Part shown: positions 1 through 64,000 of the stretch, piece by piece
Layout: every line of letters begins with the position of its first letter
Position numbering within the stretch: position 1 is the stretch's first letter
Source: Prochlorococcus marinus str. MIT 0919
GTDB lineage: Bacteria > Cyanobacteriota > Cyanobacteriia > PCC-6307 > Cyanobiaceae
Assembly (NCBI RefSeq): GCF_027359375.1
Contig: NZ_CP114779.1
Span: 124,001 to 188,000 of the forward strand
DNA length: 64,000 nucleotides
Direction: 5' to 3'
The notes under the pieces: generated by a model
Databases searched by the model: none
What the model saw: only the letters and a program-made list of their open reading frames with translations
What the model was told of the DNA's origin: nothing
Program-made: the position numbers and the translations under genes

Positions 1-374
1 TTTAACAGTATTGGATTAAGTTCCAAGACATTTGCAAGCCAGCCCACACTTAAAGACCGAAGTCCTCCTCGCCAACAATATATTTTGAGGAATGTGCCTG
101 CAGAGCTTTGGAATTTATGCTTTAAAAAATCTTTTAATTTAGAAAGTTTAGGTTTAATGATTTTTAATCCTAAGATAATTGCCTGTTCACGGCCTTTTTT
201 CTTGTAAAAGGTACCTACTAACGCCCTTTCATTGTTATTGAACAATGGAATATTCGTTGCTCCTGGTAAATGCCCTTGCTGAAACTCTTTTGGACTGCGA
301 ATATCAATCAATGGACCTTCTTTGTTACGGAAAGTCTTTAGACAATATGAGGGGGGGGGACCAATGCCTGACAT
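1..374 (-). CDS. mnmH: tRNA 2-selenouridine/geranyl-2-thiouridine synthase (MnmH/SelU), N-terminal part
   Basis: The gene is cut by the left window edge, so only about the first 124 residues are present. The reading frame on the minus strand starts at an ATG at 374 and contains a rhodanese domain: a LIDIRSPKEF motif near residue 22, then GHLPGATNIPLF, then the loop CWRGGLRS with the conserved catalytic Cys. This order is characteristic of MnmH (YbbB/SelU), which exchanges sulfur for selenium, or geranylates, at U34 of some tRNAs. The C-terminal P-loop domain lies outside the window. A run of nine G (351-359) encodes three Pro near the N-terminus and is a possible slippage site. The gene is divergent from the GUN4 gene. 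Confidence 0.85.
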   Translation of the reverse strand, partial: MSGIGPPPSYCLKTFRNKEGPLIDIRSPKEFQQGHLPGATNIPLFNNNERALVGTFYKKKGREQAIILGLKIIKPKLSKLKDFLKHKFQSSAGTFLKIYCWRGGLRSLSVGWLANVLELNPILL

Positions 375-413
375 AGTGGGCCAAAGCTGATTTAAGGAAA
401 CAGGTTGCGAGCC

Positions 414-1142
414 ATGCCTTCAGATTCCTCTGATTCAACCAATATGACTATTCAAGAGCTTCTTGAGAGATTCTCGAGCGGTTCTTCGAGACAGAAACGT
501 CGACTTATTCAATTGGTCGAGGAAAGGTCTGATGATTTTGTTGCAATGGGGTCAGATTTATTGCAAAACTTTGATGATGAAAGTGATGACTGGTGCGCAG
601 GTTGGATTTTACAGGTTTGTCAAAGACATCAACCTCTTTTAATTTCTAAATTGATTAGTTCAAATTCAAAGGGCTGGTTTAAGACAGTTTCAGCTAGAAG
701 TATTGATTATTCAATATTGCAGCAGTCTCTTTTAGAAGAACGTTTTGAAGATGCAGATAGGATTACTAGTGCACTTTTAAGAGAGTTGGCAGGCGACGAT
801 GCAGTCGAGCGAGGATATGTTTACTTTAGTGAGGTTAAATCAATTCCAGATGCTGATTTAGTTACCCTTGACAGGCTCTGGATTGCCTATTCACAAGGAA
901 GATTTGGCTTTACAGTTCAAGCAAGAATTCTTGATTCATTAAAGGGTAGATACGACATGCTTTGGCCAAAGATTGGTTGGAAAAAAGATGGTGTTTGGAC
1001 AAGGTACCCGAAAGCCTTTAATTGGTCGATTAGTGCCCCTGAAGGACATATGCCTCTAGTCAATCAATTGAGAGGTGTTCGTCTAATGGATGAATTACTT
1101 AACCATCCTGGATTAAACTCTCGAAGAAAAATAAAGCCTTAA
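414..1142 (+). CDS. GUN4-domain protein, Mg-chelatase activator
   Basis: GUN4 proteins bind protoporphyrin IX and Mg-protoporphyrin and stimulate the ChlH subunit of magnesium chelatase in chlorophyll synthesis. The C-terminal half carries the family signature: a LWIAYSQGRFGF stretch, then IGWKK..GVW.RYPKAFNWS and APEGHMP. The N-terminal ~90 residues look like the helical HEAT-like region found in cyanobacterial GUN4. I chose the ATG at 414. A TTG at 405 in the same frame lies 6 bases after an AAGGA (394-398) and is an alternative start giving 245 aa. The gene runs divergently from mnmH. Confidence 0.85.
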   Translation: MPSDSSDSTNMTIQELLERFSSGSSRQKRRLIQLVEERSDDFVAMGSDLLQNFDDESDDWCAGWILQVCQRHQPLLISKLISSNSKGWFKTVSARSIDYSILQQSLLEERFEDADRITSALLRELAGDDAVERGYVYFSEVKSIPDADLVTLDRLWIAYSQGRFGFTVQARILDSLKGRYDMLWPKIGWKKDGVWTRYPKAFNWSISAPEGHMPLVNQLRGVRLMDELLNHPGLNSRRKIKP

Positions 1143-1218
1143 CGCCCGAAAAAAGTTAAATTAATAGCGGTGGTTCCTTTTTAAACTCACACATCTAGGT
1201 TTTGATACTTAGGAGTTA

Positions 1219-1242
1219 ATAAATTGTTTTTAAGCAATTTAT
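1219..1242 (+). other. short AT-rich hairpin upstream of the RsbW-like gene
   Basis: ATAAATTG (1219-1226) is repeated inverted as CAATTTAT (1235-1242) around an 8-base loop, 24 bases before the GTG start of the next gene. It could be a weak terminator for the GUN4 gene or a leader structure. The function is unknown. Confidence 0.3.
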
Positions 1243-1265
1243 TTGATCTTTGATCTCTTTTTCTT

Positions 1266-1658
1266 GTGCGATCATTTTGTTGGGAAGATTTTACTCTTCC
1301 TTCCACTCTCAAACTTGCTCCGCTTATAAAGCCATTACTGGAACCTATTCAGTGCAAAAAAACAATCGATAGGGTTGAGCTTGGCTTGCATGAGGCATTA
1401 GTAAATGCAGTTTTACATGGGAATTCGGCTAATCCAGAAAAGATCATAAGAGTCCGTAGAGTTACCACACCTAATTGGCTTATTTGGCAAATACAAGACC
1501 AGGGATGTGGTTTTCCCATTTCTGCAAGGGTTAAAAGTTTACCTTCTGAGTTGGATGCTGAAAGTGGCCGCGGTCTTTTTCTTATTCACCAGTGTTTTGA
1601 TGATGTCCGTTGGAGTCGTAATGGCAATAGGCTTCAAGTGGCTTGTAAGCGAAATTAA
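1266..1658 (+). CDS. RsbW-like anti-sigma factor / serine kinase (HATPase)
   Basis: A stand-alone 130-aa GHKL ATPase domain. The N box is at residues 40-51 (GLHEALVNAVLH, Mg-binding Asn47), the G1 box is DQGCGF (78-83) and the G2 box is GRGLFLI (101-107). Family members bind and phosphorylate anti-anti-sigma proteins to control alternative sigma factors. No STAS antagonist or PP2C phosphatase gene is adjacent, so its partner must be encoded elsewhere. The start is GTG; the protein has the usual length for the family. The substrate is not predictable from this window. Confidence 0.8.
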   Translation: MRSFCWEDFTLPSTLKLAPLIKPLLEPIQCKKTIDRVELGLHEALVNAVLHGNSANPEKIIRVRRVTTPNWLIWQIQDQGCGFPISARVKSLPSELDAESGRGLFLIHQCFDDVRWSRNGNRLQVACKRN

Positions 1659-1662
1659 ATTA

Positions 1663-1917
1663 TTAAACTTTGGGACATCCGGGATCCTTTATTTCTTTCT
1701 TGGCCCATAGCAAAGCTTGATTAATAAGTGATTGAATATCATCAACTTCACCATCATTGACTATTTGAGAAATAGCAGAAATAAGCAACTCTGCAGATCT
1801 CCGGTCTGAATCATTTTTAAACTTATGCCAATTAATATTATCTATAGTCAGATTGGAATGAAGTTCTTTTACTAATTTTTTTGTGGAAGGGTTCCATTTT
1901 GAGTTTTTGTTTGCCAT
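1663..1917 (-). CDS. conserved hypothetical protein, 84 aa
   Basis: A small, mostly helical soluble protein with a basic N-terminus (KNSKWNPSTKKLVKELHSNL) and an amphipathic C-terminal half. I recognise no catalytic motif. It looks like one of the short proteins shared by marine picocyanobacteria. It sits 3 bases downstream of the DUF1350 gene on the same strand, so the two are probably co-transcribed. Confidence 0.65.
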   Translation of the reverse strand: MANKNSKWNPSTKKLVKELHSNLTIDNINWHKFKNDSDRRSAELLISAISQIVNDGEVDDIQSLINQALLWAKKEIKDPGCPKV

Positions 1918-1920
1918 GAC

Positions 1921-2649
1921 TTACCCTGGGAAGAACTTTGCGATTGTATTTATAAGTGTGTCTAGGTTATCAATTCTATTATTATCTTCTAACCAGTCCC
2001 CTAAAATATTCTTTTTAATACCTGTACTAGTTGGAGTTAGGTGATCCCCCTCAAGCTCAAGTACTCTTGATTGGTCATTACTTCTCGCTTTGAGTGAATT
2101 AAACAATAAATATGTTTGATCTAGCTTATCCCTATTGAATTTTATTAGTAGATTATCTGGCTGAACATATTTCGATTTAATTAGTTCAATTGTCTGCTTA
2201 GGACTAGGACTGAACTCTGTTCTAATATTAAATTTCTTGGTTACTTTACCCAGCATTGGTATTGATTTACCTGCATTAAAATTATTAAAGCATAGACCTA
2301 TAAAAGCTTGACTATTTCTTCCAGAATCTGGAGCTAGAAGGTGTAGTTTACATCCTAAACTATGCCCCATTCTTATTGGGAAAGGCATTGTTCCAACTCT
2401 TGCCTCGAGTCTCTCTTTGCATTTTCTGAAGTTTTTCCAAGCTTGAATCGCTTGAGATTGATGGTCCAAGCTTGGTATATACATCCAAGTATGGATTGCA
2501 ATATTTCTTCGAGTAAGGCTTTCTAAAAGTCGTTTATAGGCAACTTGAGGGGTAGTAGCGAGATAACTTCCTCCTATCATTTCGATAAGTCCAATTGGCT
2601 TGGCTGGCCAACAACACCAAGTTTGTTCTATTAATCTCCAGCGGTACAT
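1921..2649 (-). CDS. DUF1350 family alpha/beta-hydrolase-like protein
   Basis: The protein matches the DUF1350 pattern found in cyanobacteria and plastids: an IGGSYLATTPQVAYKRLLE segment (residues 25-43), then LDHQSQAIQAW, then a GHSLG nucleophile-elbow motif at 95-99 (Ser97). This suggests an alpha/beta-hydrolase fold, perhaps an esterase, but the substrate is unknown. Length (242 aa) is normal for the family. It is followed at 3 bases by a small hypothetical gene on the same strand. Confidence 0.75.
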   Translation of the reverse strand: MYRWRLIEQTWCCWPAKPIGLIEMIGGSYLATTPQVAYKRLLESLTRRNIAIHTWMYIPSLDHQSQAIQAWKNFRKCKERLEARVGTMPFPIRMGHSLGCKLHLLAPDSGRNSQAFIGLCFNNFNAGKSIPMLGKVTKKFNIRTEFSPSPKQTIELIKSKYVQPDNLLIKFNRDKLDQTYLLFNSLKARSNDQSRVLELEGDHLTPTSTGIKKNILGDWLEDNNRIDNLDTLINTIAKFFPG

Positions 2650-2800
2650 GCTTGTTTGAAGTGAAAAGCTTGGTTTGTTGTTTTGTTAAGTTTGGATACC
2701 TGGAAATTGATATATAAATATTTTATAAAAGTTGGACTTATTTGGAAATAGAGCTTTTCTTATTAAGTATACAGATTAAAAAAATTCCCAAGTTCCCAGA

Positions 2801-3535
2801 ATGCAAAAAAACCTTAGCTTTGATTTTGATTCGGATGAATTACAAAAGGGAGCATCTCTAGAAAAAATATTGATCCTAGATACAGAGACCAGTGGTCTTG
2901 ACCCTAAGAAAGATAAATGTATAGAAGTTGGCGCAATCCTTTTTGATGTGGGCACAAAATCAGTATTGGCTCAAATATCATTTTTAATGCCAGTTGATGT
3001 AAATGCAGCAGAAAGGATTAACAAGATTTCGCCTGAAATAACAAATTTATCTCAACCATGGGAATTAGGAATTCAATATTTTGAAGCTCTTGTCGAAGCT
3101 TCTGATGCAATCGTTGCCCATAATGCAGCTTTTGATAGCCAATGGTTTGGCTTAGGCCGGCTTAGAGAAATTAAAAAACCTTGGATTTGTTCCATGGAAG
3201 ACATCTCTTGGCCAAGTCATCTTCAAATAAGGAGCCGCCCTTCCGTTAGAGATTTGGCTCTTGCATATGAGATACCTGTTTGGAGCGCTCATAGAGCTTT
3301 GACTGATTGCATTTACTTGGCAGAAGTTTTTAGGAGATGTGATGAGCTTGGAGAACTTTTGGTTAGAGGGCTTGAGCCAAGAGCCTTAATGCGAGCTGAA
3401 GTCTCATATGATGAAAGACACTTGGCCAAAAATGCAGGTTTTCGTTGGAATGAACCGATTCAGGGTGCCTGGACCCGTCGACTAACCAATTCCGAAGCTT
3501 TAGAACTTGACTTTCCAGTGGTGTTAGTTGAATAA
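2801..3535 (+). CDS. DEDDh 3'-5' exonuclease (DNA polymerase III epsilon-like)
   Basis: The exonuclease motifs are complete: ExoI ILDTETSGLD (Asp27, Glu29), ExoII AHNAAFD (Asp112) and ExoIII HRALTDC (His164, Asp169). The enzyme should remove nucleotides from 3' ends of DNA or RNA. After the nuclease domain, roughly residues 180-244 carry a tail with the pattern YDERHLAKNAGFRWNE..GAW, resembling the small DUF5710-like module. Not a full PolC; a role in proofreading versus RNA turnover cannot be decided. Monocistronic by spacing. Confidence 0.85.
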   Translation: MQKNLSFDFDSDELQKGASLEKILILDTETSGLDPKKDKCIEVGAILFDVGTKSVLAQISFLMPVDVNAAERINKISPEITNLSQPWELGIQYFEALVEASDAIVAHNAAFDSQWFGLGRLREIKKPWICSMEDISWPSHLQIRSRPSVRDLALAYEIPVWSAHRALTDCIYLAEVFRRCDELGELLVRGLEPRALMRAEVSYDERHLAKNAGFRWNEPIQGAWTRRLTNSEALELDFPVVLVE

Positions 3536-3600
3536 ACAAGGAATATTGATATCTGCATTCCAAATATGAAGTCAGTCTGATGTTTTAAGTCCTATTGATC

Positions 3601-3894
3601 ATGATTTGCCATGGTGGTTATATGGATGGAATTAATTTAAAAAAACATCGAATATTTAAAAGCTCGAAAGATCGCCATAAGATGAAAAGACGCTTGCGGA
3701 ATTGGCAGCAAGCAAGGAGTTGGGCACGTTTGATAAAGGAAGCTGAGAATCTTTGGCAAGTTGAATCAAGGGAATTGAAACGCTTAGGTGCTCTGGAGCT
3801 TACGCAATTATTGCAAGAAGTTCCTTGCTCATATAGAAAAAGAGTTAATCTTTGGCTGATTAAATATTCGGTTGCAACAAGATTTTGTGACTGA
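3601..3894 (+). CDS. conserved hypothetical basic protein
   Basis: A basic helical protein of about 90-98 aa with KHRIFKSSKDRHKMKRRLRN and RSWARLIKEAENLW segments. Starts are possible at 3601 or at the ATG at 3622 (MDGINLKK), the latter giving 90 aa. I recognise no domain. An antisense frame covers the same stretch, but the plus-strand product has a more natural composition, so I call this strand. Confidence 0.5.
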   Translation: MICHGGYMDGINLKKHRIFKSSKDRHKMKRRLRNWQQARSWARLIKEAENLWQVESRELKRLGALELTQLLQEVPCSYRKRVNLWLIKYSVATRFCD

Positions 3895-3987
3895 GGCATA
3901 ATTTCTTTGCAAATTTTGGAATAGCTTTCTACCTTATTTATAAGTATTTTGAGAGCAGAAAGTAAGAAACTTCCAAATAAAAACTAT

Positions 3988-4044
3988 TATATAGAATTTA
4001 CTTGCTTATTTTTATAGCAAAATATGCCTTGTAAATTCTATGTA
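3988..4044. other. nested hairpin upstream of hisS
   Basis: The arm at 3988-4001 (ending ATAGAATTTAC) pairs with 4031-4044 (starting GTAAATTCTAT): 11 perfect pairs plus three more with one wobble. Inside lies a smaller TTGCT/AGCAA stem. It sits about 140 bases before the hisS start, in an otherwise featureless AT-rich gap (3895-4179). It could end the upstream transcript or form a leader structure. Confidence 0.45.
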
Positions 4045-4179
4045 TTGAGATTAAGTAGTAGGACTTTCTAAATTTAGATGGATTATAAAACAATATGTTT
4101 ACTTAATGATATTTAAGTTTTTTCTTCTTTGGGGATCTATACATATACAACTAGAATAGTAACTACTAGTAATCGTATT

Positions 4180-5454
4180 TTGGCTAATTTTCAAAGTTTG
4201 CGAGGTATGGTTGATCTTTTGCCAATGCATACTGAGCGATGGCAATTGGTTGAAGATATCTTTCGGAAGCATTTTTCAAGAGCAGGTTTGCAAGAAATTA
4301 GAACACCTTTGATAGAAGTTACAGATTTATTTGCGAGAGGCATAGGAGAAGCAACAGATGTTGTAGGCAAGGAAATGTATTCATTTCTCGATCGAGGTAA
4401 AAGGTCTTGTACACTGCGGCCAGAAGGAACAGCATCTGTTGTAAGAGCTTTAATACAGCATGGATTATTAGCTAAAGGGCCTCAGAGGCTTTGGTATTCC
4501 GGTCCAATGTTTAGATATGAACGCCCCCAAGCTGGAAGACAAAGGCAATTTCATCAAGTTGGGGTTGAATTTTTTGGACTTCAATCTGTTATGGCAGATG
4601 CAGAATTAATTTCTATTGCCTGGGATCTTTTGAGCGAACTGCAGTTGAAAGAGTTGACTTTAGAGTTGAATACCTTAGGAACATTTGATGATCGTATGAA
4701 TTATCACAAACATCTAGTTTCTTGGTTGGAAAATAATTTTAAATTACTGGATAAAGACTCACAAGATCGTCTTTACAAGAACCCTTTAAGAATTCTTGAT
4801 AGCAAAGAACCTTCAACTAAAAAACTTTTAGAAGAAGCCCCACTATTAAAAGATTTCCTATGTGATGAAAGCTTGAAACGTTTTTCTGATTTAAAAAATA
4901 TTTTAAAGAACCTTGAAATTCCGTTCACTACAAACGACAAATTAGTACGAGGTCTTGATTATTATTGCCATACGGCATTTGAAATAACAAGTAAACAACT
5001 TGGCGCGCAGTCTACAATTTGTGGAGGTGGTCGATATGACCGATTAGTCGAACAGCTTGGAGGCAAAAGTACTCCTTCTATTGGCTGGGCTATTGGAATG
5101 GAAAGACTAATGATGCTATTGCAAGAAAACTATCAAGATCTAAATACTCCGGATGCATATGTTATTAATCGTGGGATAGATGCAGAATTGGAAGCCCTTT
5201 CCTTGGCTAGAAAACTTAGAGCCAAGAAACTTAGTATTGATTTAGATATTTCCCAGGCAGCATTCTCTAAACAATTTAAAAGAGCAAATCGCTCAAATGC
5301 AAAATGGGCTATTATAATTGGAGAAGATGAGATCAAGAAAGGAGAAGTACAATTAAAAAGACTTGCAACTTATAATAAAAACAATCAATCAAATGAACAT
5401 AACATAAGTATTTCTGATTTCGAGAAACTTATTCAAGTATTATCTGATAATTGA
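4180..5454 (+). CDS. hisS: histidyl-tRNA synthetase
   Basis: A class II aminoacyl-tRNA synthetase that charges tRNA-His. Signature elements are present: LRGMVDLLP at the N-terminus, [13 protein letters not shown] (motif 2 entry), [16 protein letters not shown] (motif 2 loop), [15 protein letters not shown] (histidine-A motif), GGGRYDRL, and GWAIGMERL (motif 3). A C-terminal anticodon-binding domain follows. The frame is open upstream to 4129, but a TTG at 4180 gives the usual N-terminus (ANFQSLRG) and a family-normal length of 424 aa, so I prefer it. Confidence 0.95.
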
Positions 5455-5485
5455 ACTAATAACTTACTCCACCTAATTGATACTT

Positions 5486-5731
5486 ATGAAATTAATCTTC
5501 ACCATTATTCTCTTAACCTTGTTTATATTTACTTCTCTGAAACTTCTTTCTAAGAAAAAGAGAAGTAAACCATCAATAAATAAATATAATATAACTCAAT
5601 GGATGCTAATGGATCGAAGCCAGAGAAGAAAATTAGATGAGGATGATAAACTATTAATGATGACTAGAAAGAAAGACCTGCTAAATAAAATAAGGAAAGA
5701 ATACGCAGATTATGTTGATAGAAACAAGTAA
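5486..5731 (+). CDS. small single-pass membrane protein, unknown
   Basis: About 81 aa. One N-terminal membrane segment (KLIFTIILLTLFIFTSL) is followed by a strongly basic cytosolic tail (KKKRSKPS, RSQRRKLDEDDK, RKKDLLNKIRKEY). The ATG at 5486 is preferred over a TTG at 5477. No family recognised. It follows hisS by about 30 bases and may be read through from it. Confidence 0.55.
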   Translation: MKLIFTIILLTLFIFTSLKLLSKKKRSKPSINKYNITQWMLMDRSQRRKLDEDDKLLMMTRKKDLLNKIRKEYADYVDRNK

Positions 5732-5852
5732 ACTTTATTAGATTGCTTATTTCTATAGGAAGTTTTTATAGAAGAGTAATAGTTGATGCCCTTGTTGAAA
5801 GTAGGTTTTTAACAATTGCCATTGAGCTAATCAACTCTTGAAAACTACGAAT

Positions 5853-5887
5853 AAAATAGGTAGAAATCACGTATTTCTACCTATTTT
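5853..5887. terminator. perfect 15-bp hairpin, terminator-like
   Basis: AAAATAGGTAGAAAT (5853-5867) and its exact inverse ATTTCTACCTATTTT (5873-5887) flank a 5-base loop. The A-rich left and T-rich right shoulders make it a plausible bidirectional rho-independent terminator for the transcript containing hisS and the small membrane protein. It lies 64 bases before the next ORF. Confidence 0.6.
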
Positions 5888-5950
5888 GCTTATGCAGACT
5901 TACTTGTTTGGAATATGTACGTTATGAAGGGGTAGATTTTCATTGTTTTA

Positions 5951-6190
5951 ATGAAGGACACCCAATGGCTTGATGAAATTGGAGCAAGTGTGGAATTGGG
6001 AGTAAACCCAGAAACATTGAAGCTTTGGAGAGAGATTGGATATTTAAAACCAGGCACCCATTGGCGAAGTGCTCCTAATAATGAATCTATGCCATGGACG
6101 CCTAAGGTTATTTATCATTTAAGGTGGTGTAAAGAAGTCATCGAATATTGGCAAAAGAAAGATGCACCTATATCCAGTATTGCGGCCTGA
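5951..6190 (+). CDS. small helix-turn-helix-like protein, unknown
   Basis: 79 aa. The stretch VELGVNPETLKLWREIGYLKPGTHWR looks like a winged-helix recognition motif of the MerR/excisionase type: a variant choice of columns (NPETLKLWREIGYL) followed by the K-P-G-x-H-W wing seen in phage-type DNA-binding proteins. The C-terminal part is helical (YHLRWCKEVIEYWQKK). A DNA-binding role is inference. No integrase or other mobile gene is near. Confidence 0.55.
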   Translation: MKDTQWLDEIGASVELGVNPETLKLWREIGYLKPGTHWRSAPNNESMPWTPKVIYHLRWCKEVIEYWQKKDAPISSIAA

Positions 6191-6224
6191 TTAATTTAAG
6201 AATTCCTTCGTACAAGAAAATTGA

Positions 6225-6410
6225 CTAATCAATAAGCTTCTCGTCTTCACAGTCGTTTATTGATGATTGCAAGACTGGATAGAGTCCTCTCATTCGTAAA
6301 TAAGCTTCAGAGCTCTTATAACATTTTGCTTGATTTCTATAAAAATCTTCAGTAGCCATCTCTAACCCATTCTTATGGATTGAATTACCTAATAGTTCCA
6401 TGGTTTCCAA
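6225..6410 (-). CDS. small hypothetical protein, 61 aa
   Basis: An acidic, helix-rich ORF (METMELLGNSIHKNGLEMAT...). There is no recognised domain and no operon partner. The composition is protein-like and the start is ATG. It converges with the HTH-like gene. Could be spurious. Confidence 0.4.
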   Translation of the reverse strand: METMELLGNSIHKNGLEMATEDFYRNQAKCYKSSEAYLRMRGLYPVLQSSINDCEDEKLID

Positions 6411-6599
6411 AGTATCCCTACCCTCTATTAGTTACTATCCTGCGAAGGGAATCAGTTCTTCATGTTTATTACATAATCTTTTTCCTAGTGTTAAAGGACC
6501 TTGACTTTTGGCGATCTTTTTTTTGATTTAAAAACATTTTCTTATGAATCATCTAAATATAAGAATCGCTACTTTTTATTTGCAGAAAATTTTACTTGA

Positions 6600-6728
6600 T
6601 TATGTTGAGAGCTTTGAATGAATTTTATCTGCTTTGCGTATGAGTTTCTGAGCAGTTTTTCGATCTTTACACTCCTGAGCCTTCCTGGACAGCTTCAAAA
6701 GCTTTTGATGAGACTTGGACATTTCCAT
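6600..6728 (-). CDS. very small basic protein, 42 aa
   Basis: An ORF of 42 codons on the minus strand starting with ATG GAA ATG and encoding a Lys-rich helical peptide (MEMSKSHQKLLKLSRKAQEC, then KDRKTAQKLIRKADKIHSKL). A TATTAT -10-like element lies at 6759-6764, about 30 bases before the start. Its helical periodicity and lack of low complexity suggest a real small protein of the kind common in Prochlorococcus, but homology was not tested. Confidence 0.45.
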   Translation of the reverse strand: MEMSKSHQKLLKLSRKAQECKDRKTAQKLIRKADKIHSKLST

Positions 6729-7325
6729 TGAATAAGTCGTATGTGTGTTTTTTTTGAAATAATACCAGAAGTTAAATAAATAAGCAAATCGAGAAAGCAG
6801 ATATAGTAAGGATTTTAAGCTAGTCCCGCCTTTCTCAGTTTCAGGAAGTTTTGTCTTTGCAAAACACTTGAATCAAAATTTAAGAACTTATCCAATAAAA
6901 TTATCTGGCAAATCAGGGAGGAAATTTTTAAAAATTGTGATAAAAAGCCAAAGAATTACAACATTACCAAGCATTGCCATAGCAAACCTGATTCTCATAT
7001 CTTTAACAAGTGGAAGAATGAACTCCCATAATTTCAAAAACATTTCTTTTTTTTCTGATCAAAATAATTCTAGAGTATCTAAGAGCTTTTAAATATCTCT
7101 TAGATTTTTCTTCAGAAAGTTTGACTTCACAATAAAAATTCTAGTACTTAACGCAACTAACCACTTATAGAAGGCTATTCACCCTTTCATAAAACATTCC
7201 GATGCCCTTTTCTAAGTCCTTTTCCCCACTAAAGAACTTACACAATGTAAAAGGTATTGGTTTTATTGGTATTAGGCTCGTTTTTTTAGTTAATGTCTGG
7301 CAGGTTTTGCCTAAATGCACAATTA
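6729..7325. other. long gap before pcb, probable promoter and possible ncRNA
   Basis: Nearly 600 AT-rich bases without a convincing gene. A 74-codon TTG-start frame (6868-7092) has a repetitive Ser/Ile/Asn-rich product and I do not accept it as coding. A terminator-like hairpin at 7077-7110 suggests a plus-strand transcript ends here. The 200 bases after it must contain the pcb promoter and leader, but I cannot fix a -10 box with confidence. Confidence 0.4.
7077..7110 (+). terminator. rho-independent terminator-like hairpin
   Basis: ATCTAAGAG (7077-7085) pairs perfectly with CTCTTAGAT (7097-7105) across an 11-base loop and is followed directly by five T. The orientation implies termination of a plus-strand transcript that begins somewhere after 6730, where no solid gene is visible. 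Confidence 0.55.
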
Positions 7326-8381
7326 ATGCAGACATATGGAAATCCGGACGTCACCTACGGGTGGTGGGCTGGTAATTCTGGGGTCACCAACCGCTCAGGC
7401 AAATTTATCGCAGCTCATGCCGCTCACACTGGCTTGATCTCTTTCTGGGCTGGTGCCTTCACTTTATTTGAATTAGCTCGTTTTGACCCATCTGTACCAA
7501 TGGGTCACCAACCATTGATCGCTCTACCTCATTTAGCGACATTAGGTATTGGTTATGACGAAACAGGCGCTTTTGTTGGAGGTAGCAGTGTAATAGCTGT
7601 TGCAATCGTTCACCTTGTTGCCTCAATGGTTTATGGCGCTGGAGGACTGCTTCATTCACTGTTCTTCAGTGGTGATATGCAGGACTCTGAAGTTGCCCAA
7701 GCCAGAAAGTTTAAATTGGAATGGGATAACCCTGACAATCAAACTTTCATTCTTGGCCACCATTTAATTTTCTTTGGTGTCGCTTGTATTTGGTTTGTTG
7801 AATGGGCAAAGTGGCATGGTATTTATGATCCTTCATTGGGAGCTGTAAGGCAGGTTGAATACAACCTCAATCTGGCTTCTATATGGGATCACCAGTTTGA
7901 CTTCCTTGCTATCAATAACTTGGAAGATGTTTTAGGAGGCCATGCATTCTTGGCATTCTTAGAAATTACTGGTGGTGCATTCCATATTGCTACTAAGCAA
8001 ATAGGTGAATACAGCAAATTCAAAGGTGCTGGACTTCTTTCTGCAGAAGCAGTACTTTCTTGGTCTTTAGCAGGTATTGGCTGGATGGCAATTGTTGCAG
8101 CATTCTGGTGTGCAACTAATACCACCGTTTATCCTGTCGAATACTTTGGGGAAGTACTTCAAATTAAGTTTGGAGTAGCTCCTTATTGGGTTGATACAGT
8201 CGACCTTGCTGAAGGTGCTCATACTTCCAGAGCCTGGTTGACAAATGTCCATTATTATCTTGGTTTCTTTTATATCCAAGGTCATCTTTGGCATGCTTTA
8301 CGTGCTATGGGCTTTGACTTTAAGAGAGTGACTAATGCATTAAGTAATGTAGGAACAGCTAGCGTTACCTTGTCAGATTAG
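7326..8381 (+). CDS. pcb: Pcb divinyl chlorophyll a/b-binding antenna protein
   Basis: This is the thylakoid light-harvesting antenna of Prochlorococcus, a six-helix relative of CP43 and IsiA. The N-terminus MQTYGNPDVTYGWWAGNSG is diagnostic, as are FIAAHAAHTGLI, FELARFDPSVPMGHQPLI, and FILGHHLIFFGVACIWFVEWA. His residues in the helices serve as chlorophyll ligands. At 351 aa it lacks the large lumenal loop of CP43, as expected for Pcb. The frame is open 33 bases further upstream, but the ATG at 7326 matches the family. It is monocistronic, with a strong terminator about 40 bases downstream. Confidence 0.95.
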   Translation: MQTYGNPDVTYGWWAGNSGVTNRSGKFIAAHAAHTGLISFWAGAFTLFELARFDPSVPMGHQPLIALPHLATLGIGYDETGAFVGGSSVIAVAIVHLVASMVYGAGGLLHSLFFSGDMQDSEVAQARKFKLEWDNPDNQTFILGHHLIFFGVACIWFVEWAKWHGIYDPSLGAVRQVEYNLNLASIWDHQFDFLAINNLEDVLGGHAFLAFLEITGGAFHIATKQIGEYSKFKGAGLLSAEAVLSWSLAGIGWMAIVAAFWCATNTTVYPVEYFGEVLQIKFGVAPYWVDTVDLAEGAHTSRAWLTNVHYYLGFFYIQGHLWHALRAMGFDFKRVTNALSNVGTASVTLSD

Positions 8382-8416
8382 TTATCTCAAATTTAACAGG
8401 TCATAAATTTTGGCCT

Positions 8417-8453
8417 AAAAAAAGACCTCACTTAAAAAGTGAGGTCTTTTTTT
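8417..8453 (+). terminator. pcb terminator
   Basis: AAAAAGACCTCACTT pairs with AAGTGAGGTCTTTTT around a short A-rich loop, followed by more T. A textbook rho-independent terminator for the highly expressed pcb gene. The A-rich left shoulder could let it work in both directions. Confidence 0.9.
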
Positions 8454-8532
8454 ATTTTTTCTTTTTATGGATTTATAAGATAGTTTTAACGAACTTTTTG
8501 TTTTGATCTAAAGAGGATATTGTTCTGATTAT

Positions 8533-9915
8533 ATGGAATCAATCCTCCAAGCATTAAAAATCGATTTAAATTTTGAAAGCAATTTCTATTTATTTATTGC
8601 TTTCGCAATTCTTGTAATTTTCGCAATTTTGTTAACTATAGGTCGGAGATTTAACACAGCTATTCAGCTGGAAAGATTTGGTATTCCAATAGCTTTACTT
8701 GCCGGGACAACATCTCTGCTCTTAGGGCCATTCGGACCAGTTCCTCTTTTGCCTCAGGATGTGACAGATATTTGGGTAAATTTTCCCACTCCATTATTGA
8801 CTTTGGTTTTTGCAACGTTGATGCTTGGAAGCCCTATACCTTCAAGAGAAGGCCTTTTAAAACCAGTTCTCAGTCAAGCTCTTTTTGGACTTCTATTAGG
8901 GTTTGGTCAGTACCTAGTTGGAGGAGTTGTTGTTCTATTGGTGTTAATGCCATTTCTTGGTGTTGACCCTTTAATGGGTTGCCTGATTGAAGTGGGTTTT
9001 GAGGGTGGGCATGGTGCGGCTGCTGTAATGGGAAGAAGCTTTGAGAATATTGGCTTTAGTGATGGTCTAGACCTTGGCTTGGCAATGGCAACAGTCGGTT
9101 TACTCTCTTCGACTTTTATAGGGAGTGGGGTAATAATTCTTGGACGTTTTGTTGGCTGGGTTAGGCCTTTTAAAAATATTTATCAGGAGCAAGAGGTTGA
9201 GGTTACACAAATCACACTAAGTGATCAATTTAAATCAATTTTGATAAACCTTGGCTTAATAGGCTGTGCAGTTTTAATTGGGTTAACTTTCTTGCTTTTA
9301 TTTAGATTTATTGGAGATCTTATAGGAGGTACTTTTAATGATGTTGTATCGGTTTTTCCAGTCTTTCCTTTGGCTTTATTAGGTTCACTACTTGTAAGAT
9401 ATCTTTTAGAAAGGTTTGAAAAGACAAAACTTGTTTCTGAGATACTTCAAAGAGAAATTGGCATTTTATCTACGGATCTTCTTATTACCACTGCGATGGC
9501 AGGTCTAAACATACCTCTTTTATTAAAAGATTGGCAGACTTTATTAATACTCGCTATTACAGGATTGAGTTGGAACCTTTTTGGAATATTCGTTTTCTCA
9601 AGTATATCTTTTAAAGAAAAGTGGTTTGAAAGGTCGATTATAGAGTTTGGCAATGCTACTGGGGTTGCAGCCAGTGGAATCTTACTACTTCGTCTGGCTG
9701 ACCCTGATGATAGGACTAAAACTTTACCTGTATTTTCAATAAAACAATTATTTTTGCAACCATTGCTTTCGGGAGGCTTGATTACAGTAATTGCTCCTAT
9801 AGCAATTACTTCGTTTGGATTAAAAACATGGACAGGTTTCTGCGGTGTAATGACAATATTAGTTATTTCAATTGCTATATTTATGCGAAATAGCACATAC
9901 CAAGAACAGTTTTAA
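8533..9915 (+). CDS. GltS-type sodium/glutamate symporter family protein
   Basis: A membrane protein of 460 aa with about ten to twelve hydrophobic segments. Residues 153-163 (EVGFEGGHGAA) form the re-entrant-loop signature of the ESS/GltS family, and a second loop appears near EFGNATGVAASG. Family members import glutamate with sodium. Slightly longer than enteric GltS (about 400 aa). Organic substrate uptake would fit the mixotrophy of picocyanobacteria, but substrate identity is inference. A terminator lies upstream, so it has its own promoter. Confidence 0.8.
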   Translation: MESILQALKIDLNFESNFYLFIAFAILVIFAILLTIGRRFNTAIQLERFGIPIALLAGTTSLLLGPFGPVPLLPQDVTDIWVNFPTPLLTLVFATLMLGSPIPSREGLLKPVLSQALFGLLLGFGQYLVGGVVVLLVLMPFLGVDPLMGCLIEVGFEGGHGAAAVMGRSFENIGFSDGLDLGLAMATVGLLSSTFIGSGVIILGRFVGWVRPFKNIYQEQEVEVTQITLSDQFKSILINLGLIGCAVLIGLTFLLLFRFIGDLIGGTFNDVVSVFPVFPLALLGSLLVRYLLERFEKTKLVSEILQREIGILSTDLLITTAMAGLNIPLLLKDWQTLLILAITGLSWNLFGIFVFSSISFKEKWFERSIIEFGNATGVAASGILLLRLADPDDRTKTLPVFSIKQLFLQPLLSGGLITVIAPIAITSFGLKTWTGFCGVMTILVISIAIFMRNSTYQEQF

Positions 9916-9984
9916 TGTTGATATTACATACCTATCGATTTAAAATTTTCAAGAAATAAAACTGATTCAGTTTCTTCCTTCCTA

Positions 9985-10242
9985 ATGAATTCTATTAATT
10001 ACCAAGAGGTTCCTCAGCAGGAGTCAAGAGAAAAATGGTTTAGGAGTCACCTTCTTGGTCGAGAAATAGAACTCAAAGAACTCTATGACATGCCTCAGCA
10101 AGATTTAGATCTGATAATGGCTGAAACTGCTGAGTTAAGGAGTGATTTTGGCAATAGGGATAGAAACCTAGGTAAGTTTTGCACAGCAGGCTATTTTCTG
10201 GAATTAGCAAGAATTATAGATAAGAGGAGATTAGAGAATTAG
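9985..10242 (+). CDS. conserved hypothetical protein, 85 aa
   Basis: A soluble, charged protein (REKWFRSHLLGREIELKELY, then MPQQDLDLIMAETAELRSDF). It looks like a picocyanobacterial conserved hypothetical with helical structure. No known domain. Its 3' end overlaps the 3' end of the convergent GST-like gene by 12 bases. Confidence 0.6.
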   Translation: MNSINYQEVPQQESREKWFRSHLLGREIELKELYDMPQQDLDLIMAETAELRSDFGNRDRNLGKFCTAGYFLELARIIDKRRLEN

Positions 10243-10929
10243 TTTAGAACTATCAACAGGGAAATAGTTTCGAGTGTTCTCATGTTTCCAAGCTGGATAT
10301 TTATGCATTAGATACTTATAGGAATTATGATTTAAATAGAATTTCAACCATTTACCTAATTCTTTAAGACCCTTTTCTTTATCAAATTCTTCAGGAGATA
10401 TATTACGATACTGTCTAACGAAAGGCCATATTGACCAATCTGCAATACTTTCACTAGAAGATAAAAGCCAACCCTGTGATTGTAATCCAGAATTTTCTTT
10501 AATTCTATTATTCCAATCAATCAAGATGTTGAGAGCTTTCCATTTATGAGCTTCTTTATCTTCTTCAATATATCTTTTGCTATATTTATATCTATCTAGA
10601 TGATATTTGAAATTAGTATCATTTTCTTTAATAATTTCAAAAGCTTCGTCTTTAGAATGAAATTCATTCATTCTAACTAATGTATTCTTAGTACTAATCC
10701 CTAGAGCCCATTTAATAATATCAATACTTTCATCTATTACCCTACCATTACTTGTTACTAAAACTGGTACAGTCCCTTTGGAAGAATACTTAATCAGCTC
10801 TTTGGGTTTATTTTTTAAATCAATTTCCCTAAGCTCAACTTTTATCTCGCATCGCATTATTGCCCACCTAGCTCGCATGGCATAGGGACACCGTCGGAAG
10901 CTGTATAAGATATTTTCATGCATATTCAA
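10231..10929 (-). CDS. glutathione S-transferase-like protein
   Basis: The N-terminal thioredoxin-like domain has LYSFRRCPYAMRARWA (redox Cys14 in a CPYA motif), then a TVPVLV cis-Pro segment and DESIDIIKW, which is the glutathione gamma-glutamyl contact. A helical C-terminal domain follows with WLLSSSESIADWSIWPFVRQ. The pattern is that of omega/DHAR-like GSTs that reduce disulfides or glutathionyl adducts. Met1 or Met3 (10923) could be the start. Substrate unknown. Confidence 0.8.
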   Translation of the reverse strand: MNMHENILYSFRRCPYAMRARWAIMRCEIKVELREIDLKNKPKELIKYSSKGTVPVLVTSNGRVIDESIDIIKWALGISTKNTLVRMNEFHSKDEAFEIIKENDTNFKYHLDRYKYSKRYIEEDKEAHKWKALNILIDWNNRIKENSGLQSQGWLLSSSESIADWSIWPFVRQYRNISPEEFDKEKGLKELGKWLKFYLNHNSYKYLMHKYPAWKHENTRNYFPVDSSKLIL

Positions 10930-11078
10930 ATCATAAACTATTTATATAAACTTTCTGAATTGAATCTCTTTATAAAACTTGCTTATACTGAAGTCATATG
11001 TATACTTATCAAATGACTATCCATTCAAATCCTAGTGTTTATCATTAAAATCACATTGATTTATTTGAAGATTAATTA

Positions 11079-11630
11079 ATGAAAGGCTTAGTTTACCTGG
11101 TTAGGAAGGGGGACCTTTATGCAATAGGACATGCTAAAAATATTGAAGATATTAATAAAAGAATCAAACCGGATCAAATAATAGAGACTTTATATCTAGA
11201 AGACCCGCAAAACTTGGAAGCTAGGTTGTTTAGAAGATACAAAAAAAATAGATTGCCTGAATCTGCTTATTTTAGTCTAACTAATAGTCAGGTTGTAGAT
11301 TGCAAAAAGCAACTAGGTACTAGATCACAAATACCTAAAAGTTTAGCTGCTGAATTTTCAATTAGCTTTACAGGATCTATCTTGATATTCATCTTAGTAT
11401 TTCTTATATCTAATTATTTTAAACTTGGTTTTCTTCTAGAACTTTCTATATCACTTGCTATTGGCTCCTTGCCTTTCTGGCTTTTATTAATACTTGGTAA
11501 TTTTGGAGGGTATGAAACATCAGATCTACCTTTGTTTTCCTCATGGGCAAATCGCACCAAGGCTCTTTCTTTGGCTGCTTTAATTACTGCTCTTGCATAT
11601 TTGCTTCTATCTTTGTCGTTTCGCTACTGA
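11079..11630 (+). CDS. GIY-YIG/T5orf172-like domain fused to membrane segments
   Basis: 183 aa. Residues 1-80 resemble the GIY-YIG-related T5orf172/MUG113 domain: LVYLVRKGDLYAIGHAKNIE, then a basic R at IKP, an acidic NLEARLFRRYKKNRLPES and YFSLT. Residues about 95-183 contain three hydrophobic helices (ISFTGSILIFILVFLIS; LLELSISLAIGSLPFWLLLIL; ALSLAALITALAYLLLSL). A nuclease-like domain tied to a membrane is unusual; nuclease activity is uncertain. A related, soluble-only protein is encoded at 34530-34925. Confidence 0.6.
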   Translation: MKGLVYLVRKGDLYAIGHAKNIEDINKRIKPDQIIETLYLEDPQNLEARLFRRYKKNRLPESAYFSLTNSQVVDCKKQLGTRSQIPKSLAAEFSISFTGSILIFILVFLISNYFKLGFLLELSISLAIGSLPFWLLLILGNFGGYETSDLPLFSSWANRTKALSLAALITALAYLLLSLSFRY

Positions 11631-11737
11631 TCAGATTTTATTTTACCGACGTTTTATTGAATTTTTAACTACTTTAAACAAGTACTTGAAAAACTTAAAT
11701 ATCTAGATATAAATAGATTAATATTTTTTTTAAATCG

Positions 11738-11992
11738 ATGAATATTGCTAGCTATCTTAAATTTATAGAACCTATTCAAGATCAGCTTTCAGGTGTGTAC
11801 TCCACTGCAACACTTTTAATATCGATATTCTTAATTCTTTGGTTTTTAAACTTTGTTATTACTTTGATTTCAAGAATTTTTATAATAGGCAAAACAGTTG
11901 GTGGCTTTTATCGTAGTTATGTTCACAAATACATTAGATCAATTATATTTAACATTACTAATCTAATTTCGTTACGAAGATCGGTGCAGTGA
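11738..11992 (+). CDS. small membrane protein, unknown
   Basis: 84 aa with a hydrophobic segment (TATLLISIFLILWFLNFVIT) and a basic C-terminus. No family recognised. It follows the GIY-YIG-like membrane protein by about 107 bases on the same strand, and both are membrane-associated, but co-transcription is unproven. Confidence 0.5.
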   Translation: MNIASYLKFIEPIQDQLSGVYSTATLLISIFLILWFLNFVITLISRIFIIGKTVGGFYRSYVHKYIRSIIFNITNLISLRRSVQ

Positions 11993-12000
11993 ATTGATTA

Positions 12001-12711
12001 TTATAGGATTTCATGATTACAATTAACAGCAACTTCGAAAGGGACACAAGTATTTGGTAGCTTTAAAATTGTTGAAACTATTGAAGCAATATCTTCAGGT
12101 TGAGTCATTTCTTCTTTGGAAATGCTTTTAACGTTACTAGCCATATCAGTATTTACCCATCCAGGACATATTGCGGTAACTCTAAGACCTTTATCCCAAC
12201 CTTCATTTCTTATCGTTTGGCAAAGACCCATTAATGCAAACTTAGTTGTTGTATAGCCAGCCAAGTTGCTTTTCGATCTTTTCCCGCTCATTGATACTAA
12301 AGTAATTATTCTTGGATTTTGACTATTCATTAAATACTTCCAAGAACTTTTAGTTAGAAACCATGGAGCCATTACGTTAACTTTCCAAAGCTCTTCAATT
12401 TCTTTTTCTCTTTCTTCAGCATAATTTAACTCTGTATTATAAAATTTTCCAGCACAATGAATGATGGTATCTATACTTCCAAAACTATTGTTTGTCTGTT
12501 CAATCCACTTTATCGCACTATCTTTATCTATAGCATTATATTTGTGAATTAAAATTCTATTTGAATCATTTAAAAGAGGGTCAAGCTTTGTATTACTTAC
12601 CTGCTCAGTCTCTCTTAGCCCTAAACTTATATAGTGTCCATCATTAAAACTTTGCTCTGCAATCTTTCTACCTATACCTCTACTCGCTCCTGTAATTAGA
12701 ATCTTTCTCAA
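12001..12711 (-). CDS. short-chain dehydrogenase/reductase (classical SDR)
   Basis: Classical SDR motifs: the Rossmann turn TGASRGIG (residues 7-14), the HCAGKF equivalent of NNAG, catalytic Ser in VSMSGKRS, YTTTK catalytic Tyr/Lys, and the PGWVNTDMA segment. It binds NAD(P) and oxidises or reduces an unknown alcohol/ketone. It starts 4 bases after the stop of the lycopene cyclase gene and is almost certainly co-transcribed with it, hinting at a role in carotenoid or isoprenoid metabolism. That link is inference. Confidence 0.85.
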   Translation of the reverse strand: MRKILITGASRGIGRKIAEQSFNDGHYISLGLRETEQVSNTKLDPLLNDSNRILIHKYNAIDKDSAIKWIEQTNNSFGSIDTIIHCAGKFYNTELNYAEEREKEIEELWKVNVMAPWFLTKSSWKYLMNSQNPRIITLVSMSGKRSKSNLAGYTTTKFALMGLCQTIRNEGWDKGLRVTAICPGWVNTDMASNVKSISKEEMTQPEDIASIVSTILKLPNTCVPFEVAVNCNHEIL

Positions 12712-12715
12712 CTTT

Positions 12716-13999
12716 TTATATACTTGGGTTTAGGAATTTTAATAGAAGCTTAACTTCCCTACCTTTCATTTCAAATAATCCCCACTTTACATTTAATGGA
12801 GCCTTTTTAAACATAGTCCACATCGCTTCTACAAGTTCACCCAATGTTAATGAATTTGTCAAGAAACCATACCATTGGCTTTTTGATAGGCTAAAGAAAC
12901 CATCGAAGAATTGTCTAAGTTGAGATTCTTTAAATCGCATTAACTTTTCCAAGCCAAATTGATATAAAGCTTGCTTCCTCCTTAAATCTTTGGGCCATAA
13001 AGCTTCCCATCCATGCTTTGCTATTAATGCAGGAGAATTCTCTTTATCATTCATTGCTAATGAAATCGCTTTGGCAACATCCGGAGCTCTTCTTAATAAA
13101 GCTCCTACTAAATAGCCAGAAGCAGGGTGAACCATACCAGCTGCACCCCCAAAGCCGAGAATTGGTTGTTTCAGGTCAGGTATTGGGATATTCATTGGAA
13201 GAAATAGACCATGTTCTTCATGCTCTATTTCTTTAATTTTTATACCCTTATGGCTAAGGCGCTTTTCCAGCCTGGCTTTAAGAGTTTCCAAAGAGACTGG
13301 AGGAGCAAGCCCCAATGAAGTTTCTTCTAGGAAGAACTTTCCATTACCCATATCCATTGCGTACAAAAAAGTTGGTGGTTCTTTCCTTTCTGATGGACTT
13401 AAATGATCACTTCTATAATCCATTAAAACGAATTGGTCATTTTCAATTGGAGGGGATGTAAATGTACCAACTATTCCAAAGCAAGTTTGTACTGCGACTT
13501 CTCCTCTGTCTGGAATTTTAAGGAATACAGGGTGGTAACCAGTTGCGTCAATTACCAGCCTTGCTTTGTAAGTAATTCCAGTCGAAGTTGTAACTCTACT
13601 AATTGAATTATCTACCTTAAGATTAGAAGCCAGGCCAACAACCCATTTAACTTTTGCATCATCACATTGCTTTAACCAATAGGATTGCAGTTTGCCTTTA
13701 TCAAACAAGCCATAATCATGACTATGATTTGTTTGTGCATTCTCTGGCGAATTGGGCTCTTGAGAACCTCTTCCGAAGAAACTAACCGTATTGGTCCATC
13801 TGTGCTTTAGAAGATTGCTAATACCTAGCTCATCAACTTCTTCGCCCCAAATTCCATATGTATAAGGCCATGTTTCTCTTCGATCTTTAGGAGAGAGTAC
13901 ATATACCGATAGGTTTTCATTGCCAAGCGCTGCGGCAATTGCTAATGCTCCTGGGCCAGCCCCAAGTACTAATGCATCTATATGTGCATTAGAGCTCAT
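12716..13999 (-). CDS. crtL2: lycopene cyclase, CrtL family (probably epsilon-type CrtL2)
   Basis: This flavoenzyme closes the ends of lycopene to make alpha/beta-carotene. The N-terminal FAD site is LVLGAGPGALAIAAAL, the cyclase-specific WPYTYGIWGEEVDELG follows, then VIDATGYHP, the conserved FFLEETSL motif, and GFGGAAGMVHPASGYLVGALL near the FAD C-terminal site. Length (427 aa) is normal. Prochlorococcus carries a beta-cyclase and a second cyclase with epsilon activity. I assign the second type from remembered gene neighbourhood (near pcb), so beta versus epsilon specificity is less sure than the family. First gene of an operon with the SDR. Confidence 0.8.
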   Translation of the reverse strand: MSSNAHIDALVLGAGPGALAIAAALGNENLSVYVLSPKDRRETWPYTYGIWGEEVDELGISNLLKHRWTNTVSFFGRGSQEPNSPENAQTNHSHDYGLFDKGKLQSYWLKQCDDAKVKWVVGLASNLKVDNSISRVTTSTGITYKARLVIDATGYHPVFLKIPDRGEVAVQTCFGIVGTFTSPPIENDQFVLMDYRSDHLSPSERKEPPTFLYAMDMGNGKFFLEETSLGLAPPVSLETLKARLEKRLSHKGIKIKEIEHEEHGLFLPMNIPIPDLKQPILGFGGAAGMVHPASGYLVGALLRRAPDVAKAISLAMNDKENSPALIAKHGWEALWPKDLRRKQALYQFGLEKLMRFKESQLRQFFDGFFSLSKSQWYGFLTNSLTLGELVEAMWTMFKKAPLNVKWGLFEMKGREVKLLLKFLNPSI

Positions 14000-14288
14000 A
14001 GCAATACCAGATAATATTTTTTAGAAAGATCACCTGGGTTTATGAATTTTATTAATTTATTTCCGCCCCCCACTTTGAATTCCTCCAGGTCATATACTTG
14101 ACAATAGCTGATAAATTCTTTTAAAGACGAATCAATAAATTTTAGTTACTAGATGTATTTATTATATTTCTCAAAGATTTATGATTTTAATATAATTTAT
14201 ATATTTGCTTTTAGAAATAAAAACCATTGCATAACATGAAATATTATAATACTAGTTATACCACTAATGCTAGAAATTTACTTCTATC

Positions 14289-15323
14289 ATGCAAAATGAA
14301 AATGCCATACATCTTCAGGAAAATCGAACTATTCTAATAACAGGAGGAACCTCAGGTATTGGCTATCAGTCTGCTATTAGAATGCTATGCAATGGATTTA
14401 GAGTTATACTTTTATGTAGAAATCATTTAAGAATTAAAGAAACTTATGAGAAATTTAAATTTGATATTCCTGATATAGATAATTATATAGATAGATTAGA
14501 TTTAAGATTATGTGACCTATCAGATTTAAATAGTATAAAGTTATTTTCAGAAGAGTTACTAGGAGAAGATTGCAAAATTGATACTATAGTACTTAATGCA
14601 GGTCTTCAATATACAGGGGCAAAAGCAATACGACTTTCTAAGCAAGGTATAGAACTTACCTTTGCAGTAAACCACGTAAGCCATCAATACCTTATTCAGA
14701 AATTATTCAATTTATTAGTTAAGTCTAAATCCCCAAGGGTCGTAATTACTTCATCAGAGGTTCATAATCCAAAGCTCCCAGGTGGAAGGGTTGGTATGCC
14801 AGCTGGGCTAGGCGATCTTTCAGGTTTGAAATCTATGAATGATTTTCTAATGGTTGATGGCTCAGAAGTATTTAATGCTGATAAAGCTTATAAAGATAGT
14901 AAGTTATGTAATGTTCTTTTTGCCAAAGAATTATTTTCTAGAATAAAACAATTAGGAATAAAAACTCCTGTGATTTGTTGGGCACCTGGATTGGTTATAC
15001 CAAGAAGTGACAATGGATTTTTTCGGTATAGTAGAAAATATAATGAGATTGGTCAAAGGGTTTTTGCTTTTATAGCGAGAGATTTGTTGAGAATCACAGA
15101 ACGTCCTTCTGTGGCTGGTGAAATCCTTATGAATCTATCTGTTGATGACCATTATAGTAGTCCAGAGTTTAGGTTTTATAGCAATAAAGTTAATATCTTT
15201 GGTGAAAATTCTTTTGTTTTATCGGATGTTAGTTTTGAAGCTAAGGATACCTCCAAGGCAAAGGATTTATGGAACCTAACTAATAAGCTAATAAAACTAT
15301 ATTGTCAATTTGAAACTATCTAA
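14289..15323 (+). CDS. SDR related to light-dependent protochlorophyllide reductase
   Basis: 344 aa. TGGTSGIG (18-25), VLNAGLQ, and YKDSKLCN (201-208) match the POR branch of SDRs, as does the SEVHNP...GDLSGL block. In true LPOR the catalytic loop after strand 6 has PGC, whose Cys is needed for protochlorophyllide placement. Here the equivalent is APGLV (233-235), with Leu instead of Cys. I therefore think it is a POR paralogue acting on another substrate, not the main POR. The gene is divergent from lycopene cyclase across a 289-base gap. Confidence 0.7.
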   Translation: MQNENAIHLQENRTILITGGTSGIGYQSAIRMLCNGFRVILLCRNHLRIKETYEKFKFDIPDIDNYIDRLDLRLCDLSDLNSIKLFSEELLGEDCKIDTIVLNAGLQYTGAKAIRLSKQGIELTFAVNHVSHQYLIQKLFNLLVKSKSPRVVITSSEVHNPKLPGGRVGMPAGLGDLSGLKSMNDFLMVDGSEVFNADKAYKDSKLCNVLFAKELFSRIKQLGIKTPVICWAPGLVIPRSDNGFFRYSRKYNEIGQRVFAFIARDLLRITERPSVAGEILMNLSVDDHYSSPEFRFYSNKVNIFGENSFVLSDVSFEAKDTSKAKDLWNLTNKLIKLYCQFETI

Positions 15324-15337
15324 TGTCTTGCTTAAGC

Positions 15338-16360
15338 TCATTTTGAATTTAAAAGGTTTATTGTTTGTGTAGGGAAGGCAAAATCTATTTTTTCTGCTTC
15401 AAAAATACGCATAATCTCAAGATTTATCTCTTCTTGGGCTCGCATTGCTGATAGATAGTCATTAGTTGGTATGTAATAAACTAATTCAAAATCTAGGCTA
15501 CTGTTACCAAACTCGACAAAATGACATCTATCATATACAGCATTTTCAGTTTTGTCGATAATTGATTTAATTATCTCTGGTATCTTCTTCATCTTTGAGT
15601 GGGAGGTTTGATATACAACACCTAATCTATGTACTAATCTACGATTCTCCATTTCTGCATAATTTGAGATTATTCCATTGGTCAAATTACTATTGCTCAT
15701 GACAATTACTTCTCCATTAATACTCCTTAGCCGAGTTGATCTAACACCAACTCTTTCAACTTTTGCCCAGACTCCGTCAATATGAATGAACTGACCATTT
15801 TGAAAAGGTTTGTCCAAAAGTATAGTTATATATTCAAAAAATTCTTGTACTGGTTCTTTAAGCGCAAGCCCAGCTCCAATTCCACCAGCACTTAATATTG
15901 CCCATAAGGCAGCCATTTGAACGCCCATGTTTTGCAAATAAAAGACACTACCCACACTCCATACAGCAGCTCTGACCATTGGGCTTAACGATCTCAACAT
16001 GCTTCCAACTGCTGGGTCATTTATTTTTGCCCCCCAACTTTGTATAAACCTTATGACTACTCTGTTAACTAACCTTACTATTAAAATGAGAAATATTAAC
16101 TTTGATAAGGCAACAAAAACTTGATTGAAATCACCTGATATTTCAAGGATTCTCCAGGATATAGAAGCGCTTATTATTAATCCAAGTGGTTTAATTGTCT
16201 CTAATAATATTTTTAGTATGTAATCATCTGTTTTACTTCTGGTTCTTGATGTTAGTTTGCTTAAGGAATTCGTTAGGAACCGAGAGATTAAGAGGGTTGA
16301 GATTAACCCTGCCAACAAAGCACAACCAGCTATTAAAATTTTTGTGTATAGCTCATTCAT
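15338..16360 (-). CDS. MscS-family mechanosensitive channel
   Basis: A 340-aa membrane protein with four or so hydrophobic helices. The pore-lining helix region AILSAGGIGAGLALKEPVQEFF is followed by the beta-domain signature DGVWAKVERVGVRSTRLRSINGEVIVMSNS. These are typical for MscS channels that release solutes on hypo-osmotic shock. The C-terminal domain (about 240-340) is the cytosolic vestibule. Convergent with the LPOR-like gene (14-base gap). Ion preference unknown. Confidence 0.85.
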   Translation of the reverse strand: MNELYTKILIAGCALLAGLISTLLISRFLTNSLSKLTSRTRSKTDDYILKILLETIKPLGLIISASISWRILEISGDFNQVFVALSKLIFLILIVRLVNRVVIRFIQSWGAKINDPAVGSMLRSLSPMVRAAVWSVGSVFYLQNMGVQMAALWAILSAGGIGAGLALKEPVQEFFEYITILLDKPFQNGQFIHIDGVWAKVERVGVRSTRLRSINGEVIVMSNSNLTNGIISNYAEMENRRLVHRLGVVYQTSHSKMKKIPEIIKSIIDKTENAVYDRCHFVEFGNSSLDFELVYYIPTNDYLSAMRAQEEINLEIMRIFEAEKIDFAFPTQTINLLNSK

Positions 16361-16471
16361 TAAATTAAAAATACTTACTTTATTTTTAGCTGAAATTTTA
16401 CTATATGCTATGAATCCTTGATTAACTTTATAAATATTTTCGCTTTGCTAAGCTTGTAAAAAAAATTATGA

Positions 16472-17017
16472 CTATTCCATTTTTCTCTTTATTATTGAAC
16501 TAACAGCTTTGAAGTCTTCGAAGTCAGCTGATTTGCATAATTCAAAAATAGCAGTTTCTGTTGTTGTAACTATTGCACCAGACATCGAGAGTCTTTGTAG
16601 AGATGTTTCGTGGTCAATAGTTCTTCTGCTGCCAATGCTATCAACAGGAATAAATATGTTCTTTCCACTATTTATGTAATCCAAAGCACTTTGCATGATA
16701 CATACATGCGATTCAATCCCACAAATTATTATATTTTCGAATGCATTTGATTTTAACTCTCTTGATAGATCTTTGCAATGAAAGCTACTAAAACTCATTT
16801 TTTTATAGGCTTGAAAGTCTAAACATTTATTTATTTGTTCAATTGTTTTGCCAAGCTTTTCAGGATTTTGCTCAGTCACATATATTTTCATATTAAATAT
16901 TTTACAGGCATCAATTAATCTATTTATATTCCACATAATTAACTCTTTGTTTTCAATAGAAGTCACCAATTTTTCCTGCACATCAATAATTATAAGCGCA
17001 GTATTTTGTTGGCTCAT
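16472..17017 (-). CDS. isochorismatase-family cysteine hydrolase
   Basis: The catalytic triad of the family is visible: Asp in ALIIIDVQEKL, Lys in AYKKMSFSSF, and Cys in CGIESHVCIMQSALD. Such enzymes hydrolyse amides or vinyl ethers; the YcaC/ISOC1-like branch has unknown substrates. The frame is open to 17086, but the Met at 17017 (MSQQNTALIIIDVQ) gives a family-normal 181-aa protein and I prefer it. No enterobactin or nicotinamidase genes are near. Confidence 0.8.
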   Translation of the reverse strand: MSQQNTALIIIDVQEKLVTSIENKELIMWNINRLIDACKIFNMKIYVTEQNPEKLGKTIEQINKCLDFQAYKKMSFSSFHCKDLSRELKSNAFENIIICGIESHVCIMQSALDYINSGKNIFIPVDSIGSRRTIDHETSLQRLSMSGAIVTTTETAIFELCKSADFEDFKAVSSIIKRKME

Positions 17018-17222
17018 AACCAAGTTGTTTCTATAGATTTTATCCCTCGCCCTTACTCCTCGAAGTTTAATGAAATTTTTCACCATAGAATTCTACTTAT
17101 CCTATTTATTAAAATTATAATTCCTTGCCTGCCGGGAAAGCTTTCTATCATATGCCCTTCGCTATATAATAAGTTCATATACCTATAGATCTTACTCTCA
17201 CCCCTCTCATTAGCTGTTATTA

Positions 17223-17696
17223 TTGAGAAAGGGGTATTGGTATTTGCAATTGAAAGTATCTTTCTCAAAAGTCCCAACGCCTTTAGAGCTCGAATTGCAC
17301 CAAGAAGGTAGGAGGTTGACACCACAAAGAAAGAAAGTATTGGATCTCTTTCAGAGAATTGGAGGTGGAAAACATTTGAGTGCAGAGGAAGTCCACGCAA
17401 AATTAATTCAATCTAAATCAAGGGTATCTCTGGCAACTGTTTATCGAACACTTAGGCTGTTGGTTAAAATGGGGTTCATCCATGAATTAGAACTTTCTGA
17501 GGGCGGTCATAGGTTTGAACTTCTCAGCCAGGATCATCCCGATCACCACCATCTGGTTTGTATTAATTGTGGAAGAACAGAGGAATTTGAAAGTGAGCAA
17601 GTTGTTATTGCTGGCAGGGAAGCTGCTAATAGAGAAGGATTTAAGCTAATTGAATCAACACTAAATGTTCGAGGTATCTGCCCTAAATGCCTTTGA
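17223..17696 (+). CDS. Fur-family metal- or redox-responsive repressor
   Basis: A winged-helix domain (RRLTPQRKKVLDLFQ, AEEVHAKL, VSLATVYRTLRLL) is followed by the metal site HPDHHHLVCINCG and a C-terminal GICPKCL, i.e. two CxxC pairs for structural zinc. This is the Fur/PerR/Zur fold. Which metal is sensed is not clear from the sequence. All possible starts in the frame are TTG; the first codons (to about residue 18) are uncertain. It converges with the ArsS gene. Confidence 0.85.
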   Translation: MRKGYWYLQLKVSFSKVPTPLELELHQEGRRLTPQRKKVLDLFQRIGGGKHLSAEEVHAKLIQSKSRVSLATVYRTLRLLVKMGFIHELELSEGGHRFELLSQDHPDHHHLVCINCGRTEEFESEQVVIAGREAANREGFKLIESTLNVRGICPKCL

Positions 17697-17726
17697 AATT
17701 ATTTCTTTTTAATTAAAGATATGATT

Positions 17727-18665
17727 TCACGAAAGAGAACCTCCGCAACTGGATCCATTACCTGCTGTACAGCCAAAGCAATGTTCACCTACCCTTATCA
17801 ATTGGCCTTCGATTAGACTTTTATTTCGAATTAGCTCTGCAATAGATGTTGGTCCAACTATATTATTAATTCCTAGTTGTTGATTAAAATCGCAGTCATA
17901 TAAATCCCCCTTCCAGTCCACACTAATAGTTTCTAGACACATTATTGAATTTAGATTTTTCGAATTATAATTCTTTATTAAGAGCTCTCTGTATGAATCT
18001 AGTTTCCCTTCTGATTTAAGTTGATTTGCAAAACGTTTTATAGGCATATTTGTAATTACCAATAAATTGTTAAATCTGATTTTATATCTATCCCATAACT
18101 CTTTCTTGTAAATAGCTTCAAGACCCTTCTGGTCAGGTGGCAATTTGTCACCTTGTGGATTGTAAACTAAGTCTAGAGTTAAGTTGCTACCATTATTACC
18201 ATACCCAAGTTTATTTAAGTCTTTTAGACCCTCAATGCTTTTTTTGAAAACGCCATTACCCCTTTGAATATCTACATTAGACTCTTCATAGCAAGGTAAT
18301 GAGGCAATTACTTTCACTTTATTATTTGCGAGAAATTCTGATAAGTATTCATATCCATACTCTTTCAATATAGTTAGATTACATCTATCAATTACTTCTA
18401 CATTTAGTGCTCTGCATTTCACTATTAATTCTTTAAAATAAGGGTGCATCTCAGGTGCTCCCCCTGTAATATCTAAAGTTTTTATTTCATACATTTCTAA
18501 TACTTTAGGGATAAGATCAACAGTTTTCTTCTCCATCATCTCTTTTCTGTTAGGGCTTGCATCTACATGGCAATGCTTGCAAGCTTGGTTGCATTTATAA
18601 CCTAGGTTTACCTGAAGAATAGAAAGTGCCTTTTTTTTTACTCTTGGGAACGTATGATTAATCAT
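17727..18665 (-). CDS. arsS: radical SAM protein ArsS (arsenosugar biosynthesis family)
   Basis: The radical SAM cluster motif C25-x3-C29-x2-C32 occurs in LGYKCNQACKHCHVDASP. DITGGAPEMHP supplies the SAM-binding GGE-like segment. The C-terminal HCFGCTAGNGSSCGG and the CLETISVDWKGDLYDCDFNQ block match the ArsS family, in which extra cysteines bind a second cluster. ArsS acts on dimethylarsenate to form the 5'-deoxyadenosyl-arsenic bond of arsenosugars. No arsM, arsR or arsenate reductase gene is adjacent. Function is from family membership. Confidence 0.8.
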   Translation of the reverse strand: MINHTFPRVKKKALSILQVNLGYKCNQACKHCHVDASPNRKEMMEKKTVDLIPKVLEMYEIKTLDITGGAPEMHPYFKELIVKCRALNVEVIDRCNLTILKEYGYEYLSEFLANNKVKVIASLPCYEESNVDIQRGNGVFKKSIEGLKDLNKLGYGNNGSNLTLDLVYNPQGDKLPPDQKGLEAIYKKELWDRYKIRFNNLLVITNMPIKRFANQLKSEGKLDSYRELLIKNYNSKNLNSIMCLETISVDWKGDLYDCDFNQQLGINNIVGPTSIAELIRNKSLIEGQLIRVGEHCFGCTAGNGSSCGGSLS

Positions 18666-18727
18666 GTTGCTACATGTTGGGAATTGTATAATGTTAAGTT
18701 CCTATGGATTTAAAACTAGGAAACTTC

Positions 18728-19945
18728 CTATGTATTAAATTTCTCATATCTTCTTTTCGCAAGATTAATAACCCACTCTATATATTCATTGTGCCCACCA
18801 CTCATTATAACATCAAATTTTAATGGATCTTCTGCATCAGTAATACCCTCAAGACTTATACTAGAGGATGGTCTCTCTACTTCTCCATGACTGCTATCAA
18901 CAAATATAATCTTATTCTGAGTTTGAAACTCTTCTCCTAATCTTTGAATAAGAGTAAGAAAACCTCTATCACTGCCACCTCTCAACCATTTTCTCTCTGA
19001 TGAAGATTTGTTTGAAGTAATAGTATCTCCAACTCCTATAATCGTAGGCATAAATTTCTTGGGTATCTTGTTAATTGCCTCTCTAACACATTCTTCAACA
19101 TTGTCAGGTGCAAACCTAACATTATAGTTTTCGCCAAAAGGAGATCTTTTATAAACTTGTTGGAAAAATTTGTTTAATAATACAAGTAAGCCTGCCTCTT
19201 TCAAAGCACCATTTATTATAATTTGAATATCAGTTGTGCCAATATCTCCAGATTTTGAATATTTAATAATCTCTTTTTTTCCATTTCTACCGAGATTAGG
19301 TGAAATATGTAGATGAAATGAATCCTCTAAACCTTTATGCTTTGCTTCTTCCATAACTTTTGCCATTACAGACTCCATAGCTTTTTGTAATTTGATTTGC
19401 ATGTCAACCTGATTAGGCACGAGATTAAATAGCGAATTTAAATTTATAGCTGGTGAAAACCTGGTGTCACATATTGCTTTCTCCGCTTCTTTATGTAAAT
19501 CATTAGCATCTAAGGATGGCATTAAAATATTTAACTCTTGATACATTAATTTTTTCATTGTTCTGGGTATCTCCTCCAAGAAAAATTTTTCTTCTTCACT
19601 TATTCCCTGACAACTACTTTCACCAAATTTATTTTGATATTCAACACCACAGGCAGCCAGACCAGGGAGATAAAGACCTTTTTCCTTGGCGCCCTTTTTA
19701 GAACCTATTGACCTTTCAATTATCCTATTCACCCCTCTGAAGCCTTCATGTTCCCCACAGGTTAGAACAGCAAATTCATTCCTAAATTTAGATACAGCTT
19801 GCACATAGTCTTTGTTTATTACTCTTTTGAGGGGGTCTTTAACTAATGGAATACAAACTCCATCAATATCTTGAACTATAAGAATATATTCTAATCTTTG
19901 AAGTTCTCTCAGGAGAGAGAGCTTCTTCTTCTCTTTGACTTCCAT
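18728..19945 (-). CDS. ggpP: glucosylglycerol-3-phosphate phosphatase family (GgpP/StpA)
   Basis: Strong resemblance to cyanobacterial StpA/GgpP along its length: LIVQDIDGVCIPLVKDPLK (residues 22-40, HAD-like DxD at Asp26/Asp28), GLYLPGLAACGV, SFHLHISPNLGRNGK, IIGVGDTITSN and GGSDRGFL. GgpP dephosphorylates glucosylglycerol phosphate made by GgpS to give the osmolyte glucosylglycerol. No GgpS-like synthase lies in this window, so it may act on another sugar phosphate. Length 405 aa is normal. Divergent from the 506-aa unknown gene, with a small inverted repeat between them. Confidence 0.75.
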   Translation of the reverse strand: MEVKEKKKLSLLRELQRLEYILIVQDIDGVCIPLVKDPLKRVINKDYVQAVSKFRNEFAVLTCGEHEGFRGVNRIIERSIGSKKGAKEKGLYLPGLAACGVEYQNKFGESSCQGISEEEKFFLEEIPRTMKKLMYQELNILMPSLDANDLHKEAEKAICDTRFSPAINLNSLFNLVPNQVDMQIKLQKAMESVMAKVMEEAKHKGLEDSFHLHISPNLGRNGKKEIIKYSKSGDIGTTDIQIIINGALKEAGLLVLLNKFFQQVYKRSPFGENYNVRFAPDNVEECVREAINKIPKKFMPTIIGVGDTITSNKSSSERKWLRGGSDRGFLTLIQRLGEEFQTQNKIIFVDSSHGEVERPSSSISLEGITDAEDPLKFDVIMSGGHNEYIEWVINLAKRRYEKFNT

Positions 19946-20039
19946 CTTAAAATACTACTTAAGATTTTATTGATGTAAGTATATTAAAGCCTTTTCTTAG
20001 ACCGATATCTATATGTTTCATTATGATAGTTACCAAACT

Positions 20040-20058
20040 ATAGTTAAATCTTAACTAT
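20040..20058. promoter_or_regulatory. inverted repeat in the ggpP divergent intergenic region
   Basis: ATAGTTAA (20040-20047) and TTAACTAT (20051-20058) form an exact inverted repeat with a 3-base spacer. A further ATAGTTA copy lies just upstream. It sits between two divergent genes, as an operator would, but a chance AT-rich repeat is possible. Confidence 0.3.
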
Positions 20059-20155
20059 TCTCTTCTGACATGCTAATGATTTATTATCAATTTTTAGCTA
20101 AAATAGTAAAATGCACTACCTTGATCTAAAAGGATTTAATTGAGCTTGATATTGC

Positions 20156-21676
20156 ATGAGAAACAATTTTTTTGTTAATTCCAAAGACCCAGAATTAATT
20201 GCTTTAAGGCTAAAGCAATTAGAAGAAGGCAAAATAGGTTTTTATAGTGTTGGCTTGTATCCAGCTTCGCTTGCTTATAATTCTGCAATTCATACAGGTG
20301 GAGAAGATATTTTATTGGCTCCAAGGGAAGGACGAGATATTATGGGAGCTTTTGATGATTCTATCCTTTCGGGAATGGAAGATAAATACATAGACAAAGT
20401 TATAAATATGTCAACCCACACTGAACTACAAGGTTCAGTTATTAACTCCCTAGAATATTTATTCTTAAAATGTGAATTAGTTATCTTAAGTGCTAATAGT
20501 AATCATATAGAAGAAGATCTTATAAAAGCTATCGAAATTCGCAAGAATCTAAGCAGAGAAGAAGTTGTCATAGCATGTCTAGTAGGTTCATTTTGCTATG
20601 AGAAATCCTCATCTAAAGCATATTTACTTTGCCAAAAAGAGACAAACTTGGCTTTTTTTTCAGGTTTTCATAGGCATGGCGCTTTACGCAATCCAAGAGA
20701 CAGCTTTACAGCAAATTTTTGTCATCCAGATGCTTTTACTGCCTTGTTTGGAGCTAGGTTGTTAGATAAAATTTCACCAAATATTCAGGTTGTTTCAGGT
20801 GTTCATAATTTAGAGGGCCAGTATGTTAAGGCCTCTAAGAACATGTCTTCAATTTTTGCAGGATTTGCTCATACATTTCATAAGGATAATCCAGGTTTGT
20901 TGCCTACATTGCTTACCTTGCTTTTAGATCAATGCCTAAATCAAGCAGCAATTGTTTCCATGAGTAGGCCTGATAGAAGCTCTTTATATTCCAAGCAGCC
21001 ATTCCCGATAACTGAACTCGGTTATGGAGTGCAATTAATAGAGGCGGCTGTTATTAGAGACGGTGACATGCAGCAAGTGAGAGATCATACTTTCTCTCAG
21101 TTAACAGCAATGGTTGCAGATGTTAAAGGAAGCATGATGCTCCCCCAGGCTGGAAGCCCAACTCGCAATTTTCAAGTTGGTCAGGTTTTAGCTCAGAAGC
21201 TATTTGCACTTAAGCGTTGCCCTTTAGATATTGATGAGCTTTTTAATTGGTGTGATGATGCAGGCCTTAGGCGCGGTGGTTTAGAAGGTTTGACTTCTTT
21301 GCAATATTTACCTGAAATCCTTAAGGCTTATTTAATACCCTTTCAAGACTCTTCAATGATAACACTTTTATATATAAGTATTTTTGGCAGTAATGACTGT
21401 AAAAAGCTTGCTTACGAAGTCTTAACTGAAAGTAGAGAACTTATAGCTTATTGCAAAGAATCAGTAAAGCTATCTCAAGGTCAATACCTTTCTAAGCTAT
21501 TAGATAATGCTCATATCGAAAAATCCAAAAATATTATTGTTAACTCTATTTTGAATAATTCTTTTTCATTGCTTGAATCTAATGATTATTTTATTGATTT
21601 AATTCCAGATGATATATCAAATGCATATAGTCATTCAGTAGAATTAATAAATATTATTCAAGCCGAATTGTTTTAA
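20156..21676 (+). CDS. large conserved protein of unknown function, 506 aa
   Basis: I do not recognise a named family. The N-terminal third (GKIGFYSVGLYPASLAYNSA ... MGAFDDSIL ... STHTELQG ... CELVILSANSNHIEED) has a Rossmann-like look, reminiscent of the nucleotide-binding half of glycerol-3-phosphate or opine-type dehydrogenases. The middle (FFSGFHRHGALRNPRDSFTANFCHPDA) and the helical C-terminal half (NPGLLPTLLTLLLDQCLNQA; RRGGLEGLTSLQYLPEIL) look strongly conserved. The last ~120 residues are Ser/Asn/Leu-rich and less constrained. It starts at ATG and is followed 13 bases later by a kinase-like gene, so the two form an operon. Confidence 0.75.
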   Translation: MRNNFFVNSKDPELIALRLKQLEEGKIGFYSVGLYPASLAYNSAIHTGGEDILLAPREGRDIMGAFDDSILSGMEDKYIDKVINMSTHTELQGSVINSLEYLFLKCELVILSANSNHIEEDLIKAIEIRKNLSREEVVIACLVGSFCYEKSSSKAYLLCQKETNLAFFSGFHRHGALRNPRDSFTANFCHPDAFTALFGARLLDKISPNIQVVSGVHNLEGQYVKASKNMSSIFAGFAHTFHKDNPGLLPTLLTLLLDQCLNQAAIVSMSRPDRSSLYSKQPFPITELGYGVQLIEAAVIRDGDMQQVRDHTFSQLTAMVADVKGSMMLPQAGSPTRNFQVGQVLAQKLFALKRCPLDIDELFNWCDDAGLRRGGLEGLTSLQYLPEILKAYLIPFQDSSMITLLYISIFGSNDCKKLAYEVLTESRELIAYCKESVKLSQGQYLSKLLDNAHIEKSKNIIVNSILNNSFSLLESNDYFIDLIPDDISNAYSHSVELINIIQAELF

Positions 21677-21689
21677 AGTCTTTTAATAA

Positions 21690-22847
21690 ATGATTGATAA
21701 TATTTACTTTAGCCATGATCAATTGCAAGAAATAGCTTCTTACTTTTGTGAACATAATGTTATATTTAATATAAAAAAGCTTAAGTCTGGAAATATAAAT
21801 AATACATATTTAGTATCGCCAACACCTAAAGATAATAATAGTAGTTTTATTTTGCAATTAATAAACCCTTTGGTTTTTCAAAAACCAGAAATGATTATTG
21901 ATAACTATTTAATATTCTTGGATATTATTGATAACCATATTGATTCATCTTCAAATCCTACTTCTTCTGATTTTTTACTTTTCCCTGAACTATTACCTAA
22001 TTTAGATAATGGTAAATATTTTCTTAAATATAAAACAAATATTTGGAGGGGCATTCATTATATACAGAATACGCTTACCATTGAATCAATTACTTCCACA
22101 AGACAAGCAGAGAATTTGGGAAATTCTCTTAATGTATTTCATAGATTAACTAGAGAATTTCCACTAGATAGACTTTTTCGAGTTATAGAAAATTTCCATA
22201 ATATTGATTATTACTTATATGAGTATGATCAAATGCATAATTCTTCTCAACTGAAATTTATATTACAATCTAACTTGTTTGTCAGAGTTAGTAAAATAGC
22301 AGCCTTTATTATAGAAAATCGGACTAAATATACAAGTTTAGTTGAATTGGGTAAGAAGGAAAATCTATCTTATGGTCTAATACATGGGGATACAAAAATA
22401 ACCAACTATCTTTTCAATAAATCAGATGAATCCGTTAAATCTATAATTGATCTTGATACCATTCAAGAAGGGTACTTGATCCTTGACCTTGCTGATTGTC
22501 TTCGTTCGATCTGTAATAAAGTAGGCGAAGACACTTTGAATATCGAGTTAGTAGACTTTGATTTAGACATCTTTGAATCCTTTTTAAGAGGATATATAGC
22601 CTCCCCTGGCCAACGTTTGAATTCGGCCGACTTAATTCATATACCTTATTTTGTTTCCTATATTTGCTTTGAACTTTGTTTAAGGTTTTTTACTGATTTC
22701 CTAAAGGGGAGCAATTATTTTAAAGCTGATTTCTCAACCCAAAATTTGCTTAGAGCTGAAGTGCAAATTAAATTGCTTAAACTGCTTGAGATGAAAAATG
22801 ACTCGTTGATGAAAATTATAAATGGATTCAAGAATCTCTTTCAGTAG
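21690..22847 (+). CDS. APH-fold kinase, N-acetylhexosamine 1-kinase-like
   Basis: 385 aa of the aminoglycoside phosphotransferase fold. The start shows KLKSGNINNTYLV and FILQLINPLVFQKPEMIIDN, as in NahK-type sugar-1-kinases. The catalytic Brenner loop is LIHGDTKITNYLF (HGD, Asn) and the metal site is IIDLDTIQEG. It should phosphorylate a sugar or small alcohol using a nucleotide triphosphate. The partner 506-aa gene and the divergent GgpP phosphatase suggest sugar or osmolyte metabolism. Exact substrate unknown. Antibiotic resistance is unlikely. Confidence 0.75.
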   Translation: MIDNIYFSHDQLQEIASYFCEHNVIFNIKKLKSGNINNTYLVSPTPKDNNSSFILQLINPLVFQKPEMIIDNYLIFLDIIDNHIDSSSNPTSSDFLLFPELLPNLDNGKYFLKYKTNIWRGIHYIQNTLTIESITSTRQAENLGNSLNVFHRLTREFPLDRLFRVIENFHNIDYYLYEYDQMHNSSQLKFILQSNLFVRVSKIAAFIIENRTKYTSLVELGKKENLSYGLIHGDTKITNYLFNKSDESVKSIIDLDTIQEGYLILDLADCLRSICNKVGEDTLNIELVDFDLDIFESFLRGYIASPGQRLNSADLIHIPYFVSYICFELCLRFFTDFLKGSNYFKADFSTQNLLRAEVQIKLLKLLEMKNDSLMKIINGFKNLFQ

Positions 22848-22945
22848 TCAGCTTACCCAAACTTATTTCCTAATATGACTTAAATATGTACATTCATCTT
22901 CTTTTCCTATTACTCTTTATAAGATAAACATTTTCTCTTTTAGCA

Positions 22946-23650
22946 GTGTCAAAGGAATTAACTCACAGAGGTCATGAACTTAAAGAGCTTGGTTGGTCTG
23001 AGCAAGATATTTTTCGTTATATCGAGCTTTGGGATTATAGACAACGTTGGGGAGCTATAAATCTCGAAAGAGATGATAGGCTATTTTTACGCAAAGCCGA
23101 ATCCGCTCTACCAAAGATCCAAACGCAAAAGGTTTCAGTAAAAAAACCTTTAAAAGAAAAGAATTATTACACTAGAATTCTTTTTTTCTTAGATACCATG
23201 AATACCATGGAGAAAGAGTTAGATGTCCCTAAAGGTACAAAGGGTCTTTGGACAATATTGCTTGAAGAAGAGTTAAGACTCCTAGATTACTTTCAACCTG
23301 TTTTAGGCTTGCCAGATACTCTAAAAGCCAAAGCTTTCAATCCCTTTAGAGAGCAATTTATTTCTTCTGCTCTTGAGAGTTATAAAAAAGATACAGAGAT
23401 GAGAGAGTTTGATTTTAATGTATTAACTTCTTCTTTAGAAGAAAAAAGTAATAAGAAGTGCTTACCTCTTAGAGAAGATAAATATATTAATGAAAAATCA
23501 TATCCTCTTATAAAAAAAGATAAGGTTGAAATCTTAAGGAAACAAGTAAGAGAGCAATTCGCACCTTTAGTTAGGACTACCCTTCCTTCCTTATCAGAGT
23601 CAGATAAACCTAATCCTCCAGAAGATTGGATACCAGAATCAAATTCTTGA
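22946..23650 (+). CDS. conserved hypothetical protein, 234 aa
   Basis: A soluble, charged protein starting at GTG. The N-terminus has THRGHELKELGWSEQDIFRY, YIELWDYRQRWGAINLERDD and RLFLRKAESALP, then a helical central region. It ends in a Pro/Ser-rich tail (PNPPEDWIPESNS). No catalytic motif known to me. It precedes metY by 31 bases and could be co-transcribed with methionine genes. Confidence 0.65.
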   Translation: MSKELTHRGHELKELGWSEQDIFRYIELWDYRQRWGAINLERDDRLFLRKAESALPKIQTQKVSVKKPLKEKNYYTRILFFLDTMNTMEKELDVPKGTKGLWTILLEEELRLLDYFQPVLGLPDTLKAKAFNPFREQFISSALESYKKDTEMREFDFNVLTSSLEEKSNKKCLPLREDKYINEKSYPLIKKDKVEILRKQVREQFAPLVRTTLPSLSESDKPNPPEDWIPESNS

Positions 23651-23675
23651 GCTAGAAAGGAATATAGATAGCTAA

Positions 23676-25010
<1,335 letters not shown>

Positions 25011-25015
25011 ACTCT

Positions 25016-25028
25016 GGAGACAACTATA
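25016..25028 (+). promoter_or_regulatory. Shine-Dalgarno site of metA
   Basis: GGAG at 25016-25019 lies 8 bases before the metA ATG at 25028. Clear Shine-Dalgarno sites are uncommon in this window, so this one helps fix the metA start. Confidence 0.6.
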
Positions 25029-25921
25029 TGGCTCTAATACTTCCACGTAGTTATCATAAAATCTCTTCTGTAGAGAAGAATCATATTTCATGGATAGAGC
25101 CTGAACTTGCGGAAAGACAAGACATTAGACCTTTAAGGATTGGCATCCTAAATATTATGCCTTTAGGAAAACAGTATGAGTTTAATTTATTACATCCACT
25201 TGGCCTTTCACCACTTCAAATTGAACCTATTTGGATTCGTTTGACCTCTCATAAATATAAAACCTGGGATATAAATCACTTGGATAACCTTTATATTGAA
25301 TGGGAAAAGGCCATGAATCCAGTTCCATTAGACGGATTAATTATTACAGGCGCACCAGTAGAACACCTCCCTTTTGAAAAGGTTGATTATTGGCCAGAGC
25401 TTGTAAATCTAATAGAAGATGCAAGGGAAAATTGTGCTAGTACATTAGGCCTTTGTTGGGCTGGTTTTGCCATGGCATATATGGCTGGTGTTGATAAAAA
25501 AGTCTTTGAAAAAAAATTATTTGGAATCTATTCATTGAAAAGTCTTGTGCCGGGACATTCTATTATGGGTACGCAAGATGATAATTTCATTTGTCCACAG
25601 AGTCGTCATGCAGGGCTGCCTGATTCAGATATGGAAAATGCTCAAAGAAATGGTCTTTTAAGATTATTAGCCTACGGTGAAAAAGTAGGATATACAATTT
25701 TTGAAACTACTGACCAAAAACAATTGATGCATTTAGGTCACCCTGAATATAATGTCTCACGGTTAATATCTGAAATGGAAAGAGATAGACAAAGAGGTGA
25801 TGTTCCGCCTCCTGAAAACTTCAATCCTGAAGAACAATATACTTCTTGGAGATCTCATAGAAATTTACTTTTCCAACAATGGCTTTGGTTTTGTTATCAA
25901 AGAGTCAGTTTGCAGTACTGA
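25028..25921 (+). CDS. metA: homoserine O-acyltransferase (MetA)
   Basis: Activates homoserine with an acetyl or succinyl group. Motifs: LNIMPLGKQYEFNLLHPLG (residues 41-59), LIITGAPVEHLPFEKVDYW, the nucleophile Cys143 in TLGLCWAGFA, and MHLGHPEYN with the general-base region. Most MetA have CWxAQA; here the residues after the Cys are AGFA. Acyl donor (acetyl or succinyl) cannot be fixed reliably; its neighbour MetY suggests acetyl. Operon with metY. Confidence 0.9.
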   Translation: MALILPRSYHKISSVEKNHISWIEPELAERQDIRPLRIGILNIMPLGKQYEFNLLHPLGLSPLQIEPIWIRLTSHKYKTWDINHLDNLYIEWEKAMNPVPLDGLIITGAPVEHLPFEKVDYWPELVNLIEDARENCASTLGLCWAGFAMAYMAGVDKKVFEKKLFGIYSLKSLVPGHSIMGTQDDNFICPQSRHAGLPDSDMENAQRNGLLRLLAYGEKVGYTIFETTDQKQLMHLGHPEYNVSRLISEMERDRQRGDVPPPENFNPEEQYTSWRSHRNLLFQQWLWFCYQRVSLQY

Positions 25922-26002
25922 GAAACTGCTTAGAAAATTCTATAAATTAATAAACTATTTTAATTAATAAAATATTATTACCTTCTAAAATATATTTTAC
26001 CT

Positions 26003-26560
26003 ATGAAATACCCATGGATATATATACCCTCCTGGATGAGCGAGGATGAAACGTACATTTGGAGGAATTCTATTATTAATAATTTAGAATTTTCAAGACC
26101 AATTGTTCAAGTTTACTCTAAGAGATTTCTTGTTCCAAGATTAACTTCATTTATTGCTGATCAGCCTATTAAATATAGATATAGCGGAATGGACCATATT
26201 GCTAAAATATGGCCCAAATGGTTTATGCCATTAGTTCAAAGCCTTAATAGATATTGCCAAACAAATTTCAATGGCTGCCTTATAAATTTATATAGAGATG
26301 GTAATGACAGAATGGGATGGCACTCTGACAATGAAAAAGAACTTGACAATGAAAAATCAATTGCTTCTCTTTCTTTTGGTGCTTCAAGAGAATTATTTTT
26401 TAAAAATAGGAATAATTCTTTTAAAGAAAGCCTTCTTCTAAAAGATGGCGACCTGCTTTTAATGCATCCAGAATGCCAAAGGAATTGGCTACATTGCTTG
26501 CCTTCAAGAAAGAAGATTAAAGAATTAAGAATTAACCTAACTTTTCGATGTTATAAATAA
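26003..26560 (+). CDS. alkB: AlkB-like 2-oxoglutarate/Fe(II) DNA dealkylase
   Basis: A 185-aa dioxygenase of the ALKBH2/3-like type. Motifs: PRLTSFIADQPIKYRYSG, then LINLYRDGNDRMGWHSDNE (metal ligands His107 and Asp109), WLHCLP (His164, third metal ligand), and R-x-NLTFR, the 2-oxoglutarate-binding arginines near residues 176-182. It repairs 1-methyladenine and 3-methylcytosine. Compact and complete. It stands alone, after an AT-rich gap from metA. Confidence 0.88.
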   Translation: MKYPWIYIPSWMSEDETYIWRNSIINNLEFSRPIVQVYSKRFLVPRLTSFIADQPIKYRYSGMDHIAKIWPKWFMPLVQSLNRYCQTNFNGCLINLYRDGNDRMGWHSDNEKELDNEKSIASLSFGASRELFFKNRNNSFKESLLLKDGDLLLMHPECQRNWLHCLPSRKKIKELRINLTFRCYK

Positions 26561-26611
26561 GAGAAAACAGTAAATATTAACTCTTTAAAACTAGTTTCTT
26601 TATATGGGAGA

Positions 26612-26890
26612 TTAAGAAGTTGGCTCGTTATTTGATGATTCGGCTTTACTAGCTTCTTCTGCTTTGGCTTTGGCTTCAGCTTGAGCTTTTGCTTCAGCTG
26701 CTTTTTTTGTTTCAGCCTTGGCTTTTGCTGCTTGAGCCTCCTCTAGAGCTTTCTTCTTGGCAACTGCTTCTATGCTTTTTTGATGGTTGTAGCTTTTTGA
26801 TGTTTTACCATCAAAGAATTTTAGTATGGTTATCAGAATAGGTACATGCGCAACACCGCCAGCTATGACCAGTGCTTCATTGTAGGCCAT
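26612..26890 (-). CDS. Ala/Lys/Glu-rich tail protein, unknown
   Basis: 92 aa. A short hydrophobic N-terminus (ALVIAGGVAHVPILITILKFF) could be a membrane anchor. Residues 45-85 are a low-complexity (A,K,E)-rich helix (EEAQAAKAKAETKKAAEAKA...), probably a single alpha-helix or coiled coil. Seen here as one gene without operon partners. Function unknown. Confidence 0.6.
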   Translation of the reverse strand: MAYNEALVIAGGVAHVPILITILKFFDGKTSKSYNHQKSIEAVAKKKALEEAQAAKAKAETKKAAEAKAQAEAKAKAEEASKAESSNNEPTS

Positions 26891-27012
26891 AATTTCAATA
26901 GTAACTAGCTGTAATTCTACATATAAAAAGTATGCTATTTAGTTGTAGTTATAAAATGTTTTGTTGTTCTTTATATAGCTTTACTTTTAAACACACTTTT
27001 GAGCTTTATTTT

Positions 27013-28590
27013 TTATCCATGAGAAGGCTCTTGTCCTCCTAGTCTTTCAAAAAGATCTAAACTTTCCTTATTAAGACCTATAACCTCAACTTTAGATCCT
27101 CCAAGACCAAGCTTTCTAATTATTTGATCAAGAGCAGCTACTCCACTTTGGTCCCATATATGTGCATTTGACATATCAATAGTTACTTTCTCTGGGTGAT
27201 CATGAGTGTCAAAGCCTTGTGCAAAATATATTTTACTTACAAAAAATAATTGCCCTGAAACCTTATATAAAATTTCTTCTTCATTAATTCTCTGCGATGT
27301 TACACTTATAACTTTTGCCACTTTTCTGCTAAATAGTATTCCTGCCAGCGCTACACCAGCAATAACACCAAGAGCAAGATTATGTGGAGTTGTTAACATC
27401 GTGACCGAAAATGTCATCAACATTACAGCAGTATCACTTCTGGGAATTTTTTTAATATTTTTAATACCATTTGTATCGGCTGTACTTATTGCAATTGTTA
27501 TCATTACAGCAACAAGAGCAGCCATAGGAATTTCTTTTAGCCATTGCTTACAAAGTAATATCAATATAAGAAGACTTATTCCCGATGAAAGTGTGGAAAG
27601 TCTTGACCTGCCACCATTTTCAGCATTCATTACTGATTGCCCTACAAGTGCACAGCCAGCCATTCCTCCAAATAAAGAAGAAATTATATTTGCTATCCCT
27701 TGTCCACGGGCTTCTATATTCTTATTAGAATTTGTGTCAGTTATATCATCTAAAATATCTTGTGTAAGAAATGTTTCCATCAGTCCTACTAATGAAATTG
27801 CAAGAGCAGTTGGAAGGACAATACCAAAGGTTTCAAGATTAAAAGGAACCTTCCCATTTGAGATTGATCCAAAAGGGATTGAAAAAGATGGCAAACCTGT
27901 TGGTAATTGGCCTAAATCTTTTACAGTTGGAATGTCTAGGTTAAGTCCTATAGATATTATAGTTAATACTAATATAGCAATTAACTGTGATGGGATTACT
28001 TTTGTTATCTTAGGTAGTCCATAAATAATAAATAGGCCAATTAGAACTAAAACCCACACTATAGGTATTTGCATCCCATGAGGTAAAACGTTATTCACAT
28101 TTTCGGTATGAATACTTTCCCCATAATGGAAATTCAGGCCTAACTGAGGAAGTTGGGCTTGAAAAATTAATAACGCTAATGCATTTACAAAACCGCTGAG
28201 AACTCCTGTTGGAACAAATCTCATTTGATATGCCAGTCGTAAATATCCCCATAGGATTTGAAAAACCCCAGTTAATAATCCAGCAGCGATCAAATATGAA
28301 AGTCCTAGACCTTCTCCTTGGGCATTCCCTGTGGCAACTACTCCAGTCATTAAAAGTGCTGTTGAACCAGTCGCAGAGGTAATCATTCCAATGCGCCCCC
28401 CCACCAGAGCGATTGTTATTGACAAACAAAAAGCACCAAATAGTCCTACCTCAGGATCTACTCCCGCTATCCCTGAGAATGCAATTGCCTCTGGAATCAT
28501 TGCGAAAGCGACAACAAGCCCTGACAAAATGTCTTGTTTGGGGTTTTGCAACCATTGTTTAATTAATGATTGATTGTTCTTCTGCGGCAT
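27013..28590 (-). CDS. SulP-family anion transporter (BicA-like or sulfate permease) with STAS domain
   Basis: A 525-aa membrane protein: [31 protein letters not shown] is the SulP entry motif, followed by 10-12 helices. The C-terminus is a STAS domain ([24 protein letters not shown]). In cyanobacteria this family includes the sodium-dependent bicarbonate transporter BicA and sulfate permeases. The frame is open to 28653, but the ATG at 28590 is preceded by a GAGAGGAAA site and avoids overlap with the upstream gene. Substrate: bicarbonate is plausible, not shown. Confidence 0.8.
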
Positions 28591-28621
28591 TAAAACATTT
28601 CCTCTCTCTTGAGACCGTATA

Positions 28622-29902
28622 TCAAAGAGGTGGCAAAATTTCTTTTGGATCAAAAGTTGATTTTATTTGCCGTAGTTCTGGAAGCCAATTTTTAAAAGCG
28701 CAATTTATTTCTTTTGCATGCCAAGGCAGATGATTATGAAGTTGGGCTAGATGAATTCCAGGGCAATAAGGCTCTAGTTTTTCCCATACATTTTCCATCC
28801 AAATGATGGCTTGGTCTCTTTCTCTTTTATTATTAGGTTCCCAAGATCCATTTATCCATGGCTTCCATGCTGATTCTCTATGTATAAAAGATGTCAAATT
28901 TTCAGCATTATTTATAGTTGACCCTCCTAATTGTTGAGCCGCTATGTAACAGAATTTGTTTGGTCGATTTCTTATCTCCTCTTCTATCATTTGCACCAGA
29001 ACATAAGAATGGCCCTTAAGAGAATTACTCAGAAGGCCAAGAACTTCTGAATAATATCTACTTATTACTTGATTATTTGAAATAGGTAACTCCATACCTT
29101 TAAAAGTAGATAGGCCATTTATTTTAGAAATTTTTAGATCTGATGTCTTCGGTAACTCCTTTACTATTATTTTCATATATTCTAATTCCTCCTTATTACT
29201 TACTTCAATTATTGCTAAACCCTTTATATAATCTGACCATATCCAGTTAAAGCTCGCATTATCAGGCCATAATTCAGCTTTTTCTATGATTTCTGCAAGT
29301 TGGTTGGAACTTATAGATGCCTCCCAAATATATATTGAATTAAGTTCATATGTTTTTAGTTTTACTTGGGTAACTATTGCTAGGAAAGGAGCAGCTCCAC
29401 ATAGACCTTTCCATTGTTTTTTCTCTAATTTACTTGAGTTTTGATCTGGTTTTATAATGTTGAATTTTTCTCCACCACCCCAAATACCATTAATTTCCAA
29501 AATATTATCTATGGCTAAACCATATTTCCTACTTGTAGGACTAATACCACCGGTTAAGATATATCCAAACCCTGTCAAACCTGATAAACCTGTTGGGAAG
29601 CTCCTGTTCTTGCTTTTCAGAAATTTTCCTAAATCTTGCATTCTTGTGCCTGGTTCTATAACAACTTCTTTCTTAAAATCAATATAATCAATTTCGGTAT
29701 AATTTTTTCGAAAGTCGATAGTTATATGTTCCTTTGCGGCACATCTACTTGAAGTGCCACCACTACATATCATTAATGGCTTTTTACAAAATTTATCTTT
29801 CTTTAAGTTTTCAATGAAATCATCATCAATATAATCAATTATTCCTTCTATATCATAGTCTTCTGCTTGTGTGTTAGGAACATTTAGTAGCTTTTTAATC
29901 AT
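28622..29902 (-). CDS. FAD-linked oxidase (FAD-binding_4 type)
   Basis: 426 aa. The PP-loop FAD-binding domain shows MICSGGTSSRC, VVIEPGTRMQDLGKFL, then SFPTGLSGLTGFGYILTGGISPTSRKYGLAIDNI. Substrate-binding and C-terminal domains follow (WLPELRQIKSTFDPKEILPPL is the typical end). Such enzymes oxidise lactones, glycolate or sugars; the substrate here is unknown. The stop is 31 bases before the SulP start, on the same strand, so the two may be co-transcribed. Confidence 0.8.
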   Translation of the reverse strand: MIKKLLNVPNTQAEDYDIEGIIDYIDDDFIENLKKDKFCKKPLMICSGGTSSRCAAKEHITIDFRKNYTEIDYIDFKKEVVIEPGTRMQDLGKFLKSKNRSFPTGLSGLTGFGYILTGGISPTSRKYGLAIDNILEINGIWGGGEKFNIIKPDQNSSKLEKKQWKGLCGAAPFLAIVTQVKLKTYELNSIYIWEASISSNQLAEIIEKAELWPDNASFNWIWSDYIKGLAIIEVSNKEELEYMKIIVKELPKTSDLKISKINGLSTFKGMELPISNNQVISRYYSEVLGLLSNSLKGHSYVLVQMIEEEIRNRPNKFCYIAAQQLGGSTINNAENLTSFIHRESAWKPWINGSWEPNNKRERDQAIIWMENVWEKLEPYCPGIHLAQLHNHLPWHAKEINCAFKNWLPELRQIKSTFDPKEILPPL

Positions 29903-29994
29903 TTTTCAATAATGCTATATGGAATACAAGAAATTTTGAAATTAGATTTTAATCTCTAATCGCGATAGATTAATAGATAGGTATTTTTGTTTTT

Positions 29995-31116
29995 TTGGCT
30001 CCCTCAGCTTTAGGTGATTTTGATTCTAATATTGGCATTTTGATTGTTGGTCATGGCAGTCGAAATAATTTGGCAATAAAGGAGTTTGCAGAGCTTGTTT
30101 CTCAGTTGAAATCTTTGCTTCCAGGCATCACTGTTGAATATGGATACCTTGAATTTGCAAAACCTGTAATTTCAGAGGCTTTAGACCGGCTTAGGAATAA
30201 ATCAATTAAGAAGGTTATTGCTATACCTTTAATGCTATTTGCTGCAGCACATGCAAAAAATGATATCCCTGCTCTGCTTAATTCATATTCACTTGAGCAT
30301 GACTTGGAAATTTGCTATGGACGCGAGTTGGGAATAAATAATTTGATGATTGGGGCAGCAGGTCAAAGAGTTTCCGAAGCAATTAGCTCTTCTTCTAATA
30401 ATTCTTTCCCAATAGAAAAAACACTATTAGTAGTTGTTGGAAGAGGCTCTTCTGACCCTGACGCAAATTCTAATGTCTCTAAAATTACAAGGCTTTTAGT
30501 GGAAGGTATGGGTTTTGGCTGGGGAGAGACAGTTTTCTCAGGAGTTACATTCCCATTAGTTGAACCAGGGCTAAGGCATTCACTTAAGTTGGATTTCCCC
30601 AGGATTGTCGTGTTCCCATACTTTCTTTTCTCTGGGGTTCTTGTAAGTAGGATAAGAAACCAAACGCTTATGGTTGCAAGGGATCATCCCACGTTTGAAT
30701 TTTTAAATGCAAAATATTTAGGCAGTCACTATTTAGTCCTAGAGACAATATTGGAAAGAATAAACGAGGTTCTGAATGGAAATAATTCTATGAATTGCTC
30801 ACTTTGCAAATACAGGTCAAATTTATTGGGTTTTGAGCACGAAGTAGGATTCCCCCAAAAAAGTCATCATCACCATGTTGAAGGGGTTTCAGATGGATGC
30901 ATTCTTTGCGAAGAAGAATGCACAGGAGAATGCGAATTAAAAGTTCCACCAAGCAGCCATGACCATGACCATGACCATGACCATGACCATGACCATGACC
31001 ATGACCATGACCATGACCATGACCATGACCATGACCATGAACGAATGCCTTATCCAAACTCAGAGCATCCACTTGGTCCTGTCACGCTTCGCCATCCAAA
31101 GCAAACCAAAATATGA
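29995..31116 (+). CDS. cbiX: CbiX/SirB-like chelatase with a His-Asp repeat tail
   Basis: A long form of the sirohydrochlorin metal-chelatase family (CbiX/SirB), with two chelatase halves: ILIVGHGSRNNLAIKEF with AIPLMLFAAAHAKNDIP, and LLVVVGRGSSDPDANSN with VVFPYFLFSGVLVSRI. The catalytic His is in the first GHGSR. The C-terminal third has SHHHHVEG, CILCEEECTGEC and thirteen His-Asp pairs (30961-31038), a likely metal (Co or Ni) reservoir. Cobalt chelation into sirohydrochlorin for vitamin B12 or iron for siroheme are both possible. TTG start. No other cob genes nearby. Confidence 0.85.
   Translation: MAPSALGDFDSNIGILIVGHGSRNNLAIKEFAELVSQLKSLLPGITVEYGYLEFAKPVISEALDRLRNKSIKKVIAIPLMLFAAAHAKNDIPALLNSYSLEHDLEICYGRELGINNLMIGAAGQRVSEAISSSSNNSFPIEKTLLVVVGRGSSDPDANSNVSKITRLLVEGMGFGWGETVFSGVTFPLVEPGLRHSLKLDFPRIVVFPYFLFSGVLVSRIRNQTLMVARDHPTFEFLNAKYLGSHYLVLETILERINEVLNGNNSMNCSLCKYRSNLLGFEHEVGFPQKSHHHHVEGVSDGCILCEEECTGECELKVPPSSHDHDHDHDHDHDHDHDHDHDHDHDHDHERMPYPNSEHPLGPVTLRHPKQTKI
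30961..31038 (+). repeat. 13 tandem copies of GACCAT encoding (Asp-His)n
   Basis: Thirteen perfect hexamers in phase within the cbiX tail. Perfect hexamers change copy number by replication slippage without breaking the frame. Shadow frames over it code for HG or MT repeats and are not genes. Confidence 0.9.
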
Positions 31117-31506
31117 AGAGAATAGGTATAAATGCCTGCCTCACCTGTCTCTTTCTTGCATGCGTCGCAATGGACTCGTTAGTTATAAGTATGACTAATC
31201 TTTTATTTATAAATGATTTCCCCAGCCTCTTCCACAGATAATTAGGGGTTTTCCACGAGTATTTTCGCAAGAGACCTTTAAAACTGTTCAGCTGTGGTTT
31301 TTAGAACAAGTTTCAATGATGCTTGACATCCTTAGAAATTTTTTTTTTTGCTCAGTTGATATTTTGCTTGTCATCTAAAAAGCTTGTAATAACAATCGTT
31401 CTTATTCAGTCTCCCTTGTCTCGCTAATGTTTTTTTTATCTTTGACGCATGAGCCAACTTTGAGGATCCTTGATGGAGAATTTTTTTAGAAGCACTTTTA
31501 AGTTCA
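31117..31506. other. gap with DnaA-box-like sites
   Basis: 390 bases without a plausible gene. Three near-matches to the DnaA consensus (TTWTNCACA) are clustered: TCTTCCACA (31228-31236), TTTTCCACG (31249-31257), and the inverse of AAAACCACA (31293-31301). T-runs follow near 31340 and 31430. No dnaA or dnaN gene is near, so I do not call it oriC. Confidence 0.4.
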
Positions 31507-31806
31507 ATGGAATTAAACCAATTGGAAAGCTTGACTGAAGTATCAGATGCACCTCTAGAAAGCTTGACTGAAGTATCAGATTTATCTCTTCCTGAAATTG
31601 AGATAAACGAATGTATAAGTATTGAGACTGAAATACCTGAGGCGCTATATCAAGGCATGAAGGAATTTATTGGCGATAATCCCAATTGGGACCAATACAG
31701 TGTTATGAGTTCTGCTTTGGCAAACTTCTTATTCCAGAGCGGTTGTGATGATAGGAGTGTGACGGAGAGATATCTAAATGATTTGTTTAAGCTTTCAAAT
31801 CCTTAG
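31507..31806 (+). CDS. DUF2811 family protein
   Basis: 99 aa. The C-terminal 60 residues match the DUF2811 pattern (EIPEALYQGMKEFIGDNPNWDQYSV..SALANFLFQ..DDRSVTERYLNDLF). Before it lies an internal duplication: LESLTEVSDAP followed by LESLTEVSDLS. Function unknown; the family is limited to cyanobacteria. Its 3' end overlaps the convergent GMC gene by 20 bases. Confidence 0.75.
   Translation: MELNQLESLTEVSDAPLESLTEVSDLSLPEIEINECISIETEIPEALYQGMKEFIGDNPNWDQYSVMSSALANFLFQSGCDDRSVTERYLNDLFKLSNP
31525..31581 (+). repeat. 24-bp direct repeat, period 33
   Basis: Two identical 24-base copies (31525-31548 and 31558-31581), each containing GAAAGCTTGACTGAAGTATC, in the 5' end of the DUF2811 gene. The identity of both copies at DNA level indicates a recent in-frame duplication of 11 codons. 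Confidence 0.9.
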
Positions 31807-33436
31807 TGGCTTGAATACATGCTCTTCTTGTGATTGCCATCATTGTCAGAGTAGGGCTTTGCCAAGATGAGGTTGTCCAGCATGAACCATCTACCACAAG
31901 TACATTTGAAAAGTTCCATAATCTATTGAAAGGATCTAAAACACTAGATGAAGGATTTTCACCCATAGGTGCTCCTCCAACTTCATGTATGTAGTACCCA
32001 GGAGGAGGAGGCGCTTTTTGAATTGCCAAAGCTTTATCCATGATTGGACTAATAAAAGGCATCATCACAAGCTCTTTTAAAGGAAATATTTCACCGCCAG
32101 CAGCTGAGATTGTTCTTTCTATTGTTTTATTTATATGGTTAACCATTTTTAATTCGTTCTGTCGCCATTCAACGTTTATTTTTGGAATGGGGATGCCCCA
32201 CTTATCAAGTTTATTTGAGAGAGTAACCTTATTCTCTTCATATGGAAGTACCTCTCCATGACCAATTAAAAATCCAATTTTTGCATTAGGACGCTTTTTT
32301 AATATTTCCGGAGGTTCGAATCGACCTATGGCTCCCCAAATACCGTAACCTCTTATGAAATCAATTTCATTATGGGGGTCTAATTTGCTCCCAAAAGGAA
32401 TAAAAAAACTACCAGCTCCAGAAAGCGGAGTATTTGTTTTGTATATTTTATTAGGAGTTGAATTTTTATTTGAAAATGAGAAAAATCTACAGCTAGAAAT
32501 ATGGTCCATCAAGTAACAACCTAATTTCCCAGATTCATCTATTAATTCTTTTTTAGAACACTTTTCTTGTGAATTCAGTAGAAATCTTAAGCTCTGAATA
32601 GTTGAACCACACAAAACTATTAGTTTCCCTTTCAGTATTCTCCTAGAAAAATTTTTAACATCTACTACTATTATACCTTTGGCAGACTTTTCTGATTTTT
32701 CTATTATTAAGGAATCAGCTATATGGTTTGTAAGCAATTCTACTTTTCCAGTTTCCAATGCTCTTTTCAATGTACTTCCTAAGCTGCTTGATCTAGGCCA
32801 ATGATTATTTGCAACGGAATGAACATCAAAACCTCTAGAGTGGATTACTGGATAACCGAGCTTTGATCTCACCTCTTCAGCAAAAAATGACTCTTCAGGG
32901 GTAAAAGGTAAGTTGTTAATAAAATTTCCATCTGGTATCTGCTCTAGACCATCTTTACTTCCATGTACTTGAAGAAGATTCTCTAATTCATCATAGTGAG
33001 GCTCTAGGTCTTTATAACCGATAGGCCATTCTGAGCCAAAACCATCCTTGGTGGCTGCTTTAAGATCATCATTGGAGAGTCTGAGAGTAATTCCTCCCCA
33101 AGTAAGACTTCTTCCACCTACTTGTCTTCCTTGAGTCCAAATAAAAGGTTTTGATGCAGGGTGAAAATAAGGATTATCTTTTTCATTCATATATAAAGAT
33201 GGATTAGCTTTCCAATAGCCTGGGTGTTGGATTTGTACTCGATGTTTTCCATTTATAATTCCTAAAAACCTTTTTAATGTATTTACTGGCTCTGCACCCA
33301 TGGCCTCTTTGAGAGTGAGTTTAGGACCAGCTTCTACTACTAGAACTCTTATGCCTGCATTGGCTAGTGTGAGGGCAGCAACACCTCCGGTAGCACCCGA
33401 ACCAATCACTATTGCTTCGTATTGATGTTCAATCAC
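31787..33436 (-). CDS. GMC-type flavin oxidoreductase
   Basis: 549 aa. The N-terminus AIVIGSGATGGVAALTLANAGIRVLVVEAG is the FAD-binding GxGxxG site, QGRQVGGRSLTWGGITLRLS is the GMC signature, and near the C-terminus NVLVVDGSCWTTSSWQSPTLTMMAI closes the FAD site. The His in YYIHEVGGAPMG is likely catalytic. Such enzymes oxidise alcohols, sugars or sterols; no substrate is predictable. Convergent overlap with the DUF2811 gene. Confidence 0.85.
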   Translation of the reverse strand: MIEHQYEAIVIGSGATGGVAALTLANAGIRVLVVEAGPKLTLKEAMGAEPVNTLKRFLGIINGKHRVQIQHPGYWKANPSLYMNEKDNPYFHPASKPFIWTQGRQVGGRSLTWGGITLRLSNDDLKAATKDGFGSEWPIGYKDLEPHYDELENLLQVHGSKDGLEQIPDGNFINNLPFTPEESFFAEEVRSKLGYPVIHSRGFDVHSVANNHWPRSSSLGSTLKRALETGKVELLTNHIADSLIIEKSEKSAKGIIVVDVKNFSRRILKGKLIVLCGSTIQSLRFLLNSQEKCSKKELIDESGKLGCYLMDHISSCRFFSFSNKNSTPNKIYKTNTPLSGAGSFFIPFGSKLDPHNEIDFIRGYGIWGAIGRFEPPEILKKRPNAKIGFLIGHGEVLPYEENKVTLSNKLDKWGIPIPKINVEWRQNELKMVNHINKTIERTISAAGGEIFPLKELVMMPFISPIMDKALAIQKAPPPPGYYIHEVGGAPMGENPSSSVLDPFNRLWNFSNVLVVDGSCWTTSSWQSPTLTMMAITRRACIQATKDLKA

Positions 33437-33556
33437 AATTTATATGCGGGATTTACTGCTGACCTTTAAGGTTATTTCTATGGTACTTCTTATTAAATAA
33501 TCCAAGAACAATTTTATAATAATAAATCACTTTTGCTTAAAAACACTTAATTCAAA

Positions 33557-33859
33557 TTAGCTTCTCCCTAGCCAAGATGGTGCACCCATGAACCAGTCTC
33601 CAAGATCTTCTTGATCTGGTTTGTAATAAGAATTTGGTTCAGATGAACATAAATCAAGGTTTTGAATTAAATCATCTACTGAATCTCTACTTCTATCATC
33701 TAATTGCATCCTTTGAGCACGCCTTAACCAAGAACTAACTGATTGATCTTTATCTGCAACTCTTTGAACTAAAAGCCTTTCCTCGAGGTTTATAGATTCT
33801 CCACGAGAAATTCTGTTCAGGATATCTTTTAATTCTTTAAGAGTTGATGGGGAAAGCAT
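33557..33859 (-). CDS. conserved hypothetical protein, 100 aa
   Basis: A soluble, helical protein (LKELKDILNRISRGESINLEER, WLRRAQRMQLDDRSRD) with a Trp-rich end (DWFMGAPSWLGRS). No known domain. ATG start; single gene. Looks like a conserved picocyanobacterial hypothetical. Confidence 0.6.
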   Translation of the reverse strand: MLSPSTLKELKDILNRISRGESINLEERLLVQRVADKDQSVSSWLRRAQRMQLDDRSRDSVDDLIQNLDLCSSEPNSYYKPDQEDLGDWFMGAPSWLGRS

Positions 33860-34024
33860 CTGAAGTTTTTTTATAGTTTTAGCGGATCCTTATGTAATTG
33901 TTAACAAGATTTATATATTTATTTCAGATTCTTTAGTAACTAGTTATGTTGTAGTCAAAATTAAATACCTGTATTGTGCTAATGAAGCTAAAAATCGATT
34001 AGCTTCTGTAAAACTGTTGCTTTC

Positions 34025-34507
34025 ATGATAAATAGATTCTTTTGCATTTTCCTGATTTTATTTTTATTCATACCGTTCAAGCCCGTCTTAGCCCTAGAGA
34101 ATGATTATGGGAAGCAGTCTTTGGTAGGAGCTGACTTTTCTAATACTGACCTTAGAGGGGCAACTTTTTATCTAACTAATTTGCAAAATGCCAATCTTTC
34201 GGGAAGTGATCTAGAAGGTGCCAGTCTTTTTGGAGCAAAGTTGCAAGATACTGATTTGAGTAACGCTAATTTGCGCAATGCAACTCTTGATTCTGCCTTT
34301 TTAGAAGGCACTAATTTAAGCAATGCTTTCCTGGAAGACGCATTTGCATTTAGTACTCGCTTTAAAAATGTCAATATATCTGGAAGTGACTTTACTAATG
34401 TTTTAATAACTGGAGAAGAACATAAGTATCTATGTTCAATAGCAAATGGAGTAAACCCTGTAAGTAATAAAAAAACTATAGATACCCTTGACTGTAATAC
34501 TCAATAG
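34025..34507 (+). CDS. secreted pentapeptide-repeat protein
   Basis: A signal peptide (MINRFFCIFLILFLFIPFKPVLA) is followed by about 14 A(D/N)LxX repeats, e.g. GADFSNTDLRGATF and ANLSGSDLEGASL (residues 35-125), forming a right-handed beta-helix. The C-terminus has two Cys (YLCSIANG ... LDCNTQ), which could form a disulfide as in lumenal pentapeptide proteins. Thylakoid lumen or periplasm location is inferred. Function unknown. Confidence 0.8.
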   Translation: MINRFFCIFLILFLFIPFKPVLALENDYGKQSLVGADFSNTDLRGATFYLTNLQNANLSGSDLEGASLFGAKLQDTDLSNANLRNATLDSAFLEGTNLSNAFLEDAFAFSTRFKNVNISGSDFTNVLITGEEHKYLCSIANGVNPVSNKKTIDTLDCNTQ

Positions 34508-34529
34508 ATAAAGATAGTTTCTTTCAAAT

Positions 34530-34925
34530 CTAAGAAGCATATAATTTCTTTTTATATGTATTATTGTTGATTCCTACAGGCCAACCTAGTAAACTTAGAA
34601 TTTTTAAAGTATTTTTACTATAATTATCATCTAGGATTCCAGAATCAGGAACTGTCTCTTTGATTGTTATTTTAATTAAGTCATATTCCCTTTTTGTTCC
34701 AATTCTTTGATCTACTAACTCATAGTTGATATCCTCTTTAATGATTTTGTTAAGACTGTGGATATTATCTGCATAACCAATTCTTATCATATCCTTGTCT
34801 TTAATATATAGGCTATATAAAATTACATTGTTTTTAGATTTTTTCTTGTTTCTATATACGTTTATATGTGCAATGCTTTGCATTACAGGTTTGATTAAGG
34901 CTCTTTGATATAACTGATATTTCAT
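34530..34925 (-). CDS. protein with a degenerate GIY-YIG/T5orf172-like domain
   Basis: 131 aa. The stretch VILYSLYIKDKDMIRIGYADNIHSLNKIIKED resembles the start of the GIY-YIG-related domain at 11079-11630, without the membrane part. The rest has no match I recognise. It begins 9 bases after the RHH-like gene ends and is likely its operon partner. Confidence 0.5.
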   Translation of the reverse strand: MKYQLYQRALIKPVMQSIAHINVYRNKKKSKNNVILYSLYIKDKDMIRIGYADNIHSLNKIIKEDINYELVDQRIGTKREYDLIKITIKETVPDSGILDDNYSKNTLKILSLLGWPVGINNNTYKKKLYAS

Positions 34926-34934
34926 TGGTTTTGT

Positions 34935-35435
34935 TTACCTTTCTACAAGAATAGATTCGTAATTTTCCAATGCATTGTTTATCTCGGCCAATGCTATCCT
35001 TCTCTCGCATGCTATGTCATATCTTTTCATGGCTGCTGAAGGAATTGATCCCTTGCTTTGAATTGCTCGCAAACCTGTTTCTAGACATTGCAAAGCAACA
35101 CTGGAAAGATCTCTGCCTTCCGCAGCCGCCCAAGCTTTCATTAAATAATTCAGACTTGCAGGAATTGAGACTTGAAGTTTATAAGAATTGGGAGTGCTAA
35201 GTGATAAATCATCTAAGGAGTTCTCTATTTTTACAAACTCATTTTTTATAGTTCTTTTAAGACATTTAGCTTTTTTCTCTGCTAAGTCTTTTTCATTGGT
35301 TTCAAGAGACGCTTCGAGAGAATAAATCTCTTTCTCGGCCTCTGCTACTGCGGCTAGAGCCCACAAGGAAATTTCTTTAGAAAGAATAGTGCTACCAAGC
35401 CACTCTTCCTTTGATTTTTTCCAGCTTCTTTCCAT
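34935..35435 (-). CDS. putative ribbon-helix-helix protein
   Basis: 166 aa. A central helical region (EKEIYSLEASLETNEKDLAEKKAKCLKRT) precedes a ribbon-helix-helix-like stretch: YKLQVSIPASLNYLMKAWAA AEGRDLSSVALQCLETGLRA (residues about 88-127). That pattern (beta-strand LQVSIP, then two helices) resembles MetJ/Arc DNA-binding folds. A DNA-binding role is inference. ATG start, followed by the T5orf172-like gene. Confidence 0.55.
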   Translation of the reverse strand: MERSWKKSKEEWLGSTILSKEISLWALAAVAEAEKEIYSLEASLETNEKDLAEKKAKCLKRTIKNEFVKIENSLDDLSLSTPNSYKLQVSIPASLNYLMKAWAAAEGRDLSSVALQCLETGLRAIQSKGSIPSAAMKRYDIACERRIALAEINNALENYESILVER

Positions 35436-35517
35436 AAACGAATCGAGCTATTTTAATTCTATTGGATTCTAATTAGATTGTCCATAGAGTCTGTATCCAT
35501 TCTAGCCAGATGCCAAA

Positions 35518-35567
35518 ATATTTTACGCTTAAAGGCTCTGGGGATGACCGTTGAAGGCGTAAAATAT
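35518..35567. promoter_or_regulatory. 11-bp inverted repeat before the NmrA-like gene
   Basis: ATATTTTACGC (35518-35528) and GCGTAAAATAT (35557-35567) are exact inverses separated by 28 bases, 49 bases upstream of the TTG start at 35617. A wide-spaced operator or a 5'-leader stem are both possible. Confidence 0.45.
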
Positions 35568-35616
35568 GATTTCGCGGTTCCGTTATATTCCCTTTATATT
35601 TTAGGCTCCTTTCTCT

Positions 35617-36669
35617 TTGCAGGTGCCCTCAGGTTTAGGAAACAGGCTTTATAGCCAAAACGATTACAAGAAAACTGAAAAGCCATTAGCGAAACCAGTT
35701 GTTGTTGTAACTATGGCTACAGGCCTTCAGGGAAAAGGAGTTGTCAAGCATTTAGCAAAAACAGATGCTTTTAGAATTAGAGCATTAACTAGATATCCTT
35801 CTTCTAAAAGAGCTAAGAAATTATTGGCTTATCCCAATGTGGAATTAGTCAAAGCAGATTTATTAGAAAGAGATACTTTGGACAATATTTTTGAAGATGC
35901 TTATGCAGTATTTGGGAATACAACTCCAACAAAAGGGTGGAGATTATTAAGAGGAAGTATTGTTAGAGATTATGAAATGATTCAAGGCAGAAATCTTATA
36001 GAAGCTATTAAAAAATCAAAAGATAAGGGATCTTTAAAGCATTTTGTATTTAGTTCTATATGTAAAGGCGCAAAAGTTAATGATTTAGTACCTGCTCCTG
36101 GACATTTTTTAAATAAGTGGGAACTAGAAGAGTTTATTGCTGAAGCTGGTCTCAGTAAAATAACAACAATTCTTAGACCAGTTAGTTATTATGAAAATTT
36201 TTATATTGATTTTCCTGGTTTAAATATAAATAATGGTACGTTTGCTGGTGTTGTTGGACCTGATTTCCCATGGCAAACTATCGCTGTTGATGATGTAGGA
36301 GCATGGACAAGAGCAGCATTATTAAAACCAAGTCAACTTTTGGGACAAGCAATTAACCTTGCAGGTGAAGATTTAACTGGAAATCAAATGGCAGTAGTAC
36401 TTCAATCTTTAAAAGAAGATTATAGGACGAACATTACTTATTCAATGATTCCCAGGAATGTAATCCGCTTAATAGAGCATGATATCGCTACTATGGCTAC
36501 TTGGATAGAATCCTCAGGATATGGTGCTGATTTGCAACGGCTCAAGAAATTGGCTAGAGAATTGGGTGTAATTATCACACCCTTTTCTGCTTGGTTGCAT
36601 AGAAAATTTTTAACTAAAAGAGTTGAAGTAAAAAAAAACAAAAAGCTTTTTATAATTACGCCTAGTTAA
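35617..36669 (+). CDS. NmrA-like NAD(P)-binding oxidoreductase
   Basis: 350 aa of the atypical SDR/NmrA type. VVVVTMATGLQGKGVVKHLAK (residues 29-49) is the Rossmann turn with an altered GxxGxxG. IRALTRYPSSKRAKKL and NVELVKADLLERDTL follow. The C-terminal half has ILRPVSYYENFYIDFPGL and a membrane-proximal basic end (RKFLTKRVEVKKNKKLF). NmrA proteins sense or reduce; the catalytic Tyr-x3-Lys is not clear. TTG at 35617 or GTG at 35623 may start it. Confidence 0.75.
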   Translation: MQVPSGLGNRLYSQNDYKKTEKPLAKPVVVVTMATGLQGKGVVKHLAKTDAFRIRALTRYPSSKRAKKLLAYPNVELVKADLLERDTLDNIFEDAYAVFGNTTPTKGWRLLRGSIVRDYEMIQGRNLIEAIKKSKDKGSLKHFVFSSICKGAKVNDLVPAPGHFLNKWELEEFIAEAGLSKITTILRPVSYYENFYIDFPGLNINNGTFAGVVGPDFPWQTIAVDDVGAWTRAALLKPSQLLGQAINLAGEDLTGNQMAVVLQSLKEDYRTNITYSMIPRNVIRLIEHDIATMATWIESSGYGADLQRLKKLARELGVIITPFSAWLHRKFLTKRVEVKKNKKLFIITPS

Positions 36670-36781
36670 GAATCCTTAAGTATCATTATCTTTAATTAGA
36701 TTTAGTATTTTTTTAGATAAGATTCGAATACTTGAGTAATAATCATGAATAAACTTAAATGATCTATGCACAAATGATTTT

Positions 36782-36988
36782 ATGAATAAATACATTAAAC
36801 ACTTGATTTATTTACTTTGTTGGCTCCTTGGTTGGTTTTTAATGGCTTCTATTATCAATAAGGGTTTTATTCAAGTTAGTTTGTATATGCAAGGCAGTAA
36901 AGCAGAGCAAAGCACATTTTTTATTACATCATTGATATTCTTTTTGGGTAGCCTTTCTCTGTATAATGAGGTTTTCAAGCAGAAATAA
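36782..36988 (+). CDS. small two-helix membrane protein, unknown
   Basis: 68 aa with two hydrophobic segments (LIYLLCWLLGWFLMASII; FFITSLIFFLGSLSLY) linked by a short loop. No known motif. Single gene between the NmrA-like and the glycosyltransferase genes. Confidence 0.5.
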   Translation: MNKYIKHLIYLLCWLLGWFLMASIINKGFIQVSLYMQGSKAEQSTFFITSLIFFLGSLSLYNEVFKQK

Positions 36989-37096
36989 GTTAAAGCCAAT
37001 TTTAATCATGAGAGCTCTTTCTAGGTTTTATAGAAATAAAAGCTCGCTAGACTATCAATTTAAGTGACCTTTATGTACATCTTTTTTTGAAAAATT

Positions 37097-38191
37097 ATGC
37101 GAAAAAACATCTTGATGATTACCTCTAGCTCCAATGGAGGTGGCCCTAAACAATTATTTAACTTAGCACAGGAGCTTTCCAATACTTTTGATATTAATGT
37201 TGCTTGTCCATCAACATATTTATATATAAATGAATTAAAGAAAACTATCACTGGAAAAATAATTATTATTAATGAGCGAAAAATTGCCTTCTTAGATATT
37301 CTATCTATAATTAAATTTATACTTATTAATTCAGTTCAAGTAGTCCATTCACACGGAAAAGGTGCAGGCGCTATTGCTAGACTAGTTAAGGTATTTACAG
37401 GCGTAAAACTAGTTCATACTTTTCACGGTATACATGTAACAGGTAAGGATTATATTCCTAGGACTATTTATCTTTTATATGAGAAAATTACATTAAAGCT
37501 TAATAATTATAATATTTTCGTATCTAAATCAGAGCTTGATATGGCTGCAAGTTATAACTTTCTACCTAAAAGAAATATTAAAATCATAGCTAATGGTGTT
37601 GCTGTTCAAAATACTCCCTTGTCAGGCTTTTTCCTTAAAGAACATATTAGGCATTCCATATTAAAAGATATAAAAAAAACAATAGTAATCACATCATCAA
37701 GGTTTGTTGAAGTTAAAAATTTATTTGAGTTTATAGAGATAGCCAGCTTAACTCCTGAAATGATTTTCTGTATGTTAGGCGATGGACCATTAACTCCGGC
37801 AATAAAGAAAATAATTGCCAATAGAAAAATTAGAAATATTGTTTTGACGGGGTATAAAAATAATATTATTGATTACTTGAAGTCTGCAGATATTTATTTA
37901 ACTACTTCTTTCAGGGAGGCACACCCCTTGTCAGTTTTGGAAGCAATGTCTGTCGGTCTTCCTATTGTTGCTTCTAAAGTTCCTGGTAATATTGATACTA
38001 TTTCTCATGATTCCTCAGGTTATTTCTATGACCTTGGAAATATAAGTCAAGCTATTAACTACTTAAGGAAAATTTCTAATGATTATGAATTAAGAATGAA
38101 TTTAGGGAAAAATGCTCAGATTATCCAAAGATGTAATTTTTCTATTTCTTTAATGTCCAGAAATTATAAAGATATTTATAATAAAATATAG
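37097..38191 (+). CDS. group 1 glycosyltransferase (GT4-like)
   Basis: 364 aa, GT-B fold. LMITSSSNGGGPKQLFNLA is the N-terminal donor-side glycine loop; HSHGKGAGAIAR and HTFHGIHVTGK follow. The C-terminal nucleotide-sugar motif is SFREAHPLSVLEAMSVGLPIVAS, with the two Glu of the E-x7-E signature. It should add a sugar to a surface or lipid glycan. The gene is alone, more AT-rich and richer in Ile/Asn/Lys than its neighbours, which hints at transfer. Confidence 0.8.
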   Translation: MRKNILMITSSSNGGGPKQLFNLAQELSNTFDINVACPSTYLYINELKKTITGKIIIINERKIAFLDILSIIKFILINSVQVVHSHGKGAGAIARLVKVFTGVKLVHTFHGIHVTGKDYIPRTIYLLYEKITLKLNNYNIFVSKSELDMAASYNFLPKRNIKIIANGVAVQNTPLSGFFLKEHIRHSILKDIKKTIVITSSRFVEVKNLFEFIEIASLTPEMIFCMLGDGPLTPAIKKIIANRKIRNIVLTGYKNNIIDYLKSADIYLTTSFREAHPLSVLEAMSVGLPIVASKVPGNIDTISHDSSGYFYDLGNISQAINYLRKISNDYELRMNLGKNAQIIQRCNFSISLMSRNYKDIYNKI

Positions 38192-38264
38192 GAATATATC
38201 TAGTATTTTATTAAGATATAAGTGTTTTAAATTTAATCACTAGTTTGATAAGCATTAGTGATTA

Positions 38265-38573
38265 TCAGTAAGAATCTAGGCCTGCAGCAAAAGGGAAGAC
38301 TTGATCATCGCCCAAGTCTGGATAAGTATTAATTTCCTCCTCATTTATTTTTTGATTTTCCTCTTCTATAAAACCCGTCTTAGGGCCACTAGGTACTTCT
38401 TTCGAATCGCTATCAGCAACTACTTTTGAGGCCATCTCTTCGAAAGCACCTACATTTTCAACCCAACCAAAAAAAAGAATTGTACTAACAAGTAATGAGT
38501 GAAATAGAATAGATGCAACCTTAGTGACTTTTTGAATCACCGCCGTTTTATGGAGTTGAATAGAGTTCTTCAT
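38265..38573 (-). CDS. membrane-anchored hypothetical protein, 102 aa
   Basis: N-terminal hydrophobic helix (VASILFHSLLVSTILFFGWV) then an acidic, extended tail ending YPDLGDDQVFPFAAGLDSY. The tail pattern is reminiscent of cyanobacterial thylakoid proteins, but I cannot name it. ATG start; single gene. Confidence 0.55.
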   Translation of the reverse strand: MKNSIQLHKTAVIQKVTKVASILFHSLLVSTILFFGWVENVGAFEEMASKVVADSDSKEVPSGPKTGFIEEENQKINEEEINTYPDLGDDQVFPFAAGLDSY

Positions 38574-39018
38574 TTTGCCTCAATTGCAGCCTATCTCTTA
38601 ATCTAAGCAATTAATGCTCTTTCTGTGCCTTTTCTTAAAAGGTTTTGAGCTCTTTTTTCAAAATTATCCTTTTTATCGATTGAACTTCCATAGCTGCAAT
38701 GAAAATCACATTACTTTTAGAAGCACTCAGTTATATTGAGGATCTATTTTAATGCTTGAACAGACTTTTTGTAATAAATAAATGATTCGAGACTTCTTAT
38801 GTCATTCTTCCGCATTAAGGTAACTTGCCAGTAAATTGATAGAGACCTGGCTAGGTTCATCCCTTTGTTATTGAAATTTTTTCCTGCACATCTGTAATGG
38901 ATTTGAATTTTATTGGTTTAAAGGAAATATGCGCTCATAATTAAGGCCTGCCAAGAATATATTGAGATAATTAGGCCATGAAAAGGTAATTACTATTATA
39001 AAAATTTTGCAAATAACT
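38574..39018. other. gap between a hypothetical gene and tRNA-Ser
   Basis: 445 AT-rich bases with no ORF I accept. It holds a short CCTTTT/AAAAGG stem (38628-38642) near the start of the minus-strand gene. I see no riboswitch or ncRNA signature. Confidence 0.4.
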
Positions 39019-39071
39019 TAAGAAAAGACAACTATGTCCAGCAATGAACTGAACATAGTTGTCTTTTCTTA
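39019..39071 (-). terminator. tRNA-Ser terminator hairpin
   Basis: TAAGAAAAGACAACTATGT (39019-39037) pairs with its exact inverse (39053-39071) around a 15-base loop: a 19-bp perfect stem that begins 4 bases past the tRNA 3' end. In the minus direction the T-rich end fits a rho-independent terminator. Confidence 0.75.
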
Positions 39072-39075
39072 GGCA

Positions 39076-39160
39076 CGGAGGGGGTGGGATTCGAACCCAC
39101 GGATGCTCTCACATCGCTGGTTTTCAAGACCAGAGCCATCAACCACTCGACCACCCCTCC
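39076..39160 (-). tRNA. tRNA-Ser (UGA anticodon)
   Basis: An 85-base cloverleaf on the minus strand. Acceptor GGAGGGG pairs with CCCCTCC, discriminator G. The anticodon loop is CTTGAAA (anticodon TGA). The long variable arm GATGTGAGAGCATC is typical of serine tRNA, and the T-arm is GTGGGTTCGAATCCCAC. CCA is not encoded. It reads UCN serine codons. Confidence 0.95.
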
Positions 39161-39297
39161 AAATTTGGACTGGACGATCCAATCATTCAATCCTAGCAAT
39201 GCTTCTTGCTGATAAGCAAAAAGGTTTCAGCCAATTTGAATATTAGTTCGATATCTATATTCTGTGCCATAATCTGCTTTATATATACTCAGTTTTC

Positions 39298-39492
39298 ATG
39301 TCAAGTTCAAAGAGTGATCAATCTCGTTTTTTAGGTGATTTGCCTATGGAAGGTGAAATCTCTGAAAAAGAGAAGATTCGTTATATATCCCATCTAATGT
39401 TTTTTATTGGTTGTGGCTTGTTTTCATTTGGTATATGGGCTCTGACTGGGTTTACTTCATCCTCAGGCGCTACAGGACCTTTCCCTTTCTGA
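39298..39492 (+). CDS. small single-pass membrane protein, 64 aa
   Basis: Acidic N-terminus (RFLGDLPMEGEISEKEKIRY) then one membrane helix (LMFFIGCGLFSFGIWALTGF) and a GATGPFPF tail. No recognised family; looks like a conserved Prochlorococcus peptide. ATG start. Confidence 0.6.
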   Translation: MSSSKSDQSRFLGDLPMEGEISEKEKIRYISHLMFFIGCGLFSFGIWALTGFTSSSGATGPFPF

Positions 39493-39528
39493 CTCTTTAG
39501 GCACCCTCGATTGAATTCAGATTGTTGT

Positions 39529-39807
39529 TTAAACTTTTAAATTATCAATTTTATTGTCTCTATCTTTTAGAAGTGTCTCAAACCATTTAGATGCTGTTGC
39601 TCTTGAAATAGATCGTTCCCTTAGCAGTTCGCATATTACGGAATACAAACGTAATCCATTGGCATTGGAGTTAAACCAGGATTCAAACTCCAATATTTCC
39701 TCTGGTGTATTACAGGCTCTCAGTTGGTCTATTAGTGCATCGTGGGTCCCATTGCTCATTATTTTAAAACTCTTTTGAGCAGTTGTTGTCATTTTGACCT
39801 CGGACAA
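39529..39807 (-). CDS. conserved hypothetical protein, 92 aa
   Basis: A helical soluble protein: THDALIDQLRACNTPEEILEFESW, then LRLYSVICELLRERSISRATASKWFETLL, which may be a HTH-like or four-helix unit. Function unknown. The opposite strand shows only a shadow frame. Confidence 0.6.
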   Translation of the reverse strand: MSEVKMTTTAQKSFKIMSNGTHDALIDQLRACNTPEEILEFESWFNSNANGLRLYSVICELLRERSISRATASKWFETLLKDRDNKIDNLKV

Positions 39808-39870
39808 ATGAATTACTTCTTACACACACTTAGCTCTTAATTAAGGATCTGCCAATTATTTTTTTATTTA

Positions 39871-39901
39871 AAGATGGAAATCCTTGCAAAATCTCCATCT
39901 T
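39871..39901 (-). terminator. nrdJ terminator candidate
   Basis: AAGATGGA (39871-39878) pairs with TCCATCTT (39894-39901). The structure lies 24 bases past the nrdJ stop on the minus strand and is followed there by an A/T-rich tract. Confidence 0.45.
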
Positions 39902-39924
39902 GTTAAAAAATTAGGCTCTAATTA

Positions 39925-42252
39925 CTATTTTGGACTTTCCAGAGGAAGCAAGCATTTATCTGAATCACATCCAGCGGGACCTGCTTCGGTTAGCTCTCCC
40001 TGATCATAACGGCCAAGTGCTTCGAAGAAATTTGTACTAACTCTTCTCTCAACTACTTCTGATTGAAGCTTTTCGTAGGTCTTAGCATCTATAGGCTCAA
40101 AGGGTAGTCTTGGGAAAGTAGCGTTAGCATCAAACCTTGCAAGTAATGCGGCTGAAATATATCCATGGTTGTTTTGTATTGCTTCATAAATTGCTTTTGA
40201 AAGAGGTTTGATTTCTTCCTCACGGAATTCGATAGTTGCAGAGGTGTTGTGATCGGTGTAATTACTTTGAACTTGCATATAAAAATCGAATTGTGCCAGA
40301 GCAGAAAAATTGTTGATTTCGATTTCATCAGCCCCTGGAATATTCGCCCAGCTGACCTCAGTTGGTATCTCAACAAGCCATTCTGTGCATTTTGGATCAA
40401 AGGGATCATTAAGGAGGCGCCCATTTTCATCTTTATCAGACTGTGATGGAACAATTGTGTAGCCATAATCCATGCAAGCCATTGCTACAGGATCACTTTT
40501 CCTAAATGTAATTCTACGAATAAATCTTTGGGCTTTGGGAGGGTGCCAGCCAGGAGCTGCTCCTGTTAGTAAACTTTTAGTTCCCGCTGGTTGAACTGTT
40601 GTACATCTATTTGGGCGACGAAGACTATGTCTGTCGCAATAATTCCATACAGTTTCATTAACAATTTCCCTCCAACGTTTCAAGTATGCAGCCTCTTTAA
40701 TTTTAAATTCTTTTCCTTCTTCAGTACTAGGCCTTCCTGCTTCCCACCATCGAAGCCATTTTGTACCGAATGCATGAACAAAGAAATCAAAAAGACCTGT
40801 AAAACTAACGCCAACAATTGGATCTAATGCTCGACTTGTTTTATATCTATCAACTTCGAAATTGTGATTAAGTAAGCATGCTACTGATAGGCCAGCTGCT
40901 TTAAAGGCATCACGTTGGCCTTCTTCATCAGAAGGACTTATTTGATTGAGATGAACTTCAGCAAGATTACAGTGAAAATCTGCGCCAAGTATTTCTCCAC
41001 ATGGATTAAGTCCGTATCTACCAAGGCGATGCTCTAGTTCGTATAAATCAATTTCGCCATATTTCTCTCGCAGCCAATTCCCAGCTTCTTCTCTTCCTTG
41101 AGAACAGTAAATTTCAATAAACTCTTCACGCAGCTCCTGCGTAGAAAGGATATCTGCATTTGCACGCGCAATAGCCTCAGGAGCAAACTGTATTGCTCCC
41201 TCACCCGAGTGGAATTGTTTGGTTACTGCTTCTGTTACAACTTCTAGAGTAGGTCGAGAATGGTACACCCGAGTATGGTTTGCCATTCGTAAAGCGTCCT
41301 TTTCAGGATCTATACGCCAGTTACCTTCTTTGTCTTGCTGCCATAAATTCTCTTTTGCTCCAGCTGCTGATAAATCACTTGATAAGAATTGGCGCATGCC
41401 AGCACTACGCCTAATATTTCCAGCAACAATGGTTACAGCGGCTTCATCAATAAGTAAACAGCACTCTACTGAGGTAAGTTTTCTTCCTACACTTTTGTTT
41501 AAAATCCCTGAAACCCGTTCATATAAATCCTTTAATTTAACTGGGTTTGCCATCCCTCCAAAACCTTTGAGAGACTCACCAGCTGGTCTGATATCAGTTA
41601 AGTCAATATCAATATAAATTGGTTCGGATTCAAAACTATTGTCACTACTTAGTTCAAGAAGAAATTGATAACTGTCTACCCACCCTCTCCTACTATCTCC
41701 TACTTTTATCAGAACTTCGTTCCCATCAACTTTAAAACTAGTTTTCTCTTGCCTATTACTTGACTCTGTAATTCCTATGTTTGAAACACTTCTAATTTTT
41801 AGTGTGTTCCTAACTACAGGGAGTTTATTTATTAAATGAGGTTCAATTATTGCTCCTGTTCCGCAGCCCATCATGGCGAGATCCATCATTAATCCAAAGG
41901 CTTCCCAATCAACAAGGTTTGTTGAAGTGCAGTTGTAAGCCCCTGAAAAATTCTTTTCTTGTTCGATCCATTTCGTTCCACCAATCCATAACCATCTCCC
42001 AGAAGGTAAGGCTTTCTTTTCAGTTTGCATGCGAGCCATTAATTCAAGCTCCTCTTTATTAAGTCCACCAAGTTCACGCAATCCTCCTAGGTTTCGTTCA
42101 CTTACCTGAGCCCAGCTTTCACGACCCTGTGAGTTCTTTCGGCTATATGTCCTATAAAAGACTGGATTGGCCGCAGGAGCAGTGGAAGGGAAATCCTTTA
42201 ATTGATTGGATGATTGACTGTTGGTTTCAGAACGATTAGTTGCGAGTGTCAA
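39925..42252 (-). CDS. nrdJ: adenosylcobalamin-dependent (class II) ribonucleotide reductase
   Basis: 775 aa, a monomeric RTPR-type reductase. The N-terminus has VFYRTYSRKN..GRESWAQVSERNL; YNCTSTNLVD gives the first active-site Cys region; LNPCGEILGADFHCNLAEVHL contains the thiyl-radical Cys; NNFSALAQFDFYMQVQSNYTDHNTSATIEF and SLLTGAAPGWHPPKAQRFIRR follow. It makes deoxyribonucleoside triphosphates using vitamin B12. No intein is present. TTG start. No class I or III genes are in the window. Cobalt supply may depend on the CbiX-like chelatase. Confidence 0.92.
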   Translation of the reverse strand: MTLATNRSETNSQSSNQLKDFPSTAPAANPVFYRTYSRKNSQGRESWAQVSERNLGGLRELGGLNKEELELMARMQTEKKALPSGRWLWIGGTKWIEQEKNFSGAYNCTSTNLVDWEAFGLMMDLAMMGCGTGAIIEPHLINKLPVVRNTLKIRSVSNIGITESSNRQEKTSFKVDGNEVLIKVGDSRRGWVDSYQFLLELSSDNSFESEPIYIDIDLTDIRPAGESLKGFGGMANPVKLKDLYERVSGILNKSVGRKLTSVECCLLIDEAAVTIVAGNIRRSAGMRQFLSSDLSAAGAKENLWQQDKEGNWRIDPEKDALRMANHTRVYHSRPTLEVVTEAVTKQFHSGEGAIQFAPEAIARANADILSTQELREEFIEIYCSQGREEAGNWLREKYGEIDLYELEHRLGRYGLNPCGEILGADFHCNLAEVHLNQISPSDEEGQRDAFKAAGLSVACLLNHNFEVDRYKTSRALDPIVGVSFTGLFDFFVHAFGTKWLRWWEAGRPSTEEGKEFKIKEAAYLKRWREIVNETVWNYCDRHSLRRPNRCTTVQPAGTKSLLTGAAPGWHPPKAQRFIRRITFRKSDPVAMACMDYGYTIVPSQSDKDENGRLLNDPFDPKCTEWLVEIPTEVSWANIPGADEIEINNFSALAQFDFYMQVQSNYTDHNTSATIEFREEEIKPLSKAIYEAIQNNHGYISAALLARFDANATFPRLPFEPIDAKTYEKLQSEVVERRVSTNFFEALGRYDQGELTEAGPAGCDSDKCLLPLESPK

Positions 42253-42277
42253 GATCTTTTATTCGGTCGGTAAGAGC

Positions 42278-42299
42278 ACGCTAACGCCACAAGTAGCGT
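42278..42299. promoter_or_regulatory. small hairpin in the nrdJ divergent promoter region
   Basis: ACGCTA (42278-42283) and TAGCGT (42294-42299) flank a 10-base loop, 26 bases upstream of the nrdJ start. It is too small for a cobalamin riboswitch. It may be an operator or 5'-leader stem. Low confidence. Confidence 0.25.
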
Positions 42300-42365
42300 C
42301 TGCAAGTTTTTTTAACACCATTAAGAGTGTATAAATGAGAATGCTTACAGTACCCGCGCTTACGA

Positions 42366-43061
42366 GTGAAACGTGTTACAGAACCTGAGCTAATGAACAG
42401 CCCTTTGAATGTAAAGGCTTATTCAGAGGCTGATTTCTCTATTGGGGACAAGAAGTTTGTATCTGATATTGAGAAATATATCTGCAGGTTTGGCAAGCAA
42501 ATTTGCGTTAACAACGTAATTGTGGATCTTGGCTGTGGTCCAGGAAATATTACTGAGAGAGTTTCTCTTAAATGGCCAATGGCAAAGGTCATTGGCATTG
42601 ATGGTTCTCAAGAGATGATTGATGTAGCAATTAAAAGAAAATACTCCTCAAGAGAAAATAAGAGATTGTCCGGAATGACTTATATAAAGCAAAATATTTC
42701 GGAAATGTGTTCAGAAGGTTCAAACAAAATTCCTTTCGCAAATTTTGTTATTAGTAATAGTCTCCTGCACCATATGCATAATCCAAGTAATTTTTGGGAG
42801 GCTATTAAAAGGATTTCCTTCTCAGGTTCTCTTCAGGTCCATAGGGATTTGAGGCGTCCTTCTTCAGCGAAGGAGGTATTGGCATTGCAACGAAAATATC
42901 TTCCAAAGGCTCCTCAAGTATTAATTGATGATTATCATGCTTCCCTTTATGCTGCTTTTACTGTCTCAGAAGTAAAGGATCAACTGAAGATAGCCGGTTT
43001 AGATCACTTGAAAGTTTTTGAGCTGAATGACCGCTATCTTGAAATTGTTGGGATCTGCTGA
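42366..43061 (+). CDS. class I SAM-dependent methyltransferase
   Basis: 231 aa. VIVDLGCGPGNITERV is motif I, VIGIDGSQEMIDVA is the acidic post-I loop, and FANFVISNSLLHHMHNPSNFWEA is motif IV/V. The C-terminal part has a helical cap. The substrate is unknown. The gene is divergent from nrdJ and 35 bases before prfC, so it may share its transcript with prfC. Confidence 0.8.
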   Translation: MKRVTEPELMNSPLNVKAYSEADFSIGDKKFVSDIEKYICRFGKQICVNNVIVDLGCGPGNITERVSLKWPMAKVIGIDGSQEMIDVAIKRKYSSRENKRLSGMTYIKQNISEMCSEGSNKIPFANFVISNSLLHHMHNPSNFWEAIKRISFSGSLQVHRDLRRPSSAKEVLALQRKYLPKAPQVLIDDYHASLYAAFTVSEVKDQLKIAGLDHLKVFELNDRYLEIVGIC

Positions 43062-43096
43062 TTCGTTTTAGGTAATGGAAGATTGATTGAATTTTA

Positions 43097-44764
43097 ATGA
43101 ACTCCTTATCTCCTCAAAATGGTCCTTCAAGGTCAAAAGAAGAATTATTAGGTAAATTCGACCTTGCTAAAGCCGTAGAGAGCAGAAGGAACTTTGCGAT
43201 TATTTCTCACCCGGATGCAGGCAAAACAACACTGACAGAAAAACTTCTTCTTTATGGAGGAGCTATTCAACAGGCAGGAGCTGTAAAGGCACGTGGTGAA
43301 CAACGGAAGGTTACATCTGATTGGATGGAACTTGAAAAGCAAAGGGGAATATCAATTACTTCTACTGTTTTACAGTTTGATTATAGTCAAACCACAATAA
43401 ATTTATTAGATACTCCTGGTCACCAAGACTTTTCTGAAGATACTTATAGAACCCTTGCAGCAGCTGACAATGCAGTCATGCTTGAAGATGCAGCAAAAGG
43501 TCTTGAACCACAAACTAGAAAGTTATTTGAGGTATGTCGCTTAAGAAATATTCCCATTTTTACTTTTATAAACAAAATGGATAGGCCTGGGCAAGAACCC
43601 CTTGCCTTATTGGACGAAATTGAGTCTGAATTAGGACTTTCAACTTGGGCTGTTAATTGGCCAATTGGTAGTGGTGAGTTCTTTCGAGGACTTATTGATA
43701 GGAGTACTAAAGATATCCTTGTTTATTCAAAAGCAGAGCGTGGCAAGCAGTCTATTGAAAAACGTTTGAAGTTAAATGATCCTGCAATTGATGATCTGAT
43801 TGAAAAGGATCTTTTGGAAAAAGCCCTTGAAGAAATTGAGTTATTAGATGCAGCAGGAGCAGAAAAAAACTTGGAGGAAATTCGATCAGGTGCACTAACT
43901 CCTGTTTACTTTGGCTCGGCAATGACAAACTTTGGCATGAAATTATTTCTTGATAGCTTTTTGGAATTGGCCCAAGGTCCTGTAGCAAGAAATAGTTTTG
44001 ATGGCCCTGTAAACCCTTTGAGCGAATCTTTTAGTGGCTTTGTTTTTAAACTTCAAGCAAATATGGATCCAAAGCATAGAGATAGGGTCGCTTTCGTGAG
44101 GGTTTGTAGCGGTCGTTTTGAGAAAGATATGACTGTTAAGCATGCTCGGACGGGGAAAAATATTCGTCTATCTAGACCCCAGAAAATTTTTGCGCAGGAT
44201 CGTGCTGTTGTTGAGGATGCTTACCCTGGAGATGTTATTGGTCTAAATAATCCAGGAATGTTTGCAATAGGCGATACTCTTTATACTGGAAAACGAGTTG
44301 AATATGAAGGTATCCCATGCTTTAGCCCTGAAATATTTAGTTGGCTTCGCAACCCTAATCCTTCGGCGTTCAAGAATTTTAGAAAAGGTGTTAATGAATT
44401 AAGGGAAGAAGGGGCTGTTCAAATTCTTTATGACAGTGATCAAAGTAAAAGAGATCCGATTTTGGCTGCTGTTGGACAACTGCAATTAGAAGTGGTCCAA
44501 CATAGACTTGAAAGTGAATATGGTGTGGAAACAAGACTTGAACCTCTAGGGTTTCAAGTTGCCAGGTGGGTTGTTGGAGGGTGGCCTTCGCTTGAATTGG
44601 TCGGAAGAATTTTTAATTGCAAAACGGTTCAGGATTCATGGCATAGACCAGTGTTGCTTTTTAAAAATGAATGGAATCTCAATCAACTTAAAGAAGACCA
44701 TCCGTCCTTAGCTTTAAGCTCTGTTGCCCCGGTTGTTAGTGGTGTAGATCCAATAACTCTGTAA
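43097..44764 (+). CDS. prfC: peptide chain release factor 3
   Basis: RF3 is a translational GTPase that recycles RF1/RF2 from the ribosome after termination. The P-loop is [15 protein letters not shown] (residues 36-50), the switch [19 protein letters not shown] follows, then [16 protein letters not shown] and NKMDRPG. Length (555 aa) exceeds E. coli RF3 (529 aa) by a modest N- and middle-domain difference. ATG start. Complete. Confidence 0.92.
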
Positions 44765-44828
44765 ATTAAAGCTTTACCTTTGTCTACGCTGAAAGTTACT
44801 TTCAGAGTAAATTGGATTATTTGCGATT

Positions 44829-45515
44829 TTGGCTGAAAAAGATCTCAATTCTAATCAAAGCTCAGAAGATGCTTATCAAATGCTTGGTTTGCAACCAGGA
44901 GCAAGTTTTGATGAGGTTCAGAAGGCAAGAGATGCAAGGCTTTCAGAGATAGTAGATGATCCAATACTTAAGGCAAAGATTGAGTCATCTTATGATGCTC
45001 TATTGATGGATAGTCTGAAAGCGCGGCAGTTAGGGAAAGTTAGCAATGCAGCCGTAGATGCTTCCATAAAAGAAAAGTCTAGCAATCAAATTGGAACAGT
45101 TGTAAGGAAGTCCTTGCTTACGCGCATAGGTAAATTTGACTTCTCAGATAATAAGGGTAGTGATAAAAGATTGCTTCCAAATCTATTCATTCCTGAAGGA
45201 CAGGGCTTAACTATTAGATTGGCACTTGGCTTCTTGGCTTTGGTACTGTTGTTAATATCTCCTGATGAAAGTATTCAGATAATTCTTTCTTTATCAACAA
45301 TTGGATTGTTTATCAGTCAGGTTAAACGTGGTATTGGTATATTCCAGTCTTTAGGTTGGAGCGTTGTATTCTTATCAATTGGGTTGATCTTAGGAGGACT
45401 TGTTGCTGGAGGAATTGATAGTATGGCAAATCACCCAAGCTCTTTTTCACCTGATAAAATAGAAGGTTTTATTTCACTAATTATTATTTGGATGGGAACC
45501 TTGTTGTTAGCTTAG
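44829..45515 (+). CDS. CPP1-like J-domain membrane protein
   Basis: 228 aa. The N-terminal J-like domain SEDAYQMLGLQPGASFDEVQKARDARL (residues 12-38) lacks the HPD motif, as expected for CPP1-like (DUF3353) proteins. Three or more hydrophobic helices fill residues 130-228. In plants CPP1 stabilises protochlorophyllide oxidoreductase. A cyanobacterial role in POR or other thylakoid biogenesis is inferred. TTG start. Confidence 0.8.
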   Translation: MAEKDLNSNQSSEDAYQMLGLQPGASFDEVQKARDARLSEIVDDPILKAKIESSYDALLMDSLKARQLGKVSNAAVDASIKEKSSNQIGTVVRKSLLTRIGKFDFSDNKGSDKRLLPNLFIPEGQGLTIRLALGFLALVLLLISPDESIQIILSLSTIGLFISQVKRGIGIFQSLGWSVVFLSIGLILGGLVAGGIDSMANHPSSFSPDKIEGFISLIIIWMGTLLLA

Positions 45516-45541
45516 GATAACGGAAAAGATTTGAAGTGAAT

Positions 45542-46444
45542 TCATTTCTCATTAATCAGCTGTAACTCTTCTTCTTTTATTACATAGACTTCTTTGCAAA
45601 ACTCACAAGTCAGTTCAGCTTTTTTATCTTTAGTAATTATTTCATTTAATTCTTCATGACCTAATAATGTAAGGGCAGATATGCTTCTAGATCTAGAACA
45701 CCTGCATTTAAATTTAATTTCCTGAGAAGATTTTGGACTTTCAATTAGCTGTGGGTCTAGATTACTAAAAAGTTCTTTAATTAGTGCTTGAAGATTATCC
45801 TTATTCTTTAAAAGTATGTCGCTAAAGCAATTTATCTTTCTGCAATTCTCTTCTAAGAGATTTATTAATGATGTGTCTGTTGAAGCTTTTGGAAGAATTT
45901 GAGCAAGTAACCCCCCAGTACAAATTAGTTCATTATGTTGGATTTTCTCTCCGACAAAAACAGCAGATGGGGTTTGTTCTGAATGTAGAAGATATGAGGC
46001 AACATCCTCTCCTATACCGCCACTAACCAATTCGACTGTACTGGTATATGGATTTCCTTTTCCTTCATCACGGACAACATTGAGATAACCTGTGCCTGCT
46101 GCTTTTGCAAAGTCAAATAAATACCCCCCATTGCTATCTTCAAGTAGGTCTAGTTCTAGAGAAGGATTCCCTACATATCCTCTTACTGTGCCATCTCTTC
46201 CTGCATCAATGACTAATCCTTTTATAGGACCATCTGATTGAAATCTGAGCGTTACTCGCCCATGTGATACTTTCATTGAGCTCGCCAATAATAAGCCAGC
46301 ATTCATCCCTCTTCCAAGAAGCACAGAAGTTAAATAGGAAAGTTTGTGCCTTCTTTTAGCTTCAATTGTTGCCTGTGTGGTCGTAGTAGCAACAAGCCTT
46401 ATCCCTCCATCTGCAGCTGTGGCTCTTACAAGGGCATCAGTCAT
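45542..46444 (-). CDS. hslO: Hsp33 redox chaperone
   Basis: 300 aa. The holdase domain starts with [20 protein letters not shown] and TAALVG-like segments; the redox switch at the C-terminus is CRC ... [10 protein letters not shown], a C-x-C plus C-x2-C zinc cluster that releases zinc on oxidation. It protects proteins under oxidative heat stress. It is 9 bases after the upstream ABC ATPase gene, so the two are co-transcribed. Confidence 0.92.
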
Positions 46445-46453
46445 TTTTTTAAT

Positions 46454-47095
46454 TCACTGCGCATAATTTTCTGATGTATTTAATCTGCCCTCATCAAGTC
46501 TATAAGTGTAGATTGGCGAACCTGAGATTATTTCAGGTTCATGAGTGACAACTATTAAGACTTTTTCATATGAAAGTTCTTTGATTAAGTCCAAAACCTC
46601 ATCTTTGACCGACCAATCAAGACCTGCTGTGGGTTCGTCTAGTAAAAGGATTTTTGGATTCCTAAGCAACTGAACGGCAATTGCCAGCCTTCTTTGTTGG
46701 CCTCCACTTAAGCATTCTGGTGGTTGTTTTAAGTCTAGATCTTTTAGGCCTACTTTTTCTAAAACCTCTTCTTGTACCTCTACAGATAGTCGTCGATGGC
46801 CGACCCTTAACTCTTGCAGAACAGTTAATCCAATAAAATGACGTTCTGGGAATTGAAACACTACGCCACTAATCGCCCGCCGAATTCTCTCATTTGTTTT
46901 TTTCCTATGCCAATTGACTATTCCATTTTGGGGTTTTGTGAGCCCACTAATTATTTCTAAAAGACTGGTTTTCCCACTTCCACTAGCACCAGCAATTATC
47001 AATGGCATGCCAGTTGTTGCTTTAAAACTAATTCCCTTAAGTACTTGTACCGAAGAGGTGGCAGGTTGATAACAAATATTTTTTAGTTCTAGCAT
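46454..47095 (-). CDS. ABC transporter ATP-binding protein
   Basis: 213 aa. Walker A GASGSGKTSLLE (residues 36-47), signature LSGGQQRRLAIAVQLL, Walker B ILLLDEPTAGLD. Short, single ATPase domain without a membrane partner in the window. The substrate is unknown. The stop lies 9 bases before hslO. Confidence 0.85.
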   Translation of the reverse strand: MLELKNICYQPATSSVQVLKGISFKATTGMPLIIAGASGSGKTSLLEIISGLTKPQNGIVNWHRKKTNERIRRAISGVVFQFPERHFIGLTVLQELRVGHRRLSVEVQEEVLEKVGLKDLDLKQPPECLSGGQQRRLAIAVQLLRNPKILLLDEPTAGLDWSVKDEVLDLIKELSYEKVLIVVTHEPEIISGSPIYTYRLDEGRLNTSENYAQ

Positions 47096-47194
47096 TATAA
47101 GTGGAAATGTCTATAAAGAATTTGTTTCCCTTGCATCAATTAAAGTCATACAAAACAATAGTATCCTACTTTTCATTAGTTAAAAAAACTAGGA

Positions 47195-47650
47195 ATGGTT
47201 ATGGAAGTTCGTTTTCGTGAGATCGATCCATTTAATTGTTGGATCTGGCTCCGTTTTTCTGATGTTCCCAGTGAAGGAGAGAGAAGTTATCTTGATGGTG
47301 TTTTCGATAGTTGGTACGTTATAGGTCGACTGGGAGGATTTAATGCAGAGAACCTTCAAGCTCATGAAGCTGGCTCAGATCTTAGTTGGATGAACTATGA
47401 AACTCAAGAAGCAATCAATGTGATGCCAGCACTAATGCATAATTTAGGCCATTTAGAATATCAAGGAGAGTGGGCTAGGTGTTGGGTAGACTTGGGTACG
47501 TGTGATGCGATTGCGATTGATGTGTTGATAAATATGTTTTTACAAATAACTGGTGATGTTGTTGAAGTTAATCAGATGCTGATTGGCGGAAGTAATGATG
47601 ATTGGCCGGTTGAGGAACACCCAGATGCTATATTTACTTCCGATAACTAA
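47195..47650 (+). CDS. DUF3531 family protein
   Basis: 151 aa matching the cyanobacterial/plastid DUF3531 pattern along its length: EVRFREIDPFNCWIWLRF, YVIGRLGGFNAENLQ, EWARCWVDLGTCDAIAIDVLINMF, IGGSNDDWPVEEHPDAIF. Function unknown; plant homologues are chloroplast proteins. ATG at 47195 or 47201. The rsmE start follows after 5 bases, so they form an operon. Confidence 0.85.
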   Translation: MVMEVRFREIDPFNCWIWLRFSDVPSEGERSYLDGVFDSWYVIGRLGGFNAENLQAHEAGSDLSWMNYETQEAINVMPALMHNLGHLEYQGEWARCWVDLGTCDAIAIDVLINMFLQITGDVVEVNQMLIGGSNDDWPVEEHPDAIFTSDN

Positions 47651-47655
47651 TTGTT

Positions 47656-48417
47656 GTGGCTGAATATAGACGTCTATTAATTGATCAGCGAAGATTGGAT
47701 TTATTAGATGAAGAAAATCCTTTTTTATTATTAACTAAAAAAGAGCTTCACTATCTTGCTAGGGTAATACGCTTAAGAAAAGGAGATGAAATCTTTATAG
47801 TTGATGGCAAGGGTAATTTGTGGAAGGCGTGTTTCCTGCAATCAGCAGTACTGAAAATATTATCGTCTTATAAAAGTCCAGAACAAACTCAAAAGAGAAT
47901 CCTTCCACTTCTATCTCTAGCTGTTGTTGTGCCTAAAAACGGCTTTGAGGAAGTTCTTAAAATGGGTACGGAAATAGGAATTGATATTTTTCAACCACTA
48001 ACCTCACAAAGAGGTTGTGTAAAACGAATAGGTTCTTCTAAATTTAGTCGTTGGGAGTCTATTATTTCTGAGGCTGTGGAACAATCTGAAAGGCTTTGGA
48101 AACCAGAATTACGAACTCCTATTGAGTTTCAAGATTGGATCGATCATATTTCAAAGTTAAACTCTTCTTTATCGCTAGGTATTACGAGAATAGATGAGTA
48201 TGTCGAATTTGAATCGTGGTTAAAAACAACGCCTAGAGATAATAGTGATGTGTGGATAATTATAGGACCTGAGGGGGGGTGGAGTGAGGATGAGTTGCGA
48301 TTGGCTGGAAGGAAGGGCTGTAGCAATGTTCAACTTGGTCAGTCAATTTTAAGAACATCTACAGCAGCAGTTTCAGCTTCTCAATTAATGGCATCATGGA
48401 GAAGATTTAATCATTAG
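47656..48417 (+). CDS. rsmE: 16S rRNA m3U1498 methyltransferase
   Basis: 253 aa of the SPOUT family. LTKKELHYLARVIRLRKGDEI at the N-terminal PUA-like domain, ERLWKPELR in the central part, and IIGPEGGWSEDELRLAGRKG plus VQLGQSILRTSTAAVSA form the knotted SAM site. It methylates U1498 in the small rRNA. GTG start; immediately follows the DUF3531 gene. Confidence 0.9.
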   Translation: MAEYRRLLIDQRRLDLLDEENPFLLLTKKELHYLARVIRLRKGDEIFIVDGKGNLWKACFLQSAVLKILSSYKSPEQTQKRILPLLSLAVVVPKNGFEEVLKMGTEIGIDIFQPLTSQRGCVKRIGSSKFSRWESIISEAVEQSERLWKPELRTPIEFQDWIDHISKLNSSLSLGITRIDEYVEFESWLKTTPRDNSDVWIIIGPEGGWSEDELRLAGRKGCSNVQLGQSILRTSTAAVSASQLMASWRRFNH

Positions 48418-48485
48418 ACGCTTCTTCAACTTTTTACTAGAGTTAACTAAGATATTTCCCTTTCTAAGAGTTATTTTTAAAAATT

Positions 48486-49235
48486 GTGTTTTCATCAATT
48501 CCCTTGCAATCTGAGTGGTTAATAGCTTTTAGCATTAACTTGATTTTGATTTTGATTGCTCAAAGGTTACCTATGCTTACTAAATCCGGCTGGTTACATG
48601 CCGGTGCACTTGGTACGATCCTTTGGGGTTGTCTTGGCTGGAAAGGATGGCTATCAGTAGTTGTTTACCTTTTATGTGGTTCAATTGTTACTAAACTAGG
48701 ATTTAAGTTTAAGCAATCTCAAGGGATTGCAGAAGCAAGAGGCGGCAGAAGGGGACCAGAGAATGTATGGGGCTCGGCCGCTACAGGTACTTTTTTAGCA
48801 ATGTTATATACAAGTTCAAATTTTGTTGAGAAAGAAATTTTATTAATTGGTTTTGCGGCAAGTTTCTCTGCAAAGTTGGCAGATACTTTTGGTAGTGAAG
48901 TTGGGAAAAGATGGGGACGCCGAACTTTTTTAATAACGTCCTTTAAAAAGGTAAAGCCTGGTACCGATGGAGCTATAAGCCTTGAAGGTACATTGGCCAG
49001 TCTTTTAGGCTGTTTCTTGATGACCCTTGTAATGATGTTTCTCTCTTTCGTCTCAAGTGCACAGGAATTTGCAATAGTGGTTATAGCTGGCTTTATATCA
49101 ACTCTTGTAGAAAGTGTTATAGGAGCTACTATTCAATCTCGATTTAATTGGCTGAGCAATGAGTTGGTTAATAGCTTTCAGACAAGCTTTGCCTCATTGA
49201 TAGCTATATGTACTTCATACCTTATTCTTTTTTGA
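48486..49235 (+). CDS. DUF92/VTE6-like phytyl-phosphate kinase family
   Basis: 249-aa membrane protein with about six helices. ARGGRRGPENVWGSAATG and SAKLADTFGSEVGKRWGRRTFLIT..KVKPGTDGAISLEGT are the DUF92 signature. In plants VTE6 turns phytyl phosphate into phytyl diphosphate for tocopherol and chlorophyll recycling. A similar role here is by family. GTG start. Confidence 0.8.
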   Translation: MFSSIPLQSEWLIAFSINLILILIAQRLPMLTKSGWLHAGALGTILWGCLGWKGWLSVVVYLLCGSIVTKLGFKFKQSQGIAEARGGRRGPENVWGSAATGTFLAMLYTSSNFVEKEILLIGFAASFSAKLADTFGSEVGKRWGRRTFLITSFKKVKPGTDGAISLEGTLASLLGCFLMTLVMMFLSFVSSAQEFAIVVIAGFISTLVESVIGATIQSRFNWLSNELVNSFQTSFASLIAICTSYLILF

Positions 49236-49289
49236 ATCTCATTGAAAGGCTTTAATTTTAAATACTTTTTAAATAGTCGATTTATATTC

Positions 49290-49943
49290 TTATGGCAATA
49301 ACACTTCAGACCATTTTATCATTGCTGGCCAATTAAGTATTTTTTTGTAGACCCATTCATGTCCTAATGGGTTCAAATGAATTCCGTCCGAATGTAGCCA
49401 TGTTTCCCATAAAGGCTCATTTAACATTGCTTGATGAATAGGAAGAAAGGGGATATCAAAATCTAGACAGCTTTTTTCTATCTGTCGTTCGTAAAGAGCG
49501 CAAGCATGGTTTGAGTACCAAAGACATTTAGCAAATGGCATTTCACTTTCTTTAACGGCTGTCAGTCCCATCACCATGACGTTTGCTTCTTTGCTCATCT
49601 CTCTCAACAAGCTGCCTAATCCGAATTTAAAAGCGTCGGACGAGAGTTGAGGCCTTCCATCTTTTCTTCCTATTTTTGCAGTATCATTTATCCCTATTGT
49701 AAGCAATAATGCGTCAGGTAAATTTCGTCTAAGCTCACCTCTGCATTGCCATTCTGAACGCCATCTTTTTGCTACTTTTTCCAGGCCATCACCTCTAATA
49801 CCTAATGGATAAATTATAGGGGCACCTTCTATTTTCATCCAGTTGCGCCTAAGCCTTTCGCACCAACCTCCTTGAATTACATCTCCCCATCCATATGCTG
49901 AGCTATCTCCAATAACAATTAACTGCTTAGGTGCTTTATCCAT
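49290..49943 (-). CDS. GDSL/SGNH hydrolase
   Basis: 217 aa. Block I is IVIGDSSAYGWGD (Ser nucleophile), block III LTIGINDTAK (Asn), block V HSDGIHLNPLGHEWV (Asp/His). An esterase or lipase-like enzyme; the substrate is unknown. It begins 2 bases after the phnE-like gene, so it is the last gene of the phn cluster. Confidence 0.82.
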   Translation of the reverse strand: MDKAPKQLIVIGDSSAYGWGDVIQGGWCERLRRNWMKIEGAPIIYPLGIRGDGLEKVAKRWRSEWQCRGELRRNLPDALLLTIGINDTAKIGRKDGRPQLSSDAFKFGLGSLLREMSKEANVMVMGLTAVKESEMPFAKCLWYSNHACALYERQIEKSCLDFDIPFLPIHQAMLNEPLWETWLHSDGIHLNPLGHEWVYKKILNWPAMIKWSEVLLP

Positions 49944-49945
49944 TC

Positions 49946-51517
49946 TTATTGAGATACTGCCTTGAGATGAAAACCTTGATTTATATTTAATCTACTCTGC
50001 CATTGCCTTTGCATGGTATAGCTTGATGTCTCACCAATTATTGTAAGAAGTGTAAACATTGCTGATATCACAAAAACCTCTGACCAGTTAAAAGAACTTA
50101 GCGATTCTTGTAATTGCCATCCTAGTCCAGAACCACCTACTAAACCCATAACAGCTGTTTCTCTCAATATTACGTCTGATCTATATGCAGAATATGCTAA
50201 ATAGCTATTAGTTTGAGACGATAGCTTCCCATACAACCAAGCAGCTCGTTCGCTCGCCCCGGCAGCGAAAAATCCATGATAAAAAACATCGGTATTCTTA
50301 TTTATATTTTCTTTTAAAAGCCTCCCCATTACACCCATGTTGTAAAGGCCTAATGCTAGTGAGGCTACTGAAATTCCTGGGGTAGTACAGAAAAGTATTA
50401 AAAGAGCAGATAAAGGAGCAGGAATTAATCTAAAAAACAACCAACCATAGGTGATCAACTCTTCTAAAAGCTTAGCTCGACAAAGAATAAGTAGTATAGG
50501 AGGCGTCCCAATAGCTATTCCTGCTGCTAGTATTGTCAGCACTAGGGTTTCACCAATTAAATTGAACATTGGTAAAGTTCTAAAAGATAGAACTATAGAG
50601 TTGACACTAGGCATTGCAATAGGGTGAAAACTAATTGGAACAGCGAAGTCATTGTTTATATACCTTAGTGCAAAAAAACTGACTAAAGATGATCCTAAAA
50701 TAATAAATACTGTAAAAATTAGATATTTGTCATTACCATTTTTTGATATTTTTCGTTGCTGCATATATTCCACTGATTTTTCTAAAATTATCATTATTAA
50801 TGCTAGTAGCCAAAGAGAAGTCCACATTTCATTAAATTGAAGCGATTGAATGCTTAACTTTAATTCAGTTCCTATGCCTCCTAAACCAAATACTCCAAGC
50901 ATTGTTGCTCCCCTAAGTGCACATTCAAGTCTATAAAAACCATAAACCCATATAATAGGAAGAATCTTTGGTATTAATATTATTATTAATACCTCTAATG
51001 GATTAGCACCTGAATCTTTTATTGCAATGAATTCTTTTTCGTTTAATGTATTAATCTGATCGCAAATTACCCTAGACATTAAAGATGAATAAGGTATCGC
51101 TATCGCAAAAATAGCAACCCAAGGATTTAAGCCAAATAATTGCAGTAAAAGCAATCCCCAAATCACTTCATGAATTGATCTTGGAAGTATTAGGAAGTAC
51201 TTGATAATATTAGTATAGAATTTAGGGATTTCAAATATACTTGAAAAGAGATTAGAGCATATAATTCCAAAAAATATAGCATTTATAATACTTATGCTCC
51301 AAGCAAACAAGGCTGTAAAAATTGTTGTTTGAAGGCCTTGTAGAGCACTTTTAATTACAAGTTGATCTAAGGAAGGAGTAATACTAGCAGTAAAGAATCT
51401 ATAAACAATGTCCATCCCTCCGGCATGGAAACCATGAATTATTCCTATGAATACAGGTACTATTGCTAGCGCAGGTAATACCGTTAAAAATGGTTTTGCA
51501 ATAGTTAATCTTTTCAC
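49946..51517 (-). CDS. phnE: phosphonate/phosphite ABC permease, double-length PhnE
   Basis: 523 aa, about twice the size of ordinary PhnE (260-280 aa). The two halves are homologous. The EAA-like loop region ends YRLECALRGATMLGVFGLGG in the first half and YRSDVILRETAVMGLVGGSG in the second, each followed by L..SL at a similar distance. So one polypeptide supplies both permease units. Function: import of phosphonate or phosphite across the inner membrane with PhnC/PhnD. Gap to phnC 2 bases. Confidence 0.85.
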   Translation of the reverse strand: MKRLTIAKPFLTVLPALAIVPVFIGIIHGFHAGGMDIVYRFFTASITPSLDQLVIKSALQGLQTTIFTALFAWSISIINAIFFGIICSNLFSSIFEIPKFYTNIIKYFLILPRSIHEVIWGLLLLQLFGLNPWVAIFAIAIPYSSLMSRVICDQINTLNEKEFIAIKDSGANPLEVLIIILIPKILPIIWVYGFYRLECALRGATMLGVFGLGGIGTELKLSIQSLQFNEMWTSLWLLALIMIILEKSVEYMQQRKISKNGNDKYLIFTVFIILGSSLVSFFALRYINNDFAVPISFHPIAMPSVNSIVLSFRTLPMFNLIGETLVLTILAAGIAIGTPPILLILCRAKLLEELITYGWLFFRLIPAPLSALLILFCTTPGISVASLALGLYNMGVMGRLLKENINKNTDVFYHGFFAAGASERAAWLYGKLSSQTNSYLAYSAYRSDVILRETAVMGLVGGSGLGWQLQESLSSFNWSEVFVISAMFTLLTIIGETSSYTMQRQWQSRLNINQGFHLKAVSQ

Positions 51518-51519
51518 AT

Positions 51520-52257
51520 TTATTTGTATATTGATGCAATGTGATCAGTTCTTATTTCTGTTATTGGAGAATTCAAAGAAATTTGACCCTTTTTTATTCC
51601 AATAATACGAGTGAACCTATTCAGTATTTCAGGGCGATGCAGACTTATTAGGCAAGTATCAGGAAGATGTAGTGAATGAATTACTTTCTGTTTCAGGAAT
51701 AGATCTAGTATGTGGTTTGCTCTTTTAGGATCGAGATTTGATAAAGGCTCGTCTGCAAGAACAAGATCTGCTTGTTGACGTAGTAACCTTGCTATAGCTA
51801 CTCTTTGTCGCTGTCCAACTGACAGGTCTTCTACGGAAATATTGATTATATCTAATGGCAATTGGACTGCTTTAAGACAGTTTATGCATGCCTTTTGGTT
51901 GACTAAATTCAGCAGGTTGCCTATAGCCCAAAGAAAATTATGTCTACCTAAAGCACCTGCATTGATATTTTGACAGGTTGACAATTCATTTATTAATCTT
52001 AGATCTTGCCACAGAGTTCCTATACGAACTTTTTGATCTCTTGTAATTTTATTTATATCTCTACCTTTCCATGAAATATCCCCAGTGGTTGGTTTTAATG
52101 AACCATTAATTACTTCAATAAGAGTAGTCTTGCCAGCACCACTTGGGCCAATCAACGCCACTTTTTCTCCTGCATGTATCGATAAATTTATATTTTTAAG
52201 TCTTATCTTGGATCCACTACTGACACTTACATTATTTACTCCTATAAGCTTAGTCAT
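51520..52257 (-). CDS. phnC: phosphonate/phosphite ABC ATPase (PhnC)
   Basis: 245 aa. Walker A GPSGAGKTTLIEVI, signature DLSVGQRQRVAIARLL, Walker B DLVLADEPLSNLD. Energises the PhnE permease. Its start overlaps the phnD stop by 8 bases, suggesting translational coupling. Confidence 0.88.
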   Translation of the reverse strand: MTKLIGVNNVSVSSGSKIRLKNINLSIHAGEKVALIGPSGAGKTTLIEVINGSLKPTTGDISWKGRDINKITRDQKVRIGTLWQDLRLINELSTCQNINAGALGRHNFLWAIGNLLNLVNQKACINCLKAVQLPLDIINISVEDLSVGQRQRVAIARLLRQQADLVLADEPLSNLDPKRANHILDLFLKQKVIHSLHLPDTCLISLHRPEILNRFTRIIGIKKGQISLNSPITEIRTDHIASIYK

Positions 52258-53167
52258 TAATTTTACCTAGTTCTCTCCCAATCATTTCTATCTCCTTATA
52301 CTGGGATGCTTCAGCAGGTATGAATTTGTCTGCGCCAAATAATTCTAGAATTAATCGTTGCCTTTTTGTTTCTTTGTTAAAGCTAAGTAGTTGTTTTTCT
52401 AATGTCTTTGTAAAACCTTCTCCAAAGCGCAAGTCAAGATTTGGTTGTGCTAACCAGTGATAATCTGCATATGTAGGTGTGCGCCAAATAACCTTTACTT
52501 TTTTGATATCAACTTTTCCATTCTCTAGATTTTTTTCCCAGATTTGTGCATTTAAAGCACCTGCTTCATAAGATCCACTCTGAACCAGAGCTAATGTTGC
52601 ATCATGACTCCCACTAAAACCAGGCTTTCTTCCTTTGAAATCTTCAATTGCAACCCCTGCTTGCTTTAGGTAATACTGTGGCATCAATCTACCTGAGGTC
52701 GAATTTTCCGATCCAAATGTGAAACGCTTTCCTTTTAGAACCTTAAGCTCTGAAATACCTTTAATATCAGGTATTTTACTTTTGTGATTTGCTATAAAAA
52801 CACTACGAAATTTTGCGTCAATATCTCTTTGAGCAATGACTTGGGCACCAGGTTTTTGAATTCTTGCTTGAACACCTGTTAATCCTCCGAACCAAACCAA
52901 GTCTATATTATCTGTCCTAAAGGCACTTACGGCTGCAGCGTAGCTGATAATAGGTCTATATATAACTTTTACATTCAGTTTTTCACTAAGCTCTTCAGCG
53001 AGTGCTGTATGTAGACGATTCAATCGCTCAGGATTTTGGTCTGGTATTGCACTCAAGATCAATTTTTCCTGAGCAAAACAGGTTTTGCCTGAAAATTGAA
53101 AGATTAAAAATAAAACTAACCAAAAAAGACTTTTTAAAGAGTAGTTAGGAAGTGATTTGATTCTCAT
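52250..53167 (-). CDS. phnD: phosphonate/phosphite-binding protein (PhnD)
   Basis: 305 aa with a signal peptide (LKSLFWLVLFLIFQF..CFAQ). The mature part has LILSAIPDQNPERL, NIDLVWFGGLTGVQARIQ, FTFGSENSTSGRLMPQYYL, typical of the PhnD/PtxB clan with its Ser/Thr oxyanion site. Homologues bind methylphosphonate, 2-aminoethylphosphonate or phosphite; ligand cannot be told by eye. Its ATG overlaps the aminotransferase stop by 1 base. Confidence 0.88.
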   Translation of the reverse strand: MRIKSLPNYSLKSLFWLVLFLIFQFSGKTCFAQEKLILSAIPDQNPERLNRLHTALAEELSEKLNVKVIYRPIISYAAAVSAFRTDNIDLVWFGGLTGVQARIQKPGAQVIAQRDIDAKFRSVFIANHKSKIPDIKGISELKVLKGKRFTFGSENSTSGRLMPQYYLKQAGVAIEDFKGRKPGFSGSHDATLALVQSGSYEAGALNAQIWEKNLENGKVDIKKVKVIWRTPTYADYHWLAQPNLDLRFGEGFTKTLEKQLLSFNKETKRQRLILELFGADKFIPAEASQYKEIEMIGRELGKIND

Positions 53168-54354
53168 TAATTGAGTGAGATCTTTTTTATGAGATTTTTT
53201 AATCGAGTAATACCAGTGTCAATTGTTCTTAAAGAAGCTGCACAAGATAACCTTACACAGCGATCGTTGCCAAATGCAATGCCTGGAACTATTGCTAAGT
53301 TTTCTTTCTCTAAAGCTAACTTGCAGAAACTTATTGAGTCTGGACATGACTCTGGTAATTCTGGGAATGCATAAAATGCCCCTTTTTGTGGCATTAGAGT
53401 AAGACCATCAATCTCAGTTAACCCATTTGTAAGAACTTCTCTACGTTCGTTATAACTTGTGGCCATTGCTTGTACAGATTCTTTAGGTCCCAGCATTGCT
53501 GCTAGAGCTCCTTTCTGGGCAAAACTACATACATTACTTGTGCTTTGACTTTGTAGTGCAATTGACTTTCTTATAACATTTCTGGGACCTACTAAATAGC
53601 CAACTCTCCACCCAGTCATTGCCCAACCTTTTGCAAACCCGTTGACGATAAATATTCGTTTTTGCAGATCCGGAGCAATAGCTCCTATGCTGTGATGTAT
53701 CTGTTCTTTTGATATTAAGAATTCATATATCTCATCACTCATTATTGATACGTGAGGGTGTTTTCGTAATATATCTGCAATACCATTAAGCTCTTCTTTT
53801 TGCATAACTCTTCCAGTTGGATTTGCTGGAGAATTAATGATTAGCAACTTTGTTTTAGTTGATATTTGTGATTCTAATTTTTGTAGATTTAATTTAAAAC
53901 CATCCTTTGGTGCTGTCATTACTGTTTTTGGGACAGCACCAGCTAGCTTTGCCATCGCTGGGTAGCTAAGCCAGTAAGGGGAGGGAATAATTACTTCATC
54001 TCCTTTGTTAAGGATCACTTGAAAGAGATTGAAAATAGCTTGCTTCCCACCATTTGTAATAAGCACATTTTCTTCTGTTGTTGGGAAATTATTTGTATCA
54101 CTTACTTTCTTGGCAATTGCTTGCCTTAATTCTGGATCCCCTGCTGAAGGACCATAACGTGTTATGCCATCTCTAAGCGCTTTTATAGCAGCTTCTACAA
54201 TGAAATCAGGTGTTTGAAAGTCTGGTTCTCCTGCACTAAGACTACATATATCCTTGCCTTCTTTTTTTAGTGACATTGCAAGTGCATTTATTTCCAACGT
54301 CATTGATGGTTCTAAACTTTTTGCCCTTTCGGATATCAGCTCATGTTCATGCAT
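53167..54354 (-). CDS. aspC: class I aminotransferase (aspartate aminotransferase-like)
   Basis: 395 aa from the Met at 54354 (MHEHELISERAKSLEPS); the frame is open to 54390. SLSAGEPDFQTPDFIVEAA at the N-terminus, ITNGGKQAIFN, INSPANPTGRV, SDEIYE, and PLP lysine in NGFAKGWAMTGWRVGY are all present. It transfers the amino group between aspartate/glutamate-type substrates and 2-oxo acids. First gene of the phn cluster, which may merely share a promoter. Confidence 0.85.
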   Translation of the reverse strand: MHEHELISERAKSLEPSMTLEINALAMSLKKEGKDICSLSAGEPDFQTPDFIVEAAIKALRDGITRYGPSAGDPELRQAIAKKVSDTNNFPTTEENVLITNGGKQAIFNLFQVILNKGDEVIIPSPYWLSYPAMAKLAGAVPKTVMTAPKDGFKLNLQKLESQISTKTKLLIINSPANPTGRVMQKEELNGIADILRKHPHVSIMSDEIYEFLISKEQIHHSIGAIAPDLQKRIFIVNGFAKGWAMTGWRVGYLVGPRNVIRKSIALQSQSTSNVCSFAQKGALAAMLGPKESVQAMATSYNERREVLTNGLTEIDGLTLMPQKGAFYAFPELPESCPDSISFCKLALEKENLAIVPGIAFGNDRCVRLSCAASLRTIDTGITRLKNLIKKISLN

Positions 54355-54447
54355 TTTCTGGTATTTTCTCCTTGAGGTTATCTTGATCAAGACATTGTGC
54401 CTGATTTTGCCATCTAAAAAAACTTTATCAACTATATAAATTCTTTG

Positions 54448-54843
54448 ATGATTGTAAATGAAACTAGCTTTTTAATTGCTTCTGACCATCCACTTAAGCT
54501 CGCACAGTTCTACAGCTTACTTTTGGGAACAGAGATTGTTCAGGGATTGAGTAATAAGCATTATCTGGTCATTTATAAAAAGATTTGTAAATTACAGATT
54601 TATACTCCTTCTCGAGATAAGCACTTAACTACAAGACCTCAATCTTCTGTTTCTATTTGTTTCGCTAAGGAGCCATCTTCAGACTCTTTTTCTGCGATAA
54701 AGAAATGGATTAAAGAAATTTCTAAGCTTGGAGGGAAACTCTCTGATGGACCATTTAGTGAGTCTTTCGGTTCGGAAGCTTGGATTGCAGATCCTCAAGG
54801 AAATAACTTTTTGATTTTTGTTCCTCAATATTTACCCAATTAA
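54448..54843 (+). CDS. glyoxalase/VOC-fold protein
   Basis: 131 aa of the vicinal-oxygen-chelate fold: FLIASDHPLKLAQFYSLLLG, then LQIYTPSR, and SFGSEAWIADPQGNNFLIFVPQ. The His and Glu/Gln positions suggest a metal site, but function is unknown. ATG at 54448 preferred over TTG at 54445. Confidence 0.7.
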   Translation: MIVNETSFLIASDHPLKLAQFYSLLLGTEIVQGLSNKHYLVIYKKICKLQIYTPSRDKHLTTRPQSSVSICFAKEPSSDSFSAIKKWIKEISKLGGKLSDGPFSESFGSEAWIADPQGNNFLIFVPQYLPN

Positions 54844-54876
54844 TTCTTAAAATGTCAAAACTAATTAATTTGCTTT

Positions 54877-55452
54877 GTGGTTAAAAAAGCTTTTTCAGAG
54901 CTGCATTCTCAGAATATGCCACCTGCTTTTCAATGTGGATCTAACAGATTTGTTATAAGCAGAGGTAATGCACTGTCTCGTTTAATGCTTGTAGGTGAGG
55001 CTCCTGGAGCAAATGAAGAAATTTCTGGTAAGCCTTTTGTAGGGAGGTCAGGGAAATTATTAGATAATTTATTAGAAATTGCTGGAATTGATCAGGAAGA
55101 AGAGATTTTTATATGTAACGTCTTAAAAACTAGACCACCAAAGAATAGAAAGCCTACCCAAAAGGAGATTCGGCTTCACCTCCCTTGGCTCCTGGAGCAA
55201 ATTAAAGATGTGAAGCCTTTAGTAATTGTTTTAGCTGGAGCAACTGCTACGTATGCTCTTTTAGGTATTAAGACCAAACTAACTCTATTACGAGGTACAT
55301 GGCAAAATTGGAAGGGAATACCTGTCATGCCAATTTTCCACCCCTCATATCTATTAAGAAATCCCTCCAAAGCGGAAGGTGCGCCTATTGATCTAACAAG
55401 ATTAGATTTAGAAGAGGTCAGAAAAAAGTGGACACAGTTAAATCATCTTTAG
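54877..55452 (+). CDS. uracil-DNA glycosylase family 4-like protein without most cluster cysteines
   Basis: 191 aa. Catalytic region: MLVGEAPGANEEISGKPFVGRSG (37-59), FICNVLKTRPPKNRKP (78-93), IFHPSYLLRN (153-162). UDG4 uses four Cys to bind a 4Fe-4S cluster. Here only Cys20 and Cys80 occur; the usual KCRPP is KTRPP (Thr85) and the later Cys is replaced in EIRLHLPWL. So the cluster is likely lost. The active-site motifs remain. GTG start. Confidence 0.8.
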   Translation: MVKKAFSELHSQNMPPAFQCGSNRFVISRGNALSRLMLVGEAPGANEEISGKPFVGRSGKLLDNLLEIAGIDQEEEIFICNVLKTRPPKNRKPTQKEIRLHLPWLLEQIKDVKPLVIVLAGATATYALLGIKTKLTLLRGTWQNWKGIPVMPIFHPSYLLRNPSKAEGAPIDLTRLDLEEVRKKWTQLNHL

Positions 55453-55489
55453 CGAAGTCCCTTTTGGCTGTTGTACCGATTAGTGATTT

Positions 55490-56719
55490 ATGACTCCAAA
55501 TTCATCCACAACTTTGACAGACGTAACCTCACGTCGTTACAGCACACAAATTCTTAGACGTAAGACAAGGACAGTAATGGTTGGTGGAATAGCAATAGGA
55601 AGTGACCATCCAGTTTGCGTTCAGTCAATGATCAATGAAGATACACTGGATGTTGAAGGATCTACAGCAGCTATTCGTAGATTGCATGAAATAGGATGTG
55701 AAATAGTTCGCTTAACAGTACCTTCTCTATCTCATGCAAAAGCAGTTGGAGAAATTAAAGAGAAATTAGAAAGAACTTATCAATCAGTACCCCTTGTAGC
55801 AGATGTTCATCACAATGGTATGAAAATAGCTTTGGAAGTTGCAAAGCATGTCGACAAGGTAAGAATCAATCCAGGCCTATTTGTTTTTGAAAGACCAGAT
55901 CCAAATAGAACTGAATTTTCTAAAGATGAAATAAATGGAATCAAAGACAAAATAGTAAAAAATTTCAAACCTATTGTTGATACTTTAAAATCTCAAAATA
56001 AAGCTCTACGCATAGGTGTAAACCATGGGTCATTAGCAGAAAGAATGTTATTTGCTTATGGAGATACCCCTTTGGGGATGGTTGAATCTGCAATGGAATT
56101 TGTTCGAATCTGTGATTCATTAGATTTTCATAATATTGTTATTTCAATGAAAGCTTCTAGGCCTCCAGTTATGCTTGCTGCTTATAGAATGATGGCAGAT
56201 ACTTTAGATAAAGAAGGTTATAGCTATCCACTTCACCTAGGAGTAACAGAGGCTGGAGATGGAGATTATGGTCGAATTAAAAGCACAGTTGGAATAGGAA
56301 CACTTTTGTCTGAAGGAATAGGCGATACGATAAGAGTCTCGCTAACAGAGGCTCCCGAGAAAGAAATACCTGTTGCATATTCAATCTTGCAGACAGTAGG
56401 TTTAAGAAAAACTATGGTTGAATATATAAGCTGCCCTAGTTGTGGTAGAACTCTATTTAACCTAGAAGAAGTAGTAGCAAAAGTAAGAGATGCAACATCA
56501 CATTTAACAGGTTTAGACATAGCAGTCATGGGTTGTATTGTTAATGGACCTGGAGAAATGGCAGATGCTGATTATGGATATGTTGGCAAAGGTAAGGGTG
56601 TTATAGCTCTTTATAGAGGTAGAGATGAGATCAAGAAAGTTCCAGAAGAAGATGGCGTTAATGAACTTGTGAATTTAATTAAACAAGATGGTAAATGGTT
56701 TGAACCAAAACAATCATGA
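55490..56719 (+). CDS. ispG: 4-hydroxy-3-methylbut-2-enyl diphosphate synthase
   Basis: IspG (GcpE) performs the next-to-last step of the MEP isoprenoid pathway. Motifs: [21 protein letters not shown] near residue 30, [38 protein letters not shown], and the cluster cysteines in [11 protein letters not shown] and [17 protein letters not shown]. Cyanobacterial type with a 409-aa length. The end overlaps ctpA by 4 bases (ATGA), so they are translated in tandem. Confidence 0.94.
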
Positions 56720-58068
56720 AACTTAAATTAGATACAAACTTGCTATATAATTGTTTTAATTCTAGGGCTAGAAGAGAATTAGCTAGAGCCTTATTTATTT
56801 TCATAATAGTTGTATCTCCAGTCTCGGCTTTGCCTGAAAAGTCATCTTTAACTATTAGAGATAGTCCTAAAGAAGTTATAGATCAAGTTTGGCAAATTAT
56901 TTATAGAGATTTTTTAGACTCTTCAGGAGCATATACAGAAAAGGAATGGTTAGGTATTAGGAAAAAACTTCTATCAAACACATATTTTGACTCTTCAGAA
57001 GCTCATCAAGTAATAAAAGATACTCTGTTAACCTTGCAAGACCCTTATACCCGTTTTTTAGACCCTGCAGATTATAAAGAAATGAGAATAGATACATCAG
57101 GTGAATTAATGGGAATTGGTATACAACTTTCCTTAAATGAAAAGACAAATAAGCTTGTAATAGTTTCCCCAATAGAGGATACGCCTGCATACAATGCAGG
57201 TATTCAACCTAATGACATAATCATATCTATCGATGATAATAATACTGAAGGAATGGGAATTGAAGATGCCGTTAAATTAATTCGTGGGGAAAAAGGTACA
57301 ACTGTTTCATTGGGAATTCTTAGAGGCGAAAAATATATTAAACTCTCTTTAGTAAGATCAAGGATAGAGATTCGATCAGTTATTAGTCGAATTAACTCGA
57401 CTAGTATTGGTGCAAAGGTTGGTTATATACGCTTGAAACAATTTAGTGCTAATGCTGCAAAAGAAATGAGGGTAGCAATTGGCAAATTGGAATCTGCTAA
57501 TTCCGATGGATATATATTAGATTTGCGTGGTAATCCAGGAGGTCTTTTAGAATCAAGTATAGATATTTCTAGGCAATGGTTAGATAAAGGAATAATAGTT
57601 AGCACTCAAACTAGAAATGGAATAAAGGATGTAAGACGTGCTAATGGAAATGCTTTAACAGGAAAACCTCTTGTAGTATTAGTTAACCAAGGCTCTGCAA
57701 GTGCTAGTGAAATTTTGTCAGGAGCAATTCAAGATAATCAACGAGGGATACTTGTAGGGTCTAAAACTTTTGGCAAAGGATTAGTTCAATCTGTAAGACC
57801 CTTGGTAGACGGATCTGGTATTACTGTAACTGTTGCAAAATACTTAACACCTAAAGGCACAGATATTAATAAAAATGGAATAAAACCTGATATAGAAGTT
57901 ACCCTTAATATCAAAAATAATAATCCCTTAACTAGTTCTGATTTGGGAACCCCGAAAGATAATCAGTATGTTGTTGCTGAAAATGAATTGGTTAGAATAT
58001 TATCAAAGGCAATTGATACAACTTATCTTCCAACTAATTCCAATTTAAAGTATGCTTTATCTTATTGA
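56716..58068 (+). CDS. ctpA: carboxyl-terminal processing protease (CtpA family)
   Basis: 450 aa. A signal anchor near residues 22-42 leads to a PDZ domain ([20 protein letters not shown], about 130-215) and the S41 protease domain with catalytic Ser in [19 protein letters not shown] and Lys in [11 protein letters not shown]. It cleaves lumenal protein C-termini; in cyanobacteria a CtpA processes the D1 precursor. The paralogue and substrate are not certain. ATG overlaps the ispG stop. Confidence 0.88.
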
Positions 58069-58076
58069 GGTTGAAA

Positions 58077-58643
58077 TTATTTGTCTATCCTCATATATCC
58101 ATACCAATCTGGAATCATTTCTTGATCTCTGTTTAGTTCATCTCGAATAAGTGATACTTCCCAGTTTATCTCTTCTTCTAGTATACAATCGTTAGCTTTT
58201 ATTTGTTGCACAAGCTTGACATTATCAATATGACCAATCTCTTTATCTTTTAATAATTTGATTTTAGCCTTTTTCCTTGCATCAATACCTGATCTTGCGA
58301 CTACAAAATTAAATGAATGCCTCTCATTTAATTCTTTTGAATTATAACTTCCTATATTAACAAACCATAATTTATTACTTCTATCTTTGTCATCTTCAAT
58401 GCCTTCAAAGTTAACTCTTTCTGTTAATTTAACTAGAAAGCCATCTATGTACTTGATCTTAATAAAGCTATCAATATGTAAACCTTTAAGAGTGCCAAAC
58501 CATTGACTTTTCAACTGATTAAAAGTCTCTCTAATATTTATACCAACTACCCATCTTGCATCATGCACCTCTGTATTAGAATTTTTATGTTTACCTCCTA
58601 AGACAACTAAGAAAAGAGACTGCTCAAGATCAGAAATTCCCAT
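58077..58643 (-). CDS. DUF1543 family protein
   Basis: 188 aa. LFLVVLGGKHKNSNTEVHDARWVVGI, then QWFGTLKGLHIDSFIKI and IDGFLVKL match the DUF1543 family. Function unknown. ATG start; lies 14 bases downstream of nadA and is likely co-transcribed with it; converges with ctpA. Confidence 0.7.
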   Translation of the reverse strand: MGISDLEQSLFLVVLGGKHKNSNTEVHDARWVVGINIRETFNQLKSQWFGTLKGLHIDSFIKIKYIDGFLVKLTERVNFEGIEDDKDRSNKLWFVNIGSYNSKELNERHSFNFVVARSGIDARKKAKIKLLKDKEIGHIDNVKLVQQIKANDCILEEEINWEVSLIRDELNRDQEMIPDWYGYMRIDK

Positions 58644-58657
58644 TTTTTAATTACTTC

Positions 58658-59575
58658 TTACTTGCTCATTTCCAACATCTTCTGAATAGGTTTATATGCC
58701 TTTAGCCTTGTATTTTCATCCATTTCAATACTTGGTTCCAAATTTTCTAGACAAGTTATTAATTTCTCAATATTGTTCAGTCTCATATAAGGACATTCAT
58801 TGCAACTACAACCGTCTATACTAGGACCTTCTATAAATAACTTTGTGGGCTCTTTTATTCTCATCTGGTGCAGAATGCCAGGTTCTGTTAAAACTATGAA
58901 TTCCTGATTATTACTTTTCTGGACGTATTCTAGTAGTTTACTTGTTGACCCAATAAAATTAGATAAATCTAACAGATTTTGCTCGCATTCTGGGTGTGAA
59001 ATAATTTCTGAATTGGGATATTTTAATTGTAATTTAATAACCTCCTCCTCACTAAATGTTTCATGAACTATGCATGAACCATTCCATAAAGTCATTTCTC
59101 TACCACATTGCTTCTCAACCCACCTACCTAGGTTCTTATCTGGAGCAAATAATATATCTACATCTTTAGGAATTTGATTTACTAGGTCAACAGCATTGCT
59201 ACTTGTACATATTAAATCGCTTTGAGCTTTTATAGCTGCGGAACAGTTTATATAGCTAATTACGAAGTGATCTTTATATCTTTCCCGAAAGGCCTTAAAT
59301 GCATTCTCTTCACAGTCATCTGCTAGAGAACATCCAGCATCCATATCTGGTATTAAAACTATTTTCTCTGGGCATAATATTTTTGCTGTTTCAGCCATGA
59401 AATGAACACCACAAAAGACAATCACATCCGCATTTGTTTTCGATGCTTTTCTTGAGAGTTCAAGTGAGTCTCCAATGAAATGAGCAATATCTTGTATCTC
59501 CTCATTTTGGTAGTAGTGAGCAAGAATTAGAGCGTTTTTTTCTTCACAAAGGCGCACAACTTTTTCCCTTAACAC
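58658..59575 (-). CDS. nadA: quinolinate synthase A
   Basis: NadA makes quinolinate for NAD synthesis and needs a 4Fe-4S cluster. Motifs: ALILAHYYQNEEIQDIAHFIGDSLELSR, FCGVHFMAETAKIL, MDAGCSLADDC, and C in CNECPYMRLN. The first canonical start is GTG at 59575, but homologous-looking sequence (TDTPTHLSREVLREKV) continues upstream in frame with no ATG, GTG or TTG before a stop near 59672. The true start may be non-canonical. Length from GTG is 305 aa. Confidence 0.9.
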   Translation of the reverse strand: MLREKVVRLCEEKNALILAHYYQNEEIQDIAHFIGDSLELSRKASKTNADVIVFCGVHFMAETAKILCPEKIVLIPDMDAGCSLADDCEENAFKAFRERYKDHFVISYINCSAAIKAQSDLICTSSNAVDLVNQIPKDVDILFAPDKNLGRWVEKQCGREMTLWNGSCIVHETFSEEEVIKLQLKYPNSEIISHPECEQNLLDLSNFIGSTSKLLEYVQKSNNQEFIVLTEPGILHQMRIKEPTKLFIEGPSIDGCSCNECPYMRLNNIEKLITCLENLEPSIEMDENTRLKAYKPIQKMLEMSK

Positions 59576-59681
59576 TTCCCTCGATAAGTGAGTCGGAGTA
59601 TCCGTCTTTTGGAGAGCTTTCTCTAAATACAGAGTCTTTGAGCAATTTGGGGCAGTATAATAGCTTGTTAGCTAAGAAGTT

Positions 59682-60531
59682 TTGTCAGTAATTAATCTCG
59701 CAATTGCTGGAGATCTTCATGGGGCCTGGGGAGATGATGATCGTGAACTTCTGCTAAAGGTTAATCCGGATGCAATTCTTTTTGTAGGAGATCTTGGAGA
59801 GGGTGATTTCAGGTTAGTTAAGTCAATAAGCAAACCTGCCACTACCTTCGGCTGTAATGCTTGGTAATCACGATAGAGGGGCTGATGCTTCTGGTGATCA
59901 ATTGCAGTCTCAATTGGCAATTTTGGGAGATAGTAATTGTTCATGGAGATTACGAGATTGGGATTATCCACCTATATCTGTAGTAGGAGGCCGTCCTTGT
60001 AGTCCAGGAGGCGGCTACTTTTTGACAACCCAGGTCAAAGGAGTCTTTGGACCAGTTTCATTGGAAGAATCAGCAATAAGGATTTTCCAAGCGTCTCAAA
60101 ATGCATCCAAATCAATTCCTTTAATTCTGTTGGCTCATTCAGGTCCTAGCGGGTTGGGTTCTGAGGCTTTTAGTATTTGTGGAAGAGATTGGAAAAATCC
60201 CTCATTAGATTGGGGTGATAAAGATTTGGCTATGGCTATAGATCTAATTCGTAAAGAAAGAAGTATTGACCTTGTTGTCTTTGGCCATATGCATCACAAA
60301 TTAAGATTGGGCAAAGGTTATAGGCAAACTTACTATCGAGATAGTTTAGGTACGATTTATTTAAATGCAGCATCTGTTCCTAGAAAGGGTATAGATGAAT
60401 CTGGCGAATTGCTTTCTCATTTTTCATGGGTGCAATTCTTAGATGGCCAAATAGCTCATGCTTCTCATAGGTGGTATCGAAAAGATGCTTCTATTGCGTA
60501 TCAAGAAACTTTGCTCAATACTGCACTTTGA
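59682..60531 (+). pseudogene. metallophosphoesterase (TIGR04168-like) interrupted by a frameshift
   Basis: Two overlapping frames together form one protein. The first (59682-59867) has LAIAGDLHGAWGDDDRELLL and ILFVGDLGEGDFRLVKSISK (metal motifs GDLH, GDLG). The second frame, entered after about 59835, has AVMLGNHDRGA, LILLAHSGPSGL, and VFGHMHHKL (GNHD, AHSGP, GHMH). Removing one C from CC at 59835-59836 would join them seamlessly (SISK-LPLPSAVMLGNHD). The joined protein is about 282 aa. Alternatives: sequencing error, recent mutation or programmed frameshift. The second frame has an internal ATG at 59857 that would give a useless truncated product. Confidence 0.85.
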
Positions 60532-60553
60532 AGTATTGGATCTGTTGTTTTTA

Positions 60554-61348
60554 TTATGTATTGAAATCCTTGGCTAAAGTGTTTCTAGCAAACCAATATC
60601 CTGCAATACTGGACCCTAGAAATGCCATTACATTTCTCAATAGTGGAAGGATGTCATTGGTTCTAGTTATTACTGGAGTGATTCCAAATACACCAAAAAG
60701 TATTATCCATAAAGGTGATATTAATAGTAGCCATCTCCATGCAATAAATTCATTCTCTTTACGTGGTGAGGATGCAATCCCAGCAATGATTCCACCTAGT
60801 ATTGAGGTAGATAAGGTCCAAAGCCATTGCTCTTTAGGAAGTCCAGGTACGACTTGACAACCACCTCGATCAAGACAAAGCTCAACAGATTTGATTGCAT
60901 CAATTATTGCGCCTCCTTCCCCATAATCTCTTACGTAAAATTGGTTGCCAAAGCGTGTTTGTAGTTCAACCCAGAATAGTCTTGGCATAAGAGCAAAATA
61001 AGCTTCTCCAACATTGAAGTTAAGCAAATTACCACCTCTTGGATCAGCAACGACAAGAAGAGTCCTTTCGTCAAGTCCCCAAAAATCTTTAATAGCCGAG
61101 CCAGGTGTATTTTCATATTGAGTAAGGACTTTTATTTTCCACCCGGTATTTGATTCGTAGTTGATTAATGATTCCTCTAAATCAGCAACCTGGTTCTTAT
61201 TGAAGGATTTTGCTAAGTCAATTACAGGAGTTTCATGGTCTGGTAGTAGATCAGGGTTGTTATATGCAAAAACCGGATCAGTTAGTATTAATGAAAATAT
61301 GAAGTAGAAAATACTTGAAATTACAACTAGTTTAGAAAAAATTTTCAT
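60554..61348 (-). CDS. psb32: Psb32-like TPM-domain protein
   Basis: 264 aa. Signal peptide (VVISSIFYFIFSLILTDPVFA), then a TPM domain: VIDLAKSFNKNQVADLEESL, YENTPGSAIKDFWGLDERTLLVVAD, GNLLNFNVGEAYF. One or two helices at the C-terminus (SLGGIIAGIAS, LLLISPLWIILFGVFGI). Psb32 proteins aid photosystem II repair under light stress; assignment is by family and thylakoid-type architecture. Confidence 0.8.
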   Translation of the reverse strand: MKIFSKLVVISSIFYFIFSLILTDPVFAYNNPDLLPDHETPVIDLAKSFNKNQVADLEESLINYESNTGWKIKVLTQYENTPGSAIKDFWGLDERTLLVVADPRGGNLLNFNVGEAYFALMPRLFWVELQTRFGNQFYVRDYGEGGAIIDAIKSVELCLDRGGCQVVPGLPKEQWLWTLSTSILGGIIAGIASSPRKENEFIAWRWLLLISPLWIILFGVFGITPVITRTNDILPLLRNVMAFLGSSIAGYWFARNTLAKDFNT

Positions 61349-61378
61349 GGGTATCTTTAATTATTTTTATTGTCTTGA

Positions 61379-62587
61379 ATGGATTGCATGATTGAGAAAT
61401 GTCCTGACTGGTTGGTTGACCGCTTTAAGGAAGCTGGCGGAGTACTTACTTTTTTTGATTTTATGGACTTAGCTCTTAATGATAGTGATCATGGAGCTTA
61501 CTCGCGGGGAACCATTTCTATTGGGAAAAAAGGAGATTTTGTGACATCTCCAAGTTTATCCCCAGATTTTGCAGAATTTATTGCTATCCAGCTAATTGAA
61601 TGGTTTGAGCAACTCCAAAATACAAAGCAAACATCAGATAAATTGACCTTAATAGATGCTGGGGCAGGAGAAGGGGATCTTACATTGGGCTTGATTTCTG
61701 CATTTAGGAAACTTTCACCTTCTCTTATCTCTCATATTGAATTTATTTTAATTGAGATAAATGAGGCTATGAAAAAGCGCCAGCAATTAAAATTACAGTC
61801 TATAAATGATGTGTCTATTAATTGGAAAACATTAGAAGAATTATCTAACAACCGTATTAATGGAGTGTTAATTGCTCATGAACTGCTTGATACCTTCCCT
61901 GTTGAAAGGATTATTTTAAGAAAAGATAAAGTCTTTCAACAAGGCCTAAAATTGATCGAGAAAGGTAATAAATATTACTATGACTACACTGATTTAGATT
62001 TACCTCCAATGCTCATTGAATTTTTAGATCAATTAACATTAGAGATTGGATTTAGTATTCCTCCTGAGGGTGCAGAGGAGGGCTGGTCCACTGAGCTTCA
62101 TACAGGCTATGAAAATTGGTTTAGCAATTTGGCTAGTATCTTTAATCATGGAATAATCTTAGTTATTGATTATGCACTTGAGTCAAGCCGCTATTATAAT
62201 CCAATAAGGAATTCAGGCACTATTATTTCATATAAGAATCAAATAGCCTCTTCAAATATACTCAATGACCCAGGAGAATGTGATATCACTTCTCATTTAT
62301 GTATTGAATCTATGCAATTACAAGCATCAAGAAATAATTGGAAATCTTGTGGATTTTTAAAACAAGGGGAAGCACTTCTCGCATTAGGTTTGGCAGAGAA
62401 AATAAGTGAACTTAGCTTTTTAGAATCTAACCAACTGGGGAATGCTTTAATAAAAAGAGAAGCACTTTTAAGACTTGTAGACCCTAGATGCTTAGGCAAT
62501 TTTAAATGGCATGTATTTGAGTTCAATAAAGCAAACGTAGAAGAAGAGTCTTCTCTCAAAACCAAATTTTTAAACGACCCAAAATGA
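61379..62587 (+). CDS. MidA/NDUFAF7-family SAM methyltransferase
   Basis: 402 aa. GAYSRGTISIGKKGDFVTSPSLSPDF is the DUF185 N-terminal signature; LIDAGAGEGDLTLGLI is the SAM motif; NGVLIAHELLDTFPVERI and VLVIDYAL-like segments follow. Human NDUFAF7 methylates an arginine of complex I; a cyanobacterial target (NDH-1) is inference. Convergent with aroB with a 1-base gap. Confidence 0.85.
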   Translation: MDCMIEKCPDWLVDRFKEAGGVLTFFDFMDLALNDSDHGAYSRGTISIGKKGDFVTSPSLSPDFAEFIAIQLIEWFEQLQNTKQTSDKLTLIDAGAGEGDLTLGLISAFRKLSPSLISHIEFILIEINEAMKKRQQLKLQSINDVSINWKTLEELSNNRINGVLIAHELLDTFPVERIILRKDKVFQQGLKLIEKGNKYYYDYTDLDLPPMLIEFLDQLTLEIGFSIPPEGAEEGWSTELHTGYENWFSNLASIFNHGIILVIDYALESSRYYNPIRNSGTIISYKNQIASSNILNDPGECDITSHLCIESMQLQASRNNWKSCGFLKQGEALLALGLAEKISELSFLESNQLGNALIKREALLRLVDPRCLGNFKWHVFEFNKANVEEESSLKTKFLNDPK

Positions 62588-62588
62588 T

Positions 62589-63701
62589 TTAAGCTTGTTT
62601 TAGTTTTGATAAACATTCTTTTATTTCATCTTCACTGAAGTCACTATAAATATTTACTTGACCAATTTTAGTAGGAAGAATAAAACGAACTCCACCATCT
62701 TTTACTTTTTTATCGCTTTTTAATGATCTAATGACATTTGCTAAATTCATCTCTGGCCAAACTGTTGGGAGACCTGCTCTCTTCAGCACGTGCTCTTGTC
62801 GTTGATAATCTTTCTTGCTCCATAGACCTCTTTCAAGAGCAAGTGCACCGGCTGTTACCATTCCTATCGATACAGCCTCTCCATGAAGCCATACTCCATA
62901 ACCACATAACGCTTCTATTACATGACCAAAAGTATGTCCATAATTTAATATTGCTCTAATTCCACTTTCAAATTCATCTTTAACAATGATATCTATTTTG
63001 GATCGCACTGATCTATTTAGTACTTCTAATAAATTAGCGTCACTAATATTTGATAATTTAGTCAAGTCAGGAATCTTCTCTAAGTTGTTAAATAATACTT
63101 CATCCCCAATAATTGCATATTTAATAACTTCTGCCATGCCTGCTCTAAACTCACGTTCAGGCAGAGTCTTTAATACATTTGGATCTATTAAAACTAGCTT
63201 TGGTTGGTGGAAAGAACCTATTAGATTCTTACCTTTTGTATGATTTACACCTGTTTTACCTCCGATTGATGCGTCAACCATAGCTAGCAATGTGGTAGGG
63301 ACTTGAATAAAATCAATACCACGCAGCCATGTGGCAGCAGCAAAGCCTGTCATGTCACCTATGACTCCTCCTCCAAAGGCAATCATTAGAGAACTTCTTT
63401 CTAGCCTTTTCTCAAATGCGACGTCATGAATTTGTTCTATTGCTCTAAGGTTTTTTTTGTCTTCCCCTGCTTCAATTACAAGCAAATGAGCTTCATAGCC
63501 ACTGTCTCTTAGGTTTTTAATAAACAATTCTCCATAAGGATTCGCCACATCTGGATTGCTTACTACAAGAACTTTTGTTTTCTCCTTGATTTTTAACTTT
63601 ATAAGTTCAGCACCTATCTTCTTTAGGCTTTCTCTTCCAATCACAACCTCGTATGGATTGCGTTCTAATTTGACGTTAATACGAATAGTATTTTGATTCA
63701 C
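62589..63701 (-). CDS. aroB: 3-dehydroquinate synthase
   Basis: 370 aa. Second step of the shikimate pathway, NAD- and Zn-dependent. Motifs: [60 protein letters not shown] (zinc His) and HGEAVSIGM. Length normal. Feeds aromatic amino acid, quinone and folate synthesis. ATG start. A short divergent gap separates it from the purK-like gene. Confidence 0.93.
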
Positions 63702-63768
63702 AATATTAGAGATGATTTTTAAGGTTGATCGCCTAACTTCTTTAGGCTGAGTTGTTTAATTTGGATGT

Positions 63769-64000
63769 ATGAAAAATGATTCATTGACTAGTAATAGCAA
63801 TTCATGCCAGAAGATTGGTGTTGTAGGAGGTGGTCAGCTAGCACAAATGCTTGCAAAAGCTGCTGCACAAAGGAACATCAAGTTAATTGTACAAACAGGT
63901 TCAAGAACTGACCCTGCAGTTTCTTATGCTAATGGATTAGTTCTTGCTGATATTAGTGATATTAATGGAACTCGAGATTTGGCAAGCAAATGTAGATGTA
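63769..64000 (+). CDS. purK: PurK-like ATP-grasp protein (partial)
   Basis: Runs off the right edge after about 77 codons. The first residues (KIGVVGGGQLAQMLAKAAA) are the nucleotide-binding Rossmann-like entry of PurK (5-(carboxyamino)imidazole ribonucleotide synthase, purine synthesis). The ATP-grasp domain lies beyond the window. ATG at 63769. Confidence 0.75.
   Translation, partial: MKNDSLTSNSNSCQKIGVVGGGQLAQMLAKAAAQRNIKLIVQTGSRTDPAVSYANGLVLADISDINGTRDLASKCRC

Follow-up and report, generated by a model that had tools for sequence, protein, structure and literature searches.

A divergent protein encoded beside ggpP is a candidate glycerol-3-phosphate dehydrogenase of marine picocyanobacteria

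Main

Which enzyme supplies marine picocyanobacteria with glycerol 3-phosphate (G3P), and could it be the product of an unnamed gene beside ggpP? The question is raised by a 64,000-nucleotide stretch of the Prochlorococcus marinus MIT 0919 genome (the window), in which a 506-residue protein, here called Q, is encoded divergently from the phosphatase GgpP and immediately upstream of a kinase. The synthesis of every glycerolipid begins with G3P, which is made by GpsA and used by GgpS, and Prochlorococcus and marine Synechococcus are the dominant photosynthesizers of the open ocean. In the relevant passage of a 2012 survey, EC 1.1.1.94 is among the activities without annotation in Prochlorococcus strains and Syc7803 (PMC3369817), and the corresponding passage of a 2022 study (PMC9361551) assigns an FAD-dependent glpA to marine and brackish strains and gives gpsA for freshwater strains and for brackish isolates of SC5.2; no alternative enzyme is named in either passage. 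Among the papers listed by a literature search for a named GpsA replacement, or for a gap in glycerol-3-phosphate dehydrogenase (G3PDH) in picocyanobacteria, none named a replacement. What we propose here is a function for an unnamed protein, in a gap that is itself documented (EC 1.1.1.94).

Genes of the locus and spread of Q

The source genome is complete (1,716,770 bases, 100% completeness), and its open reading frames (Table 1) bear out a reading of the locus made from the sequence alone, by which Q and the kinase form a pair divergent from GgpP. Q and the kinase are 13 bases apart. Sigma-70-like matches between positions 19,900 and 23,000 of the window are not above chance (13, compared to 14.8 in shuffles) and lend no support to a shared divergent promoter. 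GgpP is a full member of its family, well over the TIGR02399 cut-off of 365.5 bits, yet its usual partner in glucosylglycerol synthesis of the Synechocystis type, GgpS, has no TIGR02398 match in this 100% complete genome.

Table 1 Features of the locus, in positions of the window
Feature	Positions	Strand	Basis
GgpP, glucosylglycerol 3-phosphatase family, divergent from Q	18728-19945	-	TIGR02399, 514 bits
ggpP-Q divergent intergenic region, 210 bases	19946-20155	.	ORF coordinates
Q, 506-aa divergent protein of predicted G3PDH fold	20156-21676	+	AlphaFold2 model; VIA-align; no sequence family match
Dinucleotide-loop position of Q, S31-V-G-L-Y-P36 replacing canonical GxGxxG	20246-20263	+	Placed from predicted secondary structure and by eye
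K228-N229 of Q, facing catalytic Lys-Asn of GpsA	20837-20842	+	Invariant in 43/43; three MAFFT modes and relaxed hhalign
D322 of Q, candidate catalytic Asp of G3PDH (manual alignment)	21119-21121	+	Invariant in 43/43
R337-N338 of Q, facing substrate-phosphate-binding Arg-Asn of GpsA	21164-21169	+	Invariant in 43/43; three MAFFT modes; within the only hhalign segment
NahK-like APH-fold kinase, 385 aa	21690-22847	+	Sequence similarity; adjoins Q

Q, the kinase and GgpP are real genes rather than chance open reading frames, and Q recurs across Cyanobiaceae, being found in 100 of 201 genomes (E ≤ 0.001), mostly at 48–65% identity; Synechococcus WH7803 is among its carriers. Of 306 confirmed loci with Q, 80 are listed by name, and all of those listed are labelled cyanobacterial except four metagenome-assembled contigs labelled Gammaproteobacteria (L065, L066, L073 and L102), which are 56–59% identical to Q and are most likely mis-binned cyanobacterial DNA. 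Outside Cyanobiaceae, the matches listed include one genome of our phylum sample (G270) and a few metagenome-assembled genomes (L104, L117 and L118). In a search for carriage of Q by cyanophages, 94 stretches fitted a pattern and none was confirmed.

Predicted fold of Q

Neither Q as a single sequence nor its alignment has a significant match in Pfam, NCBIfam or the sequences of the PDB, so that the earlier remark that it matches no family holds for these three collections. A match to cas3_cyano (E = 0.1) was dismissed as chance. We modelled Q with AlphaFold2 from an alignment of 43 family sequences (52–64% identical to Q), which gave a model with a pLDDT of 85.1 and a pTM of 0.84. The first 11 ranks of a Foldseek search with this model are all G3PDHs, as are the 16 best entries in VIA-align (Z of 22.6–28.1 over 298–333 residues), and the predicted structure of Q is a two-domain G3PDH fold, which sharpens the description 'dehydrogenase-like' that the sequence-only reading had given. 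Structural matches cover roughly residues 20–440 of the model and barely reach the last 65.

Other dehydrogenase families fare less well. Ketopantoate reductase, the next family in VIA-align, reaches a Z of 15.2 against 28.1 for G3PDH, and the opine and staphylopine dehydrogenases found by Foldseek (6c4r, E = 3 × 10−4; 6pbn, E = 1.4 × 10−3) lie far behind the G3PDHs; both assignments were rejected. Compared with GpsA and GPD1 (for example, PDB 3k96, 1txg and 6e90), Q is alike in overall fold, with a Z of up to 28.1, but it is longer (506 residues against roughly 306–350) and undetectable by the Pfam and NCBIfam family models.

The top-ranked Foldseek entry is DsGPDH of Dunaliella salina (PDB 6iuy, E = 4.9 × 10−9), in which a G3PDH carries a fused phosphatase domain and which makes osmotic glycerol. 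The likeness extends to the locus, as a phosphatase gene, ggpP, adjoins Q in the source genome; unlike in DsGPDH, the two are separate genes, and GgpP belongs to the glucosylglycerol-phosphatase family.

Active-site and cofactor-loop residues

We aligned four GpsA proteins from relatives with 20 of the 43 Q sequences, using three MAFFT modes. All three modes place K164-N165, R228-N229, G233 and E254-G255 of GpsA opposite K228-N229, R337-N338, G342 and E377-G378 of Q, every one of which is invariant in the 43 sequences, so that Q shares the Lys-Asn, Arg-Asn and Glu-Gly motifs of GpsA and GPD1. The Lys-Asn and Arg-Asn pairs of G3PDH handle dihydroxyacetone phosphate (DHAP) and G3P; we take their counterparts in GPD1 to be K204-N205 (catalytic, in the long helix) and R269-N270 (phosphate-binding).

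Other positions depart from the G3PDH pattern. The canonical GxGxxG dinucleotide loop is absent from all 43 sequences, its place being taken by S-V-G-L-Y-P (SxGxxP), of which S31, G33, L34, Y35 and P36 are invariant. One catalytic lysine of GpsA and GPD1 is also lost: at position 143 of Q, which we placed by predicted strands and by eye opposite the lysine of the TKG motif (presumably Lys120 in GPD1), the 43 sequences have alanine (21), valine (15) or serine (7). The automatic alignments put D217 of GpsA at S326 of Q, four residues past the invariant D322; the corresponding D260 of GPD1 is, we assume, its catalytic aspartate. A profile–profile comparison of Q with the four GpsA proteins by hhalign was not significant (E = 0.2), a weak test given that the GpsA side consists of four sequences of one family. 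Because of the misfits in the loop, the lysine and the aspartate, and of this non-significant comparison, we do not file Q as a member of the GpsA family; the claim that we make is that it probably works like GpsA.

Distribution of Q and of other sources of G3P

We searched the 201 Cyanobiaceae genomes for GpsA by its C-terminal domain (PF07479), a search whose control was positive in 10 of 14 known genomes. The domain is present in 90 genomes and absent from the source genome. Among the 130 good genomes (completeness of 90% or more, contamination of 5% or less), the distributions of Q and GpsA, each present in 74, are complementary: 54 have only Q, 54 only GpsA, 20 both and 2 neither. In the last two, GgpP lies on a contig of 3,324 bases (G013) or 3,231 bases (G073) and stops 127 or 3 bases, respectively, before the contig runs out, at the flank that in relatives leads into Q. 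Over all 201 genomes, 33 have neither gene and, where completeness is given, are mostly incomplete assemblies.

The GpsA-less good genomes with Q comprise 28 with GgpS and 26 without it, the source genome being one of the latter. These 26 lack, besides GpsA (0/26), any match to glycerol kinase (TIGR01311, 0/26; 79 matches over all 201 genomes) and to the C-terminal domain of GlpD (PF16901, 0/26, compared to 13 of 18 other genomes in the same search), and all 26 have PlsY, a consumer of G3P. Q is the only candidate that we found for G3P formation in these genomes.

Where GpsA is present, Q follows GgpS. Among the good genomes with GpsA, GgpS occurs in 19 of the 20 with Q and in 1 of the 54 without it; the exceptions are a genome with Q and only fragments of GgpS (G069) and a genome without Q that has GgpS, GgpP and GpsA (G102). 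The same holds within the five genera in which Q is variably present (g10, g25, g31, g36 and g48), where GgpS is found in 21 of 21 genomes with Q and 2 of 17 without, by a hand count over the listed genomes that may leave out members without any match. As Q accompanies GgpS in the presence of GpsA and is universal in its absence, the simplest account is that Q makes G3P.

These genome counts are not independent events. A tree of 54 Q sequences of the family and that of G270, built with a quick method and with long branches in Prochlorococcus, requires GpsA to change twice and GgpS twice, so that the complementarity rests on about two events. The argument for the function of Q hence rests jointly on fold, motifs, metabolic need and within-genus co-variation.

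GgpP with and without GgpS

The closest companion of Q is GgpP. Across the 201 genomes both are present in 98, Q only in 2, GgpP only in 6 and neither in 95, a co-occurrence (phi = 0.92) that upholds the tie between Q and GgpP drawn from the sequence alone and that is tighter than that of either with GgpS (0.49 for Q and 0.47 for GgpP). The two stay together even in genera where they are unlinked. In 38 genomes, 26 of them good, Q and GgpP are kept without GgpS (the fragment in G069 being counted as GgpS).

GgpP from such genomes differs at two positions. Among 43 sequences, residues 63 and 99 are both cysteine in 21 of 25 from GgpS-less genomes, including that of the source genome, and are asparagine and glycine in all 18 others; the GgpS-less genomes that nonetheless have Asn-Gly are three of g30 (G029, G071 and G119) and one that is 64% complete (G036). 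Residue 63 comes just after a threonine that we take for HAD motif II. Judging by these sequences, GgpP seems to have outlived GgpS and, along one of the two branches on which GgpS was lost, to have acquired changes close to its likely active site. Its retention where GgpS is gone is not explained by a pure lipid role for Q. In the sections that concern these compounds, a review states that key glucosylglycerol genes are missing from most Prochlorococcus (PMC6753628), and a study of strains MIT9312 and MIT9313 names glucosylglycerol as a potential osmolyte of Prochlorococcus cells (PMC9298688).

Candidate function of Q

On balance, Q is most likely an unrecognised G3PDH of marine picocyanobacteria. 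From its predicted fold, conserved motifs and gene distributions we infer a substrate, a cofactor and a direction, by which Q would be a sequence-divergent NAD(P)H-dependent enzyme that turns DHAP from carbon fixation into sn-glycerol 3-phosphate. We also propose an order of gain and loss. Q may have arrived with the GgpS/GgpP pathway in salt-tolerant, glucosylglycerol-making picocyanobacteria and have fed that pathway with G3P; marine lineages would then have lost the ordinary GpsA, leaving Q as the G3P source for all glycerolipids; and in Prochlorococcus, where GgpS would have been lost too, Q would have been kept because membranes need G3P. The small sugar or osmolyte pathway suggested by the sequence-only reading is in this light half right: glucosylglycerol fits where GgpS exists, and the better reading is a supply of G3P that would also serve membrane lipids everywhere.

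Several observations run against Q as a G3PDH: the altered loop, the lost lysine, the aspartate of GpsA that does not align with D322, the non-significant profile match and the small number of events on the tree, to which are added the retention of GgpP without GgpS, the presence of GgpS without Q in G102 and the situation in glucosylglycerol-type cyanobacteria outside Cyanobiaceae, where 21 of 22 genomes with GgpP have no Q. Some of these suit a dehydrogenase of the same fold that acts on another substrate and that would join GgpP in a GgpS-independent route to a glycerol-derived compound, which we regard as unlikely. Such an enzyme would account for a phi of Q with GgpP that is nearly twice those with GgpS, for the 38 genomes that keep the pair without GgpS, for the N63C and G99C changes in GgpP (21/25 of the GgpS-less, 0/18 of the others) and for the missing lysine and altered Rossmann loop of Q; however, it leaves 26 genomes without any source of G3P, whereas the tracking of GgpS by Q in genomes with GpsA points to G3P itself and the Lys-Asn and Arg-Asn pairs are retained.

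The non-canonical loop and the absence of the lysine in 43 of 43 sequences could also be the mark of a G3PDH relative that has lost catalysis or taken on a regulatory role (for example, sensing G3P or NADH), with an unrelated enzyme making G3P. We give this little credence, as the Lys-Asn, Arg-Asn and Glu-Gly motifs are invariant in a family whose members are only 52–64% identical to Q, and the searches for GpsA, glycerol kinase and GlpD found no other source of G3P. Nor does it seem probable that Q is a hitch-hiker of the marine clade, with a distribution that mirrors phylogeny and is silent on function: although GpsA and GgpS each change only twice on the tree of Q (54 rows), Q and GgpS co-vary in five genera (21/21 against 2/17), Q and GgpP occur together where they are unlinked, and the evidence from the fold does not depend on distribution.

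Should Q be a G3PDH, its partnership with GgpP in Prochlorococcus may have a further use. Tentatively, Q and a GgpP re-tuned at Asn63 and Gly99 (both cysteine in most) might together convert DHAP in two steps, by way of G3P and without GgpS, to free glycerol, as in the Dunaliella fusion, or to glucosylglycerol through another glycosyltransferase, in which case Q would serve both that route and membrane lipids. More broadly, were Q this enzyme, metabolic reconstructions of marine picocyanobacteria would lose a gap, salt acclimation and lipid synthesis would be tied through one gene, and it would follow that an essential enzyme can drift past sequence recognition while carrying an unusual cofactor loop.

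The neighbouring kinase

The sequence-only reading had joined Q and the kinase in an operon, and the phylogenetic profile that it proposed as a check speaks against such a unit. The kinase occurs in 138 of the 201 genomes, including 52 of the 101 that have no Q, and 14 of the 100 genomes with Q lack it, among them all nine g18 genomes listed with Q; it is likewise absent from one of the named loci (L143). Since its distribution is independent of that of Q, we rejected a Q–kinase operon or functional unit and regard the kinase as a neighbour of Q rather than a partner. In WH7803, two open reading frames, by eye presumably SbcC and SbcD, lie between the two genes. The recognition of the kinase as similar to sugar-1-kinases, and to NahK in particular, proved sound: it belongs to the APH family, and its nearest solved structure is NahK (4ocj and 4wh1), with a similarity that spans nearly its full length (residues 8–376, E = 9.8 × 10−28). 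By this resemblance, phosphorylation of GlcNAc or GalNAc at C1 is its putative activity.

Substitutions in GgpP and divergence of Q

Comparison of GgpP sequences (glucosylglycerol 3-phosphatase family; gene at 18728-19945 in the window) separated two groups at residues 63 and 99: both are cysteine in 21 of 25 genomes lacking the pathway partner GgpS, as against none of the 18 other sequences, all of which carry Asn at site 63 and Gly at site 99. Judged from sequence, Cys63 and Cys99 could possibly reflect an altered specificity or form a redox pair. For Q, the 506-aa protein, a quick-method tree of 54 family sequences plus genome G270 placed 1.89 changes per column on the stem branch of genus g18 (L037, L040, L041), which we take to be high-light-type Prochlorococcus; its evolution there is, as estimated from these sequences, much faster.

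Exceptions to the pairing of Q with GgpP

Genome searches found Q with GgpS, GlpK, GlpD and GpsA but no GgpP in G083 (locus L115; presumed SynAce01), and GgpP with GgpS and GpsA but no Q in G102. Q also stands alone in a Leptolyngbyaceae MAG (L118:5986-7512), in which GgpP was not found; horizontal transfer or mis-binning may account for this copy.

Neighbouring genes

The NahK-like kinase is widespread across Cyanobiaceae (138 of 201 genomes) and occurs in none of the nine g18 genomes listed with Q. By eye, the ArsS-family gene lies close to GgpP in WH7803 and adjoins it in the presumed MED4 genome, where a homologue of the 234-aa protein directly follows Q (L143:7227-7886).

Genes flanking GgpP and Q in the window
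Feature	Position	Strand	Evidence	Remark
ArsS-family radical SAM protein	17727-18665	-	TIGR04167, 444 bits	Follows GgpP; family assigned to arsenosugar biosynthesis
NahK-like kinase	21690-22847	+	Sequence similarity to NahK	
234-aa protein	22946-23650	+	Pfam search: no match above cut-off
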